A stretch of DNA of 64,000 nt, from contig NC_045148.1 of assembly GCF_008831285.2 (NCBI RefSeq), forward strand, positions 2,170,001 to 2,234,000, given 5' to 3'. Shown one piece after another: positions 1-64,000 of the stretch. The notes beneath the pieces are model-generated. The model worked only from the letters and a program-made list of their open reading frames with translations, searched no databases and had not been told where the DNA came from. The DNA comes from Nymphaea colorata (taxonomy: Eukaryota > Streptophyta > Magnoliopsida > Nymphaeales > Nymphaeaceae). A program made the position numbers and the translations under genes. Position 1 is the stretch's first letter. Every line of letters starts with the position of its first letter.

Positions 1-327
1 TGTTCGATCAAAGGCATCGTGGCTCTTGGCTTTCTCTAAAGACCACCTTCTTCAGTGGGAATAAGACGAGCTTTTAGGAGGGAAATACAAAAGGGGTGAT
101 TAATTACGAAAAGAAAAACAATGTCTGCTATTTTTCCTTCTTCTTTTTTTCTAGAAGAGGTGAATTCATTTACCATCCCATTCAAGAAGATTCAAACCAA
201 AGACTGACATGGTTCTTTTTGTGGACCAGAACAGTGAGAATTTATTACAAATAGTTGAATGGCATTGCGAAGGGCAGAATGAAGTGTTCATCTTGACAAA
301 CTAAAGGTTCTCCACTGAAAGTGGCCC

Positions 328-1562
328 CTATTTGGCCTGTGGATGAGATGCAATGTAGTCAATGAGCTGAGAAACAGTAGAAATTTTGTCAGCTTCACTG
401 TTTGGTATGTCTATGGCAAATTCTTCTTCCACAGCTATCATAACTTCTACAGTGTCCAACATGTCCAACTGCAAATCCTTTTCCAAATTGGCTGTTGGAG
501 TCACCTGCAAGAAATCATGGAACGCAGATGAAACCATAGACCTGATTTTACTTAAGACAAGTGAACTAGCTGTAATTTGGCATGTTCTTGGTGGCTCCTT
601 CCAAGAAAGCAAGCCAAGATTGTGAGTTGCAGACCTAGTGCATGCAAAAATGAAGATCATTTGTTAGCGGGCTTAAACCTTAAATAACAAAATTAAGTGA
701 GTGGTGCAAAGTCAGCAAAATACACAGCTTGGCTTAGGCCAAAAATAAGACCTGCAGCAAATTGGAAAGCATCTTTTGCCATATAGTATACGGGTAGAAC
801 ATAACCCCTCTAGTTGCATGAATTTGCTTGATATTTAAAGGATGAGGAACAATTTAACAGCTACATCCATAAACAAACCGGTATATAAGTGTCTGAAACT
901 GTTTATCAACATAAATACACATTTTGTGGCGCTGCATGACTAGTATAGGCCAACAATGACCAGAATATCCTTGTAGCACTACTAATGGCCTCAAACAATA
1001 ATTTCTGTAAGGTGCACAAGGATATAATGGTGCACTGTAGATTGTAAGATACAAATAGGAACAAACTAACAGCTACAAGCTTGTCAAAGCCATTAGTGGT
1101 GCTAGGGTCTTTCATTTCAAGCCTTTTCCTTTATAGCAAACTAGATCATGTTCCCGAGGGCCATACTTCTATCCTAGTGCTTTTCCAAGCTGGTGGTAGG
1201 TAATGGTTAGCATGTATTGTTTTCTTCTTTTATTTGGATTTCTTATTTTTCATGCAACGACTCAGAAAAGAACCAAGTCATGCACAAAAAATTGACAGCT
1301 ACTTTCTAGTGAATGAACGCAATGGGTCAATCACAATGCTCCCTTTGGTGTATTCGGTTTAGCTGAGGATGCCTTAGGTTTTCAAAACTCAGGTAGAGCA
1401 ATAAACTGGACAAGCCTATCATGTAATTGTGTGGGCCCTGTTTCTACTTATCTAAATGAGATCCAAATGGACAAGTGCCTGAAGTGCATATCTACTGAAA
1501 TGAATAAAAAATAATTCTTTAATCAAATACATGGATGCCCGTAAATATGTGTTCCTTATTCC

Positions 1563-1602
<40 letters not shown>

Positions 1603-4600
1603 TAAGACAATCTTCTTGTTTCAATACATCACACAATATGATAATACTATCATTTATAACATTTTCTACAAGGTCAAAGATTCAGGCTTGTGGACAGACT
1701 TCTTTATGTCCAAGACTAGCACATTACCTTGACCTCAATAAGTTTCTTAAAGGATTGGCAAAGTAGAAAAAAAAAAGGAAAAAAGAAATTTGCCCCTTTG
1801 AGGCAAAATTAATGGTCCAAGAATTTAACATCAAGAATCCTCAAAAGAAATCTTCCTGGGATGAAAAAAATATGAGACTACTACTTGGACTTCTTGTAAG
1901 CCATTTGGTTCTGAGACTTCTGACATGCTTGCAAAAGCAAAGTTGAGAGAAAAAAGTGAAAATAATTCAGGGACGCATTGGACTCGAGATGATAGGTGAC
2001 CTGGGAAGTATAAAGGAGTGAATTTCACAGCATTTGCGAAGTGAGTGATTCATAAAGAAAACAAGGAAGTGGCAAGAAACAGGAAAACCTTTAACCAATG
2101 GATACTACTTAATAAGAAAAAGGTCAGGGTTTCCTTATTCCTTCAGTTTCCCTACTAACCGAATCATGTTTACAGTATACCTTTCAATGGCAGCTTACTG
2201 ATCTTGGGGGAAGCAAAAGATAATTTTTTTAGTTGTGACTACAAAAAAAGCTGTTTCAACCGTGCAAATTGATAGATGCACTGAGAATATACTTCAACTC
2301 CCATCAACATAGTTTAGAGAAGGGAAAAACTTAAAACCTTGCCAAAGGTTTTGACAACCACAAAAGTGCACAAAAACCTATTGATGTTGTTAAAAACTTA
2401 AAGTATCATCCATTGTTAACTAATAAATATCTTTCTATCAATTTTGCTGTTAAAAAAACTTGAAAATTACCATCCTAGCTTTAAAAAACGAAAAGAAAGA
2501 ATGTTAATTTGAAAAACTGCACCTAGGTACAACATATGCCTCAAGTTTTGGTGGTCACTGGAGCTATAAGCATCATTCTCAGCAACTTCTTAAGAAGATG
2601 TTTCCTGGAAGTTTTGCTTTTTAGTATTCTGTTCCTCAAGAAAATCTTGGGAACTCAAACGACCAGAAGCTGAAAGAAACAACTATAAAATTATCAGTTT
2701 TCCAGTATCTCTTTTAAAAATCCTTAACCCTTAACATTGCATAAGAAATCTTTTAATTATAAAGGGAACAAACAAGAACAATATAGACTTAAAATATACA
2801 TGAACAAAAAAAAAATCCAGAAAAGGAAAATCTTGCAAGATATTTTTCTTGGTGACGAGAAATTTTCCCGATAATACCAATTGGAGTTATTTTGGCAATA
2901 AAGCACTGCTGACTTTTTGACCGATGGGAATGGCACTCACTTTATAGCACTCTCGAAAATGCTGCCTCTAGTTGAATTTAGATGGTTAAAAAGGCCATAT
3001 GGCTTATTCAATTCAATGTGCATCAATATAGTTAATGAAATTGTCAGAAAATAATAAGCATGAAAAAAACACCAACATTTTATGTATCATATGGCCATAC
3101 AGATAGTAGCCCTTAATGTTTGTAAGACAATACACCCTCATAACAAGATATGGGGTGTATGTACCTTACCTGTATCACACCATATCTTATGATAGGGCCC
3201 CATATGGTACAACACCGAGCAATACGTCCAGTTGCTGTTATACAGGGTCGGCTAGAAAAAAAAAAGGGCACTTGAACCCCAATTTGTCCTTTTCGGTTTC
3301 AAAAACTTTCTTCATCCAATTCCTACACACTCTTAAGAGTTGAGTGTGAGGGAAATCTTTCCACTTTGAAGAAAAAAATGTGGATTTGAAGCTAGATTTC
3401 TGCCTGCTAGATTAACTGTTGGCTGTTGAAAAAAATAAAGGCTTTTGACTTCCCCCGATTTCCTGTGGCTCAAAACGTAGATCATTTGTCATTTGCATTG
3501 AAGAAGTTCACCTTGTGATGTATGAGACTTTAAATGTATATATTGATTTGTTATGACATACATTATCATAATTTTTATGTTAAAGCGATGAATGTTCATT
3601 TCTATAAGCCTATATTATGTGAGACATGTTTTTTATAGATACATGCTTTTCTTCATTTTCCCTGATTCTTTTCTATTTTTTCTATGTTTCACTGTTTAAT
3701 TTATTAACATTAAAAATAAATTTACAATACATTTATCATATGTTACAGTCGATTATGATGTGGCGTAACTATTGGCATGATTGGTGCAGGTCATGATATG
3801 CAGTTTACAATATTGGGTAAAGCTACCAGAAATGACTTTTTGTTTTTGGTGAAGTGCAAAAGCTTCAGCATAACCACCTATGCTAGTTTTTCTAGTAAGA
3901 GTTATATTCAGGAATGATATAATATAAAACAAAATCCGGAGCATAAAGTGACTAGTTCTACTAATGGATCAAAGCCAACAATACTAGTTGTCACCTTTAA
4001 CCAAAAGAAAAGCAAAACAGAAAGTAAAGGCTGGTCAGATCGTGACATGCTAAATGTTATTTCAAAGAAGAAACCTCGAAACCCATTTTAGAAGAGCTTA
4101 AGTTTATCATCAAATAGGCAAAGCAAACACCAGGTTCAGTCAAGATACAAGATGACCAAATGGACAATATTCAGTTTCTTTCCTAATACTTTATCAATAA
4201 AAAAAGCTCACTTGAGTCACTTCATCACATTGTTCCAAAACATTAAGAGTAATACAACATACACATTTTACCAAATCGATTATCTATGTGGTCAAGATCT
4301 TCAACCGCGGAGGACAGTCATACATAGACTAATGGTTCTTGCTGTTCTACAAGTACAATCTGCAAGACCTTGAACTGAAACGAACTAAATGTGGTGCCAA
4401 GCATCTTCCAAAACCAACCATTGAGAAAAGATGTGCACATCTACCTCCTTAATGTACTAAGCATTTTCAAAATATGATGCTTCATGTGATTCTCCTGATT
4501 GATGTATTTAAAGTTGTTCGAATCTACCTCTTCAGCACATACAAAAGCTGAAGCCATGGAATCTTAAGCTCAATCTGTAGGATCAAAATCTTATGAGGCA

Positions 4601-5075
4601 TTAAACAACTTCCAAGTACAATGGAGTGTTCTATCCAATTAATTTTCTGAAACATACAAATTCTTTGCCATCATGCCATGCAATAGACATGGTGACTCTA
4701 AGGCCATGAGTGTGTTCCACACTGCAACGACAACCAAGTTATATTAGAGGTAGAGGTTTACGGGTGGTTCTAAGCTTTGTCATAAATATCATTCTCGGGA
4801 AAATATTGCAAGGTTTTCCTCAGGTATTTTTCGGCAAAATTCTTTACTTCAGAAAAATCTTGAAAAAAAATCTCGCAAATTAAAAAAATGAAATAAATGA
4901 AAAACTAATAAAGGTGAAAAATCATCCAAAAAGCGTGAGAAATTGCGACATATTCATTTTTGCCGAGATTCTCCGTTGTTTTACTTATTATAGTAAATAT
5001 CGCAAGATTTTCAAAAATTTTCCAATATCTGTGACAATGGATATAAATTACCTGGGCAACCAAATCAGTTAATGG

Positions 5076-5111
<36 letters not shown>

Positions 5112-6259
5112 TTGAGGTCACAATTGTCTGCGGCGCTCAAGTACGCTACTCTGATTCTTATAATGGAAATTTAAGGAGATCGTCCTCTCCAAAGACATAT
5201 TATGGATATGCGGCAGTTGGAAAATCACAGCAGAAGAAATCATTCCTTATAAGCAAAACATGGAATATGCTTTCAGGACGTGCACTAGTTGCTGAACAAC
5301 ATAGCACTTTTGTGGTTCACAGCCTCTTCCATAGGCTTGATCTTTTGGTGACTAACATTGAGAACACAGAATATAGATTGTTGCCCACGAATGGTTTGAT
5401 AAATTCAAAATTAGACCAAGCACAGGTTTGGGCATGACGAGTAGCAAAAAAGGTTACAATAGGAGGCCCGCAAGGAACAGGTGACCGAGCACATTGTCTT
5501 CCACCAACATGGTGGTGGGATTCTTTCTGGAATTGACTAGGCAAGAGCTAAATGGAAGAGAAAATAAAGCCGGAGGCCGTTTGTCAGGTATTTGACGAAA
5601 TGCTTCAACGCAAGGGCAAAATCTAGATGCCCCATCAACAAGATGTGGAGAAAGCAGTAAAGGTGTTTAATGAAACAATTCCACCAAATGCGCGACTAGA
5701 AGAGTTATACGTTATACCTAGAGTTTGCTGTGACCATGCTATGTTTTTTCCTTCAATTCAACATGCAAAAAGTACATCAAGGCTGTTGAAGTTCAACATA
5801 GCAATAAACCAACCAGAGATGCATCTTTCGATCCAGTAGTAGATACTACAGGACTCTTCCAGGTTACGGATCACCTTAATTAACAATTTAACATATGCAT
5901 GATTTCTCACACATTTCCTTCAATTACGCACACAAAAGCACAAATTAAAAGAAATAATCCATTCGCAACAACAGAGACGGCAACATGAAAAGAAGTGAAG
6001 AAATTTCATAACCACAAAACCAAGGCGAAAAAGAACATAAACTTGCCTTCGCGGGATCAATGAAAGGGATGGATCTGATAAGCCCATTGACTCGATCCAC
6101 GACCTCCGTCTTCTCCAAGAACGTCGCAGGAGAAGCGTACGCCGCTACCGAGAAGACCCTACTGCTCGGCTGGGCGGCACGCCCCCCTACTGCCCCGCCG
6201 GCGCGTGCAAGGTTACACGCCGGCCGGAAGAGACGAGCTCCTGCACGTGCCGCCTGCAT
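328..6259 (-). CDS. mitochondrial acyl carrier protein, two exons
   Basis: Coding exons are 6047-6259 (71 codons, ATG at 6259) and 328-504 (58 codons plus stop), giving 129 aa, the usual size for plant mitochondrial ACPs. Residues 1 to about 45 are Arg/Ala-rich with few acids, as expected of a matrix-targeting presequence. The ACP fold follows, with helix II motif LDMLDTVEV at 84-92, an EEEF acidic stretch, EADKI, and the family ending IASHPQAK. Known role of the family: it carries acyl chains for mitochondrial fatty-acid synthesis and lipoate supply and is an accessory subunit of complex I. The odd point is that the DSL serine that takes 4'-phosphopantetheine is Met86 here (codon 460-462). 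The intron is 5,542 nt with donor AAG/GCAAGT (GC-AG) and acceptor TTGCAG; the splice is in phase 0 and falls inside the conserved DPAK-VTP segment. Family identity is firm; whether this paralog carries an acyl chain is open. Confidence 0.9.
505..6046 (-). other. large intron of the mitochondrial ACP gene
   Basis: Intron of 5.5 kb holding no convincing gene. It contains a (CT)n(CA)n tract near 1561-1603, an imperfect hairpin at 3149-3191, an AT-rich repeat-like stretch at about 4790-5050, a (TG)n(TA)n tract at 5080-5112, and a plus-strand coding-like patch at about 5113-5840 that I could not identify and that is broken by stops. The rest looks like ordinary low-complexity intron sequence. Confidence 0.75.
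5072..5839 (+). pseudogene. unidentified coding-like patch inside the ACP intron
   Basis: On the plus strand a 121-codon open frame (5072-5437) is followed, after stops and a change of frame, by a 70-codon frame (5627-5839). The first 12 or so residues of the former are microsatellite-encoded (VCVYIYIYI), so any real part starts near 5113. Base composition is less AT-rich than the flanks, and the stretch around 5560-5720 (frame containing VFDEMLQRK and then VEKAVKVFNE) reads like protein. I do not recognise a domain. It could be a degraded captured gene fragment carried by a transposon, or chance. It is antisense to the host gene. Confidence 0.2.
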
Positions 6260-9200
6260 CGTGCTGCCAGATGAAGAAAACCCTACAATTGCCGAAATTT
6301 TCCGCGTCCCTTTAACCGGATATCGTGCAGAGTTCGCCTTAGGCAGGGGGAGGAGGAAGTGAAAGCCCAAAATCTGTTCATTTCGCGGGGTTGGACACGA
6401 CGAGTAGACGCGATGCAGAAGGATATTTTACTGAAACCCTCGTTGCTTATCAGATATTTACGAAGAGCCGGCTCAAGCTCTCGATTGTCACGCTTAGTAG
6501 CCTTTATTTTTCTTAATTTTTATTTGATAATACCTAAACTTTAAAACTTGACTACTTTATCCGCCGTTTATAAAAACTAACGCGGGGATTAGACACATAC
6601 CCCAGCTTTTGTAAATGTACTATGTAGAAAGCTAACAAAGAAAGATGTCAAATGAATGGTTTTGGCGGTGTTTTATATTGTTAAGTTGAAACCAGTTTCA
6701 CCCCATCTACAGGCAGACGAAATTTGCATCGGCTAAATTCATTTAGAACTATTGATTTCTTCAAGTTGCCAAACTGTACAAAAGAAAACAAAAGAAAAAA
6801 GCATGCTCATGAAGATGTCAAGTTTGACATATTCTATCTTGACTTCTCTTAAGAGAAATGTAGAAACTGATATCACACGAGTCGATCTCCAAACTAAGTA
6901 AATTGAGTTAGGCTCGAACTTGCTCCTTTGTGCACGAAGCAACATTCTTCACTTGTAAAAGTGGTAGAATTCAAAACATGGCATAAACGAGCCGAGTTTG
7001 ATACCACCTGCTTTATAACATAAATTCTTGCTGTCATGATCTACCCAACTAGTGTCTTGGGCGGCGTATGACCTTCTAGTTCAACCATTCACGTCCTCTA
7101 TTTGGACAACTTGCTAGGAAGCCTCAAAGCCCTCGTTTTGCTGTATATGACCTTAGGATAAAAACTGTGAAGATTGATTTGTGAATTGTGTAATCAACTC
7201 GATTACTGGTTTATGAAGTGCCGTTTATATAATCTCTTTTGGAATAGGAGTACAAATTTTTCTTATGAACAATAGACAAATTGAACGGCTCATAATCAAT
7301 CGACAAAATTCTCACATGCATTTAGTATACATATTTAAAAAACCTTATACATGTATAGAAGATATGAAATGCCACATAGTAATAAGAAGTCCAAATATTA
7401 ATTAGTTTATGCAAGATATTAATGGTGAGTAACAAATATTGCGGAACAGAATACCATATGATGAGCCGGAATACAATACAAAAAAGAAGTTACGAACTTA
7501 CGGATGACCACTGATATTAGAGACTGAAAACAAACGAATCAGAACCCATAGATAGTTTAACATGATCAATATGAGCCCGAAGCTTCCTCATTATTCCAGG
7601 AACGTTTTGCAGCGGCTCTGTTTCATGCCTGATTTCATTGGGAACCTCAAAGAGGCTGTATTCCTTTGTCATCCGAGAATAAGAGATTGACACCATTGAT
7701 TTTGCGTTTTCGACCTGTCATCAGCTTGAATCCCTCTGGCAGGCCAACCAGCATGAAGTGGCGCACATATTTTCCAACCCAACGAATGACTATCTCGTTT
7801 TGGAGGTAACTTAGATACTTGACGCAACCTCGTTAACCTGTGTACTTTGTAAATTTCTTAAAGAGTTTTGAGAATCACTTAGAAATGACTTCCAAATTTA
7901 CAAATCATTATTTCATTCCACATGAGAAACCAAATCTCACTAGCTACTTGAGTTGGGAAAAAAGACTCACGCAGCAAAACAGAATGAACCACAGCGTCCT
8001 CCTGTAAAATTACACCAACCACAATAGTACTCCTCTTCCCTTCTATATGTGCAAGATTACGACTTAAATACAATTTAAGATGCCCAGTGTTGTGGAAACG
8101 ACTTTACATAAAAAAGATGTACGCCAATATTATCCAGTGAATACGGCAACGAACACCAACTGGAAAACTTCCCTGGGAAAAAAAGTCGGACCCTTACCGG
8201 TCTCACAGGTGCGGCCTTTACCACACCCCTTAAAGTAGAAAAGGCTATTTACAGAAAAAGCCATCTCCCGACGATTTACCGGAAAGACGAATGTCTCATC
8301 CAAAAAGAAAGAACCTAAATGAACCCACCAAACATGGACACATAGCATGTACAGGAGAACAAGACACCAGGATGCAAGGAACATGCAGACCAGTTTGCAC
8401 AAGTGGCAGAACAGCTCGGACGCTAGATCTGAAAAAAGCAAGACCAGAAGGATTATGTGATGATTCCACCAAAAAAAAGTTGAATGTTCGGTCATTTTCA
8501 CAACCACGTAATTTACATATTCTAGTGTCATGAAATATGTACTTTAGACGGGTTTCTAGACATCGCATGAGAGGAGCGCCAAATACATGTCAAAGGTAGC
8601 ACTGAAGAGCCAACTCCCCAAATATGCACTGTTCGTTTGCTACTAGGTCTCATCTCCTGATATTCCTTACTGGAAAATACACAAAAAACAAAACAAAACA
8701 AAAAGACTACCCTTTAAAAATGACCGTACAGGACGAGAGGTAGAAAAGGAAACATACTTAAAGCTGCCCACCTGGCCTCCGCGGCGTATGGTCCACTTGT
8801 ATTCACAGGAGGAAATGCTGTGGATAGCGGTCCATCAAGTGGCATTTCTGTTGACAAAGTAAAAAGTGCGTTCAACCTGTGGAACATTCTCCAAAGCCAA
8901 CTCGAGCACACAAAATAGAAGAGTTGGTAGATGGGTACATACCATTGGTACCGTCTATGTACACATCCAGATTACGGATGGCTATTCTGTCTTCACGCAT
9001 AGGCCAAAAGCATGGCTTACCAAGCTCATGAGGGGCTAGATAACGGTTGAAAAGCCATGCGTTTGCCCTCAAGAACTGAGAATGATGGAGCGGCTTGATG
9101 CGGTGTCTGTGACATGATCTTTTAACGTGGCCACTCCATTCAGTCTCAGCCTTCATGCCTGCATGCCATGCCAATTCAAAAAATTGTTGCACCCATGGAC

Positions 9201-9261
9201 TCTCTGCCGATCGAAATCGGAAGCCCATTGCTGGCAGGCATGCAGGCATGGCCGAAGCCCC
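6260..9261. other. intergenic region between ACP and R3H genes
   Basis: Roughly 3 kb. The 6260-6370 part is presumably the ACP 5' UTR and promoter side (minus strand). The 8.6-9.26 kb part presumably carries the R3H 3' UTR. A coding-like minus-strand patch lies at 7517-7714. Open frames on both strands around 8130-8570 and 8872-9249 show no recognisable motif and look like chance frames in UTR or spacer sequence. Confidence 0.5.
7517..7714 (-). pseudogene. unidentified exon-like fragment (65 codons to a stop)
   Basis: Starting after an acceptor-like CTGATGACAG at 7715-7724, the minus strand encodes 65 residues to a TAA at 7517-7519, including VSISYSRMTKEYSLFEVPNE and IMRKLRAHIDHVKLSMGSD. In the next frame just upstream (about 7705-7812) another protein-like run reads WVGKYVRHFMLVGLPEGFK. 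Two adjacent protein-like runs in different frames suggest either exons of an unannotated gene or a frameshifted relic. I cannot name the family. No start codon or partner exon is evident nearby. Confidence 0.25.
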
Positions 9262-12200
9262 TCAACGGGGCCGGCCTAATCCAAAACTAGCTTCAGACTG
9301 CTGTTGGTGAGGCTGCTGCACAAGTTCAGCAACTGTTATGCTCTTAACTAGGAAGCAGACTTGGTAATGTCAGAAACCATTAACCCAAACATGAATGAGA
9401 ACTTGATTAACAAGAGTCATGCCGTGATGAAAGGACACCATGAAATATGAGCATTTTAACATCCAGATAAAAGGTTGACAATTCAAGTGTGAAGGGGGCA
9501 GGTGAGCATGTGGGCTGAGTTAGGGGCTTGTGTTAGCTTCACGTGCTTCTAAGAGAAATGAAATTTAATAGTCAAAGCTGCCTCAGGTTTCATCCATGGA
9601 GGTTCAAACAAAAATACCCACCTCACCTACTAAAAAAAAGGAAAAAAGGGAAAGGTGCTAAATCACATTATTGTCTAATAGACATCTGATAGGACGAATC
9701 AACAGCCAAAACTAATATCACCAACAACAGAAATGTGATTCCGATTACATACACAAGCTGGAAGAAAATTTACCACTAATAAAAGGAAAGCATTGACCAA
9801 CACCTAGCGGCATTCAAGAAAAAGTGTTTGAAGGTACTGGTGTTTCAGTAGTGGAATATACTCTTAATAGCGTTCAGCAAAAGCCCAAATCATTAGTCAC
9901 ATTTATGATATACTCATCTACTACTACTAGACGTCTGAATATAGTTGGAGATCATAATCAGCAAAAACCTTGTACCTGTGGAAATGGTTGGTGAACAGAT
10001 TCATGCTGATTTAGAAATGGCAATCCAGGACGCGGACAAGCATACTGAGATGACTGCAGATAGATGGCAGAAGAAGAATGTCCTCCCACATGGGGAGGAT
10101 TGAAAGGAGTCATCATGCCATCATGGGGAGCATAATTTATTGCCGTTGTAGATCCAGTTGCTGCCCATGGTCCACGAGGATGCTGAGTAACTGCTCTAGG
10201 TGCATGCTCCATAGGAATCTGAGGCCTAAGGGATGCAGCTCCAAGCTGGGGGAACTCGGTATTGTAGTTAATCGCTGGAGAATACATAGGCTGTATGGTG
10301 TAGGGCCCAGAGGTGAAGCCAAAACCAGGGTCAAATCTCTGCATGTACCTACAAATTAATTCCCACACCTCACTTCAACTTCAGCACAGAAATATGAAAC
10401 GCCAACAGTAGAAATTTCTATCAACCTCATGCTACTCCCATCAGTGACCACCATAATAACAAGAGAGAACCTAACATGAACCTTTAAATCCATGTCAAAA
10501 GTCGAGTAACCCGAAAAGAATAATCTTCTAAATCCATGTCAGTGAAATGAATAATGTTGCTTCATTTGCATGCTTTTCATCACAAAGTTCCTGCTGCTAT
10601 TCCGGGTCCCCTCCTTTTTCCACTATGAAGATGAAACTACCACCAACCACTAAAAACCGAAAGACTAGCTATCTTAATTGCAGTTCAATTGCAGAGATTC
10701 ATTCAGGTAACCAACCTTGACAACAAAAGCAACTTTCAGGCCACACAAAGCAGTTGGATTGATCTGGCACAGGACTATACCAGCTTCTAATAAAACATAA
10801 GCACTACATGCAATTAATCATTCACTAAAAACTTTTGCAGCCAGGGTAACCTTCACTTTGTGTAGGTTCAGATTTTAAACTCAGCCCAATATCCATGCTT
10901 AGTCGAATATTAAAATAATATAGATAAGAAACATTGATACCAAAAAAGCTTAACATTTTTCTTGTTTTCATCAGAACCACCAGAAAAAGAAGAAACTCCC
11001 TCATATCCACCTCAACTAGAAAAATAAGAATGACATAAAGTGATGCCATTTAACAGCAAACACTAGAACTAAGCATTAAGTTGTGCAATCCCCAATCCAT
11101 CTAGAACAATTAGATGTCCCCTGGTAGTTAAAGCCAAAAATAAAGTCGAAAGAGGAGGGGGAAGAAGGAAATCTGAGACTTCATCCATTAACACACTTAC
11201 CTATCATAACTACGATCATAATCAGGATCCTTCCGGTCAAGGTCCCGATCTCTGAAAATGGCCACTCTGCTGTTTGGCTTCGACCTACCAACAATTTCTT
11301 TGTCACTTCTGTTCCGATTTGACCTTGCACCACCCAAAGAAGATTCACCTAAGCCTTTCCCAGAGTTAATTTCCGAGCCCTCAAACAAAGTTTTCTCCTC
11401 CACCCTAGTCAATGAAGGGCTATGTTGTGAACTCTCTGAGACAGCTTGATCACTTTCAGACTTTGCCCCAAAGCTGCTACTATTGTTGTGGCTAAATATC
11501 CTTGCACGGGCTTTATTGTACTCCTCCTTCCTTTCTTCAACGCTTCTCAGATAATTTGCCTTGGAAGAATGATGGCTTGTGTTGCTAAAGGACTGGACCA
11601 ACTTCTGAGGGCGCTGTTTGATGGCCACCTTGACCACCTTACTGTTGTCATCTTGTGGTAGATTTACAGGTATATCAGCCAGCCGAACTAGAGGAAGCCT
11701 GGAACCAGGTATTTTACGTAATACAATCTTAGAACCAGAACTGTCAGCTAAGTTATTGTCCAACACAACCATTGATTGAAGATAGTAATGTTGGGCAATC
11801 CGATGGGCCGCCAATCGCAGGTAGGATGTAGGAAGCTGCTGAAATTCAAGTTGTTGTTGCCTAGGGTCATGGATGAACTTCTCAACGTCTTGCTCCATAC
11901 GCAGAACTATAAAAAAGAACCTTAATTAACATAAAAAAAGCACAGAAAGAGCAAGAGAGAGAAAAGGGGGAGGAGAGAGAGAGAGAGTATTGTAACATTA
12001 CTAAAGCATGTCCAACACTGGTTGGAACATGTAACAAACACACATGTCAGCAAGAGAACATCGAAACAAGCAACCACATAAAAGACTAAAAAAAAGGAAG
12101 ACGAGTGGCAAGAAAAGGATGAAACACATTTCCAGATCCTAACTAGGATGACATGAAGAGTGGATGGACGGCATGCCGTCCTACATAGAAAGCGTATAAT

Positions 12201-14313
12201 TGTTTTTGGATAGAAGACATTCCAAATTCAAGGTTTAAGCCTGTGGTCACATGTAAGGGAGACGTGAGTTGACAATTAGATACCTTATGAACTCAACTTG
12301 ATCTCTACATTTCTCCAATATCTAGACTTAGCCTCAACCATCTTCCCAATGGTAGCAGTACGTTAGTCGTAGAGTAGCAAAAATAATTATTTTTAAACTA
12401 CAAAAAATACTTCTGCATAGATAGCATGAAAACAGAAAAACGAAATGAACAAGATGAATGAAAACAGAAAAACGAAATGAACAAGACGAAACACAGTATG
12501 TAACATCAACATAGACAAACAAGGAAAGGATTTCAGTGTGAGATCTGAAAATCCCAGATATAGATAAATTGCAGCTGGCTGAAACTGATCGGATTTGCAG
12601 AATTAAGGCCTTAAAATTCGCAAATCTTAGATCCAAACAGTCTCAAGCTAATCAAACTCAGAACAAAGGCTCATATATCCACCCTGACCTACTTTCTCCC
12701 TCAACTAGTACTGCAAAAGTTTGTCTTTGTTTTCCTTCATTTTCCTGTTCCTAGAAAACATGAGTGCAGGTGCAGGAGATTTTTCAAAAAAAATAAATAA
12801 ATAAATAATAAAGGTGCAAGTCAGCAATACACATATAAGAAGCTAAGAAATAAATTCGACCATCGTCTCTAAGAACCATTAACAGATGAATCCAGTGCCC
12901 ACCCAACTTGGGTGTGGCAGTCTATTTCAGCACCCATCTCACATAGGACATAGGAACCCACCAGCTTCATTACAAGGAGATATCAATTGAGCACGACGAG
13001 CAGTAAAGGGACCAGGAAAGAACCATCACCGAGGATAACCTTCAATAACCATTACAGTTCATAGCATCAACTATGTTAAGATCCTCAATATCTATGACCA
13101 AAAGGAAAGAGAAGCCTGCAGTGAGAAGGAAAGATGGCAATCTCAAAAAAAGGTAGTGCTCACTAAGATGGTCAATAGGATTAGGAAGGTTGGTAGTGCC
13201 ATCTATGACATGGGATTTGTGATCTTAGTGAATACAATCTCATTATAGGTGCAAAAAGCCTGCAAGGAAACTTGGGAAACTTTTCCGAGAAATAAGATTA
13301 TAAGGCCATGAATCATGAACCTTTTATTTTTTGTAAACAACAAAGAACTTAACTTTTGATGTTCTAGAATATAAAAAATCATTATCTATTGAAAATTGAA
13401 ATCTTATAAAAATCAATATGATATATGATTAGGTTATTATAGGATCTCCCTCAGACAATCGCCACAGGATTTTGGCAATCTATGTAACGCATCATTTCTA
13501 TGTAACTACTTTCCAGCTGTACTTTGCAATTCTCAAATAAAGGTCTACCATGACTGCACAAATCTGCCACACAGTATGTAGCCATACCGTGTGCTCCATT
13601 GGCCTCAAGACTGTTGGTAGGGAATATATCATAGTCACAAAAAATGTGTTTTTTTCAAAAAAAAAAAAAAAACAAAGAAACACATAGAAAATGCGAGAAA
13701 TAAGTCAGCCGTTAAAAATTTTTAAAAAATACAATTTAAGCGAAAGAAAGATTTTTTAAGTTTTTCAAAAATTTTTCCGGATTTTTCATTTTAGGCTTTT
13801 TTTCATGTTTTTAATGCCAAACTCCTTGTTTTCATTTTCTAATTTTTATTTGCGGCCTATTTACTTATTTTTTATGTTTGTGTTATTAGTTTGTCACTTA
13901 TTTTACTTTTCCACAATTTATTTAGATTTTTTAAAATCTTTTCAAAATTTACCATATTTTTCCCAATTTTTTTCCCATTTCTTTCAAGGTCATTGTATTA
14001 TACCAGAGAAAAACCTCGATGTTTAAAGCGCGAGAACATTTTTTGTGACTATGGAATAGATATCAATTTCCAATACTTTAGAGGATGGATTGTTGGCTTG
14101 GAGGGTGATGCTCCCTGCAGGTGAGATGCAGGATGCATGAGTTGGCTTCAAAGATTGTTGGCAGGAATGGGCATCAATTCTGAACCTTTGGAAGGATTGT
14201 AGTTGTGTTGCTCACCTGGAAGCCTCTTTAAAAGCAAAGAAGATCTAAGGGTTGACTGATAATTCAAGCATTAGCTCGATCTCTCTCTCTCTCCCTCTCT
14301 CTCCATATATATG

Positions 14314-14357
<44 letters not shown>

Positions 14358-16126
14358 GTATGTATCTTTATTGAGATATATGGATGTTTATTGAGTTAAA
14401 TATGTAGGATAACATACAGGAGTAGCCTTGAAGCTGCCTTTGTTCAATACATGAGTTTTCCATATTTTGAGACCAGAATCACTTCAGTGACATGTGGTTC
14501 TTTCAAATTAACTTTTGCTTGTCCATGTAGATGAACATTACATATATAGAGCTTACTTCCTATAGGACAACTAGGTTTCATCCTTACAATTGGAAATTTG
14601 AGGTCTACTTAAGAGACGATCAATTTGGAAGCTGGGATTCTAACTGAGTTATGATTGTTAACAAAAATTTATTTCATGTGAAATAACACATTTTCAACAT
14701 GTGATTCCAATAGCAGGAGATCTGCAATGGATAATACACATGTGGTAGTAAAAAATGCTAAACCCAAGTGGCCTAGTTGGCAGTTTGGCAAGACCATTTT
14801 GAGTATAACCTAGAAATATTTCAAGAACGAAGCTGATTATTACAATGATTCGCTTGAAATCTAAACAACTCAAACAAAAAACAACCAAAACAATTGAAGA
14901 ACCAAAAATCTTGCGCTAACTGCTAACATATTCTCAGCCGATAAGAAAAAGAAACAAACGTTGGGCTGCATCAACAGCTTTCATATGTAAAATGCCACTT
15001 TCCAGTATCAATTCCCAATCATCATATAGGTGCACAGGAACATTATGATAGTTTACAATGAAAATATAACACTCCACCATGTTCACCTAGATACAAAAGC
15101 CAAGTAGTCCAACCATTCTTGTAAAGCATGTCTACTAAAAAATCACTCTACCATTTGAGACAAATCCAAGTGAACATGAAAATTGCAGTAATAAACTGCT
15201 ACAAAGAAAACCAAAGTTATTCCCTACACAAATCCCAATCCCCGAGGTCTGCAATTAACAAGACCATCTCATGTGGCAGCAAGTATTCACACCAATGACC
15301 AATCTACTCAATTACAAAACAAGTTAGAGAAAAGGCGGAAAGAAAATCAACTCATATCCCAGCTGAAGAATACCTAATTTATTGGAGCGGCATGAGTTTC
15401 CAATCTGAGAAAAGGATAGCCGATAGCACCTGGCCGAAGTTGACACTCAATCCCAACAGCGTACACCATATTTTGCCTAAATTCTATGAAAAAGAAAATT
15501 CATAGCGGCCCAAACCTAGGTTCAATTGTAACCCTTACTCTTTAGCTCCAACAGTGGCTAAATATACACAGACCCTATCAGTTTATCAGCTGGAATGCCC
15601 TAAAAAGCCTCAGAAATAATCCCTCGAAACGTACATTAAATTCCCCAACAATAATCATCATTCAGGTAAATAAATAAAAAAAAAACCATAATAAAAAGCT
15701 AGCGGAAATAGAAAGGTCAGACTCAAACCCTAATCCTAGCCATCAATAAACCTCAATAACCACCAGCCGATAGAAAACACACACACATACACACGCACAC
15801 AGAGAAAGAGAGAGAGAGAGCTCACTCGACAGGCGTTCGCGAGGGTTCTGAAGAGCTTCGCGGAGGAACGGGTCGACCTGGGCAACTGCCTCAAGAAAGG
15901 CGCTGTTTCGATCAGACGCGGCTGCAGCAGAGGAGGAGGAGGAGGAAGTGGAAGCATCGGCAACCCCAGCCGCCTGCGGTGGGCCGACTTGGGGCTCGTC
16001 ATCTGAGAATTCAGGAGGGGACCTCCTCGAGGAGGGAGTGGAGACCAACAGGCGCTTGACGCCCTCCTCCAAATCGGCCGATTCCCAGGAGTCAGGGGCA
16101 CCAGGGTCTTCCGAATGGCCCTCCAT
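9262..16126 (-). CDS. R3H and SUZ domain RNA-binding protein, four exons
   Basis: Coding exons: 15826-16126, 11201-11906, 9976-10348 and 9262-9315. All splice phases agree and give 477 aa. The N-terminus is acidic with a poly-Ser/Ala run (about 57-70). The R3H domain lies at about 83-145, with the signature RLAAH at 131-135 (Arg-x3-His) after PTSYL. A SUZ segment at about 163-239 ends with EERKEEYNKARARIF. A Pro/Gly/Gln-rich low-complexity tail follows, ending in FGLGRPR. R3H and SUZ domains bind single-stranded nucleic acid or RNA; plant members are mostly uncharacterised and probably act in mRNA metabolism. The ATG was chosen as the first in the open frame, below a TATA-like box. Donors are GTGAGC, GTAAGT and GTACAA. 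The last exon has only 17 codons and rests on frame and acceptor, so it is the least certain part; if intron 3 is retained the frame ends at 9958 instead. Confidence 0.85.
9316..9975 (-). other. R3H gene intron 3
   Basis: 660 nt between the Pro/Gln-rich exon 3 and the short last exon. The acceptor is the tandem GTGCAGCAG. No other feature seen. Confidence 0.6.
10349..11200 (-). other. R3H gene intron 2
   Basis: 852 nt with donor GTAAGT and acceptor TTTGTAG. I see nothing else in it; the short frames here are chance. Confidence 0.75.
12426..12489. repeat. 32-bp direct tandem duplication
   Basis: Two near-identical adjacent copies of an A-rich 32-mer beginning ATGAAAACAGAAAAACGAAA, starting at 12426 and 12458. 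Confidence 0.85.
14279..14356. repeat. compound microsatellite (CT)n(TA)n(TG)n
   Basis: Interrupted CT repeat, then short TA repeats, then about 16 TG units, within R3H intron 1. Confidence 0.95.
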
Positions 16127-16280
16127 GACCGGATGGGGAGGGAGGGAGGGAGAGAAGCCACAGGCAGAGAGAGAGAGAGAGAGAGATGGGGGAGCGAGAG
16201 AAAATCAGGAGGGAAAAGAGAAAAGAATCATCGTGTTGCGGAGCGAGTAGAAGACCCATCGACCACAGAGTCCTCCTCTC

Positions 16281-16287
16281 TTATATA
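16281..16287 (-). promoter_or_regulatory. TATA-like box of the R3H gene
   Basis: On the minus strand TATATAA lies about 155 nt upstream of the R3H start codon, followed by a pyrimidine-rich leader (CT runs at 16160-16190). This spacing would give a 5' UTR of about 120 nt. The assignment rests on motif and position only. Confidence 0.55.
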
Positions 16288-17728
16288 CGAGAGGAAAGGA
16301 TGGCTGTAGAAAATACCTTTTCTCTTCATTATTATGTGTATGTGTAGGGTTTGCATGTTTTCCACGCCCTACGCCCGCACACATGTCCAATAGATCGGGT
16401 AATGGTCCAAATCCAATCTGCATAAGATCCGCCTTTCTATCACCTTCATCAAAATCATTTTTTTAGGTATCATTTTTTTAGGTGATCAATTTTTTTATAT
16501 ATTTTAGGTGAGCAAGAGGTTAACAATCTACGTTGTTTTTTATAAAAACTCTAAAGTTCCCTTGAAAGAACATTTGATAACAAACATTGCATCATTCAAA
16601 CACATCCATACAATATTTGTTTCCAAGATACTGGATTCTCGTTTGATAAAATATGATACAAATTGTACTCTATTTCAACAAGGCACAAGATCAAATGCAG
16701 TGCAAGCTTTTACTTTTGTTGGGTAATTAGGATGAAATTATTCTCTTGTTCACCTAATATTTATACATTTACATAGTATATGTAATTGCATTATATTTCT
16801 AAAAACAAAAACATCATGATTCTAAATATCTTTGAAAATATATAGTTAGATCGTGCAATGTTTTTTCTTGTCAAAGGAACTTTTATGAAACACTATTTTA
16901 TATATCAAATGGACTTAGTTATGTTCTAATTACATGTGCGTTTGACCCTATACGTCAGTTCACGAGGTTGATGTCAGGGTTTATTTGAACGAGTCTTTCG
17001 AATAGCATACAGTTAATGAACCAAACACTTATTTATATCAAATTCACATTCATGTCACCTTACCCTTCTACTTGAAAAGCGAGCCTCGAAGACACTCCAC
17101 CTCGTGGCTGCAAGTCCAAGAGAAAATGTCTCATGACATGTTTCTTGGAAAAAAATTCTTTATTGCAATGATCAATGACGCCCCTAAAAAACTCAAAATA
17201 GTCAGTCTAGGACTGACTGTCGCAAACAATGTATTTCAATAGCAATTTTTAGAAAAATTACGTAAAAGTGATTATTTGAGGCTGTGACTCAGTTAGGGTT
17301 TATGGTTAAGATACAGTGACTGAAAAGTGCATTTCCAACACCCAAAGCTGAAGCTCTTCCTACAAAGTCCAAAGATGTGCCGGTACGAAGCGGTGTGATA
17401 GCCGCATGCTTCAACTTGCATGTAGAATACATCCCCTTTTTTGGTACAGGAATATAAGGCCCCATGGGTCAAACTGGGGATTTGCTGCACATGCGCTGGT
17501 AGCATGCCTGTATAAGTTATGCCTTTTTTGGCGCGGTCTCATCCTTTATAATACATTTTAAAAAAGCAAATGACACTGCAAATTTATTTGCCATTCGGAA
17601 ACAGAAAGCAGTGAAGGCATTCCCATTAAAGCTCAAAGGAACTCTCATAAAGCTTAACTGCTTTATAAGAACTCATTAGTTCTCATAATTGCAAGCTTGT
17701 TTATTTTGGTCAGTCATATATATTCTAG

Positions 17729-17939
17729 AGTCACTAACTAGGACCACGATCAAACAAGATGGACGGTTAATAGAAAAATAAAGAGAAAAAGGTTAATGGA
17801 AAAATAAAGAGAAAAAAGTGATAGACTTTTTCATCATTTAGTATTAATTTTCACATTTTTTTTATATTTTTTTCAACCATTAATATGCATCAGATGGACA
17901 AACCTAATTAGATGACAAGATAATTCTGGAGAACTAGAG

Positions 17940-18002
<63 letters not shown>
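17729..18002. mobile_element. TA-array-associated MITE, copy A, with (TA)29
   Basis: A segment of about 215 bp bounded by AGAGTCACTA motifs, with the internal landmarks CATCATTTAGTATTAATTTT and TTTTTTCAACCATTAAT, runs straight into a (TA)n array at 17944-18002. The same landmarks recur in copies near 19.7, 20.9 and 58.6 kb. Confidence 0.6.
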
Positions 18003-18004
<2 letters not shown>

Positions 18005-19504
18005 AATTTTCTCTCTCTTTTCCAAACATTCTCTTCACCCCAAAATTAGTAAATCTTAGAAAAGAAAAGGGACTTGAAAATTCAATCCGTTTTGAAACTA
18101 CCTTTTTCTCCTTTTCCATTTGTATATATACACACAATTAATGGCAGCTATAGAAGAACAATAAACTTTCTTATCAAATCAACGATGTTCATAATAGTCC
18201 ATCCAATGAACTAAGCCTTTAATGGAGCTCAATCAAGTCATTTTTAGATATTTGGATCGTATTGGAGTATGAAACCAGGTTCGACCTGACCTCCAAATAA
18301 GTTCTCATGTAAACATAAAGTATGTTGTGGGGATTTATATCACCTACACCTCCAAATCTGGATCAGCTACCAACTTATATTAGTCGGTTCCAGGTCGAAA
18401 CCACCGGATTCTAATGTAGGGTTGACCCGTTACAGCTGGTAACTAAAAACAGATCAGATATGGTTGAAATCGCCCTAGGAATCAAATTTTAGTGCTCGCC
18501 ATTTGAAACAAGTAATAGGTGGACAGGTTCCAGATATGATCTAATATTCAGTTCATATCCGAAATCCAGAAGTAGTATTTAACAAGATTCAAATTGAACT
18601 ATTAACTAATTGGACGCCGATACGTATCAGGTTTTTCTCATCGAATCTGGTTCTATTCAATTTTGACATATATCAGAACATGGTTGTGTATTTCTTATTT
18701 TTGGATCTGGATCCAATTTTGGATCTGGATCTGGGAACTTGTTTTAAAAAAAGGTCAAGAGAAGCAAGGAATTGTCATGATGAGGAAAAAAGGAATATCT
18801 CATGATTCTGAAGAAGACATGGGAGAGTTGGATTCCTTACTTGGGAACTAAGTTAGCTTGGAGAGTTGGAGAAAGTCTTGAGCAAGTTTTGGTAACTTGA
18901 GAATAACTTGAAGGACAGGACTTGGAACATAGCATTCCATGGATCTGTTCCACAGTAGATTCGTAGAACACTGTGTTCCAAAACGCAGCAAACGCCCAAC
19001 AAGTGGCTGCTGTGGAGATGGGACACATGCTTTCGAGCCTCACGGGCACATATTACCTCCTTGTTCAAACTGAAACAAAATGCAAGTTTCGTCAAGGAAG
19101 TATACCGAGTTAGATGATTTAGTACCACAGCTTTCAGAGTCAGGATTTTTTCCTCAAGGAGGCCGAACCATCATGAGAGACACCAAATATAGTTTTTCAA
19201 ATAAGAGCCAAACTAACATTAAAAAAAAATTACTGGGAAAATGTTAATTTTTCAAAATGTGAGGTGGCACATGGCCCTCGGTGGCTCCGCCACTGTTGAG
19301 GACAGTCTCCCAACAAAATTTAGCCTGAATCAAGTAAGCACTCGCAACTTTGAATGACATTAACTCATGTAAAGGTTCTTGAAAGGTCAGGACTCTCTGA
19401 CAGACAAATTAATTTTGACCTTTCAAAAAATGGTATTAGTGCTCACCATACCCCAACATGAGTACTTACCATACCAAAAAATAGTGAGGACTCATTATGA
19501 ACAG

Positions 19505-19650
19505 GACTAATTGCAATTCAAATTAGTGACAAATTGATTCGGTCAAGTGATATATATATATATAATTGCAATTCAAATTTAAATAAAATTAGTGACAAAT
19601 TGATTTGGTCAAGTGATATATATATATATATTATATATATATATATAAAG
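19505..19650. repeat. direct duplication ending in TA arrays
   Basis: The segment TTGCAATTCAAATT...AGTGACAAATTGATT(C/T)GGTCAAGTGA(TA)n occurs twice in tandem, the second copy with a small internal insertion. Each copy ends in a TA microsatellite (19551-19564 and 19616-19646). Confidence 0.8.
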
Positions 19651-19675
19651 AGAGAAAGAAAAAGAATTTGAATGG

Positions 19676-19870
19676 TAACTCTAGTTTTTTAGAGTCACGT
19701 TGCTATTTAATTTGCACTGTTTGATCCAACATGATGAAAGACTAGGAGAATGAATATTTTCGTTATTTAATATTAGTTTATGCCTTTTTCTATTTGTTCT
19801 TCTCTCAACCACCAATCTGCTTTAAATAGACAGCCTTGGTTAGCTAAATAACTAGTCATTGTTCACTCAC

Positions 19871-19897
<27 letters not shown>
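19676..19897. mobile_element. TA-array-associated MITE, copy B
   Basis: Contains TTTAATATTAGTTTATGCC, a TTTTTCT stretch and TTCTCTCAACCACCAATCT, and ends TTCACTCAC(TA)n at 19869-19897. It is the same order of landmarks as copies C and D. Confidence 0.6.
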
Positions 19898-19901
<4 letters not shown>

Positions 19902-20889
19902 TTTGAAAATTTTCCTTTCTCTTTTTCTATTGGAGATTCACCAAATTGGGACTCTGGCCGATTCGTTTTACATAACATTGCAGCGAATGGTCTGTACAAT
20001 GGAGCATGGACAAATTCTCAATACTTGCGGTGCTTTTACTTGGTGCTATTCTTGTCAGCTCATGTTTGGCACATTGCTAACAACCCTGAGGTTTTACATA
20101 AGCTAAGCCTCTATGGGCCTCGCTGGACATTGGGCTAGGTACCCGATACTGGCCCGGACCCTAAAATGTTGTTTTGATCTTATCACCCAAACACTACGAG
20201 CTCCTGAAGAAAGTTTTTATGAAATAATGTTCTAGTCATAAGTTTTGGGTAGGCAAAACATGTATAATAAGCCTTGATGGCTAAGGTAGTAGCCACAGAG
20301 TTTTACATTAACATTAGGCTCTCTTGATGTTTTATTGTGTAACAAGTGGGAAAAAAGATACCAAATTGTGGTAGAACTTATTTTGGCAAAACTTGTTTTT
20401 CAAAAGGGAGTGAATAACCTGACACCATTTACCAAAAAATGTATTTTGGTCCTCGGGATGGTTCTTTTACTGTGCGTCCAACTTGCAGTACAAAGAGTTG
20501 ATGTCATTGAAGTTGAAAATAGAAACTGACCGCCTACCAGCCCTTCACCATCCAGTGTGGGGTAACCCCCTTGGAAATATATTGGATCTAAAATCCATTT
20601 AAAGTAAAATCAGGATCCACCCTCTATCCAGTTCATCTATGTTATCGCTTTCAAGTGATACGGCTAATAAACAACCTCTTTAGTAACTAAAGGCATGGTA
20701 AAAAAATTTAACTGGGTTGGATCTGCTTGGGCCATGTATCTGGATTCGATTCGAGCCCAAATACACCTTTAAGTCTTATCTCTGCATGAAATGAACCTTA
20801 AGCCTTATGTCGCTCTTTTTTTTTATTTTGTTATCTCTCTGTCTCTCTCCTTTCACCTATTGGTTCCTTCCCATAACCATCTAAGGAAC

Positions 20890-21099
20890 CAGTTCTGTCT
20901 GTTAGACCCGATTAAAAGAAAAACAAAAAGAAAAAGGTGAAGAGCATTTTCTTTATCTAATATTAGTTTACACTTTTTTTCTTTAGTTTTATCTTCACCA
21001 TCCATCTACCATGGATGGCGCTGGTAAGTGGTTGAGTGACTCTAGATAATCAAAGTCATCGATCATTCACTCATATATATATATATATATATATATATT
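20890..21099. mobile_element. TA-array-associated MITE, copy C
   Basis: Contains ATCTAATATTAGTTTACAC, TTTTTTTCTTTAG, TTCACCATCCATCTACC and GGTTGAGTGACTCTAG, and ends TTCACTCA(TA)n at 21073-21099. The left boundary is uncertain. Confidence 0.55.
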
Positions 21100-21872
21100 T
21101 CAACCATAGTCTGTGCCAACATGTACATGGTTTGGCTTTGGCCCACTTGTAAGCTATTAGGTAAGGCCCAGGCTGCCAGCATGGGCTTCGAGCCTGCCTA
21201 AGCCTTACTTTGTCAGGCTGCCCCGTTCCAGCCCAATGCCCATACATATTTTTAACTCAAGTACTGCAATCCACGCTAAAGGTCCAAGGGCATGCATACA
21301 ATATGCCGCAAACATGTGTGACAGCCCGACCATCTGTGCTATACAGTGGCAGAGCCAAAAAATTTTGACTGAGGAGCAATAACCGATCTCTCACTTAAGA
21401 GAATGAGTGACTGAAAGGTATTGACTCAGGTTTAGTGTGGGCACCACATGCGGTTAGACCTAGCTGAACCTAGGTCCAGTTTAATCACAATATAAGATTT
21501 CAGGGACTGGTGTGGGCAGTGGCCCCACACCAGTTATGCATCATAACTGGTGTTATACCCCTTCAAACAAGGAATGGCTGATGAGTATAATAGATTTCAG
21601 GACAAAAAAAAGGTTACATGGTCAAGTAATTCGTGTATTTTCTGTGATCCTAATTGGAAGAGCCCAAGAAAATGAGGGGACAAATTTGCGGAGACTAAGA
21701 GAGTTAAATGCTTGTGATTTAGGCAATATCCCTAATAAAAGAAATGGTAATTGGTAGACCCATTCAGTAACTGGTTTCATGTGAAATAGGAGTTTTATAT
21801 CTCGGCTCTAAAGTACGAACTCGGGTCCATTTAGGCTAAGTTTGACGATGGTGGACTCAACTTGGTTCCACT

Positions 21873-22060
21873 CAGGGGCGGAGCTAGAATTTTCTTCAAG
21901 GACGGGCTGACAGTCCAACCTCTGAATCCGGGTAGGACCAACTTAATTCAAATTCAAAAAATACATGGCGCAATTAAATTTTTTTTTTCAATGTATTTTT
22001 TTTTCATTAGCCGGGGTGGGGCCATGGCTTAGGTGGGCCCTGCTCCCTCCGCCCCTGGCT
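21873..22060. mobile_element. foldback/MITE element with AGGGGCGGAG termini
   Basis: The left end reads CAGGGGCGGAGCTAGAATTT; the right end reads CTCCGCCCCTGG, whose reverse complement is CCAGGGGCGGAG. The 188-bp interior is AT-rich and non-coding. Related single ends (for example CAGTGGCAGAGCCAAAAAATT at 21346) are scattered nearby. Confidence 0.6.
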
Positions 22061-22663
22061 CCACTCATTTCATGCGAAGGCAAGTAAAGCCTCTCTCTTT
22101 AAGCACGGAATCACCTTTGCGTCACTATTAATCAACCTGGGCAGATTTTTCAAAGTGTAAAACCACTTTCCTTCTCTTGCTTCTCCTCTCTCGCCGGCCA
22201 GTTGGGGCTGCACAATGAGTTGAGAGCAACTTGCTCGACTCAAACTCGCTCATAAAAACTCAACTACAACTCGACTTTAAATTTATGTTCAAAATGTTAA
22301 ACAAGTATGTTTGAGTTATAAGAATTCGACTCGTTTAAACTTAGCTCGGCTTGACTACACAAATGCATCACAAATGAAAGATTTTCTGTTGCTTAGTTTT
22401 TCTTTAGGGGGATATTTGGATACAAAATATGCGCATTCTTTTTGTGGATTATTATTATTATTTTTTTGTTTGATGGTCACTCATAAGTGAATTAGTTAAA
22501 AGGAACTGGTTAACAAGTTAGACCAGTTAACAAGTTAAAATAGACGAGATAGATTAAGATAACAAAAATGAGTTGAACGAGTTAAGCAAGTTGGGCTTGA
22601 GTTTGTTGTTGTATCGTCGAGCTCAGCCGGTTGCAGACCTAACTACTTGATGGGTACCCTGAT

Positions 22664-22686
22664 TTCTCTCTCTCTTTCTCTCTCTC

Positions 22687-22724
<38 letters not shown>

Positions 22725-22725
22725 A
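22664..22725. repeat. compound microsatellite (TC)n(CA)n(TA)n
   Basis: Successive TC, CA and TA dinucleotide tracts. Confidence 0.95.
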
Positions 22726-25700
22726 AACTTATATAAGAGATATTAAAAGTAAAGGAACCAATGGAAAAACTGTATCGTCCTATTTTCCCATGTTTTGAAT
22801 TTAAAAATAATTTAAAATATCACAAACTAATTTTATAAAATAAAAATATAAAATTGATAAACCTGTCAGTGAAAGCATAACTGGCCCATGGGCTCCAGTA
22901 AGGAGCAATTTCTACTACTGCACTGCTTAAATGGACAATATGTGCAGCCGTAGATATTCACAATTTCCAAATTTGTAGAGTTTTGCCTAAAGCCCTTGCT
23001 GATGAGTGTAACACAAAGAGATCAATTTCCCCATAGATGGAAGTTTCCCAGGAAAAAACATCGGTAGCTTGGAACCTTCGATTACTTTGTGGGGAAGAAA
23101 AGTTAAATTTGGAACACCACTTTGCAGAACTGATTATGCCTTCGTATCTTTCTTCCCAATTTCTTATCCGTTAACGTGCACACAACGTGCAGCAGCCTGA
23201 GGAATTTGATTATGTTGTTCACATACTCTTCTTCTTCCTCCACGATTCCTTCTTCTTTAAAAGCGCACACATGACACAACTGCACAGTTTCCAGTTTGCA
23301 TCGGGGAGTCTTTTCACACCAGCAAAGCCTTGTGAACCAGGCATTTTCTGCGGTTACAGATCACAACTGCGGCACCTTCTCAGGTTGAGTGAAACATGTG
23401 GAAGTGAAACACATGATCATGGTTTTAACTTGAAAGTTGCAACAGAAAAGTCCTGTGATTCTTAGTTACCACCCAGAACTTGTGACCAATAACCACAGTT
23501 TCTTTTTTTCCAGGTCTGGCGGTTCATTTGATTTAAGATAATCTTAAATCAAAGCATGACCGAGAGCATTAATGGCCACTTAGAAGAAGAAATTTCTTCG
23601 ATCAACAGTGGCACCACAATGTTTTCTAGGGTCAGAAATTAGTACTCTCTTTTTCTTCTGTTTGCAGCTTCTTCGAAATTCTGCCCCAATAAAATTTCTT
23701 TTGAAATTGTGTCGCAAAGCATAATGTGATACGAGGGAGAGGGATCCGAAAGTACAGATTTTAAGAGATGTTGAAGAAATAAAACTTTGTTTAAACCTTA
23801 CAGGTTTACACAATACTCCATAAAAGTAGAGTCGAGAGTCGCTTTTCCTCGCTCTCCTAACCTGCAAGAGCCTACTGAAGTAGATCAGAAGTCAACATGC
23901 TCTAGAGTGACAATGGAAAGCCAGAGTCTTGAACCGTATGATTGAATGATCAAAAGATGTATTCTTAGTGCAGATGCTGCAAGCAAAGCACAGAAATATA
24001 ATTTCATTCTTCGCTCTTAAGATGTAAGACCCATAAAGTGAAGGATGAAAGGAACAAAAGAAACCTGCATAAGCATAAGGAGATCAGGTTATAACAGTAA
24101 CTGCTGTTTTGATTTCCTACAGCTGATCTGTACATTCACAAGAAACCTAAGATCAAAAAATACAAAAACATGGAAGGTAACATGGAAAAGTTATTGAGGT
24201 GTTACTTTTACAGTTGGATAAAATCCGAAATCATTAATAAATAGTCGACTTTTCCAACTAGAGGTAGGCATCAAGCAGACTTTGTACTCTAATTTATTCT
24301 TCAAGTCACCTTCCCATTCTATTGCGACAAAACATAATTGGAAAATAACAACGTATAAGGGTAGACAAAATCTAGGTCACTTCATTGAATTTGTTTAAGA
24401 CGATTGACAGTCAAAAGTGAAGATCAGTACCTAGCTATCAGCATATAAATACTTAGTAACACTTGAATCACTGTGCTTTGAAAGAAGTACAGAACTGCGA
24501 GATTGCATGATAATAGTGGTGTATCGAACGGGAACTCAGCATGCTGATGGCCATATAACAAGACAAGCAACAAAACACAAAATACGAAGAACTCTAGAGA
24601 TTCTGATATGCAAAATAATATGGAGCATTAAAGCACTTGCAACCATCACATGCAGATTAAACAAGAGCACCAAGAATATGAACTTAAAAAGGTACAATAA
24701 TTCTGATGATACAGCAGATGCTCAAAACAACTGATGCCGTTAAGCTTTTAGTCCTTCAGTTATACCACAATTTACAAAGTCTCTCAAGCAAAACAAACAA
24801 AAAAAACTGCTCGTTGACATGCAACAATGGTCAAAGAACTCGAGCATAAAAGTTTGTTAAGAGTAAAAAAGTAAACTGAAATAGTACCTCGAAAAATAAC
24901 GATTCTCATTCTTTCACAGTTTAAGTAACGACTCTCATCATGAATTCAAATTGCAGACCTGCAGGTGCTTTGCCAACTTCCATTCGAAGTAGGTACAGAA
25001 CTCAATTGACCAAAAAAGGATCACACTCAGGAACCGAAGATTAGGTAGAAATTCAGAGCCCACAGTTAGGTAGAGAAAAAAGCCGACAAGCGTAATTGCT
25101 CACATCAACCACCATTTGCAGATATCATGTTGCTACCGCTTCCCTTCACCTATCCGTCAAATTCTTCTGTTTAAATAATCAAAAGCCACTGATTCACTTG
25201 GCCACTTTTTTATCTACAAATTTTGAAATTCTCAAATTCATGCCTCCTTAAAAGATCATAGTTGTCAAATCCCGATGCGAATAGCAAGCCACCATATCTT
25301 GGTGCTATGATACAGTTGCAACCATTTTACCATAAAATTCAACATCAAAAGCCGCAGTCTACCAATAAACCATATAGCAGAAGTAGCCAGTACGACACAC
25401 GCTGTTCGTGTTTTCCCAGTCTCCCAATCCAACCACATCGAGTTAAAGATTGGATGAGAAACCAGGCAGCAGATCAATCAAGCAAGGTAGTCCATGGAAG
25501 CCAGGTTGACAAAAATACTATTCATTCCTTCTCCTGGTCAGGGAATTCCTTACCATTGCCAAATTTACGACAAAATTTTGTTCTCAGGGAATGGTCAAGT
25601 GATAAAAGTACTAAGATTCTTAACACCACACAAAATGGAGAGAAACAGTACCAACATATTGAATTCAAAATCTGAGAAAGACAATGGAAACAAGGTTCCT

Positions 25701-25761
25701 CGTGGAGCAAACTTCAGTGTGGTACTTCAAGCTAGACAAGCTAAAAAACCTAATATTGATA

Positions 25762-26931
25762 TCAATTGTATATGGTTACAGGAGGGATTTTAAACTTGGA
25801 GTCCCTAAGAAATGGCACAGCTTCTGGTTGTTCAATCAAATCCCTATAGAACGCATACTCTGCCTCGTAATCGTGCAAATGGAGCTCAGCTTTCTGGTTC
25901 GTGTGGTAGTGATGCTTCGCATCAACTGATTTACCAAACCCGAAAACGTCGACCTTCTCACACACACCCAATGCAAGCATGATTGCTTGCATACCCGATG
26001 AGTAATGGAACAAGTTTCCATCATGGGCAACACTCCATTCTTCAAGGGACTTCCCCGTCGTCTCCACAAATCTTTTCAACGAGTAGTACTTCACAATCCT
26101 GGAACACAGCGTGTCGAAACGGGCATCTGTGATGACCAATGGAGCCTTATGAGTTCGGTTGCAGTACTGGAAATCCATGAAATGCACTGCCTGGCAAATG
26201 TACATAACCATGGGGACGTTTTCTCCATATGGGTGGCAGAAGCAACTGGGTCTCCTTGAACAGAGATGCAAGATGTTACTGTTAACGAACGAAATCGTGG
26301 TTTTCGAGCCAACATTTCGCTGGAATCCTTCAGTCCTCGCATTGTTCAATCTGACCACCATTTCATGGCTATCTATCAACTCCCCGTATTCTTTCTTCAG
26401 CAGAATCCCGCTGTTCCCCACAACCGCACATGATGCATACGGTCGGTTTGTTGGAACTGAACCATAATGCCGATCAAGAGGGCCCTTAACAAGTGACACC
26501 AACTCACTCATGATCTCAGGCTGAAACCGCTTTTTCATCACCCAATTGCGCAGAGATTGACGAAATTCCGGCCATAGAGCGCTGTACCTGGGGTTCATGA
26601 GCTGTACCGGAATTCGACTGGGCCGCACATACGTTCCTTCATGGTTATCCTGCCGCCACGAAGAGATGGATCGAGGGCGGCCCTGACGATGAGTCCACTC
26701 GAGCATATCGTTGATCTGACGCCGAGTATCTGACTCGCCGATCTCAATAGCAGCATAGGTCAGGAAAGTCTCATTCAAAGCAGGAAGAGGCAAAACATCT
26801 ATGCCAGATGCAGGTCTGGCTTCCAGAGTAGCAGAAATGGAACTCCGGCGAATCACAACACGCGAGGCCAGCACAGTGCAAACAACAATTAGCAGAAAGA
26901 CGCTGAGGAGGGGCCGGATTGGTCGTTTCAT
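25762..26931 (-). CDS. sialyltransferase-like protein, GT29 (SIA1/MGP2 type)
   Basis: A single uninterrupted coding exon of 389 aa. It is a type II Golgi protein: short basic cytosolic end (MKRPIR), membrane anchor at about 8-22, stem, then the GT29 catalytic domain. Sialylmotif L spans about 165-210 (SCAVVGNSG, then VRLNNA); motif S spans about 305-335 (FHYSSGMQAI, then DVFGFGK); motif III is HHYHTNQ at 340-346; motif VS is HDYEAE at 353-358. Potential N-glycosylation sites are N53 and N258. The N-terminus MKRPIRPLLS and the C-terminal FKIPPV resemble Arabidopsis SIA1/MGP2 as I recall it, rather than SIA2. Plants lack confirmed sialic acid; family members act on pectin or arabinogalactan glycans and matter for pollen tubes. 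The ATG at 26931 is preceded directly by a pyrimidine tract and TTACAG, as expected of a 5' UTR intron acceptor. An in-frame ATG at 27054 would add 41 residues but would displace the anchor from the N-terminus. Confidence 0.93.
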   Translation of the reverse strand: MKRPIRPLLSVFLLIVVCTVLASRVVIRRSSISATLEARPASGIDVLPLPALNETFLTYAAIEIGESDTRRQINDMLEWTHRQGRPRSISSWRQDNHEGTYVRPSRIPVQLMNPRYSALWPEFRQSLRNWVMKKRFQPEIMSELVSLVKGPLDRHYGSVPTNRPYASCAVVGNSGILLKKEYGELIDSHEMVVRLNNARTEGFQRNVGSKTTISFVNSNILHLCSRRPSCFCHPYGENVPMVMYICQAVHFMDFQYCNRTHKAPLVITDARFDTLCSRIVKYYSLKRFVETTGKSLEEWSVAHDGNLFHYSSGMQAIMLALGVCEKVDVFGFGKSVDAKHHYHTNQKAELHLHDYEAEYAFYRDLIEQPEAVPFLRDSKFKIPPVTIYN

Positions 26932-27640
26932 CTGTAACAGGCTGAAGGGGAAGAACGTATGGGTGTTAAAGGAATGGAAGAAAACCAAAAGGATGGAAAA
27001 GGGTCCACCGAACTCTAAGCGAAAGCCTCGCCATTCCCGCAGGAGCTCTTGCATCAAATCTATAGACAAAGAAAACGGGGTTCTGGTGGTATTCCCTTCA
27101 AAGAAACGGGACCATAAACCAGAGAGAGAGAGAGAAAGAGAGAGAATAGGAAAGAAAAAAAAAAAACTCAGAAACAGCTCAAGGCTAGAGAGGGACAACC
27201 GCAGAAAGAGAGACAGGGAAGCGAAAATGAAAAAAGGAACTCCAACACAGCAGAAACCTACAAAAAGGGGAATCCCCAATGGGCGAGCGAGAGAGACATA
27301 GGTCTCAGAGGCAAACTAGAAACACAACATCCAGCTCAAAATCACTGCCGTTACCACATTTAACAAATCAAATTCGCACAACACACAACAACCCAGAAAA
27401 GGAAAAAGAAAAGCAACGAGAGAGAGAATAGGAAAAGAAAGAAAAACCAGCTCCCCACCTCACCCCTCCTTCTCTCCCCTTCCCCACGACCAAAAGGAGC
27501 CAACACCCAATCAACCTGCCTGTCTTCAACAGATTATCCCCTCCGTTTACAAGACGAGATCTAGAACGATAAAGATCTCTCTCTCTCTCTCGCTCCTCTC
27601 TTAACAGGCTTCTTTTCCTCTGAAACCCCAATCATATAGC
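26932..27640 (-). promoter_or_regulatory. GT29 5' UTR/promoter side with probable leader intron
   Basis: CT-rich on the minus strand (GAGAGA tracts on plus at 27121-27147 and 27410-27430), typical of plant leaders. The string TTCAGCCTGTTACAG abutting the ATG looks like a 3' splice site. I did not fix the donor; GTAGGT near 27263 is one option. Confidence 0.4.
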
Positions 27641-30600
27641 CACTGAGAATAAGACACCAAGTTGGAGTTGAAGATCCGACGGTATGATTTCTGCTGCCAT
27701 TAACGATCAGAACATCTCTAAAATAATCACACCAGTGGTGAATTTAAATGTTTATTAAATGCGGCATCTTCCAACGTGTTTCTCTGCCTCCCCCAAGCGC
27801 TTCCGGCCTCAGATCGATCAAAAGGTCCCACCCCACCTCTCCCTTTTTCTCGTTTTGCGTGGGACGACGGAGGCGTGGGCCTCATCCTTCATCAGGTCCA
27901 GCCCGGCGTGCCCCATTCCGTTTAAAACTAAGTTACCTAAGGAGTCGCATCTTCTTCCTCAATGGCCGTCGAGTTTGTCGAAAACTCTTGTATATATTTT
28001 TTTGTAGCATTAGAAAGAAAGTGGATAGGAGTAACCGAAACGAATCACGTTCTATATCTTAGATCTTAAAACATGACAGTCGGTTTTATTTTTCAGTTTC
28101 TTTCTGTTCATCGCAGAATATTCAAAATCAAGTTGATCTAGAACGGGGGTTTTGACGCACCAGCTGTGGCTGGTAGGCAGACGAATCATCAATTTGAGCT
28201 TCAACGAATTGGCTTTGAATCACTTTAAAGTGATGGGAGACGGCAGTGGGGCGGGCTTCGATAATATACTCCACTTAAAAACTGTAAAACTTAGTTGATT
28301 TACCAAAGAAAATATGTTAAGGTAATGGTTAAAATACTTTTTTCATGCAACAAAGAGGATTTTTTTTTAATATTTACTTGGTGAAAATTGTCTTTAGCAA
28401 TGCCAATCAAGATCAAAATAAGATATAAAAAAAAATTGAACTTCAAACCCCAATGATATGTGAATTACTCATATAAAATATAAAAAATGAATTGCTCAAA
28501 TCATTATCTATCTCAGCTTCTCAACCTCAAAATTTTTGGAGAAATTGATTACCATGTTAAGTTTATTTACATTGGTTCTCAAAACCTTTGGAGATAGGAC
28601 GGTAAGTTTACATTGGATGCCTTTCTGACAGGTGACAACTGGAGATATATGGATCCCACTAAGATGACCCGAGGATATCACCTGGCCTTTTCATGCGCGG
28701 GCCTGGACCTGCACCGGACTACACTAGAACCCAGACCCGATCTACAAATGTTTTGGTCGGTGGATCGGTTGCCCTCTTTTGGCTGTTCTGGATCTGACCC
28801 AGATGTGACTCCCCACCTGGCTAGCTGTGGCAGTGGCACCCCACCTTCGTCCGTTTACAGTGTATGTTTGGATCTGGATCTGCATCACAAACCACAACAT
28901 TGTCCTACTTTAGACTGGTCCAGATTCCAATTGATAAGTTCCAGGCCACCAAAAGAGAGAGAGAATCCAGTTTCTCTTTGTGCAGCCGCCGCAAGTTTCC
29001 AGACACACTACCTAATAGATTAGATCCAGTGAGACCCACCCCAGATTCGAACATCATCTCATTGTTTGAGACATAATTGGCAGATGACTGGGTCATCGGG
29101 TTAGTGAGTTGACTAAGTCGAGTTTTAAAATAACTATAATGAAAATCACTCACTGGGTTGAATTGGGCGAGTAAGGTCAAGTCGGGCCAAATCAGGGTGA
29201 GTTGGGCCGAGTCAAGCCAAGCCAGGGGCAAGCCGGGCTAACCTTAATTATTGGCCATGTTTTTTTAGGGATCCGAGCTAATTCGGGCAATTCTCGAGCC
29301 AATGAGGTGAGTTTGCCAACTATGGTTTGATGTTCAACATTTTCTCAGTAGCGATGTGAAGCGTTTTGGATTTAGATGTTGTTCATTTATACTATATTTG
29401 GTTTAATTAGATCATATTCTGATCATATCTAGATTCATATTAGGGTTCGAAATCTTGAAACCAAAACGGAAGTAAGATCTCCTGATGAATGGAGGAATCT
29501 CACTCCAAAGCCCCTACCCAACCCCTTGTCCTCTTAAAATACATGATTTAACTTTCATCATTATCAAAGTTAGAACTTGAATTTACATCGAATTCGAGAT
29601 TGATCATAGTTTGGGTCCTTCTGGATTTACCCGATTTCACTTACTGAATTTAATTTCAGGTCAGTAATCAAATTTTAATGACTTATTTACATCCATAATT
29701 CTTAGTTCCTGCGTTTTCAAGCTAAATTTTTAACCTTTTTTAAAAAAAATACTTGAAGTACTAAGCATACAGAAAGCCGAAAAAACTTTTTAAAAAAATT
29801 GTAAAAAAGTTTACAGACGAAGCTTGTTTATAAACCCGAGAAACTGCATCTGATGCCTTACCATTAAAGCCATTAACTATCAACTTTGGAAGCATACAGA
29901 AGAAACTTGTCAATGAACCCCAAAAAGTTTGATTGCATGATGAGAAAAAACTGGCTTCCCTTTATTGGAAGAAGTGAACGACCTTGAAAAACAAAAGTCG
30001 CTTAAATGAAAAGTTGTTGATATTATCCTCTCTTTCTAAGCAAATGCCTTTTCGACCAAGCTATATATTTTCAGAAAAGTGTTCAATAATTTCTTATGTC
30101 ATTTCACCTGCGACGTGAGAATAACAACGGTTGCGTATAAAAACAAAATAATTTTTTTTTCTTTTTTGAAATTTGTCTCTGACTTACATAAGCAGTTGAC
30201 AAATCCATAATACCACATTAACTGTGATTGGTAAGTTACTCTTGAAGAAAAATTAAGTAATTTCGTTATTTAGTACTGCAAACAGCAAAAGGGATTTCTT
30301 TCATTTGAAAAATGCAGTTGATGTCATTTTATTTGGGCATGATTTTTAAAATAAAAAAACAGCTGCCATTCACCATTTTAACTCCAAACCTGATTTGAAG
30401 GGAATTAAGTAAAGGAAAGGATGGAATTAGCAATAACAAATGGGAGCAAAATAGTCGGATGTCAATCGAACGGACCCGTATCACTACGGATGTGGATCTT
30501 AGGTGTCTGGATCTTGGATTTGCATTATGGTTTGAGAGATAAAAATCTATGGTATGTGTTTGAGATGTATGAAAATCTAAGTGTGGCAGAGTATTAACAC

Positions 30601-31901
30601 CTAAATTGAAGGCAGTGGCGTAGCCACATGGTGACTTGTGTGGGCAATTGCCTATAACAATTTCTTAAAAGTTCTTTATTTTTAAATGAGAATTTTAAAT
30701 ATTTATCCTTACATACATATAAGTACCCACCAAATTTGAGTATTTTTAAAGTAATTTTTTTTTTTAGCTTATTCATTTGAAAGTATGCGGAAAAAGAAAA
30801 AGGAAAAGTTAAATTTGATTACATCTTGAAAGTTGATCCGTGATCGGTGTGGCCCATGAGGAGCTGCCTTATCGAAAAGCTTCTTTAACTCGATGAAAAG
30901 AAAACAATAAAAAGGACAGACTTTGATTAAGGATTCGGAAACGGGCCGTTCTCCTGTTCCTTTCATGGCCGTATAAATTTTTAAAACGAGACAAAGAACT
31001 AAACTGGCGACGGCAACTGAGAGAGGGCCCCAAGCCATTAAAGTTGTAGGAATATGGAGACTTAAGAGGTGTTTGAGTGGTAGTTTATTTAACGTAAACA
31101 AGTCTCCCAAAGAACCAAAGGTTGGGTAGGGGATTCGGCTTTTTCCGGGCAGTGAGTCGAGTCCCGCTCACCCGAAGTAGTTGCTAACGAAAAATACGTT
31201 TTCCATGATAGGGTAGATAAGTTTCGGCAAGAAGATAAATGATTGGGTTCCTCTGAGGTTTAGTGAGGTCCAGTGGCTGGTAGATATGACTAGCTGTTGG
31301 ATCGAGTGACATAGGCCTTATCTCATTCTGCAAGCCAATAAAGTCCTAGTTGTTTCGGGTAAAAATGTCAACGGATCAGATTCTAATCGCATAAGCTCCT
31401 AACTATATCCGTTTTTCAAATACGAACAAACAAAAGTCATATGTACAAATGTGAATATGAAATCTGGTTTCACAATTCGAATCCGATTTTTACATTCATA
31501 TCCGAATCTGAATCTGAATTTTGAGCCGAATTTGACCAGATTTCAAATTTCAATTGCACACTAAAAAGGAGCTTGATTTTATGAAAAACCAAATTTATTT
31601 TATAAATGCCTGACAAAAACATAGTTTTGGAAACCTGGTTTGAATGTTTGGATGACGATACCAAGAGGTGGCAAAACTCAATTTTGCCTGAAAAACCTAG
31701 GGGAGGTGGCTTTATCAAATTTGAGTTTTGGTCAAATCCAATTCTTATGTGTCATCTAAGTAGGCTTGAAATGACATTTTGGACGCAAAATCATTCAAAT
31801 TTTTGAGTTGTTTCTTGTGCCAGTTGCAATACCTGTGGCCAGTGACCAAGCTACAAAAATTTCATTTTAAAAATTCAGAATTACATTATGATGATTTAAA
31901 A

Positions 31902-31939
31902 ATTAAAATAAAATAAAATAAAATAAAATAAAATAAAAA
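31902..31939. repeat. (AAAAT)n pentanucleotide repeat
   Basis: About seven consecutive AAAAT units. Confidence 0.9.
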
Positions 31940-33213
31940 AATTCTATCTCCACGAATGCGTGTGAGTGGAAGAAAGGAGCCATGTATGTAGTTAATGGTG
32001 TGACACATTGACTTAAATACAAAAAGTATAAGTTTGGGATTTCTTATTATCATTTCATACCATATGATGATCGTATCATGTCAACTGCATTGTGAGGTTA
32101 GAGAAGCAAAGGCATGTTTGACGCAAAGACGGCGGCAGACATCAGGCTCACTTGAAAAGGAAAATGACATTCCTTTGCTGCAATGTCTACGCTGCGTGTA
32201 TCTCACGAAAGTCCGGTTCTAACTGGACTGGATGGAGACGACGATGTCTGGGGAAGGTCGTTTCCAAGAAAAGAGAAACAAGTGTTGCTCTTTGCTTATT
32301 CCAAACCTCTCAGTCAAAAGGATTTAAACCGGATATACACATGTATTTGTATTTTTGGATGATTAACAAAGAAAAGTCATATCTGAATCTGAATCTGAAA
32401 TCCGATTTTACAATTTGATCCGATTTTTACATTTACATTTGTATTTAAATCCGAGTCAAAGTTACAAACCAAATCTGGCCAATTTTCGAAACGTCGGAGC
32501 ATTTTTATTAAATCCGAAAACAATTTGATTTCTGTCAATTGTTGGGTGTGAACTGTAGTCCCATCATATTTAATAGGCCAAATCTATGACGTTATAATAC
32601 TTATGATATGACTTCAAGTAGTGGTAGTTAGTGCTCAACAATTTAATGCATATAATGGACCTTCCCCAGTTGATTTTGATTAATTTCCAGCAGCTACTGT
32701 GTGGGATTTCAAGGTAGATCTGTGTGTTTGACCCCCAAAACGGTATACAAATTAATTCCTTCTTGTATGTCAACGATCTCCCCAGATCCTCCCCTGGTTC
32801 TTCCTTTGTTAACAATATCATTTTTTAATTTTGTTTTTTTGTTAGGTGCATCAGCTTCTATTATGGCGCCCACCGCATCATGTGATTCAAGCATGAGGTA
32901 AACCATGGATTGTAATGCCCCAAATGTTTAGTCTTGTATCGAAAATTATGAGAGATCTTATAAAGAGAGGTCATGAATGAGATGATTGTCTTGGTTCCTA
33001 GTCTTTTTAGGATTGAAACCGAAACTGCTAAGAGGCAGGTTGTGATCCGTCGAACCAGAGACCCAAGTCTGAGAGTGGGTCGGGTTGTTACATGAATCGT
33101 GTTCTACTTGTTTCAGATGCTGGGTTGGAATTGCGCGCACTCATTTATTGATCAGAAATCATAGATATGGACACAAGCCCTATGGTATGGTTTGGATCTG
33201 GGATCAAGTCAAT

Positions 33214-33640
33214 TAGGGATGTCAATACATTTGATTTGGATCTGATATCCAACCCAACTGTTTCAAAAAAATCGGAAATGAACAAAAACTTTAAAAATCT
33301 GATTAGGAAATCAGATCAGATTCAAATTTAAGAAATAGCATTTGATCCAGATATACATAAATATCCAGTCGGATTTGGATACAGATTCAGCTCAAATTTG
33401 TTTTTAACCAAATATTCTATATCTAAGGTTCTTATGTTTTGAAAATCGGCCAAATTCGTATCAAAGTTCAGGTCATGATTCGGAAACGAATGTTTTTGGA
33501 TAGTGAAATCAGATTTTGGATTTGGATACGGTTTTTTTTTTTATTTGAATTTGAATTGAAAGCGGAATATATAAATATAAAAAAAAAGTGAATATGGTTA
33601 AGGTTATATCTAATTCAAATCTGATCCATTGACATCCCTA
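33214..33640. mobile_element. hAT-like non-autonomous element with 13-bp TIR
   Basis: 427 bp. It starts TAGGGATGTCAAT and ends ATTGACATCCCTA, a perfect 13-bp inverted repeat that continues imperfectly inward (GGATCTGATAT against GGATCAGATTT). The flanks AAGTCAAT and CATGCAAT match at 5 of 8 positions, compatible with a decayed 8-bp target duplication. There is no coding capacity. TAGGG-TGTCAA ends are typical of plant hAT-type MITEs. Confidence 0.75.
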
Positions 33641-33800
33641 CATGCAATTCATGTGAAGTTAGATTTCAATTCAGCTAGGCAAGTTAAGTCCAGTAGTTTC
33701 TTGATAAGGTATGGACTCCGATCTACTTTTTTTTTTTTTCATCAAATTCAGGCACTCAAAGTTCGCAATCAGATAATCCCAAGACATTTACGCCTTTCAT

Positions 33801-33844
33801 TTCTCTCTCTCTCTCTCTCTCTCTCTTTATATATATATATATAT
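33801..33844. repeat. compound microsatellite (TC)n(TA)n
   Basis: About 13 TC units followed by about 8 TA units. Confidence 0.95.
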
Positions 33845-34851
33845 CAGTTTCTTCGAGTGATCAAAAGGTCGAAGAAGTTGACCCCTCGCCTTGAAAGAGA
33901 TGCAGATGAAGTAAAAAAGGAAGTGGAAACAGACGAGATGAAGTAAACTGCAAAGTTTCAAATTTGTGCATGTCAAAGAAATTGGACCTGCACTTCCTTT
34001 AATGCGAAGAGTGAAATGAAAGGCAATACCGAAACAATGAACCAACTATAGTTGCTTAAATAACCACGCTTCAATCTAGACCAGGAATTATTTCAATTCA
34101 TTGATCTCCCCCTTATTTGCAATTCCTATCTCAGGGGGTGTTTGACAATAATAACAATTTATTATTGTTCTATAAATCTGTTCAAAAGATTGAAGCAAAT
34201 TTATATAACACTGTGCTATAGTAGGGTAATCTTTAAGGCATATTAATAAAACAGTAGCAAACTGTTCTCATCGCCAAATAGCTCACCTGAGTTGTACTAG
34301 AGTTGATTTCAAGGCCTCCATATTCTCATAATTGATCAAATCGCCACCAGCCTGCTCCAATTTCGTGGCGTCCAAGTTTTTTGGAGAATTACCTAGATTA
34401 TTAGTCTAAGCACAATTAAATAAACCAGTTTTTCAAAGTTTATTAATGGAGATTGTAAGTTGTAACGACCTAATTATCCCACTCTCACACGAGCTCGTGC
34501 TCTTAGTTTGGCGGATCTCAGTAATAGCGGTGATTTGAATTGAATGAATCGCAGAATAGCGAACAGAGTAGCAAGTAGGGGTTGGACCCAGAATTTTTTC
34601 ATGAGGAGGGCCTAATTATAGTTTCAATACTTATGGTGCAACGATTTGATAGCTCGGTAAGTTCAAGAAAATTCAATCACGAAAAACATAACTAAATGAG
34701 ACTTTTGTAACTATTTTGTTTATCAAAGCTATTGATTTTAGTTCTAGGTAATTCCCGAGATGGAAGCAAAGGTCTACCATAAATTGCAAATCAAATTACC
34801 AATTTAAAACGTTCAACCCAAATTCTAGAAAACGAAAACTAAGTGAAAATT

Positions 34852-35111
34852 GGATGTCAATGGATCAAATTCGAATTGCATATACTCGATTTGTTTTTCT
34901 GGATATTTAGATGTTTGGATTCGAATATAAATGAAGAAAAGTCATATTTGAATCCAAATCCGAAATCTGATTTTTATGTTCATATCTGAATCCAGTCGAT
35001 TAGAATACAGGATATAGAATATTTATTTAAAACCAAACGTGCTTTGAATTGAATCCCCAATTTGATTGGATATTCATACATATCTGAATCTGAAGCTGAT
35101 TGAATTGTCCT
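34852..35111. mobile_element. relative of the TAGGGATGTCAAT element family
   Basis: Starts GGATGTCAATGGATCAAATT and carries the family's runs of GAATCYGAATCYGAAA and GATTTTTAYGTTCATATCTG, as in the copies near 31.4, 32.3 and 49.0 kb. The right end is not clear. Confidence 0.5.
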
Positions 35112-35218
35112 TTCTTAAGTTCAAATCCAGTCCGATTTCTCAATCGGATAAGAGGCTTGTTTTCATATCTGATTTTTCTGAATAAGTTCAGTCGGATATC
35201 AAATTCAAATCAGATTTA

Positions 35219-35434
35219 TTGGCATACAAAAACTTCATGACAATGGCTGAAACTCTAAATCCAACGCAGTTCGTAAGGCTTATGAATGAATCGAGGAAGA
35301 AGTTACAAGAAACTGTTCTAAGTAACAAAAATTCCGGGTCTAAGATCCAATTCTATCAAACACAGGCTTGGTATTGGAAAAGGCGAGGAAAAGGTTTCGC
35401 TGGGCGGGGGGGGAGGAAATCAAATACTTGGTAA
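35219..35434 (+). other. short protein-like open frame of unknown nature
   Basis: A 71-codon frame whose first ATG is at 35237 (MTMAETLNPTQFVRLMNES). It is charged, less AT-biased than the flanks, and ends just after a donor-like TTGGTAAGA. It sits beside a degraded transposon. I recognise no domain; it may be a captured exon fragment or chance. Confidence 0.2.
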
Positions 35435-36508
35435 GATGGAGTATTGGAAATGGTAGAACTCTTGGACAGAGGAACGGAGTTGGGATAATTGATCATTTGG
35501 CCAGAGATGAATGATTTGTTTTTTGTGCAGAAAAAGTCTCAGATTTGTGTCAACCAGATATTCTATTATAGACAAGAATTAGTGGAAAAAGAGATCGATC
35601 TCCCTTTAATCCATTTGATTGTTTGAAATTTTGATTCAAGAATGGAATTCAATTCCTCCTCAAACGGAATCAAAATTTCAGGTTTTAGTTTCCTAATTCT
35701 AGAAACAAAATACCCTGTTTGTGTAATAATTTCAATTTCTTAAAAAATGGTATTTTTGATTCTAAATTCAACCATTTAAGCCTGTTAGATTGGACTAACT
35801 TTGAGTCTAGATTTTCATTCGGTATCCGCTCTACCATATCTAGAATTAAGAGCAACGCAAATTTCATAGGCCCAGATAGCGATGGAGCTCGTTATTTTGG
35901 TTTTCCTCCTAAGATATTTTATCTTTCATGAGAGAATTTGTCCCATGTAGAAAACAGAAACAAATAAATTAAGTAAACCTTAGAAGAAATAAAAATAATA
36001 ATAATAAACCATAGAGTTATTATTCATTGTAATGTGGAGAATAATACTATTTCGGAACATAACTACCATCCCCTAATGGAGTTCGTTTAACATTGATATC
36101 TCAGTTAGGGCGTGTTTGATTGTAAAAACTGGATCCAATTAGGAGATCGAATCCTTGAGACAATATCACCCAGCAAAATAACGCGAAACCCCCCAGTACG
36201 TGCGGATAAATTCGCAGTCAAGTACACAAGAACAGGAAAATAACGGCATAATGAAAGCAAACTGAAAAGTTTCAGTGCAAAACATCGCAAGTTCTTCTTT
36301 ACTTTCCAAGTGTGATATTTTGTTCTCATTCGATCTAACTATTCCCACATTGATCCATGACATTCCCAATACTAACAGTAAGTTTAAAGAAAATAAACTA
36401 ACGTTTTTGTAACTAAATGTTTTTATAAGTTGCACCACCTAGGGTTTATGACCCCCCCAACTTTCTCCAAGGGTTTTGTAACCGCAAAATCTTCCACTGT
36501 GGCCGGAC

Positions 36509-36772
36509 CTAGGGTTTGTGAGCCTTGTTTGTGTTGCCATTGGCGAAGCGGTCGCTGGAACCAGCGCTCGGGTCCAGACTGAGTCCCAGGGCGAGGCTCG
36601 GGCTGGGTCCAGGGTTAGGGTTTGGGCTCGGCTTGTGGACCCTCTGCTTCTTGAGCTCGGTCAGTAGAGCCTGCCTCTCCTGGTGCAAGAGGATGGCCTT
36701 CTTCCTCAGTCTCTCGTTCTCCTCCACCATGTAACGATTCTGCAGGTACAGCTTCAGGTTCAGCCTCTCCAT
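36509..36772 (-). CDS. LITTLE ZIPPER (ZPR) protein
   Basis: 87 aa starting MERLNLKLYLQN, the hallmark start of ZPR3/ZPR4-type proteins. Residues 4-43 form the leucine zipper with the ENERLRKKA core and QALLTELKKQ. The tail is Pro/Asn/Ser-rich and disordered. Known role: a microprotein without DNA-binding domain that pairs with HD-ZIP III factors (REVOLUTA, PHABULOSA) through the zipper and blocks them, limiting meristem and adaxial programmes; it is itself induced by HD-ZIP III. An acceptor (GTTACAG at 36783-36789) lies 10 nt upstream of the ATG, so at least one exon precedes it. Either that exon is 5' UTR (ZPR3/4 style) or it adds an in-frame N-terminus from about 37163-37344 (ZPR1/2 style), giving about 151 aa. 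Confidence 0.9.
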   Translation of the reverse strand: MERLNLKLYLQNRYMVEENERLRKKAILLHQERQALLTELKKQRVHKPSPNPNPGPSPSLALGLSLDPSAGSSDRFANGNTNKAHKP

Positions 36773-37162
36773 TGATGACCACCTGTAACGTTGTTATAAT
36801 ATAACGTTAAAAAAGAGGAACGTTAAAATCACGTCGATTTCTGGCCTGTACCCAATACGCGGCTCGTAAAGATATGCAAGTAACGTCGACAAAGGGGAAA
36901 CCAGAAAAATCATACCAAGCATATGAAGAACGAAAAATCTTTCAGTAAGACCGTAAGTTCAATTTAACGTTATTTTGAGGGAAATATCGGCAGAATAACG
37001 TTTTCTAAACGGCTCTGAGCCACCCATCTCAAGATGGACGGCCGAAGGAGGGGGGAAAGAACTAAGAAGGAAGCTCTCTATCCACTATAAAGCGTGCATC
37101 TCAAAAGATGGAAGGATCGATAAGAGAGAGGCAGAGAGAGAGAGAGAGAGAGAGATTGAGAC

Positions 37163-37344
37163 CTTCCTGTGGACTGTCTCTGGAACTTCTTCTCTTCTTT
37201 CTTGCGACTTCTTCTCCTTCTTCCTCTTCTGTTGACTGGCGATTGGGTTGGGGAGGGGAGAGGGAGACTGCGGAGGGGTAGAAATAGGGAGGAGGAGAAG
37301 GGGGACAAGGACAGGGACAGGGCCATCTTCATCATCATGAGCAT
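37163..37344 (-). other. possible upstream exon of the ZPR gene
   Basis: An open frame from an ATG at 37344 ends at AGGAAG/GTCTCA. Splicing to 36782 keeps frame and would join a basic stretch (NRRGRRRRSRKKEEKKFQRQ) to WSS-MERLN. The donor is weak (GTCTCA, then CT repeats), the N-terminus is built from low-complexity ATG/CT sequence, and another frame is also open here. It may equally be untranslated leader. Confidence 0.4.
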
Positions 37345-38221
37345 CCATGATGATGATGATGAACATGATGATGAACTCACCAGCCCACAAGATAATGATG
37401 AGTCGTCGGCGAGCTCATGGGAGGGCCATAATCATGAGGGGGAAGAAGCAGAAGGGGGGGGGGGGGAGGAAGAAGACGACGAAGGAGAGGAGGCGGAAGC
37501 GGAGGCGAAGTCGGCGATGATCAGACAAAGCATTTGCGCCTCTGATCAGCGTGCCCTCTGCTTCCGCCCCTTTTAGTCTTCCCCTCCACTCTCTCTCCCC
37601 ACAGACTCGTGCTTCAATTAAGACCCATCTTCATGATCTCTCTCGCCCTCTTTTCCGGCCCTTCTGAACCTGGTGGAAGGCGATTCGCTATGGCGGTGAT
37701 GATGGTCCATGATGATCAATGCTGACATTCATAATGATGACCCCCGCGATAATCAATGATGGTGATGATGATGATGATCATGGCGACCGAGATTCGTAAA
37801 TCGCAATGATGGGTTGAAGCTGCGATCGCCGACGCGCCCACCGTCATCGCCATCATCGCCCCCTCTCTCGACCGGAAAAAACAATCGCCGGACTAAAATT
37901 TCGCACGACATTTTCTCTCGAGATTTGCAAGAGCTCCGATTTTTCCCTTTCCGGGGTTTTCTTTAGAAAATAAAATTAAAAACGAAAAAAAGAAAAAACA
38001 AATAATTTTCGTGGTCCCCGAATCATTTCGACACAGGAGAAGATCGAAAGGATCTCGTGGCTGCGGAATGTGGATCGTTCAAAGATTGTCTGACTCCGTG
38101 TTTGCATCTTTTTGCGCTGATGAATATAAAAAAGAGATCGAGTCTCGTTCAAATCTTTCCCCGCGAGGGGTCTGCAACTTTTGCGCTGTAAAGCATCAAA
38201 CAGTGTCGTCCCTGGATAGGG
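37345..38221. other. ZPR upstream region / PAP 3' flank
   Basis: GC-richer than average, with ATGATG/CATCAT trinucleotide-like runs (37336-37376 and 37690-37790), a poly-G run at about 37456-37466 and CT tracts. Probably ZPR leader and promoter, then the 3' flank of the minus-strand PAP gene. No gene called. Confidence 0.45.
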
Positions 38222-41200
38222 TCAATGTACGTTGGCAGTACACTGGTTCAGACCCCAAGATCTAGTCAGCCAGACCCGATCTGCTACAACTGATTCGTCG
38301 TAGTCGTTGCGGTGCCATGTCCACCCGGCGTGGGTGTCGTTCTCCACCTGCAGCAGTCCGTGTCCAAAGCTTGCTTCCCTGAAGACTGACCATTCCGGTT
38401 TCGGATCCATAAACCTAGAGAGAGAGAGAGAGAGAGAGCACATCAGAGGTCCGGTCTAAATTGAATCCAGTCCAGTAAAAGTTTGATCCGGCTAAAAAAT
38501 TTTATGCTAAAGTTTGGACATGTGTGATGATGCTTAAACAAGTGTGTGGTGATCTCAAGTCTGAGAGTCTCTGAGCATCTTTGATCTCTAAGATGGAAAG
38601 TTTGTGAATGGGGATCGAAGTTTGCATCCGTTTAGTTAGATCTGGTGAACAAATTTAGATCCAATACTTAACTAGATTCAGATACAGTTTGCAGTTTCAT
38701 GATTGAATCTAAATTCTGGTCCTATTTCTGGTTGGATCCAACAAAGATTTGATCCAATTTCATATGATTAACGGATGCAAATTCAGTTTTGAGAAAATCT
38801 ACTCAGAATTTGAGCCCGATTACATAGAATTTGATTAGTAAAATCTGATCCTAACGGCTTACTTCCCAACCTGATCTATTTAAGTAGTGGGCAGGGAGAT
38901 GATGCTTACTCTGTTGCTAGGCCTTCTCTGTTGCCACCATCTCCAATGGTGATGTGCACAGGGCCGCAGCTGTCCAATGTTCCATTATACACTCGATCCT
39001 GTGATCAACAAAAGAGACGCATCAGCAATTCAATTAAGATCTTCATGTCAACGCGATTACCATCTTTTCACTTCATATAAAACCAGCCAATTGTCTGCTT
39101 TCGTGTTGTATATCAGTGAAAGATGAAACAAAGCGATGGTGGCATTAGGCATTTGTCTACTGAAATTGTGGAGTTGCTCGAGTAAGAATAATCTCATTGC
39201 CAACCACCATTTAATGGCAGTAACAAGATGCCAAAGCTTCTTTTTCAGCAATGGAGAGGAAAGTGCCACAGAGAAAGTGTTGTATGCTGCATTGTCAGAA
39301 AGGCAAATTAATTGGAAGAAACTTGCAGAAGAGTTCGGCGCTCGCCTCCTCGAGCTGTTGTTGAGGGAGTGGAACAGCAGCGTTCCAAGATAACGCACGC
39401 AGAGGCAGTTCAGCTGCTTTAAAGAACCAGATCAGTACTGCTGCTGCCTTAAAGAGCGACAGATTGTACTGGCATCGCCGAAAAGTATGCCGCTGCTTCT
39501 TTCACTAGAGTGGTTGACATATGGCATGTGTGCAGCCGCATTAAATTTCTTTCACCAATATGTTCTATTGGCGTTTTTACTTGCAGTGGCCCGAAGGCCT
39601 GTGATCACGATTTAAACCATAACCAGCACGACCTTCAGCAGCATTTTCTGTGCACTATAAGTTCTGTCACTAAAGGTTTCACTGACGTTCTTTCCCTCTA
39701 GAGAATTAATGAAATACTTGTAGTTTGTAGTTACATTTTCAATGTAAAGAACATTATACAACTGTTATTAAAAGGTGTTTTATGAATCTATCCCAACTTT
39801 ATGAAACAATGAAAAACTATTTCATTTGTCAAACAAGTCATACATAGTGACAACAAGAATATTTTATGAATATACCCTAAAGATGTAGGATAACATAGTG
39901 ACAACAAGAATATTCTATGAATCTACTCTAAAGATGTACGATATTCATTGTTTTTTAATGAATTTATAAACTCACAAAGTGTTCTTGCTATCAAACAAGC
40001 TTTTAGTGTTACAATTGGGCCGGACTAAAACTATCACTCAATAAAGGACTTTTTTTCCTAGTATTTTCATGGTTTCGTCCAATACGAAAGCTTGCTTTTC
40101 CTTCTTATTAAGTTCAATCCGACGATTAAATCTGCTTTACGGGCAAATATGTTTGTAAAACGATCTAACAAGTTTTGGTTTACTTTGATCGTGATCTCCA
40201 TGAACTCTAAAAGTTGCCTATACCGATCTTGATTCAAGAAAAGATTTGTTAGGGAACTTACAGTGCGTTCATAGGCATGGACATGCCCTGCAAACACGAC
40301 ATCCACATGTGCATCATAGAGCAGACTCTCCATTGCCACCCTCATGTCCTCTCCTTCTCCTTGGTGAGCACTATTAGAATTGTACCATGGTGCATGCAGC
40401 AGAGCTACCAGCCAAGGTGTTCTCTCCCTATCGACGTTAGCCAAGTCAGCTTGAAGCCACTTGTACTGGTCCGAGCCGATTTCGAAGTCGGCGTACGAGC
40501 CGAGCATGACGATGTGAACACGTGGCATGTCGAATGAGTAATAGAGATTGGAGGTTGAGTTGCTCTCTTCATACGGCATTCGCCACCTAGCATTGTAGGA
40601 TTTGAATGGGTGTCTGGTGATAAGTGGGATCTTCTCAATCTCATGGTTGCCTTGAGTCACCATCCATGGCCGACTGCTGGACAGTGGCTCGACCAGGAGC
40701 CCAAATGAGTCCCACAGCGGCTGGTAAGTGTCGGCATAAGACAAGTCACCAGGGAGGAGCAGCACATCATAATTAGATTCTGCAATGTGTTGGAGTGTTG
40801 AGTGGGTCCATTCAGTCTGGCCCAAGTCACCTGCATTTTGGTTCCATGTACAAGCCATTAGAGAAATTTGGTAGTAATCCATTTCAGAATCTAGAGTTAA
40901 AAATTATGTTCTAAATCAAGACTCTATGATCTAAATCGAATTCATGGTCAAGTGAATCTGAATGGCATTTTTTTCTCTGTAATTTGCTAATGATCTAGAG
41001 TGGGAGTTTACCTTCTTTCTTTCTGTAGTATTTAAGTTTCATTGAAATACTACCCTGAAAGCAGTTTTTAGAAAATCCAGAACGAGTTTTGAGAATCGAA
41101 TTAAGCCAATGGAAATATCTTGTTGCTGTAACTCATAGAATTATAGAGAGAGATGCGGAAATTGGTAGCAACTTCTCCTCTTTCACCTACCTGATACTGC

Positions 41201-41800
41201 AAACTTGATGGGCAGCTGAGCAGGTGGAGTTTTTAAGCTGTACATTTTGTTTGGAGCACCACCACAACGATAATAGTAGATCGTATCTGGATCCAAGGGG
41301 CCAATAACTACGTTGTGTATTTGACCGGATTTGTAGAGGAAGTAGCGATACGTAGAAGTATCTCCGGTTGCAGATCTATCAAAGGCCCATGGAGACGTGC
41401 CATACTCTACTAAAGCTAGAGAATCATCATTTGTAATCCATGAAATTCTCATGCTGTCTCTCCCAACCAAGGATATATGGACCTGAACATGTTTCCAACT
41501 GTTATTATTCATATGTAATAAGAAAAGCGAAATTTAGAAACCAGAAATCTATCAATATGATGTCAGCTTGACAAAATTTCATGAGTCCATTTCATACTTC
41601 TTTGCGGTAGATCAACAAACACAACAAAATTATCTACTTGATATAAAACCAGAGATTTAATCAGCACATCCATCACTTACCTGCTGCTCTCTTTGGCTGT
41701 GTATGAGTGTAGATATGCATAATAGTTAAGCATATTGTGTTGATTTTGACATTTCTACTTTTTCCAAGATCCAATTGTTTGATTTTATTGATCGTGCAAG

Positions 41801-41898
<98 letters not shown>

Positions 41899-42315
41899 GA
41901 GCTACATGTGGGGCTTGTATGGGCAGTTAATCACACAGTCGCACCAAATTTCTTTGTTTAAGGGTTGGTTGACCCCAAACATGTGCATATTTATATATTC
42001 TTAATATATAGTTCCCCTCAATCATTTTGCTACGGACTTGAAAGGTCCAAGTCCTTTTGAATTAGTGCCCTTTAGCCCGCCACTGTAAGTAAATGCGAAA
42101 ACCACATAAAACTGGTGAGAGTCATCCCATCAACTTCAAAGGTAGTTGACAATGTAACATATAAAGCTATATTTTCACAATCAAAGGCGCAGTTGTCGCT
42201 CACTCCTTTGAAAAAATGACCTTTTACATCTTGTTTTGGGTACAGTTAATTAAGTTGATTCAACAACCTATATCGAGTTCACATATTCAACAATACATAT
42301 TTCATGAAGACTACA

Positions 42316-42388
<73 letters not shown>

Positions 42389-43976
42389 CCTGCAGTTGAA
42401 AATTTCAACTACCTCTCACCCACACAAATGGAAATAAAACATGGACATTTGGCCAACATCGACGACCCTACTCATCCCTCATATGGTTGGCTTCCTTTCT
42501 TTTGTCATGAGCATTTTGGTTTTGTTTATAGTATTTGTTCAACTTGTACTTAGTTTTGGTAAGTATGCTCTGTTCTTCGGGGTTTCTTTTGGCAAATAAA
42601 GCTATATGTAACTTTTTTAAGGCACTTTAGTAAATGTTATATGTAACTTTTTTACATATATAGTTTCAAAATTAAGGCACTTTAGTAAATGTTATATGTA
42701 ACTTTTTTACATATATAGTTTCAAAATTAAGGCACTTTAGTAAATGTTTTATGAATGTACCTCAATTTTTTAGGGTAGCTAATTTATAAAACAATAACAA
42801 ACCTGAACGGGCCCTAAAGTTTAAACTAATGGTGCTTTATCGCCTGGCCGCAACTGTCCAGGGAAACGCCGTGCTCGACACAATTGTCTTGGACGTATCT
42901 GTGACTATAAAAGAATAAAGATTAAAAGCTCAGGCTCGACAGAAAACAAAAGTATACCATCTTTATTCGCTTCACTAGAGTCGGCAATTACTTTTAGAAC
43001 TTGAAAGAATAATACAGAAAGGTGCGAATCTTTACATCTGTTAATATGACAAAGCACTAGCAGGAAGTTTTATCCAATGGCAAATAAACAGCAAATAACT
43101 CAGAAACGTAAGACATATTTTGGAAATTTTGTAACCAAGGGGTGGGTCAGCAGATAGAGATCTCCCCAAGATTTTATATTTGAGAGAACAGCAGATCTGC
43201 TAATAAAGCGTGACGCCTCGTCCTGCTTTGAGGAACGACAATTTTGGCATCGTTTGATCATAATCTCTCTATGTTTCCAGAATCTGAGTCCTTGGTGTTG
43301 CAAGAATTGTATCGAAAAGGAGATCTCAATGGTAGCCATTGGAAATTTTGTCTTCGTGTTTTTGTCTCTGTGCTTCACTACACTCCAACCTGCCAAGCGG
43401 CACCCCCGTGACACCCTCTCCCTTCTTCTGGCCGCAAAAACGTAGTTAAGTCTCTTGTAACATTGAGATTTTGATTGATTCTGGTAAGTAGTACTATTCT
43501 TTCTTTCAACATATAAAGATGGCTTGTCTCTCCGTCTCTCATATGGTTCAGAGGATTTATTCTTCTGATTTCATTCTTCTCCTCAGAATTTGAAGGAACA
43601 GTAATACTCAAGCAACCTATCAACCAAAACTCAAAAACTATTTGTAAACCCCAACCGAGATGTTGATCAGACGCAGTGGGATAAGCTGTGAATGAGCGCA
43701 TAGGTTTAGAAGGCTACGAAGACAAACTCGAGCATCCAGAGTCCAGACGAGGAGAAACATTCAAACCAAGTTCTGAAATGTTTTCTTCTTAAGGGAAATA
43801 ATCTCCTCGACGATACAAGAACTAATTAAACAGGGAAACCTAACCTGTTGAGGAGAGGGATCATCATCATCGGCCAGTTTAACGGCAACGTTTTTCCGAG
43901 GAGGAGGGCGATCGTATCCCCACGAGAGTTGGAATATTCCGGCGACAGCCACCAGGAAGAGGATTCTAGAAAGCAT
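38222..43976 (-). CDS. purple acid phosphatase A, five exons
   Basis: Coding exons: 43845-43976, 41191-41482, 40262-40830, 38910-38998 and 38222-38414. All phases agree, giving 424 aa, usual for low-molecular-weight plant PAPs (PAP18/20/21/22 group). Signal peptide is about 1-20, then YDRPPPR. A fibronectin-like N-domain starts VHISLVG. All seven metal ligands are present: D143 (GDLG), D170 and Y173 (GDLSYAD), N203 (GNHE), H287 (LHAPWY), and H324 and H326 (GHVHAYER). N-glycosylation candidates include N232 and N336. PAPs have a Fe(III)-metal(II) centre and release phosphate from esters at acid pH in the wall, vacuole or apoplast, often induced by phosphate shortage. The C-terminus is QCTANVH with no retention signal. 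Donors are GTTAGG, GTAGGT, GTAAGT and GTAAGC. It is the inverted paralog of the gene at 53352. Confidence 0.95.
39842..39945. repeat. 51-bp tandem duplication in PAP A intron 3
   Basis: ACATAGTGACAACAAGAATA occurs at 39842 and 39893, each followed by a similar TATGAAT...CTAAAGATGTA stretch. Confidence 0.85.
41802..41899. repeat. (TA)n(GA)n microsatellite in PAP A intron 1
   Basis: About 24 TA units followed by about 24 AG units, in intron 1, about 320 nt from exon 2. Confidence 0.95.
42316..42385. repeat. (TA)n microsatellite in PAP A intron 1
   Basis: About 35 TA units with one CA interruption. Confidence 0.95.
42602..42749. repeat. 55-bp tandem repeat, about 2.7 copies
   Basis: GGCACTTTAGTAAATG recurs at 42621, 42676 and 42731, joined by TATATGTAACTTTTTT and TAGTTTCAAAATTAA; the period is exactly 55 bp. 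It lies in PAP A intron 1. Confidence 0.9.
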
Positions 43977-45217
43977 TTTGCGGAATACCAAGCTGGGGCG
44001 TCTGTGGAAGACGGGAGAAATCAGACGGAACGGAAGGGGACGGGAATGTCGACGGAGAAGGGTCACATGCAAAGAAACGTTGCCGGAATGAGCCTTGAAT
44101 CTCTATGTATGTTCAAGGCTGAACCTTCCGGAAATAAATTAGGAAATTTTTTATTACAGCGCCCAGTATTTTGACAACAAATCCCCATTACAGGCTCAAA
44201 TTTTGTTCTTTTGATTTTAACCTCACTTTTACCAAAAACTGCCCCAAAAAGAGGCTCGAGTACCCTATGTATTTCAACGCTGACCTCTTAATAAGGAGGT
44301 CCAACGGGTGAGTACCCGTTGAGCTCGAGCTCGGCCAGCTCGAACTCAATTCTAGTTACATATAACTTGGCTTGTCCTCGATTCGTTTACTGAGTCCAAG
44401 CTCATGCTCTACTCATTTAAGCTCGTGTCCTTCAATATATATTTTATGCTTAATCTTTCTACGTTTGTATTTTAGCCATTTTAAGTTTTTGCAATTACAA
44501 AACTTAGTATTAGCGTTAAACTAGTCTAATCTAGTTGAATTCAAACTCAAGTTATCAACTAAGCTTGAACTTGACTTTTTTAAATTATGAATGGAGCTCG
44601 AGTCAAGTTCAATTGAACTAGTTTGAGTCGAGTTCAAGTTGGCTTGACTGATTGAGTATTTCTATCTCTTAAGATAAAAATTTTCTTCACTCTAATGTTA
44701 TGAATGATGGCAGCCTTTGTTTCAACAAGAGTCAATTATCTAATAGCAATGGTAGGCCTTGTTTGGCAGAGCAGGTTTGTCATGACCTATTATAAAAGGC
44801 CATATGTTATACACTAAAATGACCAAAATGCTCTGGTTGGTTAAATGAAAGACTCCTTCTATGGGGGTAGAATTAGAATTAAAAAAAATCCTTCTGCAAA
44901 AATTTAAACATGACCCTGTTATAGCAGTTGTCAACAAAAACGAAGCCCCTATTAAGAATTATACCTAAAAAAGATTCACTGGATAGAAATTTCCCGATAA
45001 ATTAATATCGGAATTAATCAATTTGGGTCACCAAAGTTGCCTTATACAAGCGCAAAAGGCGTGTCGGTTACAGTGATGCATCCGATCCAGATCAAATTAT
45101 GTCGTTTCCGGGTCCAGATCTTTAAAGCACGACCGGATTTTGATCTTTAAATTCAATATTGATCCAACACTATCGTCCTCCACGGAGTGCAACAGAAAAG
45201 GTAACTTATTTGGCTAA

Positions 45218-45442
45218 GTGGGGCGTTTGGATCACACTTACATCTGATCCGGTTTTTTGAAAACCTTTTTTTATAAAAACCGAGCCCTGATCAATTTTAA
45301 ATGATTTTTAAAAACCTTATTCTGAAATTTTTTTTCGAACCCAGTTTTGATAGCATCCAAATGCTTCAAAAACCTCGTTTGGATAGCAAACCCAGATTTT
45401 ACATTCAAAAACCTGGTTTTGGAGTGTCATCCAAACACTCCC
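45218..45442. mobile_element. Harbinger/Tourist-like MITE
   Basis: 225 bp. The left end GTGGGGCGTTTGGATCACAC pairs with the reverse complement of the right end, GGGAGTGTTTGGATGACAC. TAA flanks both sides (45215-45217 and 45443-45445), the PIF/Harbinger-type 3-bp target duplication. The interior is A/T-rich and non-coding. Confidence 0.7.
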
Positions 45443-45624
45443 TAAGAAAAAAGGGGCCGTTTAAATTCAAATCTGAGTCTAAACTTTCACAGCCATGAGT
45501 AAAGATGGCGCTAATAAATACGCTTTAATGTTGCTTCATATCTTTGACCAGGCCACTTATATCAAAGACAAAAAACCATATCACTTTTTTTTTTCAAAAA
45601 CAGATGACTTCATGTATTTATGAA

Positions 45625-45677
<53 letters not shown>
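45625..45677. repeat. (TA)n microsatellite
   Basis: About 25 TA units with one C interruption near the start. Confidence 0.95.
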
Positions 45678-45683
<6 letters not shown>

Positions 45684-47769
45684 GCATATTCGATTCATGT
45701 TGTTTTTTATGGAAGACATTGATTTTTCTGCTATAGAAAATTTTGAAATTATTAAGGTCTCCTTTAATTATTTTATTATTTAAAGAAACATATTTAAGCT
45801 CAAAGTTGATTAAAACTTCCTATTCACCCTCCCAACGGTGTACAGGCAAAGTCTGGGTTCTGGGAGGTTCTTTCCGGCTCACTCAGTCACTAGAAGGACT
45901 TGTAAAGTTTATCCACACAACCTGGCTTCCCTACAAGTGCAGTTATGATGTTAAAATTTTTTCTTTTTTCCTGTGAGACAAGCGATAATCAAGGTCCTTG
46001 CTTTAACAAGATGCTTCCAAGAAATCGTTTGCTGGAAAGGGAGATTCTCCATTAAATACATCCCTTTGATAACTATGGGCTCCAACACCTTCAAATTCCT
46101 GTAAAACCTCTCAATTTTCTTGTTCACTGAATTTGCAAGGCAGCTAGCCAAATTAAGGATATATATATGCATGGTTGGCCTTGCTGGCGAGTTAAGGGTT
46201 TTAAAAGGAATAAGATGGTTGGTATCATTCCGGTCATCCCCGGTTCTTGTCCACTAAATCCAAACTATTTTCTACTGCTCGTGGACCACTACTGTTTCTG
46301 GGCATTATTTCTTTCCTTCTTTTTATGGCACGCCTTATACTGGTTGATGTCCATTTTGTTATTCGGTTATGGCACTTTTTTTTGCTTGTTGTTGTGTATC
46401 TACTCATCTCCTCCCTTTTTATTGTGTTACTGTCTTGTATATTTCATTCTTATGTTTTGTTTTTACGGCTTGTTCTTGTATGTAAGGAACTTCTTGTTCC
46501 CAAATTTTGCGATGGATTCTCATTTTATCGTCTCTCTCTCTGTCTTACTTAAGAAAACCATTTTTGTGTATAAACCTTTCAAAAGTCATATCCTTATGCT
46601 TTTAATGTTTTGTCTTGTTTCGGGGCCTAGGTAGACCTACTATGCATGTTTAATTTGGATATGATACTTCTCATCATTTGTAGACTAAAAGAGTAACACA
46701 TCATAACATGAATTAATTTATGGTCTAAAAAAGTAACACATTATTTGTGGGAAGTTCATACTTTTGGAGATGCTATGCTCTCTTGGGGATTGTTTGCCTT
46801 GCACGGCTCATTATAGTTGTGATCTTGGTTTCTACCAACTGCTTCTTACATTATGGGCGACGATGTTGATTAGTGATAATTAAGCTTTTGGCCGACTTAA
46901 GGTCGGTAAACTAGTTATTTGCATCGGTGCCTAATCTCTTAGAAAACATTGAGAAAAAGCGGGTTGACCCTGATCACGTATACTATTATTAAATATTATA
47001 ACCAATAGCAACAGATGAATCAAATTAATGCTTAAACTAAATCAGTTGTCAAGATTATTCTTGATGATTCCTCATGTATATAACAATGTGACAAACAAAA
47101 CTAAAAGACTTAACAATATGCTTATTGCTGTTGAATTTAGAGAGAGAAAAATAGAAAATTAAAACTTATTTTTGGCAAAACCAATTTTTCATAAGGGAGT
47201 GACATCCCCCAGGTTATTCACAAAAAAAGTGTTTTGAACTGATTTAAAAAGCCATTTTTTTTTTATAAAACTATTTTTACAAAACCAATCTTTTTGGGTG
47301 TGTCATCTAAACTCTACTTTAGAGTTTAAAATTTTTCATATTTGAAAGGCAAAAGAGAAATAGGTTATGAAAAAAACGAAAGGAGAAAAAATAAAGGCCG
47401 CTGTAATTAGACTTAAAAGAAGAAAAGCATAAACAATGAAAAGTTTTATTTCTTGACGACTCCTTAAAGAGACAGATGTGGTCATTCATTAATTTCTTAT
47501 GCCAGAGATTCCCATCGGTTGCTTTTCACGGTTCACTTGCCTTATCTTCATTTATCAGTTCCGTGCTATCTTCTATTTTCTTGAACATGTTTGCTTCTGC
47601 TGCAAGTCATCACACTTGCCATCCATATGCTGTTTCATTTGTTACACATCTCACAGGCATGCTTTTCTTCTTAAGTTGAATTGCTCTTTACTTGCTAACC
47701 AAAAAGAAAAGTTGGTTTTCTATTTTCTACCGGTGATTTGCAATACTTGACTATTTCGGGTGCCTGGAA

Positions 47770-47990
47770 GAGTGGGAGACAGCCCATGCTTGTTCTTAGG
47801 GTTTAGAGATTCTTCGAGACCTAAGTGAACTTACGATTATGCCGAAAGTGGCGCTTGCTATGTTTTGGAATCTAGGAGCGTAATGCACTCTAGTGTGACA
47901 GCGACTATCAAAAGTCGAAATTCAGACCCTTTTCTTTGTGAGTCGCTTTACCATCTGGTTATGCTATGCCCCTCGTAGCTCTAACAGTAG
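47770..47990 (-). mobile_element. possible tRNA-derived SINE
   Basis: The minus strand reads GAGCTACGAGGGGCATAGCATAACCAGATGGTAAAGCGACTC, then GGGTCTGAATTTCGAC about 10 nt later, resembling the A-box/B-box heads of plant SINEs (CTGGTAAAG...GTTCGA). The B box is imperfect; the ends are not defined. Confidence 0.35.
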
Positions 47991-48900
47991 ATCATATAAA
48001 AACAACTAAATTACTCGTAAAAATCCCAATATTGATTTGGAAAAAGAAAACCAGCAAGAGCTCTATTGAAGAAGATGAATTCTGGTGTGTTGCTAAGCAC
48101 AAGCTTATAACTCAAGGAACAAAAACCTGATTCCTTTGGGTTGTAGTAATTTGACTTTGTTTTGTTCCTACTTCAGGGTCCTTCTGCATATCTTCCTTTT
48201 CATCTCTCCCCTAAATTAAAGGAGTCAAGCAATGAACTCTTGCTTTAGGGGGCATTCTAAATTTGTTTACAAAGACAACACTCTTGTGGGCAGAAGGTAG
48301 AGCTTGCATGGCCCTCACTTTAATTTTTGTTTAATTTATGTATATTTTTTAAAAAAAAATTACTTATTTTATATAAAAATTTTAAAAAATAATATTTCGG
48401 TCTTAGTAAAAATTTAAAACATTTAATTAAAAAATTTTTACTCTGGAGAAATATGTCCACGCCATACAAAAATGGCCGACGACGATATATCACGCACAAA
48501 CACAGTCTGCGCTCTTACGAGCGAGATCGCGGACTTTTGTCCGTTATTTACTTAAAGGTTTTCTCTATTTTTTTTTTTTATCCATGTTGCAATCAAACAG
48601 GGTGCCATATTACCGTAGACATTTGTCTGTCCTATTCACACACGGTGGATTTTTTTGCCCATAGGTCACACTGTTCATGAACAAAGATCTATGGATAAAA
48701 CGTCTGTGGATCTTTGTTTGTGGTAAACAAGCGCCCCTGGTGGTATGGTTCTTTCTCTTTGAAAGGAAATCCCCACTTCAAGCGCTTGTGTTGACAGTTC
48801 TTATTTTCTTACAGGTTCAAGCTTGCCCAACCCGAGCTCAGGCTGGCTGGACAGGGTCAACATGAGTTTCAGTTGGTCAACTTTGACTTGAGTTCGAGCC

Positions 48901-48936
48901 AAGCTCAAGCCCAAGCTCAAGCCCAAGCTCAAGCCC
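48901..48936. repeat. 12-bp tandem repeat, three copies
   Basis: AAGCTCAAGCCC occurs three times in a row. Confidence 0.9.
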
Positions 48937-50010
48937 ACCATTGGAGACTAAAGTCAAGCTTGATATGCATGGCCGGACTTGTAGCTTGCGAATGCTCCTA
49001 TATGAATCTGATTTCACGATCCAAATTCGATTTTTTTAATTTACTATCTGAATTTGAATCTGAATGCAAATTTTAAACTGAATTTGACCGACTTTAAAAT
49101 GTAATGGCATCAGGTATATGATAATTTACTTAAAATTAAAATCGATTCAAAAATCTGAATTCGATCGGATATTTATGCATATATAGATCCGAATCCTATT
49201 GGATGTCATTTCTTATCAATATTAAATTTTTTACCATACCTGTTTTTTGTTTTTTTTTTTGGAACATTTTGATTGGCTATCTGATCCAAACCTGCCACAT
49301 TGAGATCTACGTTGGGGATGGATGCTGAAATCCAAAACGGTGGATTTCAGATCCCCTTGGATCTGAGATCTAAAGGGAATCAAACTCGACCTTTAAGCTT
49401 GGAAAACCCTGCAAATGACATGAGAATGCTAATAAGTAGTAGTTGGATTTAGTAAGAAAATGAATGCATAATTGCACTTACGGTACAAAAATATTTTCTT
49501 ACCCAATTTAATGGATATTGGATTTTCAGGGACACTCAAATCTACATATAAAAAATTTGATTATATATCCTCCTTTGCATTTACACTAAAATCTCAATCT
49601 TATCGCTATTGAACATAACTAATATCCAAATAATCGGAGGAGAACGTAACAGCTACATCAAATCCGCCATTCTCTGATTGTGATGTTTATGATGTGCATA
49701 ACGTATCGAGGAGTAGAACGCCTCCCTCTTAAAAGTTTCATCACGGCATCTGACCGTTTATTTGGATTTCATTAATATGCTAATTTAATTAAGAATCTTT
49801 ATCTTCACCTAAGAATTTGTAGCCTGAACGGCATTTCTTCGATCGTGCTTGTTATTCAATTTTTTATATTTTTTAGTTATTAAATTTGTTTTTGTGACCG
49901 GGTACATAAATTTCTTGGGTCATATGATATACTTGGAAGTGGGGAAGATTAGCACTCTCTCCCTCTCCTTATTCCGATTCTCCAACTTTGAATTTTTTTT
50001 TTTTTTCCAT

Positions 50011-50795
50011 ATGGTACATGGATGTTAGAGTCAGAATCCAACGATATTTTTAACTTTCAAATCAAGGATATTTTGTTATTTGAGCATTCACTAATCATCC
50101 TCCAGTGAACGCCTTTATTATTCTCGTAAACTCCAGGCTGTTTTCGGTGTCTTATGGTGATGTTTCGTTATATTTCAACTTGCATATCTATATCTTCTCT
50201 TTTTTATGGTACATGGATGTTATAATAAGAATCAACGGTTTTTTTAACTTTCAAATCAAGAACATTTTGTTATTTGAGCATTCACTAATCATCCTCCAGT
50301 GAACGCCCTTATTCTCATAAACTCCAGGCTTTTGGTGTCTTATGGTGACGTTTCGTTATATTTCAACTTGCATATCTATATCTTCTCTTTTATATGATAC
50401 ATGGATGTTAGAGTCAGAATCCAACGATATTTTTAACTTTCAAATCAAGGATATTTTGTTATTTGAGCATTCGCTAATCATCCTCCAGTGAACGCCCTTA
50501 TTATTCTCGTAAACTCCAGGCTGTTTTCAGTGTCTTATGGTGATGTTTTTGGTGTCTTATGGTGATGTTTCGTTATATTTCAACTTGCATATTTATATCT
50601 TTTCTTTTATATGGTACATGGATGTTATAATCAGAATCAATGGTATTTTTAACTTTCAAATCAAGAATATTTTGTTATTTGAGCATTCACTAATCATCTT
50701 CCAGTGAACGCCTTTATCCTCGTAAACTCCAGGCTGTTTTCGGTGTGATATTTTGTTATATTTCAAGTTGCATATCTATATCTTCTCTTTTATGA
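50011..50795. repeat. minisatellite of four units in A-B-A-B order
   Basis: Units of about 180-215 bp start at 50011, 50216, 50394 and 50611 (ATGGTACATGGATGTTA). Units 1 and 3 share GAGTCAGAATCCAACGATA; units 2 and 4 share TAAT-AGAATCAA-GGT and AAGAA-ATTTTG. So a two-unit block was duplicated. Unit 3 has an extra internal copy of GTGTCTTATGGTGATG. Confidence 0.9.
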
Positions 50796-51798
50796 CATAT
50801 AAAGCTAGTTATGTACACACTAAAAAAAAATTATGCACATATAGTTGCCAAGACAAGTAAGAAAAAGAAATTCTTTCAGAATGACAATAAAAGATTATAA
50901 AAATATTAAAATGTACATTATTTGAAAGTACCCCCAACCCCAATTCATGTTCACTTTACTTTGATGCATACTTGTGCACGCAACTTGAGCTTCATCTCCC
51001 TAAACCGAAATGCTGAGAACCACGTGCTATAACATTCTAAATTTCTCGTTTGCATTTGAATAACGATTGTATGATGCAGACACCTTAGACCAGAGATACC
51101 TTATCCCAGTAACGAAACGTGTCCTTTGGTGAAAATATGTTAATCTGAATTTGGACCCGCTGATGGCGGACAGCAAATCCATGAAACAACACCACGTAAT
51201 GCATGCTAAACCAGACGCAAACGCAAGAGTTTCCTACCTTCTTCCAATGGTGGAGACATCTCATCTTACCACCTAAAGGTGGGTGTGGGGTTGGGCCTGA
51301 GCTCGGGCCCGGTCCGAAAATGGGTTTCGAGCCCGCTTGGCCCCTACTTCGGGTTGGGTGGGCATCGGGCTGGGGTCGAAAACTGGTCGATCAAGCCCAA
51401 CTCGGAATCGGGCCAGCCCGGCCCGATGTTCACCCTCAAGCAATCCAGCATCTCTTTCATTCCAATTCTAGCATTAATATTGCTGGGATTTAAGATTTAA
51501 CCATTTCCACCGTAAGGTGAGACAAAAGCAAAAGTGAAGAAGACGACGGGGTAACCTTCTTTTTCCTCAACTAGCAAATAAACCACTTTCCTACCTAGAT
51601 CTGAGCTGAGCTTGATGGTAAACCCTCATAAAGGATATTGCTTCCAACGAATCTTGGATGTGACCTAACTGCGATCACATGTCAGAATCAGGTCTATTTC
51701 AAAATTTTGACCAAGGATGTAATGTATGTATGCATGCGGTTGAAAACCTAGAAATTCTTCTTCATATCACTTCAATGATCTCAATGTATGGATGCTCA

Positions 51799-51970
51799 TA
51801 GCTCAAATGGATGAACTTGAGGTGCTTTATGTGATGTGTCTCTAGTTCGACTCGCAACCGGTTATATTCATATATCTTATGGGAGATGGGTTCTATGTGT
51901 AAGTGTAAGTTGAAGCATGTGATGAACTCGCTGCCTAATAGCAATGCAATTATGGATTCTACGGGCAAAG
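51799..51970 (+). mobile_element. tRNA-derived SINE-like element
   Basis: A-box-like TAGCTCAAATGG at 51799-51810 and B-box-like GTTCGACTC at 51845-51853, 35 nt apart, as in tRNA-headed SINEs. The ends and 3' tail are not resolved. A 68-codon antisense frame over it is a by-product. Confidence 0.5.
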
Positions 51971-52089
51971 AGAAGAAAAGAAAAAGCTTCGACTCTCACC
52001 CTAAGAGTAGGTATTAGTAAATGTTGTAGATTGGATGACTCAATATATTTAGATCCTATACCGGTCTTTTACTCTTTGATTATCATTTA

Positions 52090-52277
52090 GGCCTCGTTTG
52101 ATGCACATAAAGTTTTTTGTATGGTAAAATTATCAACGTACGAAAGGAAGAATTTTTCATGGAAAAAAGTCGGACCTAAAGAGGTTCGACTAAAATTACT
52201 TATGTTTAATGCTGCAAGGAAAAACCGCACAAAGTTGAACCACGTTGCACAGTGGTTATTGTGCATCAAAGGGGGCC
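52090..52277. mobile_element. Tourist-like MITE with TTA target duplication
   Basis: 188 bp. The left end GGCCTCGTTTGATGCACA pairs with the reverse complement of the right end, GGCCCCCTTTGATGCACA (16 of 18 match). TTA lies on both sides (52087-52089 and 52278-52280). The ends and TSD fit PIF/Harbinger Tourist elements; it is non-coding. Confidence 0.85.
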
Positions 52278-53351
52278 TTAGATAGATCTATAGGGTTAAA
52301 ATTTTCAAAACCTAAAAAAGGATTATGCCATTTAGTTTCCACCAAATCCTTCCTACCTGATTATGTCCAACTAGATGAATAAAGCAAGGTGGATTGTTTT
52401 TCACCTCGTTTATGAAATACTAAAACAGTTCCTCTTGGTGCATACTTGATATAATTTGTCTCTAATTAATTACCATTTGCATCAAAATTTACGTAGATCA
52501 CAGGCAACCCTAGTAATAGATATTGATGTACCAAAGTACCCTGTTTTCACTCCAATGAACCCTGACCACCAAGACTGGACAATACAGGACAGAGGCAGGT
52601 GGGGCAATTGCCCACACATGCACACAAAAAGTATTTATTCTTTCATATTGAAACTTTATGATAGTTTTTCTCATTCACATCTAGGTATCTCTCAAAAATT
52701 TAAAATTATATAAATGGTACACCTTAACCAAACCTTTCTGGCTCCAGCGAAGACAAAATTTTACTAATTGAACTGAACTCAAGGAACGTACCCATCAAAG
52801 CTACCTAACTTCCGTATTGATAATAAACTTGAAGCAGGGAACCATGCCATTAATAAAATGTCGAAAGCCACATGAATAGCAAACCACAGACTTGGAAAGA
52901 CGTGAAGAAAGCCCTTCAAGAAATAAATATGCCGATAGATTGCATCATTGCGTGCATGGCAATATCAAGAATTGGAAATGCTTGAAGAAAGCCATTTAAA
53001 AAACTATAAATATGATTGTAACTGTAAAATCATAGGATATAAGCATAAATAAATAAATAAATAGCTGCATAAGTAAATAAATAAAAGGAGGAGTGAGCAA
53101 CATATGTACAAGTTGACTTAGGCCTTTAGAGAGAGGAGGGATCGCGTAGAGAATATGCCTTTGGAACCCCCATGTTTCTTCACGTTTTCTTGTTTTTCTC
53201 TGTTATAAGCACCTGACTGGCTTGCCTTTGTTTTTGCTTGTTCTTGAAGAGAAGGAGAGAACATCAGCATCGAAACAAATCTTTTTAGGTTTTCTCGTTC
53301 ATCGTTTTCTTTCTAGAGAGACAGTAGAGAGAGAGAGAGAGAGGTAGATTG

Positions 53352-53532
53352 ATGGCAAGGTGGGGCGCAGGCGCCCTTGTTACAGGGATAGTCCTGCTCT
53401 TAAGCATTCCATATGGGGCATTCTCTGCCGGCTACGTCCGACCTCCTCCTCGTAGTCTCGTCTCCGTTCCTCACCTTCATGGCAGCTCCCGACCACAACA
53501 GGTAGAATCTCTATCTCTCTCTCTCTCTCTCG

Positions 53533-53607
<75 letters not shown>

Positions 53608-54735
53608 TCTCTCTCTTTTCCCCCCTGTATATATATGGAGAACGTTTCTTGGTTCCTTTCTCTCTTGAATCGAATCTCATGCCAGAGAAAGGCGCAGACA
53701 GTCGACTTCCTCTCTCTCTCTCTAAAAATGAGAAGAAAAATTGAAATGTTCAATTGGAGATTCTATTTTATTGCGGCATTTTGTTTACTTTCTTTATGAA
53801 AGAAGAAGAAGAAGCCTTTTGCTACGTTCGATTCTTCATCCAGAAGGACGGTGGTTGGTTGCATCTGCATTTCATGAGATCTCCACGCAAAGAAAACTAG
53901 ATCCAACCAGTGCCAACGATAGGATTTTCATTTCATGCGGAACTTTCGACATGATATCCAAATCTGATAGCTTGCAAAAAACAAGTTTTGAATTATATTG
54001 GTTTTCACAGTTGCATTGTTCAAGCAGATGGCACTTCCAGCAATTGAACCTGAATCCCATCCCTTCATCACAGATGTTATATCAGAGGCTGAGTCAGAAA
54101 ATTCTGGTTAAAAAGCATTCATTATCAAATTTTAAATTTGTAAAGGATACCAATATGTAAACAAGAAAATTTCTTTATTTGTAGGTATGTGTGGGCAATT
54201 GCCCACACGGTATCCACACTTGCCTCCCCCCCTAGTTATAGCTAGGACATATATGTACATGCCCCGTATTTAAGTTGTCTAAATATGCTGCCAATCGGAT
54301 CCGCCCAAGCCTAATACATCCAAAAGAACCAAACTAAAACCCATGTCCTCGAACCCTTTACGTCCATATACAAAACATGTTGGAAGATGATGTATCATTA
54401 TTTTATATATCAAACTATTATAAAAAACAGTCAATATCACGAACGCATCCTTGTTCGATTTTATACGTACGCTTGCAAGTTGGGGTATAGTTATTTGAGT
54501 TTTTTACGTTTCTTGACTGTCATTCTTTTACGACAAGCTATCTCAAGAAAGCATATGAGTATTGAGGCAGGTACTTACGAAGTTTGTTAAGGCACGAATA
54601 CGGTTAGATTTATATATTAGGTTTTTCTGTTAATTGTTAGTCATATGATTAGATAAAAAGAAAAAAAAAATGAAAGAAAGGGTGAAAAAAGTAGGAGATC
54701 AGTGAAAGATAAGATAATTAGTGCATGTGTTTGTG

Positions 54736-54809
<74 letters not shown>

Positions 54810-57800
54810 GCATTCTTCTCATATATACATATATATATGAGAGAGACAGAGAGTGTGTGATGCATTCTTCAAGTACCACTCTCATTTTAGGAGTGATACT
54901 TATAATTTGAAACTTTTTTTGAAAAAAAAATGCAAATTAATATGCATGTTTAAAAATATAGAAGTGGATAAAAATCAGGTTCTACTTTCTTAGACATGAA
55001 TATGAGCGTTAGAAAAAAATTAATCTATTGGTTTTAAAATCTCATCTACATATTTAAAACATACTACCGTTTTATAGATTGAAAATGTTCGCATTCATAA
55101 GGTGAATGATAAAGAACCTCGTTAAAATTTAATGTATGTCGAAATTAACCAGTATTACAATGAGACTGATTGAAGCCATTCCTCACAAGTCTCAAACTAG
55201 GGCTGCTTTTTCTCTCCTAGTCCCAGCTTAAGTCACTTATCTATGCAAACTGTAGATATTCTCCACATAAATGTGGAAGGTTGTTGGTTTTCTTTTCAAG
55301 CTGTTAGAAAGCATGGCCACAAATATTAATGAGATTTTGAAGTGCCCACGTTATATATTGGCAAAAACGCATGAACATTCTTCATGATCATTCCAATTCC
55401 AAAACGAGATTTGGTTTCTTCTATTGGATTTTTCGTTTCTGCAAAAAAAACTTGACGGTAACCTTTGTGAATTACCAACGGCTCCAATTCAATTCTCCTG
55501 AAATACAAGAAAATCCATAGAAAATGATCCAGAATGGATCTGGTTGCATTAATCCAGTGTTTATTTCGTAAAAGAACCTACTATATACAAGATAATACGA
55601 TCATTGGGCAGTGACAAAAAAAGAGAGAGAGAATAAAAATTATAGTTAAAAATGAGACAACTTAATGTTATGTGTGTGCAGGATTTTACTTGATCCATTT
55701 AATTTGTCTGAATCTGTAACAAAATTTCAGGTTCATATTTCATTGGTGGGGAGTGATCACATGAGGGTGTCATGGATCACGGAAGACAAGCATGCACCTT
55801 CAGTGGTAGAATACGGGAAGATCGCCGGAAAATACAGCCGCTCGGCCACCGCAGAAGATACGTCGTACCGTTACTTCTTCTACAGCTCCGGCAAGATCCA
55901 CCACGTGAAGATTGGGCCGTTGGATGCTGACACCACATACTATTACAGATGCGGAGGCGATGGGTCGGAACTCAGCTTCAAAACTCCACCCTCCGTCCTC
56001 CCCATCACGTTTGCTATCGTAGGTTGGTTCATGGCGCGCCACTTTCTTAAGGTCTGGCGCCGCGCGCCGGCCAAGGGTTCTTTCCCGACGGCCTGAACTC
56101 ATCATAAATGTGAAACGATTTTTTTAACCCAAACTTACAAATTCACCCTTAGATCTGTCTACCTGAATGTACGAAACAAAATTTTTAATTCTTTAATTTC
56201 GAATTTGTTTTGTCATGTAACATTTCTTTCTACAATTTTGATTTACTTTTGGCGTAAATGCATAATTGTACTCTTTTTTTCAGCCTAGAAGGTCATTTTT
56301 GTCATTCTAACCACCCAAACATGCACCAGAGTCGAACATACAACCAACTTTATTTGCACCATGCAGGTGATCTAGGTCAAACAGAGTGGACGGCTTCAAC
56401 TCTAGAGCACATAAAGAAATCAGACTACGATGCACTGCTTCTTCCAGGAGACCTCTCTTATGCAGACTGCCAGCAGCCTCTTTGGGACACATTTGGAAGA
56501 TTGGTGGAACCCTTAGCCAGCAGCAGGCCATGGATGGTAACCCAAGGCAACCATGAGATCGAAACCATTCCCATACTCTTTAACCATCCATTCCTATCAT
56601 ACAATGCCAGGTGGCGCATGCCGTACGAAGAGTCGGGCTCGACCTCCAACCTCTACTATTCATTCGACGTCGCCGGCATCCACGTCATCATGCTCGGATC
56701 CTACACGGACTTCGACAGCCGCTCCTCGCAGTACACGTGGCTGGAAGCTGACTTGGCCAAGGTTGATAGGGAGAAGACACCCTGGGTGATTGTGTGCTTC
56801 CATGCACCATGGTACAACACAAACACTGCTCACCAAGGGGAAGGGGAGAGCATGAGGAAGGCAATGGAGGCCATGCTCTACAATGCACGTGTCGACATGG
56901 TATTCGCCGGCCACGTGCACTCGTATGAGCGCTTCGTAAGTAGAACATCGAGCTCATATACTCTTTTTTTTTTTTTTTTGTTATAGAGCACTTATCCATG
57001 ATTACAATGATTTTGGACTACAACAATATGTGGTTTATTTGGAATATTGGTGATGAGATTCTTGGTTAGATTAGATAGTTAAAAATGATCAAATTGGCAT
57101 ATCTATAGTCTATCCAGGGTGGAGGCAAGTGTGAGCAATTGCCCGCATAAACTCGCAAAAAGTGTTTTTTTTTTTTTATTGAACTTTGTAATTGAAAGCC
57201 AAAGGCTCTTGAATTAATCAAACTGGCAGCATAAATTAGGGTTTCAAACCAAACAATCTCAACTCAGACATAAGATGCCAACTTCCTTGCACTGTCATGA
57301 TGGAATATAAGAGTATTCTGATAGTCACTGCAAGTAGTACTAAGCACAGACAAAACTTCAATGAAGGTTTATGGGAACTAATGTCTCTCTCTCTCTTTTT
57401 CTCAGACAAGGATTTATGACAATAAAGCTGACCCTTGTGGCCCAATCTACGTGACAATTGGGGATGGAGGCAACAGAGAAGGCCTTGCTCTAAGGTATTG
57501 TCCTACATTATGTCCACCTTCCCTCTCTCTCTACACATGCACATTTCCATACCCATGCATGTGGTCTTTCATTTGAATGTTTACTTTTTTGCTTGATATT
57601 GGTTGTCTGTATTTTCAATTTGTTGGGTGAGATGAAAGAATATTTCATTCTACTGCCCAACAAAAGAACCGAAGCTGGAATAATACCTGAACTGTTTTTA
57701 GTGCTTCCTGAAATCGTTGGATTCTTCAGTTTTGTTGCTTTTAACATTACAGAGAGAAAAAGAACATAATAAAAGGTTTTCTCCAAAGATGCACCTTTTC

Positions 57801-58116
57801 CTTGGCTAATATCTATTGTTTGAGAGTGCAGACAGTGGGAATCAGACATGCAAGTGTGTATGGTTCTCTTCTAAAGAATGAACTAAATGACATGCTCGTT
57901 CTCTTCTGGATTTGTAGTTTCAAGGATCCCCAGTCCCCTCTCTCTCTCTTTCGGGAGTCGAGCTTCGGCCATGGCCGTCTGAAGATACTGAACAGCACGC
58001 ATGCTCACTGGGAATGGCATCGGAACAAGGACGCCGACTCGGACGTGGGAGATGAGGTGTGGATACAGAACCTCCGCGTCTGCGTGGGAGCAAGACAAGC
58101 TAAAGACGAACTGTAA
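53352..58116 (+). CDS. purple acid phosphatase B, five exons, C-terminal KDEL
   Basis: Coding exons: 53352-53501, 55731-56022, 56367-56935, 57406-57494 and 57918-58116, giving 432 aa in consistent phase. Signal peptide is about 1-26, then YVRPPPR. All seven ligands are kept: D149, D176, Y179, N209, H293, H330 and H332, in GDLG, GDLSYAD, GNHE, FHAPWY and GHVHSYER. Exons 2-4 have the same lengths as in the paralog at 38222. The last exon differs: it extends further and ends RQAKDEL-stop, a canonical ER-retrieval signal that is not usual for this secreted or vacuolar family. It should therefore hydrolyse phosphate esters like its relatives, but may be kept in the ER. The ATG is the first in frame, after a GA-rich leader. 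Intron 1 starts GTAGAATC and turns into (CT)n(TA)n within 10-30 nt. Confidence 0.95.
53508..53604. repeat. (CT)n(TA)n microsatellite next to a splice donor
   Basis: CT repeat at 53508-53531, then about 36 TA units to 53604, starting 6 nt inside PAP B intron 1. Confidence 0.95.
54189..54208. mobile_element. element end with 20-bp perfect palindrome
   Basis: GTGTGGGCAATTGCCCACAC is its own reverse complement. Related sequences lie at 30637, 52599 and 57129, in several cases next to GAGGCAAGTGTG and CAAAAAGT(G/A)TTT, so this is a landmark of a repeat family rather than a lone palindrome. Confidence 0.6.
54738..54808. repeat. (TA)n(GA)n microsatellite in PAP B intron 1
   Basis: About 19 TA units followed by about 16 GA units. 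Confidence 0.95.
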
Positions 58117-58489
58117 AGCGCGATCGGGATCAAGTGATGTGTGACCAAGATCATGAACTTGCCAGGTTCTACTGGTAGTTAAAACGTTCCAGTTCGTGAA
58201 ATGGTTGTTTTTCATGTGGTGTCCAAATGTTCAACTTTCAGATAGCCAGTTCAGTGACGTCGTGGTTTATTTCTCAGCTTCATCGGAAATGGTTGCTACC
58301 AATTTTATGATACTTTTGTGATAACCTCTTGTCGTGTCGTGTGTATAAGCTAATTATCAGAAGCTCCCAATTGTCAATTGAAATCGTATTTTCTTTCGGT
58401 TGCTTATTCTTCTGCTTGTTAGTTTATAAAAAAAAGTTTTATGTTCTGAAAAGAAAATTAAGAAGCAATTTCTGGCTTTGAGATAAAAG

Positions 58490-58491
<2 letters not shown>

Positions 58492-58530
<39 letters not shown>

Positions 58531-58747
58531 TGAATAGTGACTTAGTTATGTAGAGATCCAACCATCTAATAATCAAGACCCTCTCATTTAATATGATGAA
58601 TGATTAAGAAAAAAACATAAAAAAAAAGTAATACGTATTTTTTTGTCATATAATGTTAGTTCATGTTTTTTTCTCTTTGATTTCTTTCAACCATTCATCT
58701 TGAATGACTTTGATTAAATAGTTGAGTGACTCCGTTTCTCTCTCTCT

Positions 58748-58781
<34 letters not shown>

Positions 58782-58843
58782 AATAGTTGAGTGACTCCGT
58801 TTCTCTCTCTCTCTCTCACACACACATATATATATATATATAA
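58492..58843. mobile_element. TA-array-associated MITE, copy D, with duplicated tail
   Basis: (TA)n at 58492-58527, then AGTGACTTAGTTATGTAG, GATCCAACCATCT, ATAATGTTAGTTCATG, TTTCTTTCAACCATTCATCTT and AAATAGTTGAGTGACTCC, then (TC)n(CA)n(TA)n. The tail AAATAGTTGAGTGACTCCGT plus its TC/CA/TA tract is repeated at about 58781-58843. The ends AGTGACTTAGTTAT and AGTCACTCAACTAT (reverse complement) form an imperfect TIR. Confidence 0.65.
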
Positions 58844-59545
58844 TAAAAAGTTGATAAAAACGAAAAACTTAGGTCAAGGATAAAATCCAGACTCATTGAT
58901 TTTTTGTTCAAAAAATTATTTTAAATACAATATAAACATCTTATTATATTTATAAGGACTATTTTGATACAAAACATGTTTTAATTCAAGTCCTTTTAAT
59001 AAAAACTATTGATTTTGTCATTGGGGTTGTTCATTTTTTCTTATTATAACAACACCATTAAAGTCTAATTGATCAACTTATTTTTTGCGTCAATTCATGC
59101 TTAAGATCATACCAATAAAGTTAGATTGCAAAAAAAAAAAAAAACACTTCAAAAATCAAAATCAAAAGGTACAGTTTTTATCTCTGATCTAGGTGTCAAT
59201 TTTTTACCAACTTCTCTTTACTCAAATGTTAACATCCTGTCTTTTTTTTTTTTATTGGTGAACTAACTACATATCTTAAACATATTAAGTACGAAAGTTT
59301 GAAGAAATTAGATGTTCATGCTTCATAATTGTTCGAACTTGGCATAGTACGAATATGAGGTTCAATCGGATGAAGAACTAACGCGCAAGGTACCTTAAGC
59401 GATTTGGCTAGCTTGTTTATCTTGGTGGTCTATTTTCCTCTTAGTGAAGAGACACGTGTTCTTAGGGGATTGGTCAATTCCATCCTTCATCTGTTGTTGT
59501 ACCATAAGATGTAACCAGCTTTTAGGGGCTGTTAGACCCCAACTT

Positions 59546-59549
<4 letters not shown>

Positions 59550-59614
<65 letters not shown>
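59550..59614. repeat. (TA)n microsatellite
   Basis: About 32 uninterrupted TA units. Confidence 0.95.
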
Positions 59615-59616
<2 letters not shown>

Positions 59617-60519
59617 GTTACGGCTGAAAACGATGAAAATGTCTCCACCTATTATTAAATGGAAGACTCCTATAAGGACAAAAATAAAACCCCAAGAAAT
59701 TTCCACCTAAAAGTTATGAAAACGCTCTCCCATAAAACGTTGCCCATATTTCTTATCATGTAAAGCGAGATAACGTGGCTCTAAAATTTTTTGTCTTGTT
59801 TTGATAATATAACATAAAAGTAAGCGGTTAATGGAAAAATCTTCAAATTGAAGAGTGTTTTTGACACTGAGGGTGAGGGAAGTGTGGTGACTGGTGGGAC
59901 TTCTCACCAATTCCACGGGGTCTACATGTGGGTCTGCCGCACCGGCCTAACCCTTCCTATCATCATCGAAGTTTCTATTTACAGTTAGTGGGCTAGAAAA
60001 AAAAAACTTTTGAGAGATAATAATTCACAGGTTTTCATGGTTTTCATGCTTGAACGAGCACTTTCATGTATAACAAAGTAAATATCAACGATCGAAAAAA
60101 ATATTGACAAGCTGCCCGCACCAGCCTACTTATGGCTCGGTGGTTGGTAGCACCCAATCTCCACCTAGGGTCGGTGAGGTCCAGCCAACTGCGACCAAAC
60201 CAGTCAATATTTCATGTTTTTTTCAAATTCCTGTTTTGAAAATTTTAAAAAGTTAAAAAGTGTTTCTAAAACATATATGTTTATTGGGTCGATTTTATAA
60301 ATTTCGTGTGAGGGGAGGGCTTTTCGTGCCCTTCTTCCTCTTTACTTCTCCAAGCCCCTGTTTGATTGCAGGGGAAACTGTTGAGCGGATGAAAAAAAGA
60401 TTTGTACGAATTCAACCGGTGTTATCAAACACGGTGGAAAAAAGCAGCAATCAGGGTAAAATTGCTGGGTAAAGTTCCCCCGCAAACGGTCCGACTTTTT
60501 TCCGAGGATAATTTTTTTG

Positions 60520-60792
60520 CCCGTTAGGGCTTGCTGTTCTTGGACCCCAGCGTTCCTCTTCGTCGCTAGACTCTCCACCGCCATAGCCGCTCTGCCTCCG
60601 TCCGTCGGCGGTGGTTAGACAGAGTGGGAGAGGTGAGCGCCTCTTTCTCTCTTCCTTCCTGAAGAAAACCGGGAGGGTTAGGGAGAGCGAGGGAGGTGCA
60701 GAGAGAAAGAGGGAGAACGAGAGGGAAGAAACGAGGGAGGTGGAGAGAGGACGAAGGATTGAGAGATAGCGGAGAAGAGGACGGTAGTGGAG
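60520..60792 (+). promoter_or_regulatory. probable 5' UTR exon of NOG2
   Basis: GC-rich, GA-rich leader-like sequence ending GTGGAG/GTAAGTC, a strong donor. The best partner acceptor is GTTTCTTTGCCAG at about 62599-62611, 64 nt before the NOG2 start codon. The transcription start is not determined. Confidence 0.45.
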
Positions 60793-61868
60793 GTAAGTCA
60801 TCCGAAGTTCATTTTCTCCTTCAATTTTAAAATTCCTTCTTAGTTTAGAAGTTTGAATCTCTGTCTTGTTAATTTCTGGCAGAGAATCTTAGTTTTCATT
60901 AGTTTTGGTATGAGATTATTGATGGAAATGGTAATGCTGGACTAAATAGGGCTGAATGGATCATACGGTTAGAATATTTTGTGGTTTTTACTTAATTCAG
61001 ATAAGGTTTTTCTTGGACAAGGATAAATTGAACAAACTAGGTGCAGAAAAAATTTGATTTGCAGTATAATTTTAAGGGGGAAACATCCCTCTTGGGCTAG
61101 CAAGGGGGCTGTGTTGCACACGGTCAGCCCTTGGAAAGCTTTTCTAGTCGCGTGCAGATTGGTAAGTTTTGGTTTTGTCTGAAATTCAGATGTGTATTGT
61201 TCTAGCAATGATAAGTTGAACCGAGTGAGCTTGAAGGAGAAATTTAAATTAGCGTACCTTAAGAGAGTTAATATTATCTTTTTCTTAAGGGGACTGGAGT
61301 CTGGGACTACGTACACTACATTCTTGGACCTTAATTAGAGTTAGTGTCTAACTGTAATAGATGGAACGTACTTACATAGTATTGGATTGAATCTGTCTCT
61401 CGTTAGGGCTGGGCTTTAAGAGGGCTGAAACCTAATGAGCGTTAGGCATTGGGTCAAGAATGTCGAGCTTCTGACTATATTGTCTAATTTTCATTAGGTG
61501 GGCTGGTTCGTGAAACCACACCAGAGGATCTGCCCCAAGAGCATGCTAGATAGTATCTTCTTCTTTGGTGGGCAGATTTTAGTATGTTCATCAAAAGTGC
61601 ATGTTCTTGTTTGTTTAGTTTGTGGAAGCATGGATTGTTACATTCAAATATGCAATACATTGTTAGCACAACTAATTTTAATGTTTGTCTATGAGTTATA
61701 TAATTATGTGGTGGATGGATCATGAAATTAGATAAATATGGTAGATTCAACATAATTGATATCTTGCTTAGCCTTGATTTATTTATTTGTATGCTGAATA
61801 GATCTAAGTTAGATGTTTTTGGTTAATTGAAGTTACTTAAATCATCTCTTATGATTTCTTCATTATAT

Positions 61869-62093
61869 AACGATACGACAACGATACGGCACGATACGTT
61901 ACGATACGACACTATACAGGTACAATACGATAATTTTTATTGTTTTTGTATTATTTTTTGAGATTTTTTTGAGATTTTTTTTATTTTTTATTTTTTAAAA
62001 ATGATACGGTTACGATACGTTACGATATTTTACGATACAACGTATCTTAAAGTCTGACCGATACGGCTTACGATACGCTTTTTACAACATTGG
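61869..62093. repeat. degenerate GATACG-rich repeat
   Basis: Eight exact GATACG hexamers plus decayed versions (GATACA, GATATT, TATACA) spaced about 9-10 nt apart in two blocks around a T-rich centre. It lies within the presumed NOG2 leader intron. Confidence 0.8.
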
Positions 62094-62674
62094 TCAGTAG
62101 GACTCACCTCTTTATATTTTCCTTTTTCAGCTAAGCAAGATAGAGCTTTTAGGGAAGGCAGCTAAGCATCAGATATATTTAAGCCTCCGAGTTCCTAGTG
62201 TAATAGGTAGATAACAGATTCGTCTTTATTGATTATGTGTTGCATATCATGTAGAAAATAGCCATTACATTTCAATTTCCAGCTCATATTTTCAGTTTTG
62301 AATTGAAATTTGGCCTAGTGATCGTTAGATTTTGAATTGCGTGAGGTAGTTACAGCTTTTTCCTCACTCCCTAGAGCAGGGGGTGACACAAGGGGTGACA
62401 CACACATTCTCTCTTTCTCTCTCTTTCTCTTTCTCTCTCTGTTTGAGTAAAGGGGCTAATAAGGTTACCCTTTTTCGGCTGCATATCTCCAGCAGGAGAA
62501 CCCCAAGAATTGGCACCTCACTTGTGTGCCTAGCTAGAAAAGGGACATTTGTTACCCTGCCTTAGTCGCTGACCAGGGTGTGGGGGGCTCTACAATTTGT
62601 TTCTTTGCCAGACTAACCTTCATTTTCTCTCTTTCTCTATGCATAACAAGGAACAGGAAGGAAGAGAGGAGAAA

Positions 62675-63319
62675 ATGGTGAAGAACAAGAAGGAGAAGAA
62701 GGTGAACGTCTCGGGGAAGCCTAAGCACTCCCTTGACGTCAACCGTAGTAACAGCCAGGATGGCGACACCCGCAGTTCTGCCACGGTTCGCCGCCTCAAG
62801 ATGTACAACAGCAGGCCTAAGCGGAACCGCAAGGGCAAGATCCTCAAGCACGAGCTCCAGTCGAAGGAGCTCCCCGCCACTGACATCCAGCCTGACCGCC
62901 GCTGGTTCGGTTTGTGCTTCAACCCCCTTCCTGCTCTCCCTCTTGTTGGTTGGGCTTGGCATCCTTTTTTCTCCTCATTTACTTCCACTTAAGAGTTAGG
63001 AGTAACTGTGGGGTATCGGTTACAAAACAATGGCAACCGTTTTGACTTGAAAACATGGTCACCCTGGCTTGCTCAGCCAAGCCATGGAAGCTTATGGTTG
63101 TTTTGATTTTTGGTGCCGGTCTAATTAATCTGTTTGCAGATCATGTATTCAAGTCTAATTGGATCCGAAACGTGGTCATTTGCAGGGAATACGAGAACTG
63201 TAAAGCAGAAAGAGCTTGAGATTTTTCGTGAGGAGCTTCAAAGCAGACTTTCCAACAATTACAATGTTATCCTGAAGGAAAGGAAGCTACCACTTTCCCT
63301 TCTGAATGATCACACCAAG
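62675..63319 (+). CDS. NUG2: nucleolar/nuclear GTP-binding protein 2 (NOG2/NUG2), 5' part
   Basis: Two coding exons are visible: 62675-62909 and 63186-63319 (donors GTTTGT and GTACAC; acceptor TTTGCAG). They give the first 123 residues, in frame and phase 0 at the end. They cover the NGP1NT-type N-terminal domain: a basic MVKNKKEKK start, TVRRLKMY, RPKRNRKGK, PDRRWFGNTR, then the KQKELEIFREEL and NYNVILKERKLPLSLL signatures. The family is a circularly permuted GTPase that acts in pre-60S ribosomal subunit maturation and nuclear export, in nucleolus and nucleoplasm. The GTPase motifs (G4-G5-G1-G2-G3) lie downstream, outside the window. The ATG at 62675 matches the family start; the open frame extends upstream but without family sequence. 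Confidence 0.93.
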
Positions 63320-64000
63320 GTACACGTACTTTTCTAATTTTTTTCAACTTCCATCTATGTGTTTGTGTGCATGTGCAGTGGAGAGAGTCATTGAACCTAT
63401 TTAGATATGTTGGGAGACAAACTAAAATATATGGTTAGAAAGGGTAAATGAGGCAGCTGAAACTGAAATGTCCAGCATTGGGCATTTCAATGGCCATTGA
63501 TTTCTTTTAAGTCAAACAGCTGGTCCGTGTTAAAATTTTTTTTACTACAAGACCAGTGTAAATAGTGAGCTGGTTTTGAGAAGGAATACACATGCATAAC
63601 TATATAAATAGCAAAAACGACAAACTTATGTCTATTCAGATGGATTGGGGTTGATCAGAAACAACCTTATGGTCGAAGGAATCATTTGAAGGCGTGGGAC
63701 TTAATACTGATTTCAAATGTAAAGTTCTCCTAACTTACAATATTGGGTTTCCAATCTAGATTCCTATTCAGATGATAGTGGTTGGCAGACAATATATGGA
63801 CCTGACAAGACAAGTTTTTGGTCTGTTCCTTCTTCTATTTTTTGGATCCTATATTCTCATTCAAACTTCAAACTCAAATTTGTTTATATTGGATGGAACA
63901 TATCTTACATCTTTATTCAAGTACCTTCTAGTCATCCAGTGTATTCAAAATTGAATCTACAACAATATGGGTTGTTCTTACCTGTTTGCATTTGTCAACT
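63320..64000 (+). other. start of NOG2 intron 2
   Basis: At least 681 nt following donor AAG/GTACAC. I see no further coding match before the window ends. Confidence 0.7.

Follow-up and report, generated by a model that had tools for sequence, protein, structure and literature searches.

A C-terminal KDEL on a purple acid phosphatase of Nymphaea colorata: an intact gene with predicted ERD2 retrieval

Work on the purple acid phosphatase (PAP) family has dealt for the most part with enzymes that scavenge phosphate outside the cell or in the vacuole. One of two neighbouring PAP genes in the DNA analysed here, PAP B, encodes a protein that ends in KDEL. The locus raises the question of whether this ending returns the enzyme to the endoplasmic reticulum (ER), serves its storage in vesicles, arose by chance or reflects a wrong gene model. 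The window denotes the whole stretch of 64,000 nucleotides, which has a G+C content of 38% and whose genes and introns mark it as plant nuclear DNA.

Gene structure and domains of PAP B

PAP B is a five-exon gene on the + strand (53352-58116) encoding 432 residues with no internal stop codons. All four introns have GT-AG borders, and their phases are 0, 1, 0 and 2. The exons are as follows.

53352..53501, + strand: exon 1, start codon, predicted signal peptide and N-terminal stretch (gene model, hydropathy)
55731..56022, + strand: exon 2, PAP N-terminal domain PF16656 (gene model, Pfam)
56367..56935, + strand: exon 3, metallophosphatase domain with seven metal ligands (gene model, Pfam, alignment)
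57406..57494, + strand: exon 4 (gene model)
57918..58116, + strand: exon 5, most of Metallophos_C PF14008 (to residue 413) and the C-terminal tail (gene model, Pfam)

The three domains that identify a high-molecular-weight plant PAP are all present in the expected order: Pur_ac_phosph_N (PF16656, residues 48-135, E 3e-22), Metallophos (PF00149, residues 143-334, E 4.9e-21) and Metallophos_C (PF14008, residues 349-413, E 3.6e-22). The seven residues that we take to be the metal ligands (D149, D176, Y179, N209, H293, H330 and H332, in five motifs) match those of the Fe-Zn PAP chain 6ofd in the alignment and are shared with the neighbouring paralogue PAP A by motif positions. A preliminary description of this DNA had stated that all metal ligands are intact, and the 6ofd alignment and the motif positions agree with it. 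The solved structures nearest to PAP B are the purple acid phosphatases 6gja/6git and 6ofd/1kbp, presumably the wheat and kidney bean enzymes, respectively. Judged from its sequence, PAP B is a plant PAP with nothing essential missing. The N-terminus contains a hydrophobic core, LVTGIVLLLSI (mean Kyte-Doolittle value of 2.79 over 11 residues), which is the only hydrophobic stretch of the protein above the cut-off and fits a signal peptide, as assessed from hydropathy alone. A single N-glycosylation sequon (N392) occurs in PAP B, against three in PAP A. Two extra cysteines encoded in exon 3 (56367-56935), C182 and C291, lie near the ligands Y179 and H293 and are both absent from PAP A.

By length and intron number, and not by a tree, PAP B probably belongs to the high-molecular-weight Ib type. 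Subgroup Ib PAPs (the OsPAP21b, AtPAP18 and AtPAP20-22 types) resemble it in domains, metal ligands and the presence of neighbouring paralogues. Its 432 residues compare with 427-437 residues in full-length AtPAP18, 20, 21 and 22 (PMC5977197), and its four introns equal the four of tomato Ib-2 members, the number in Ib overall being 4-6 (PMC8879926). Whereas PAP B ends in KDEL, the Ib enzyme OsPAP21b of rice is reported to be secreted, with an additional Golgi-like dotted pattern (PMC5506657). According to the same paper, secretion had until then been demonstrated for no PAPs except those of subgroup Ia. Export as the Ib default would thus rest on the case of OsPAP21b together with signal-peptide predictions (PMC5506657, PMC5977197).

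The neighbouring paralogue and the age of the pair

PAP A lies on the opposite strand.

38222..43976, - strand: PAP A, divergent paralogue of 424 aa ending in QCTANVH (gene model, Pfam)
43976-43845, 41482-41191, 40830-40262, 38998-38910 and 38414-38222, - strand: exons of PAP A (intron phases 0, 1, 0, 2)

PAP A has the same three Pfam domains as PAP B, and the two genes are arranged head to head with their start codons (43976 and 53352) 9,376 bases apart; the paralogue reported earlier at a distance of 9.4 kb, ending in QCTANVH, corresponds to this gene. The lengths of the internal exons (292, 569 and 89) and the intron phases are identical in the two genes. The proteins share 63.1% identity over 412 aligned residues. 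Codon comparisons by the Nei-Gojobori method with Jukes-Cantor correction (own script) gave a pS of 0.711, a dS of 2.21 and a dN of 0.298 over 417 codons, and a dS of 2.37 and a dN of 0.257 in the 365-codon core. Synonymous sites are near saturation, and the duplication is thus old and undatable. The low dN/dS, a rough ratio with dS near saturation, suggests purifying selection and the retention of both PAPs as proteins.

A recent duplication followed by relocation was not accepted as demonstrated, because dS is near saturation. The earlier proposal that a local duplication was followed by a change of location in PAP B is not supported as it stands, the pair being old (63% amino acid identity, pS 0.711, dS ~2.2). 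The KDEL may have been gained in PAP B, lost from PAP A or gained long after the duplication. In tomato, 6 of the 18 PAPs occur in tandem pairs (PMC8879926), showing that local PAP pairs are not rare, and the loci of AtPAP20, 21 and 22 are closely numbered (At3g52780, At3g52810 and At3g52820; PMC5977197).

The 2-kb stretches upstream of PAP B and PAP A contain no ERSE, ERSE-II, P-UPRE or UPRE-I, in the forms that we presume these ER-stress elements to have. Each PAP gene has one P1BS within 2 kb upstream (the window averages 0.44 per 2 kb), and W-box words number two for PAP B and five for PAP A. A search of viral contigs with PAP B yielded one pattern match and no confirmed relatives, and a search of prokaryote contigs with the alignment of PAP A and PAP B yielded 47 pattern matches and no confirmed relatives.

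Further features were observed elsewhere in the window.

328-660, - strand: part of an acyl-carrier-type protein
11197-11898, - strand: part of an R3H/SUZ-domain protein
25762-27279, - strand: 505-aa open reading frame carrying a domain of glycosyltransferase family 29, sialyltransferase-like (PF00777, E 3.5e-39), with no introns across the domain
36512-36793, - strand: short reading frame resembling a leucine-zipper protein, which we assume to be of the LITTLE ZIPPER type
49900-50780, between the PAP genes: several imperfect copies of a unit of ~200 bases, seen by eye; Tandem Repeats Finder reported here only a 22-base unit at 50522-50570

The C-terminal tail of PAP B

The elements at the end of the coding sequence are located as follows.

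58084..58113, + strand: ten closing residues VGARQAKDEL, after C422 (counted back from the stop)
58102..58113, + strand: KDEL codons AAA GAC GAA CTG (sequence)
58114..58116, + strand: stop codon TAA (sequence)

The C-terminus before the stop reads ...VCVGARQAKDEL, with the closing residues VWIQNLRVCVGARQAKDEL. The preliminary description correctly gave the protein as ending in RQAKDEL through AAA GAC GAA CTG TAA. However, the span it assigned, 58105-58116, begins three bases late and takes in GAC GAA CTG TAA alone. Alignment of the two proteins showed that C422 of PAP B corresponds to C419 of PAP A. Past this shared cysteine, PAP B has ten residues and PAP A has five, with no clear similarity between them. 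The Pfam C domain of PAP B runs to residue 413, and its alignment to 6ofd to residue 418. Thus, the ten closing residues of PAP B should be exposed. The comparison of the two sequences indicates that the tail is probably a free and fast-changing end. The exact C-terminal K/HDEL by which soluble proteins retrieved by ERD2 are recognized is present at this end.

Predicted retrieval by ERD2

On balance, PAP B may well be an intact PAP, probably of the Ib type, that is secretory, carries a functional KDEL retrieval signal and mostly stays in the ER or in vesicles formed from it. In the proposed mechanism, the signal peptide would take PAP B into the secretory pathway and be cleaved off, leaving an enzyme whose KDEL would sit on a short free tail past the last conserved cysteine. 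ERD2 would bind this tail in the acidic cis-Golgi, and COPI vesicles would carry the protein back to the ER. Most PAP B would then be kept at steady state in the ER or ER-derived vesicles and not secreted, and could serve in local phosphate release or as a stored hydrolase.

Since PAP B is presumably secretory and has an exact, free C-terminal KDEL, retrieval by ERD2 is the natural prediction and appears to be the most likely reading of the tail. The claim that PAP B is an ER-resident phosphatase stands in part: retrieval is predicted for a presumed secretory protein with an exact KDEL, whereas residence is one outcome, as the KDEL-cysteine proteases illustrate. Arabidopsis ERD2 keeps the residues that bind KDEL in the animal receptor (PMC7109254). 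The ER of animal cells is near neutral, at pH 7.2-7.4 (PMC7109254), and the working range of PAPs is pH 4-7 (PMC5506657), so that a PAP residing in the ER may have little activity. Also against a functional retrieval signal are the absence of KDEL from PAP A, the apparent variability, in two sequences, of the end past the last cysteine, the secretion of OsPAP21b and the lack of the four ER-stress elements upstream of PAP B. A YFP fusion of AtPAP2 truncated before its C-terminal membrane span was seen largely in the ER (PMC5977197). Thus, an ER signal alone is no proof of retrieval.

Alternative readings of the tail

A serious rival to plain ER residence of PAP B would be a stored acid phosphatase. 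The KDEL would act as in plant KDEL-cysteine proteases, concentrating the enzyme in ER vesicles from which it would later reach the vacuole, with removal of the tail, or be released at cell death; stored at neutral pH, it would be active only once in an acidic compartment. This is rather unlikely for PAP B: to our knowledge, PAPs are not known as cargo of vesicles of the KDEL-protease type, which counts against it, and the Pfam analysis found no extra pro-domain. However, the acid pH range of PAPs suits storage more than work in the ER (PMC5506657), and such a route is taken, independently of the Golgi, by the KDEL-tailed cysteine protease SH-EP (PMC9314129). Eight Arabidopsis beta-glucosidases also have KDEL tails, and some of them are the main contents of ER bodies (PMC9314129). 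Like PAP B, these enzymes (AtCEP1-3, SH-EP and BGLU18-25) are KDEL-ended members of secretory hydrolase families (PMC9314129), although the protease and glucosidase families are unrelated to PAP B. The KDEL-cysteine proteases are stored as pro-enzymes in ER-derived vesicles and sent to the vacuole, in which they lose the tail; they act in cell death, and the KDEL beta-glucosidases in ER bodies (PMC9314129).

Similarly doubtful is the reading in which KDEL is the chance ending of a drifting tail, unselected and not conserved, which might be partly retrieved while PAP B is mainly secreted or vacuolar. It is consistent with the different lengths and sequences of the two ends past the shared cysteine (five residues in PAP A, ten in PAP B), in a comparison drawn from one genome. 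In 200 dinucleotide shuffles of the window, KDEL-stop occurred 0.05 times on average, and 10 of the 200 contained one or more somewhere in the six frames. Thus, such endings will turn up occasionally when many windows are scanned, and a single KDEL among very many scanned genes can be a chance product. For a named protein end, however, the odds are only ~1-2 in 100,000: the probability of a terminal KDEL is 2.2e-5 with a generic amino acid composition and 9.3e-6 with the composition of PAP B itself. For PAP B alone, KDEL by chance is unlikely. Across all six frames, the window contains no [KHR]DEL-stop other than that of PAP B. Moreover, binding to ERD2 would be expected of any secretory protein with a free KDEL, whether selected or not. 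The region around the tail (58060-58129) shares no words of at least 13 bases with the rest of the window, and two 12-base words that tie it to other places are at chance level. A copied-in origin of the tail was thus not found within the window.

It is very improbable that the end of the gene model is mistaken, for instance through splicing at the donor-like ACT/GTAAAG, with KDEL internal or absent in the real protein: the GT at 58113-58114 overlaps the stop codon and a similar donor, ACT/gtaagt, is in use at intron 3 of PAP A, but PAP A terminates at the homologous position of the corresponding exon and PAP B already has four introns, the number given for tomato Ib-2 (PMC8879926). The stop codon of PAP B lies within the last exon at the place homologous to that of PAP A, and the shared intron phases and internal exon lengths make the last exon and its frame secure by homology. 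An origin of the KDEL from a frame or splicing error was rejected, as the final exons of the two PAP genes align and their intron phases are the same. The other two frames at the end of PAP B, judged by eye, are unlike PAP. The donor-like ACT/GTAAAG itself (58110-58118) is weak and overlaps the stop codon; if it were spliced, KDEL would not be terminal.

Comparison with other ER phosphatases and with the PAP literature

Two other groups of phosphatases offer parallels to the predicted retrieval of PAP B. The MINPP inositol-phosphate phosphatases share with PAP B a KDEL-like ER signal, which is general in MINPPs (PMC7589363), and AtMINPP has been observed in the ER (PMC11354338). However, MINPPs are histidine acid phosphatases, of a catalytic class other than that of PAP B (PMC7589363, PMC11354338). 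The Toxoplasma Shelph phosphatase TgSlp also has a KDEL-like C-terminus (GDEL) and is located in the ER (PMC9769683), but it is a bacterial-like protist phosphatase and not a plant PAP. When TgSlp was tagged after GDEL, part of it was found outside the ER (PMC9769683), which calls for caution with PAP localisations obtained from C-terminal fusions. A PAP coding sequence without its stop codon was fused to GFP in one study (PMC7326820), and C-terminal PAP fusions were used in another (PMC5977197); such fusions would mask a signal of the KDEL type.

No KDEL-tailed PAP was found among the matches listed in a search of open PubMed Central titles and the starts of abstracts, a scope outside which most subscription papers fall. 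Excerpts from several of the open-access papers mentioning both 'purple acid phosphatase' and 'KDEL' describe no PAP with KDEL. Software predictions place 4 of the 18 tomato PAPs in the ER, all four of them also extracellular (PMC8879926), and 8 of the 193 cotton PAPs (PMC12071487); neither survey belongs to the papers that contain both terms.

Significance

A wider reading, offered tentatively and less probable than retrieval of PAP B itself, is that a conserved KDEL has moved a PAP lineage lastingly to the ER or to vesicles derived from it, for work on lumenal phosphoesters or phosphoproteins or for storage towards cell death. If so, C-terminal fluorescent fusions would have concealed such members. 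If the tail works and is conserved, the PAP family would gain an intracellular, early-secretory compartment, and PAP B would provide a clear case of relocation through a few codons at the end of a protein.
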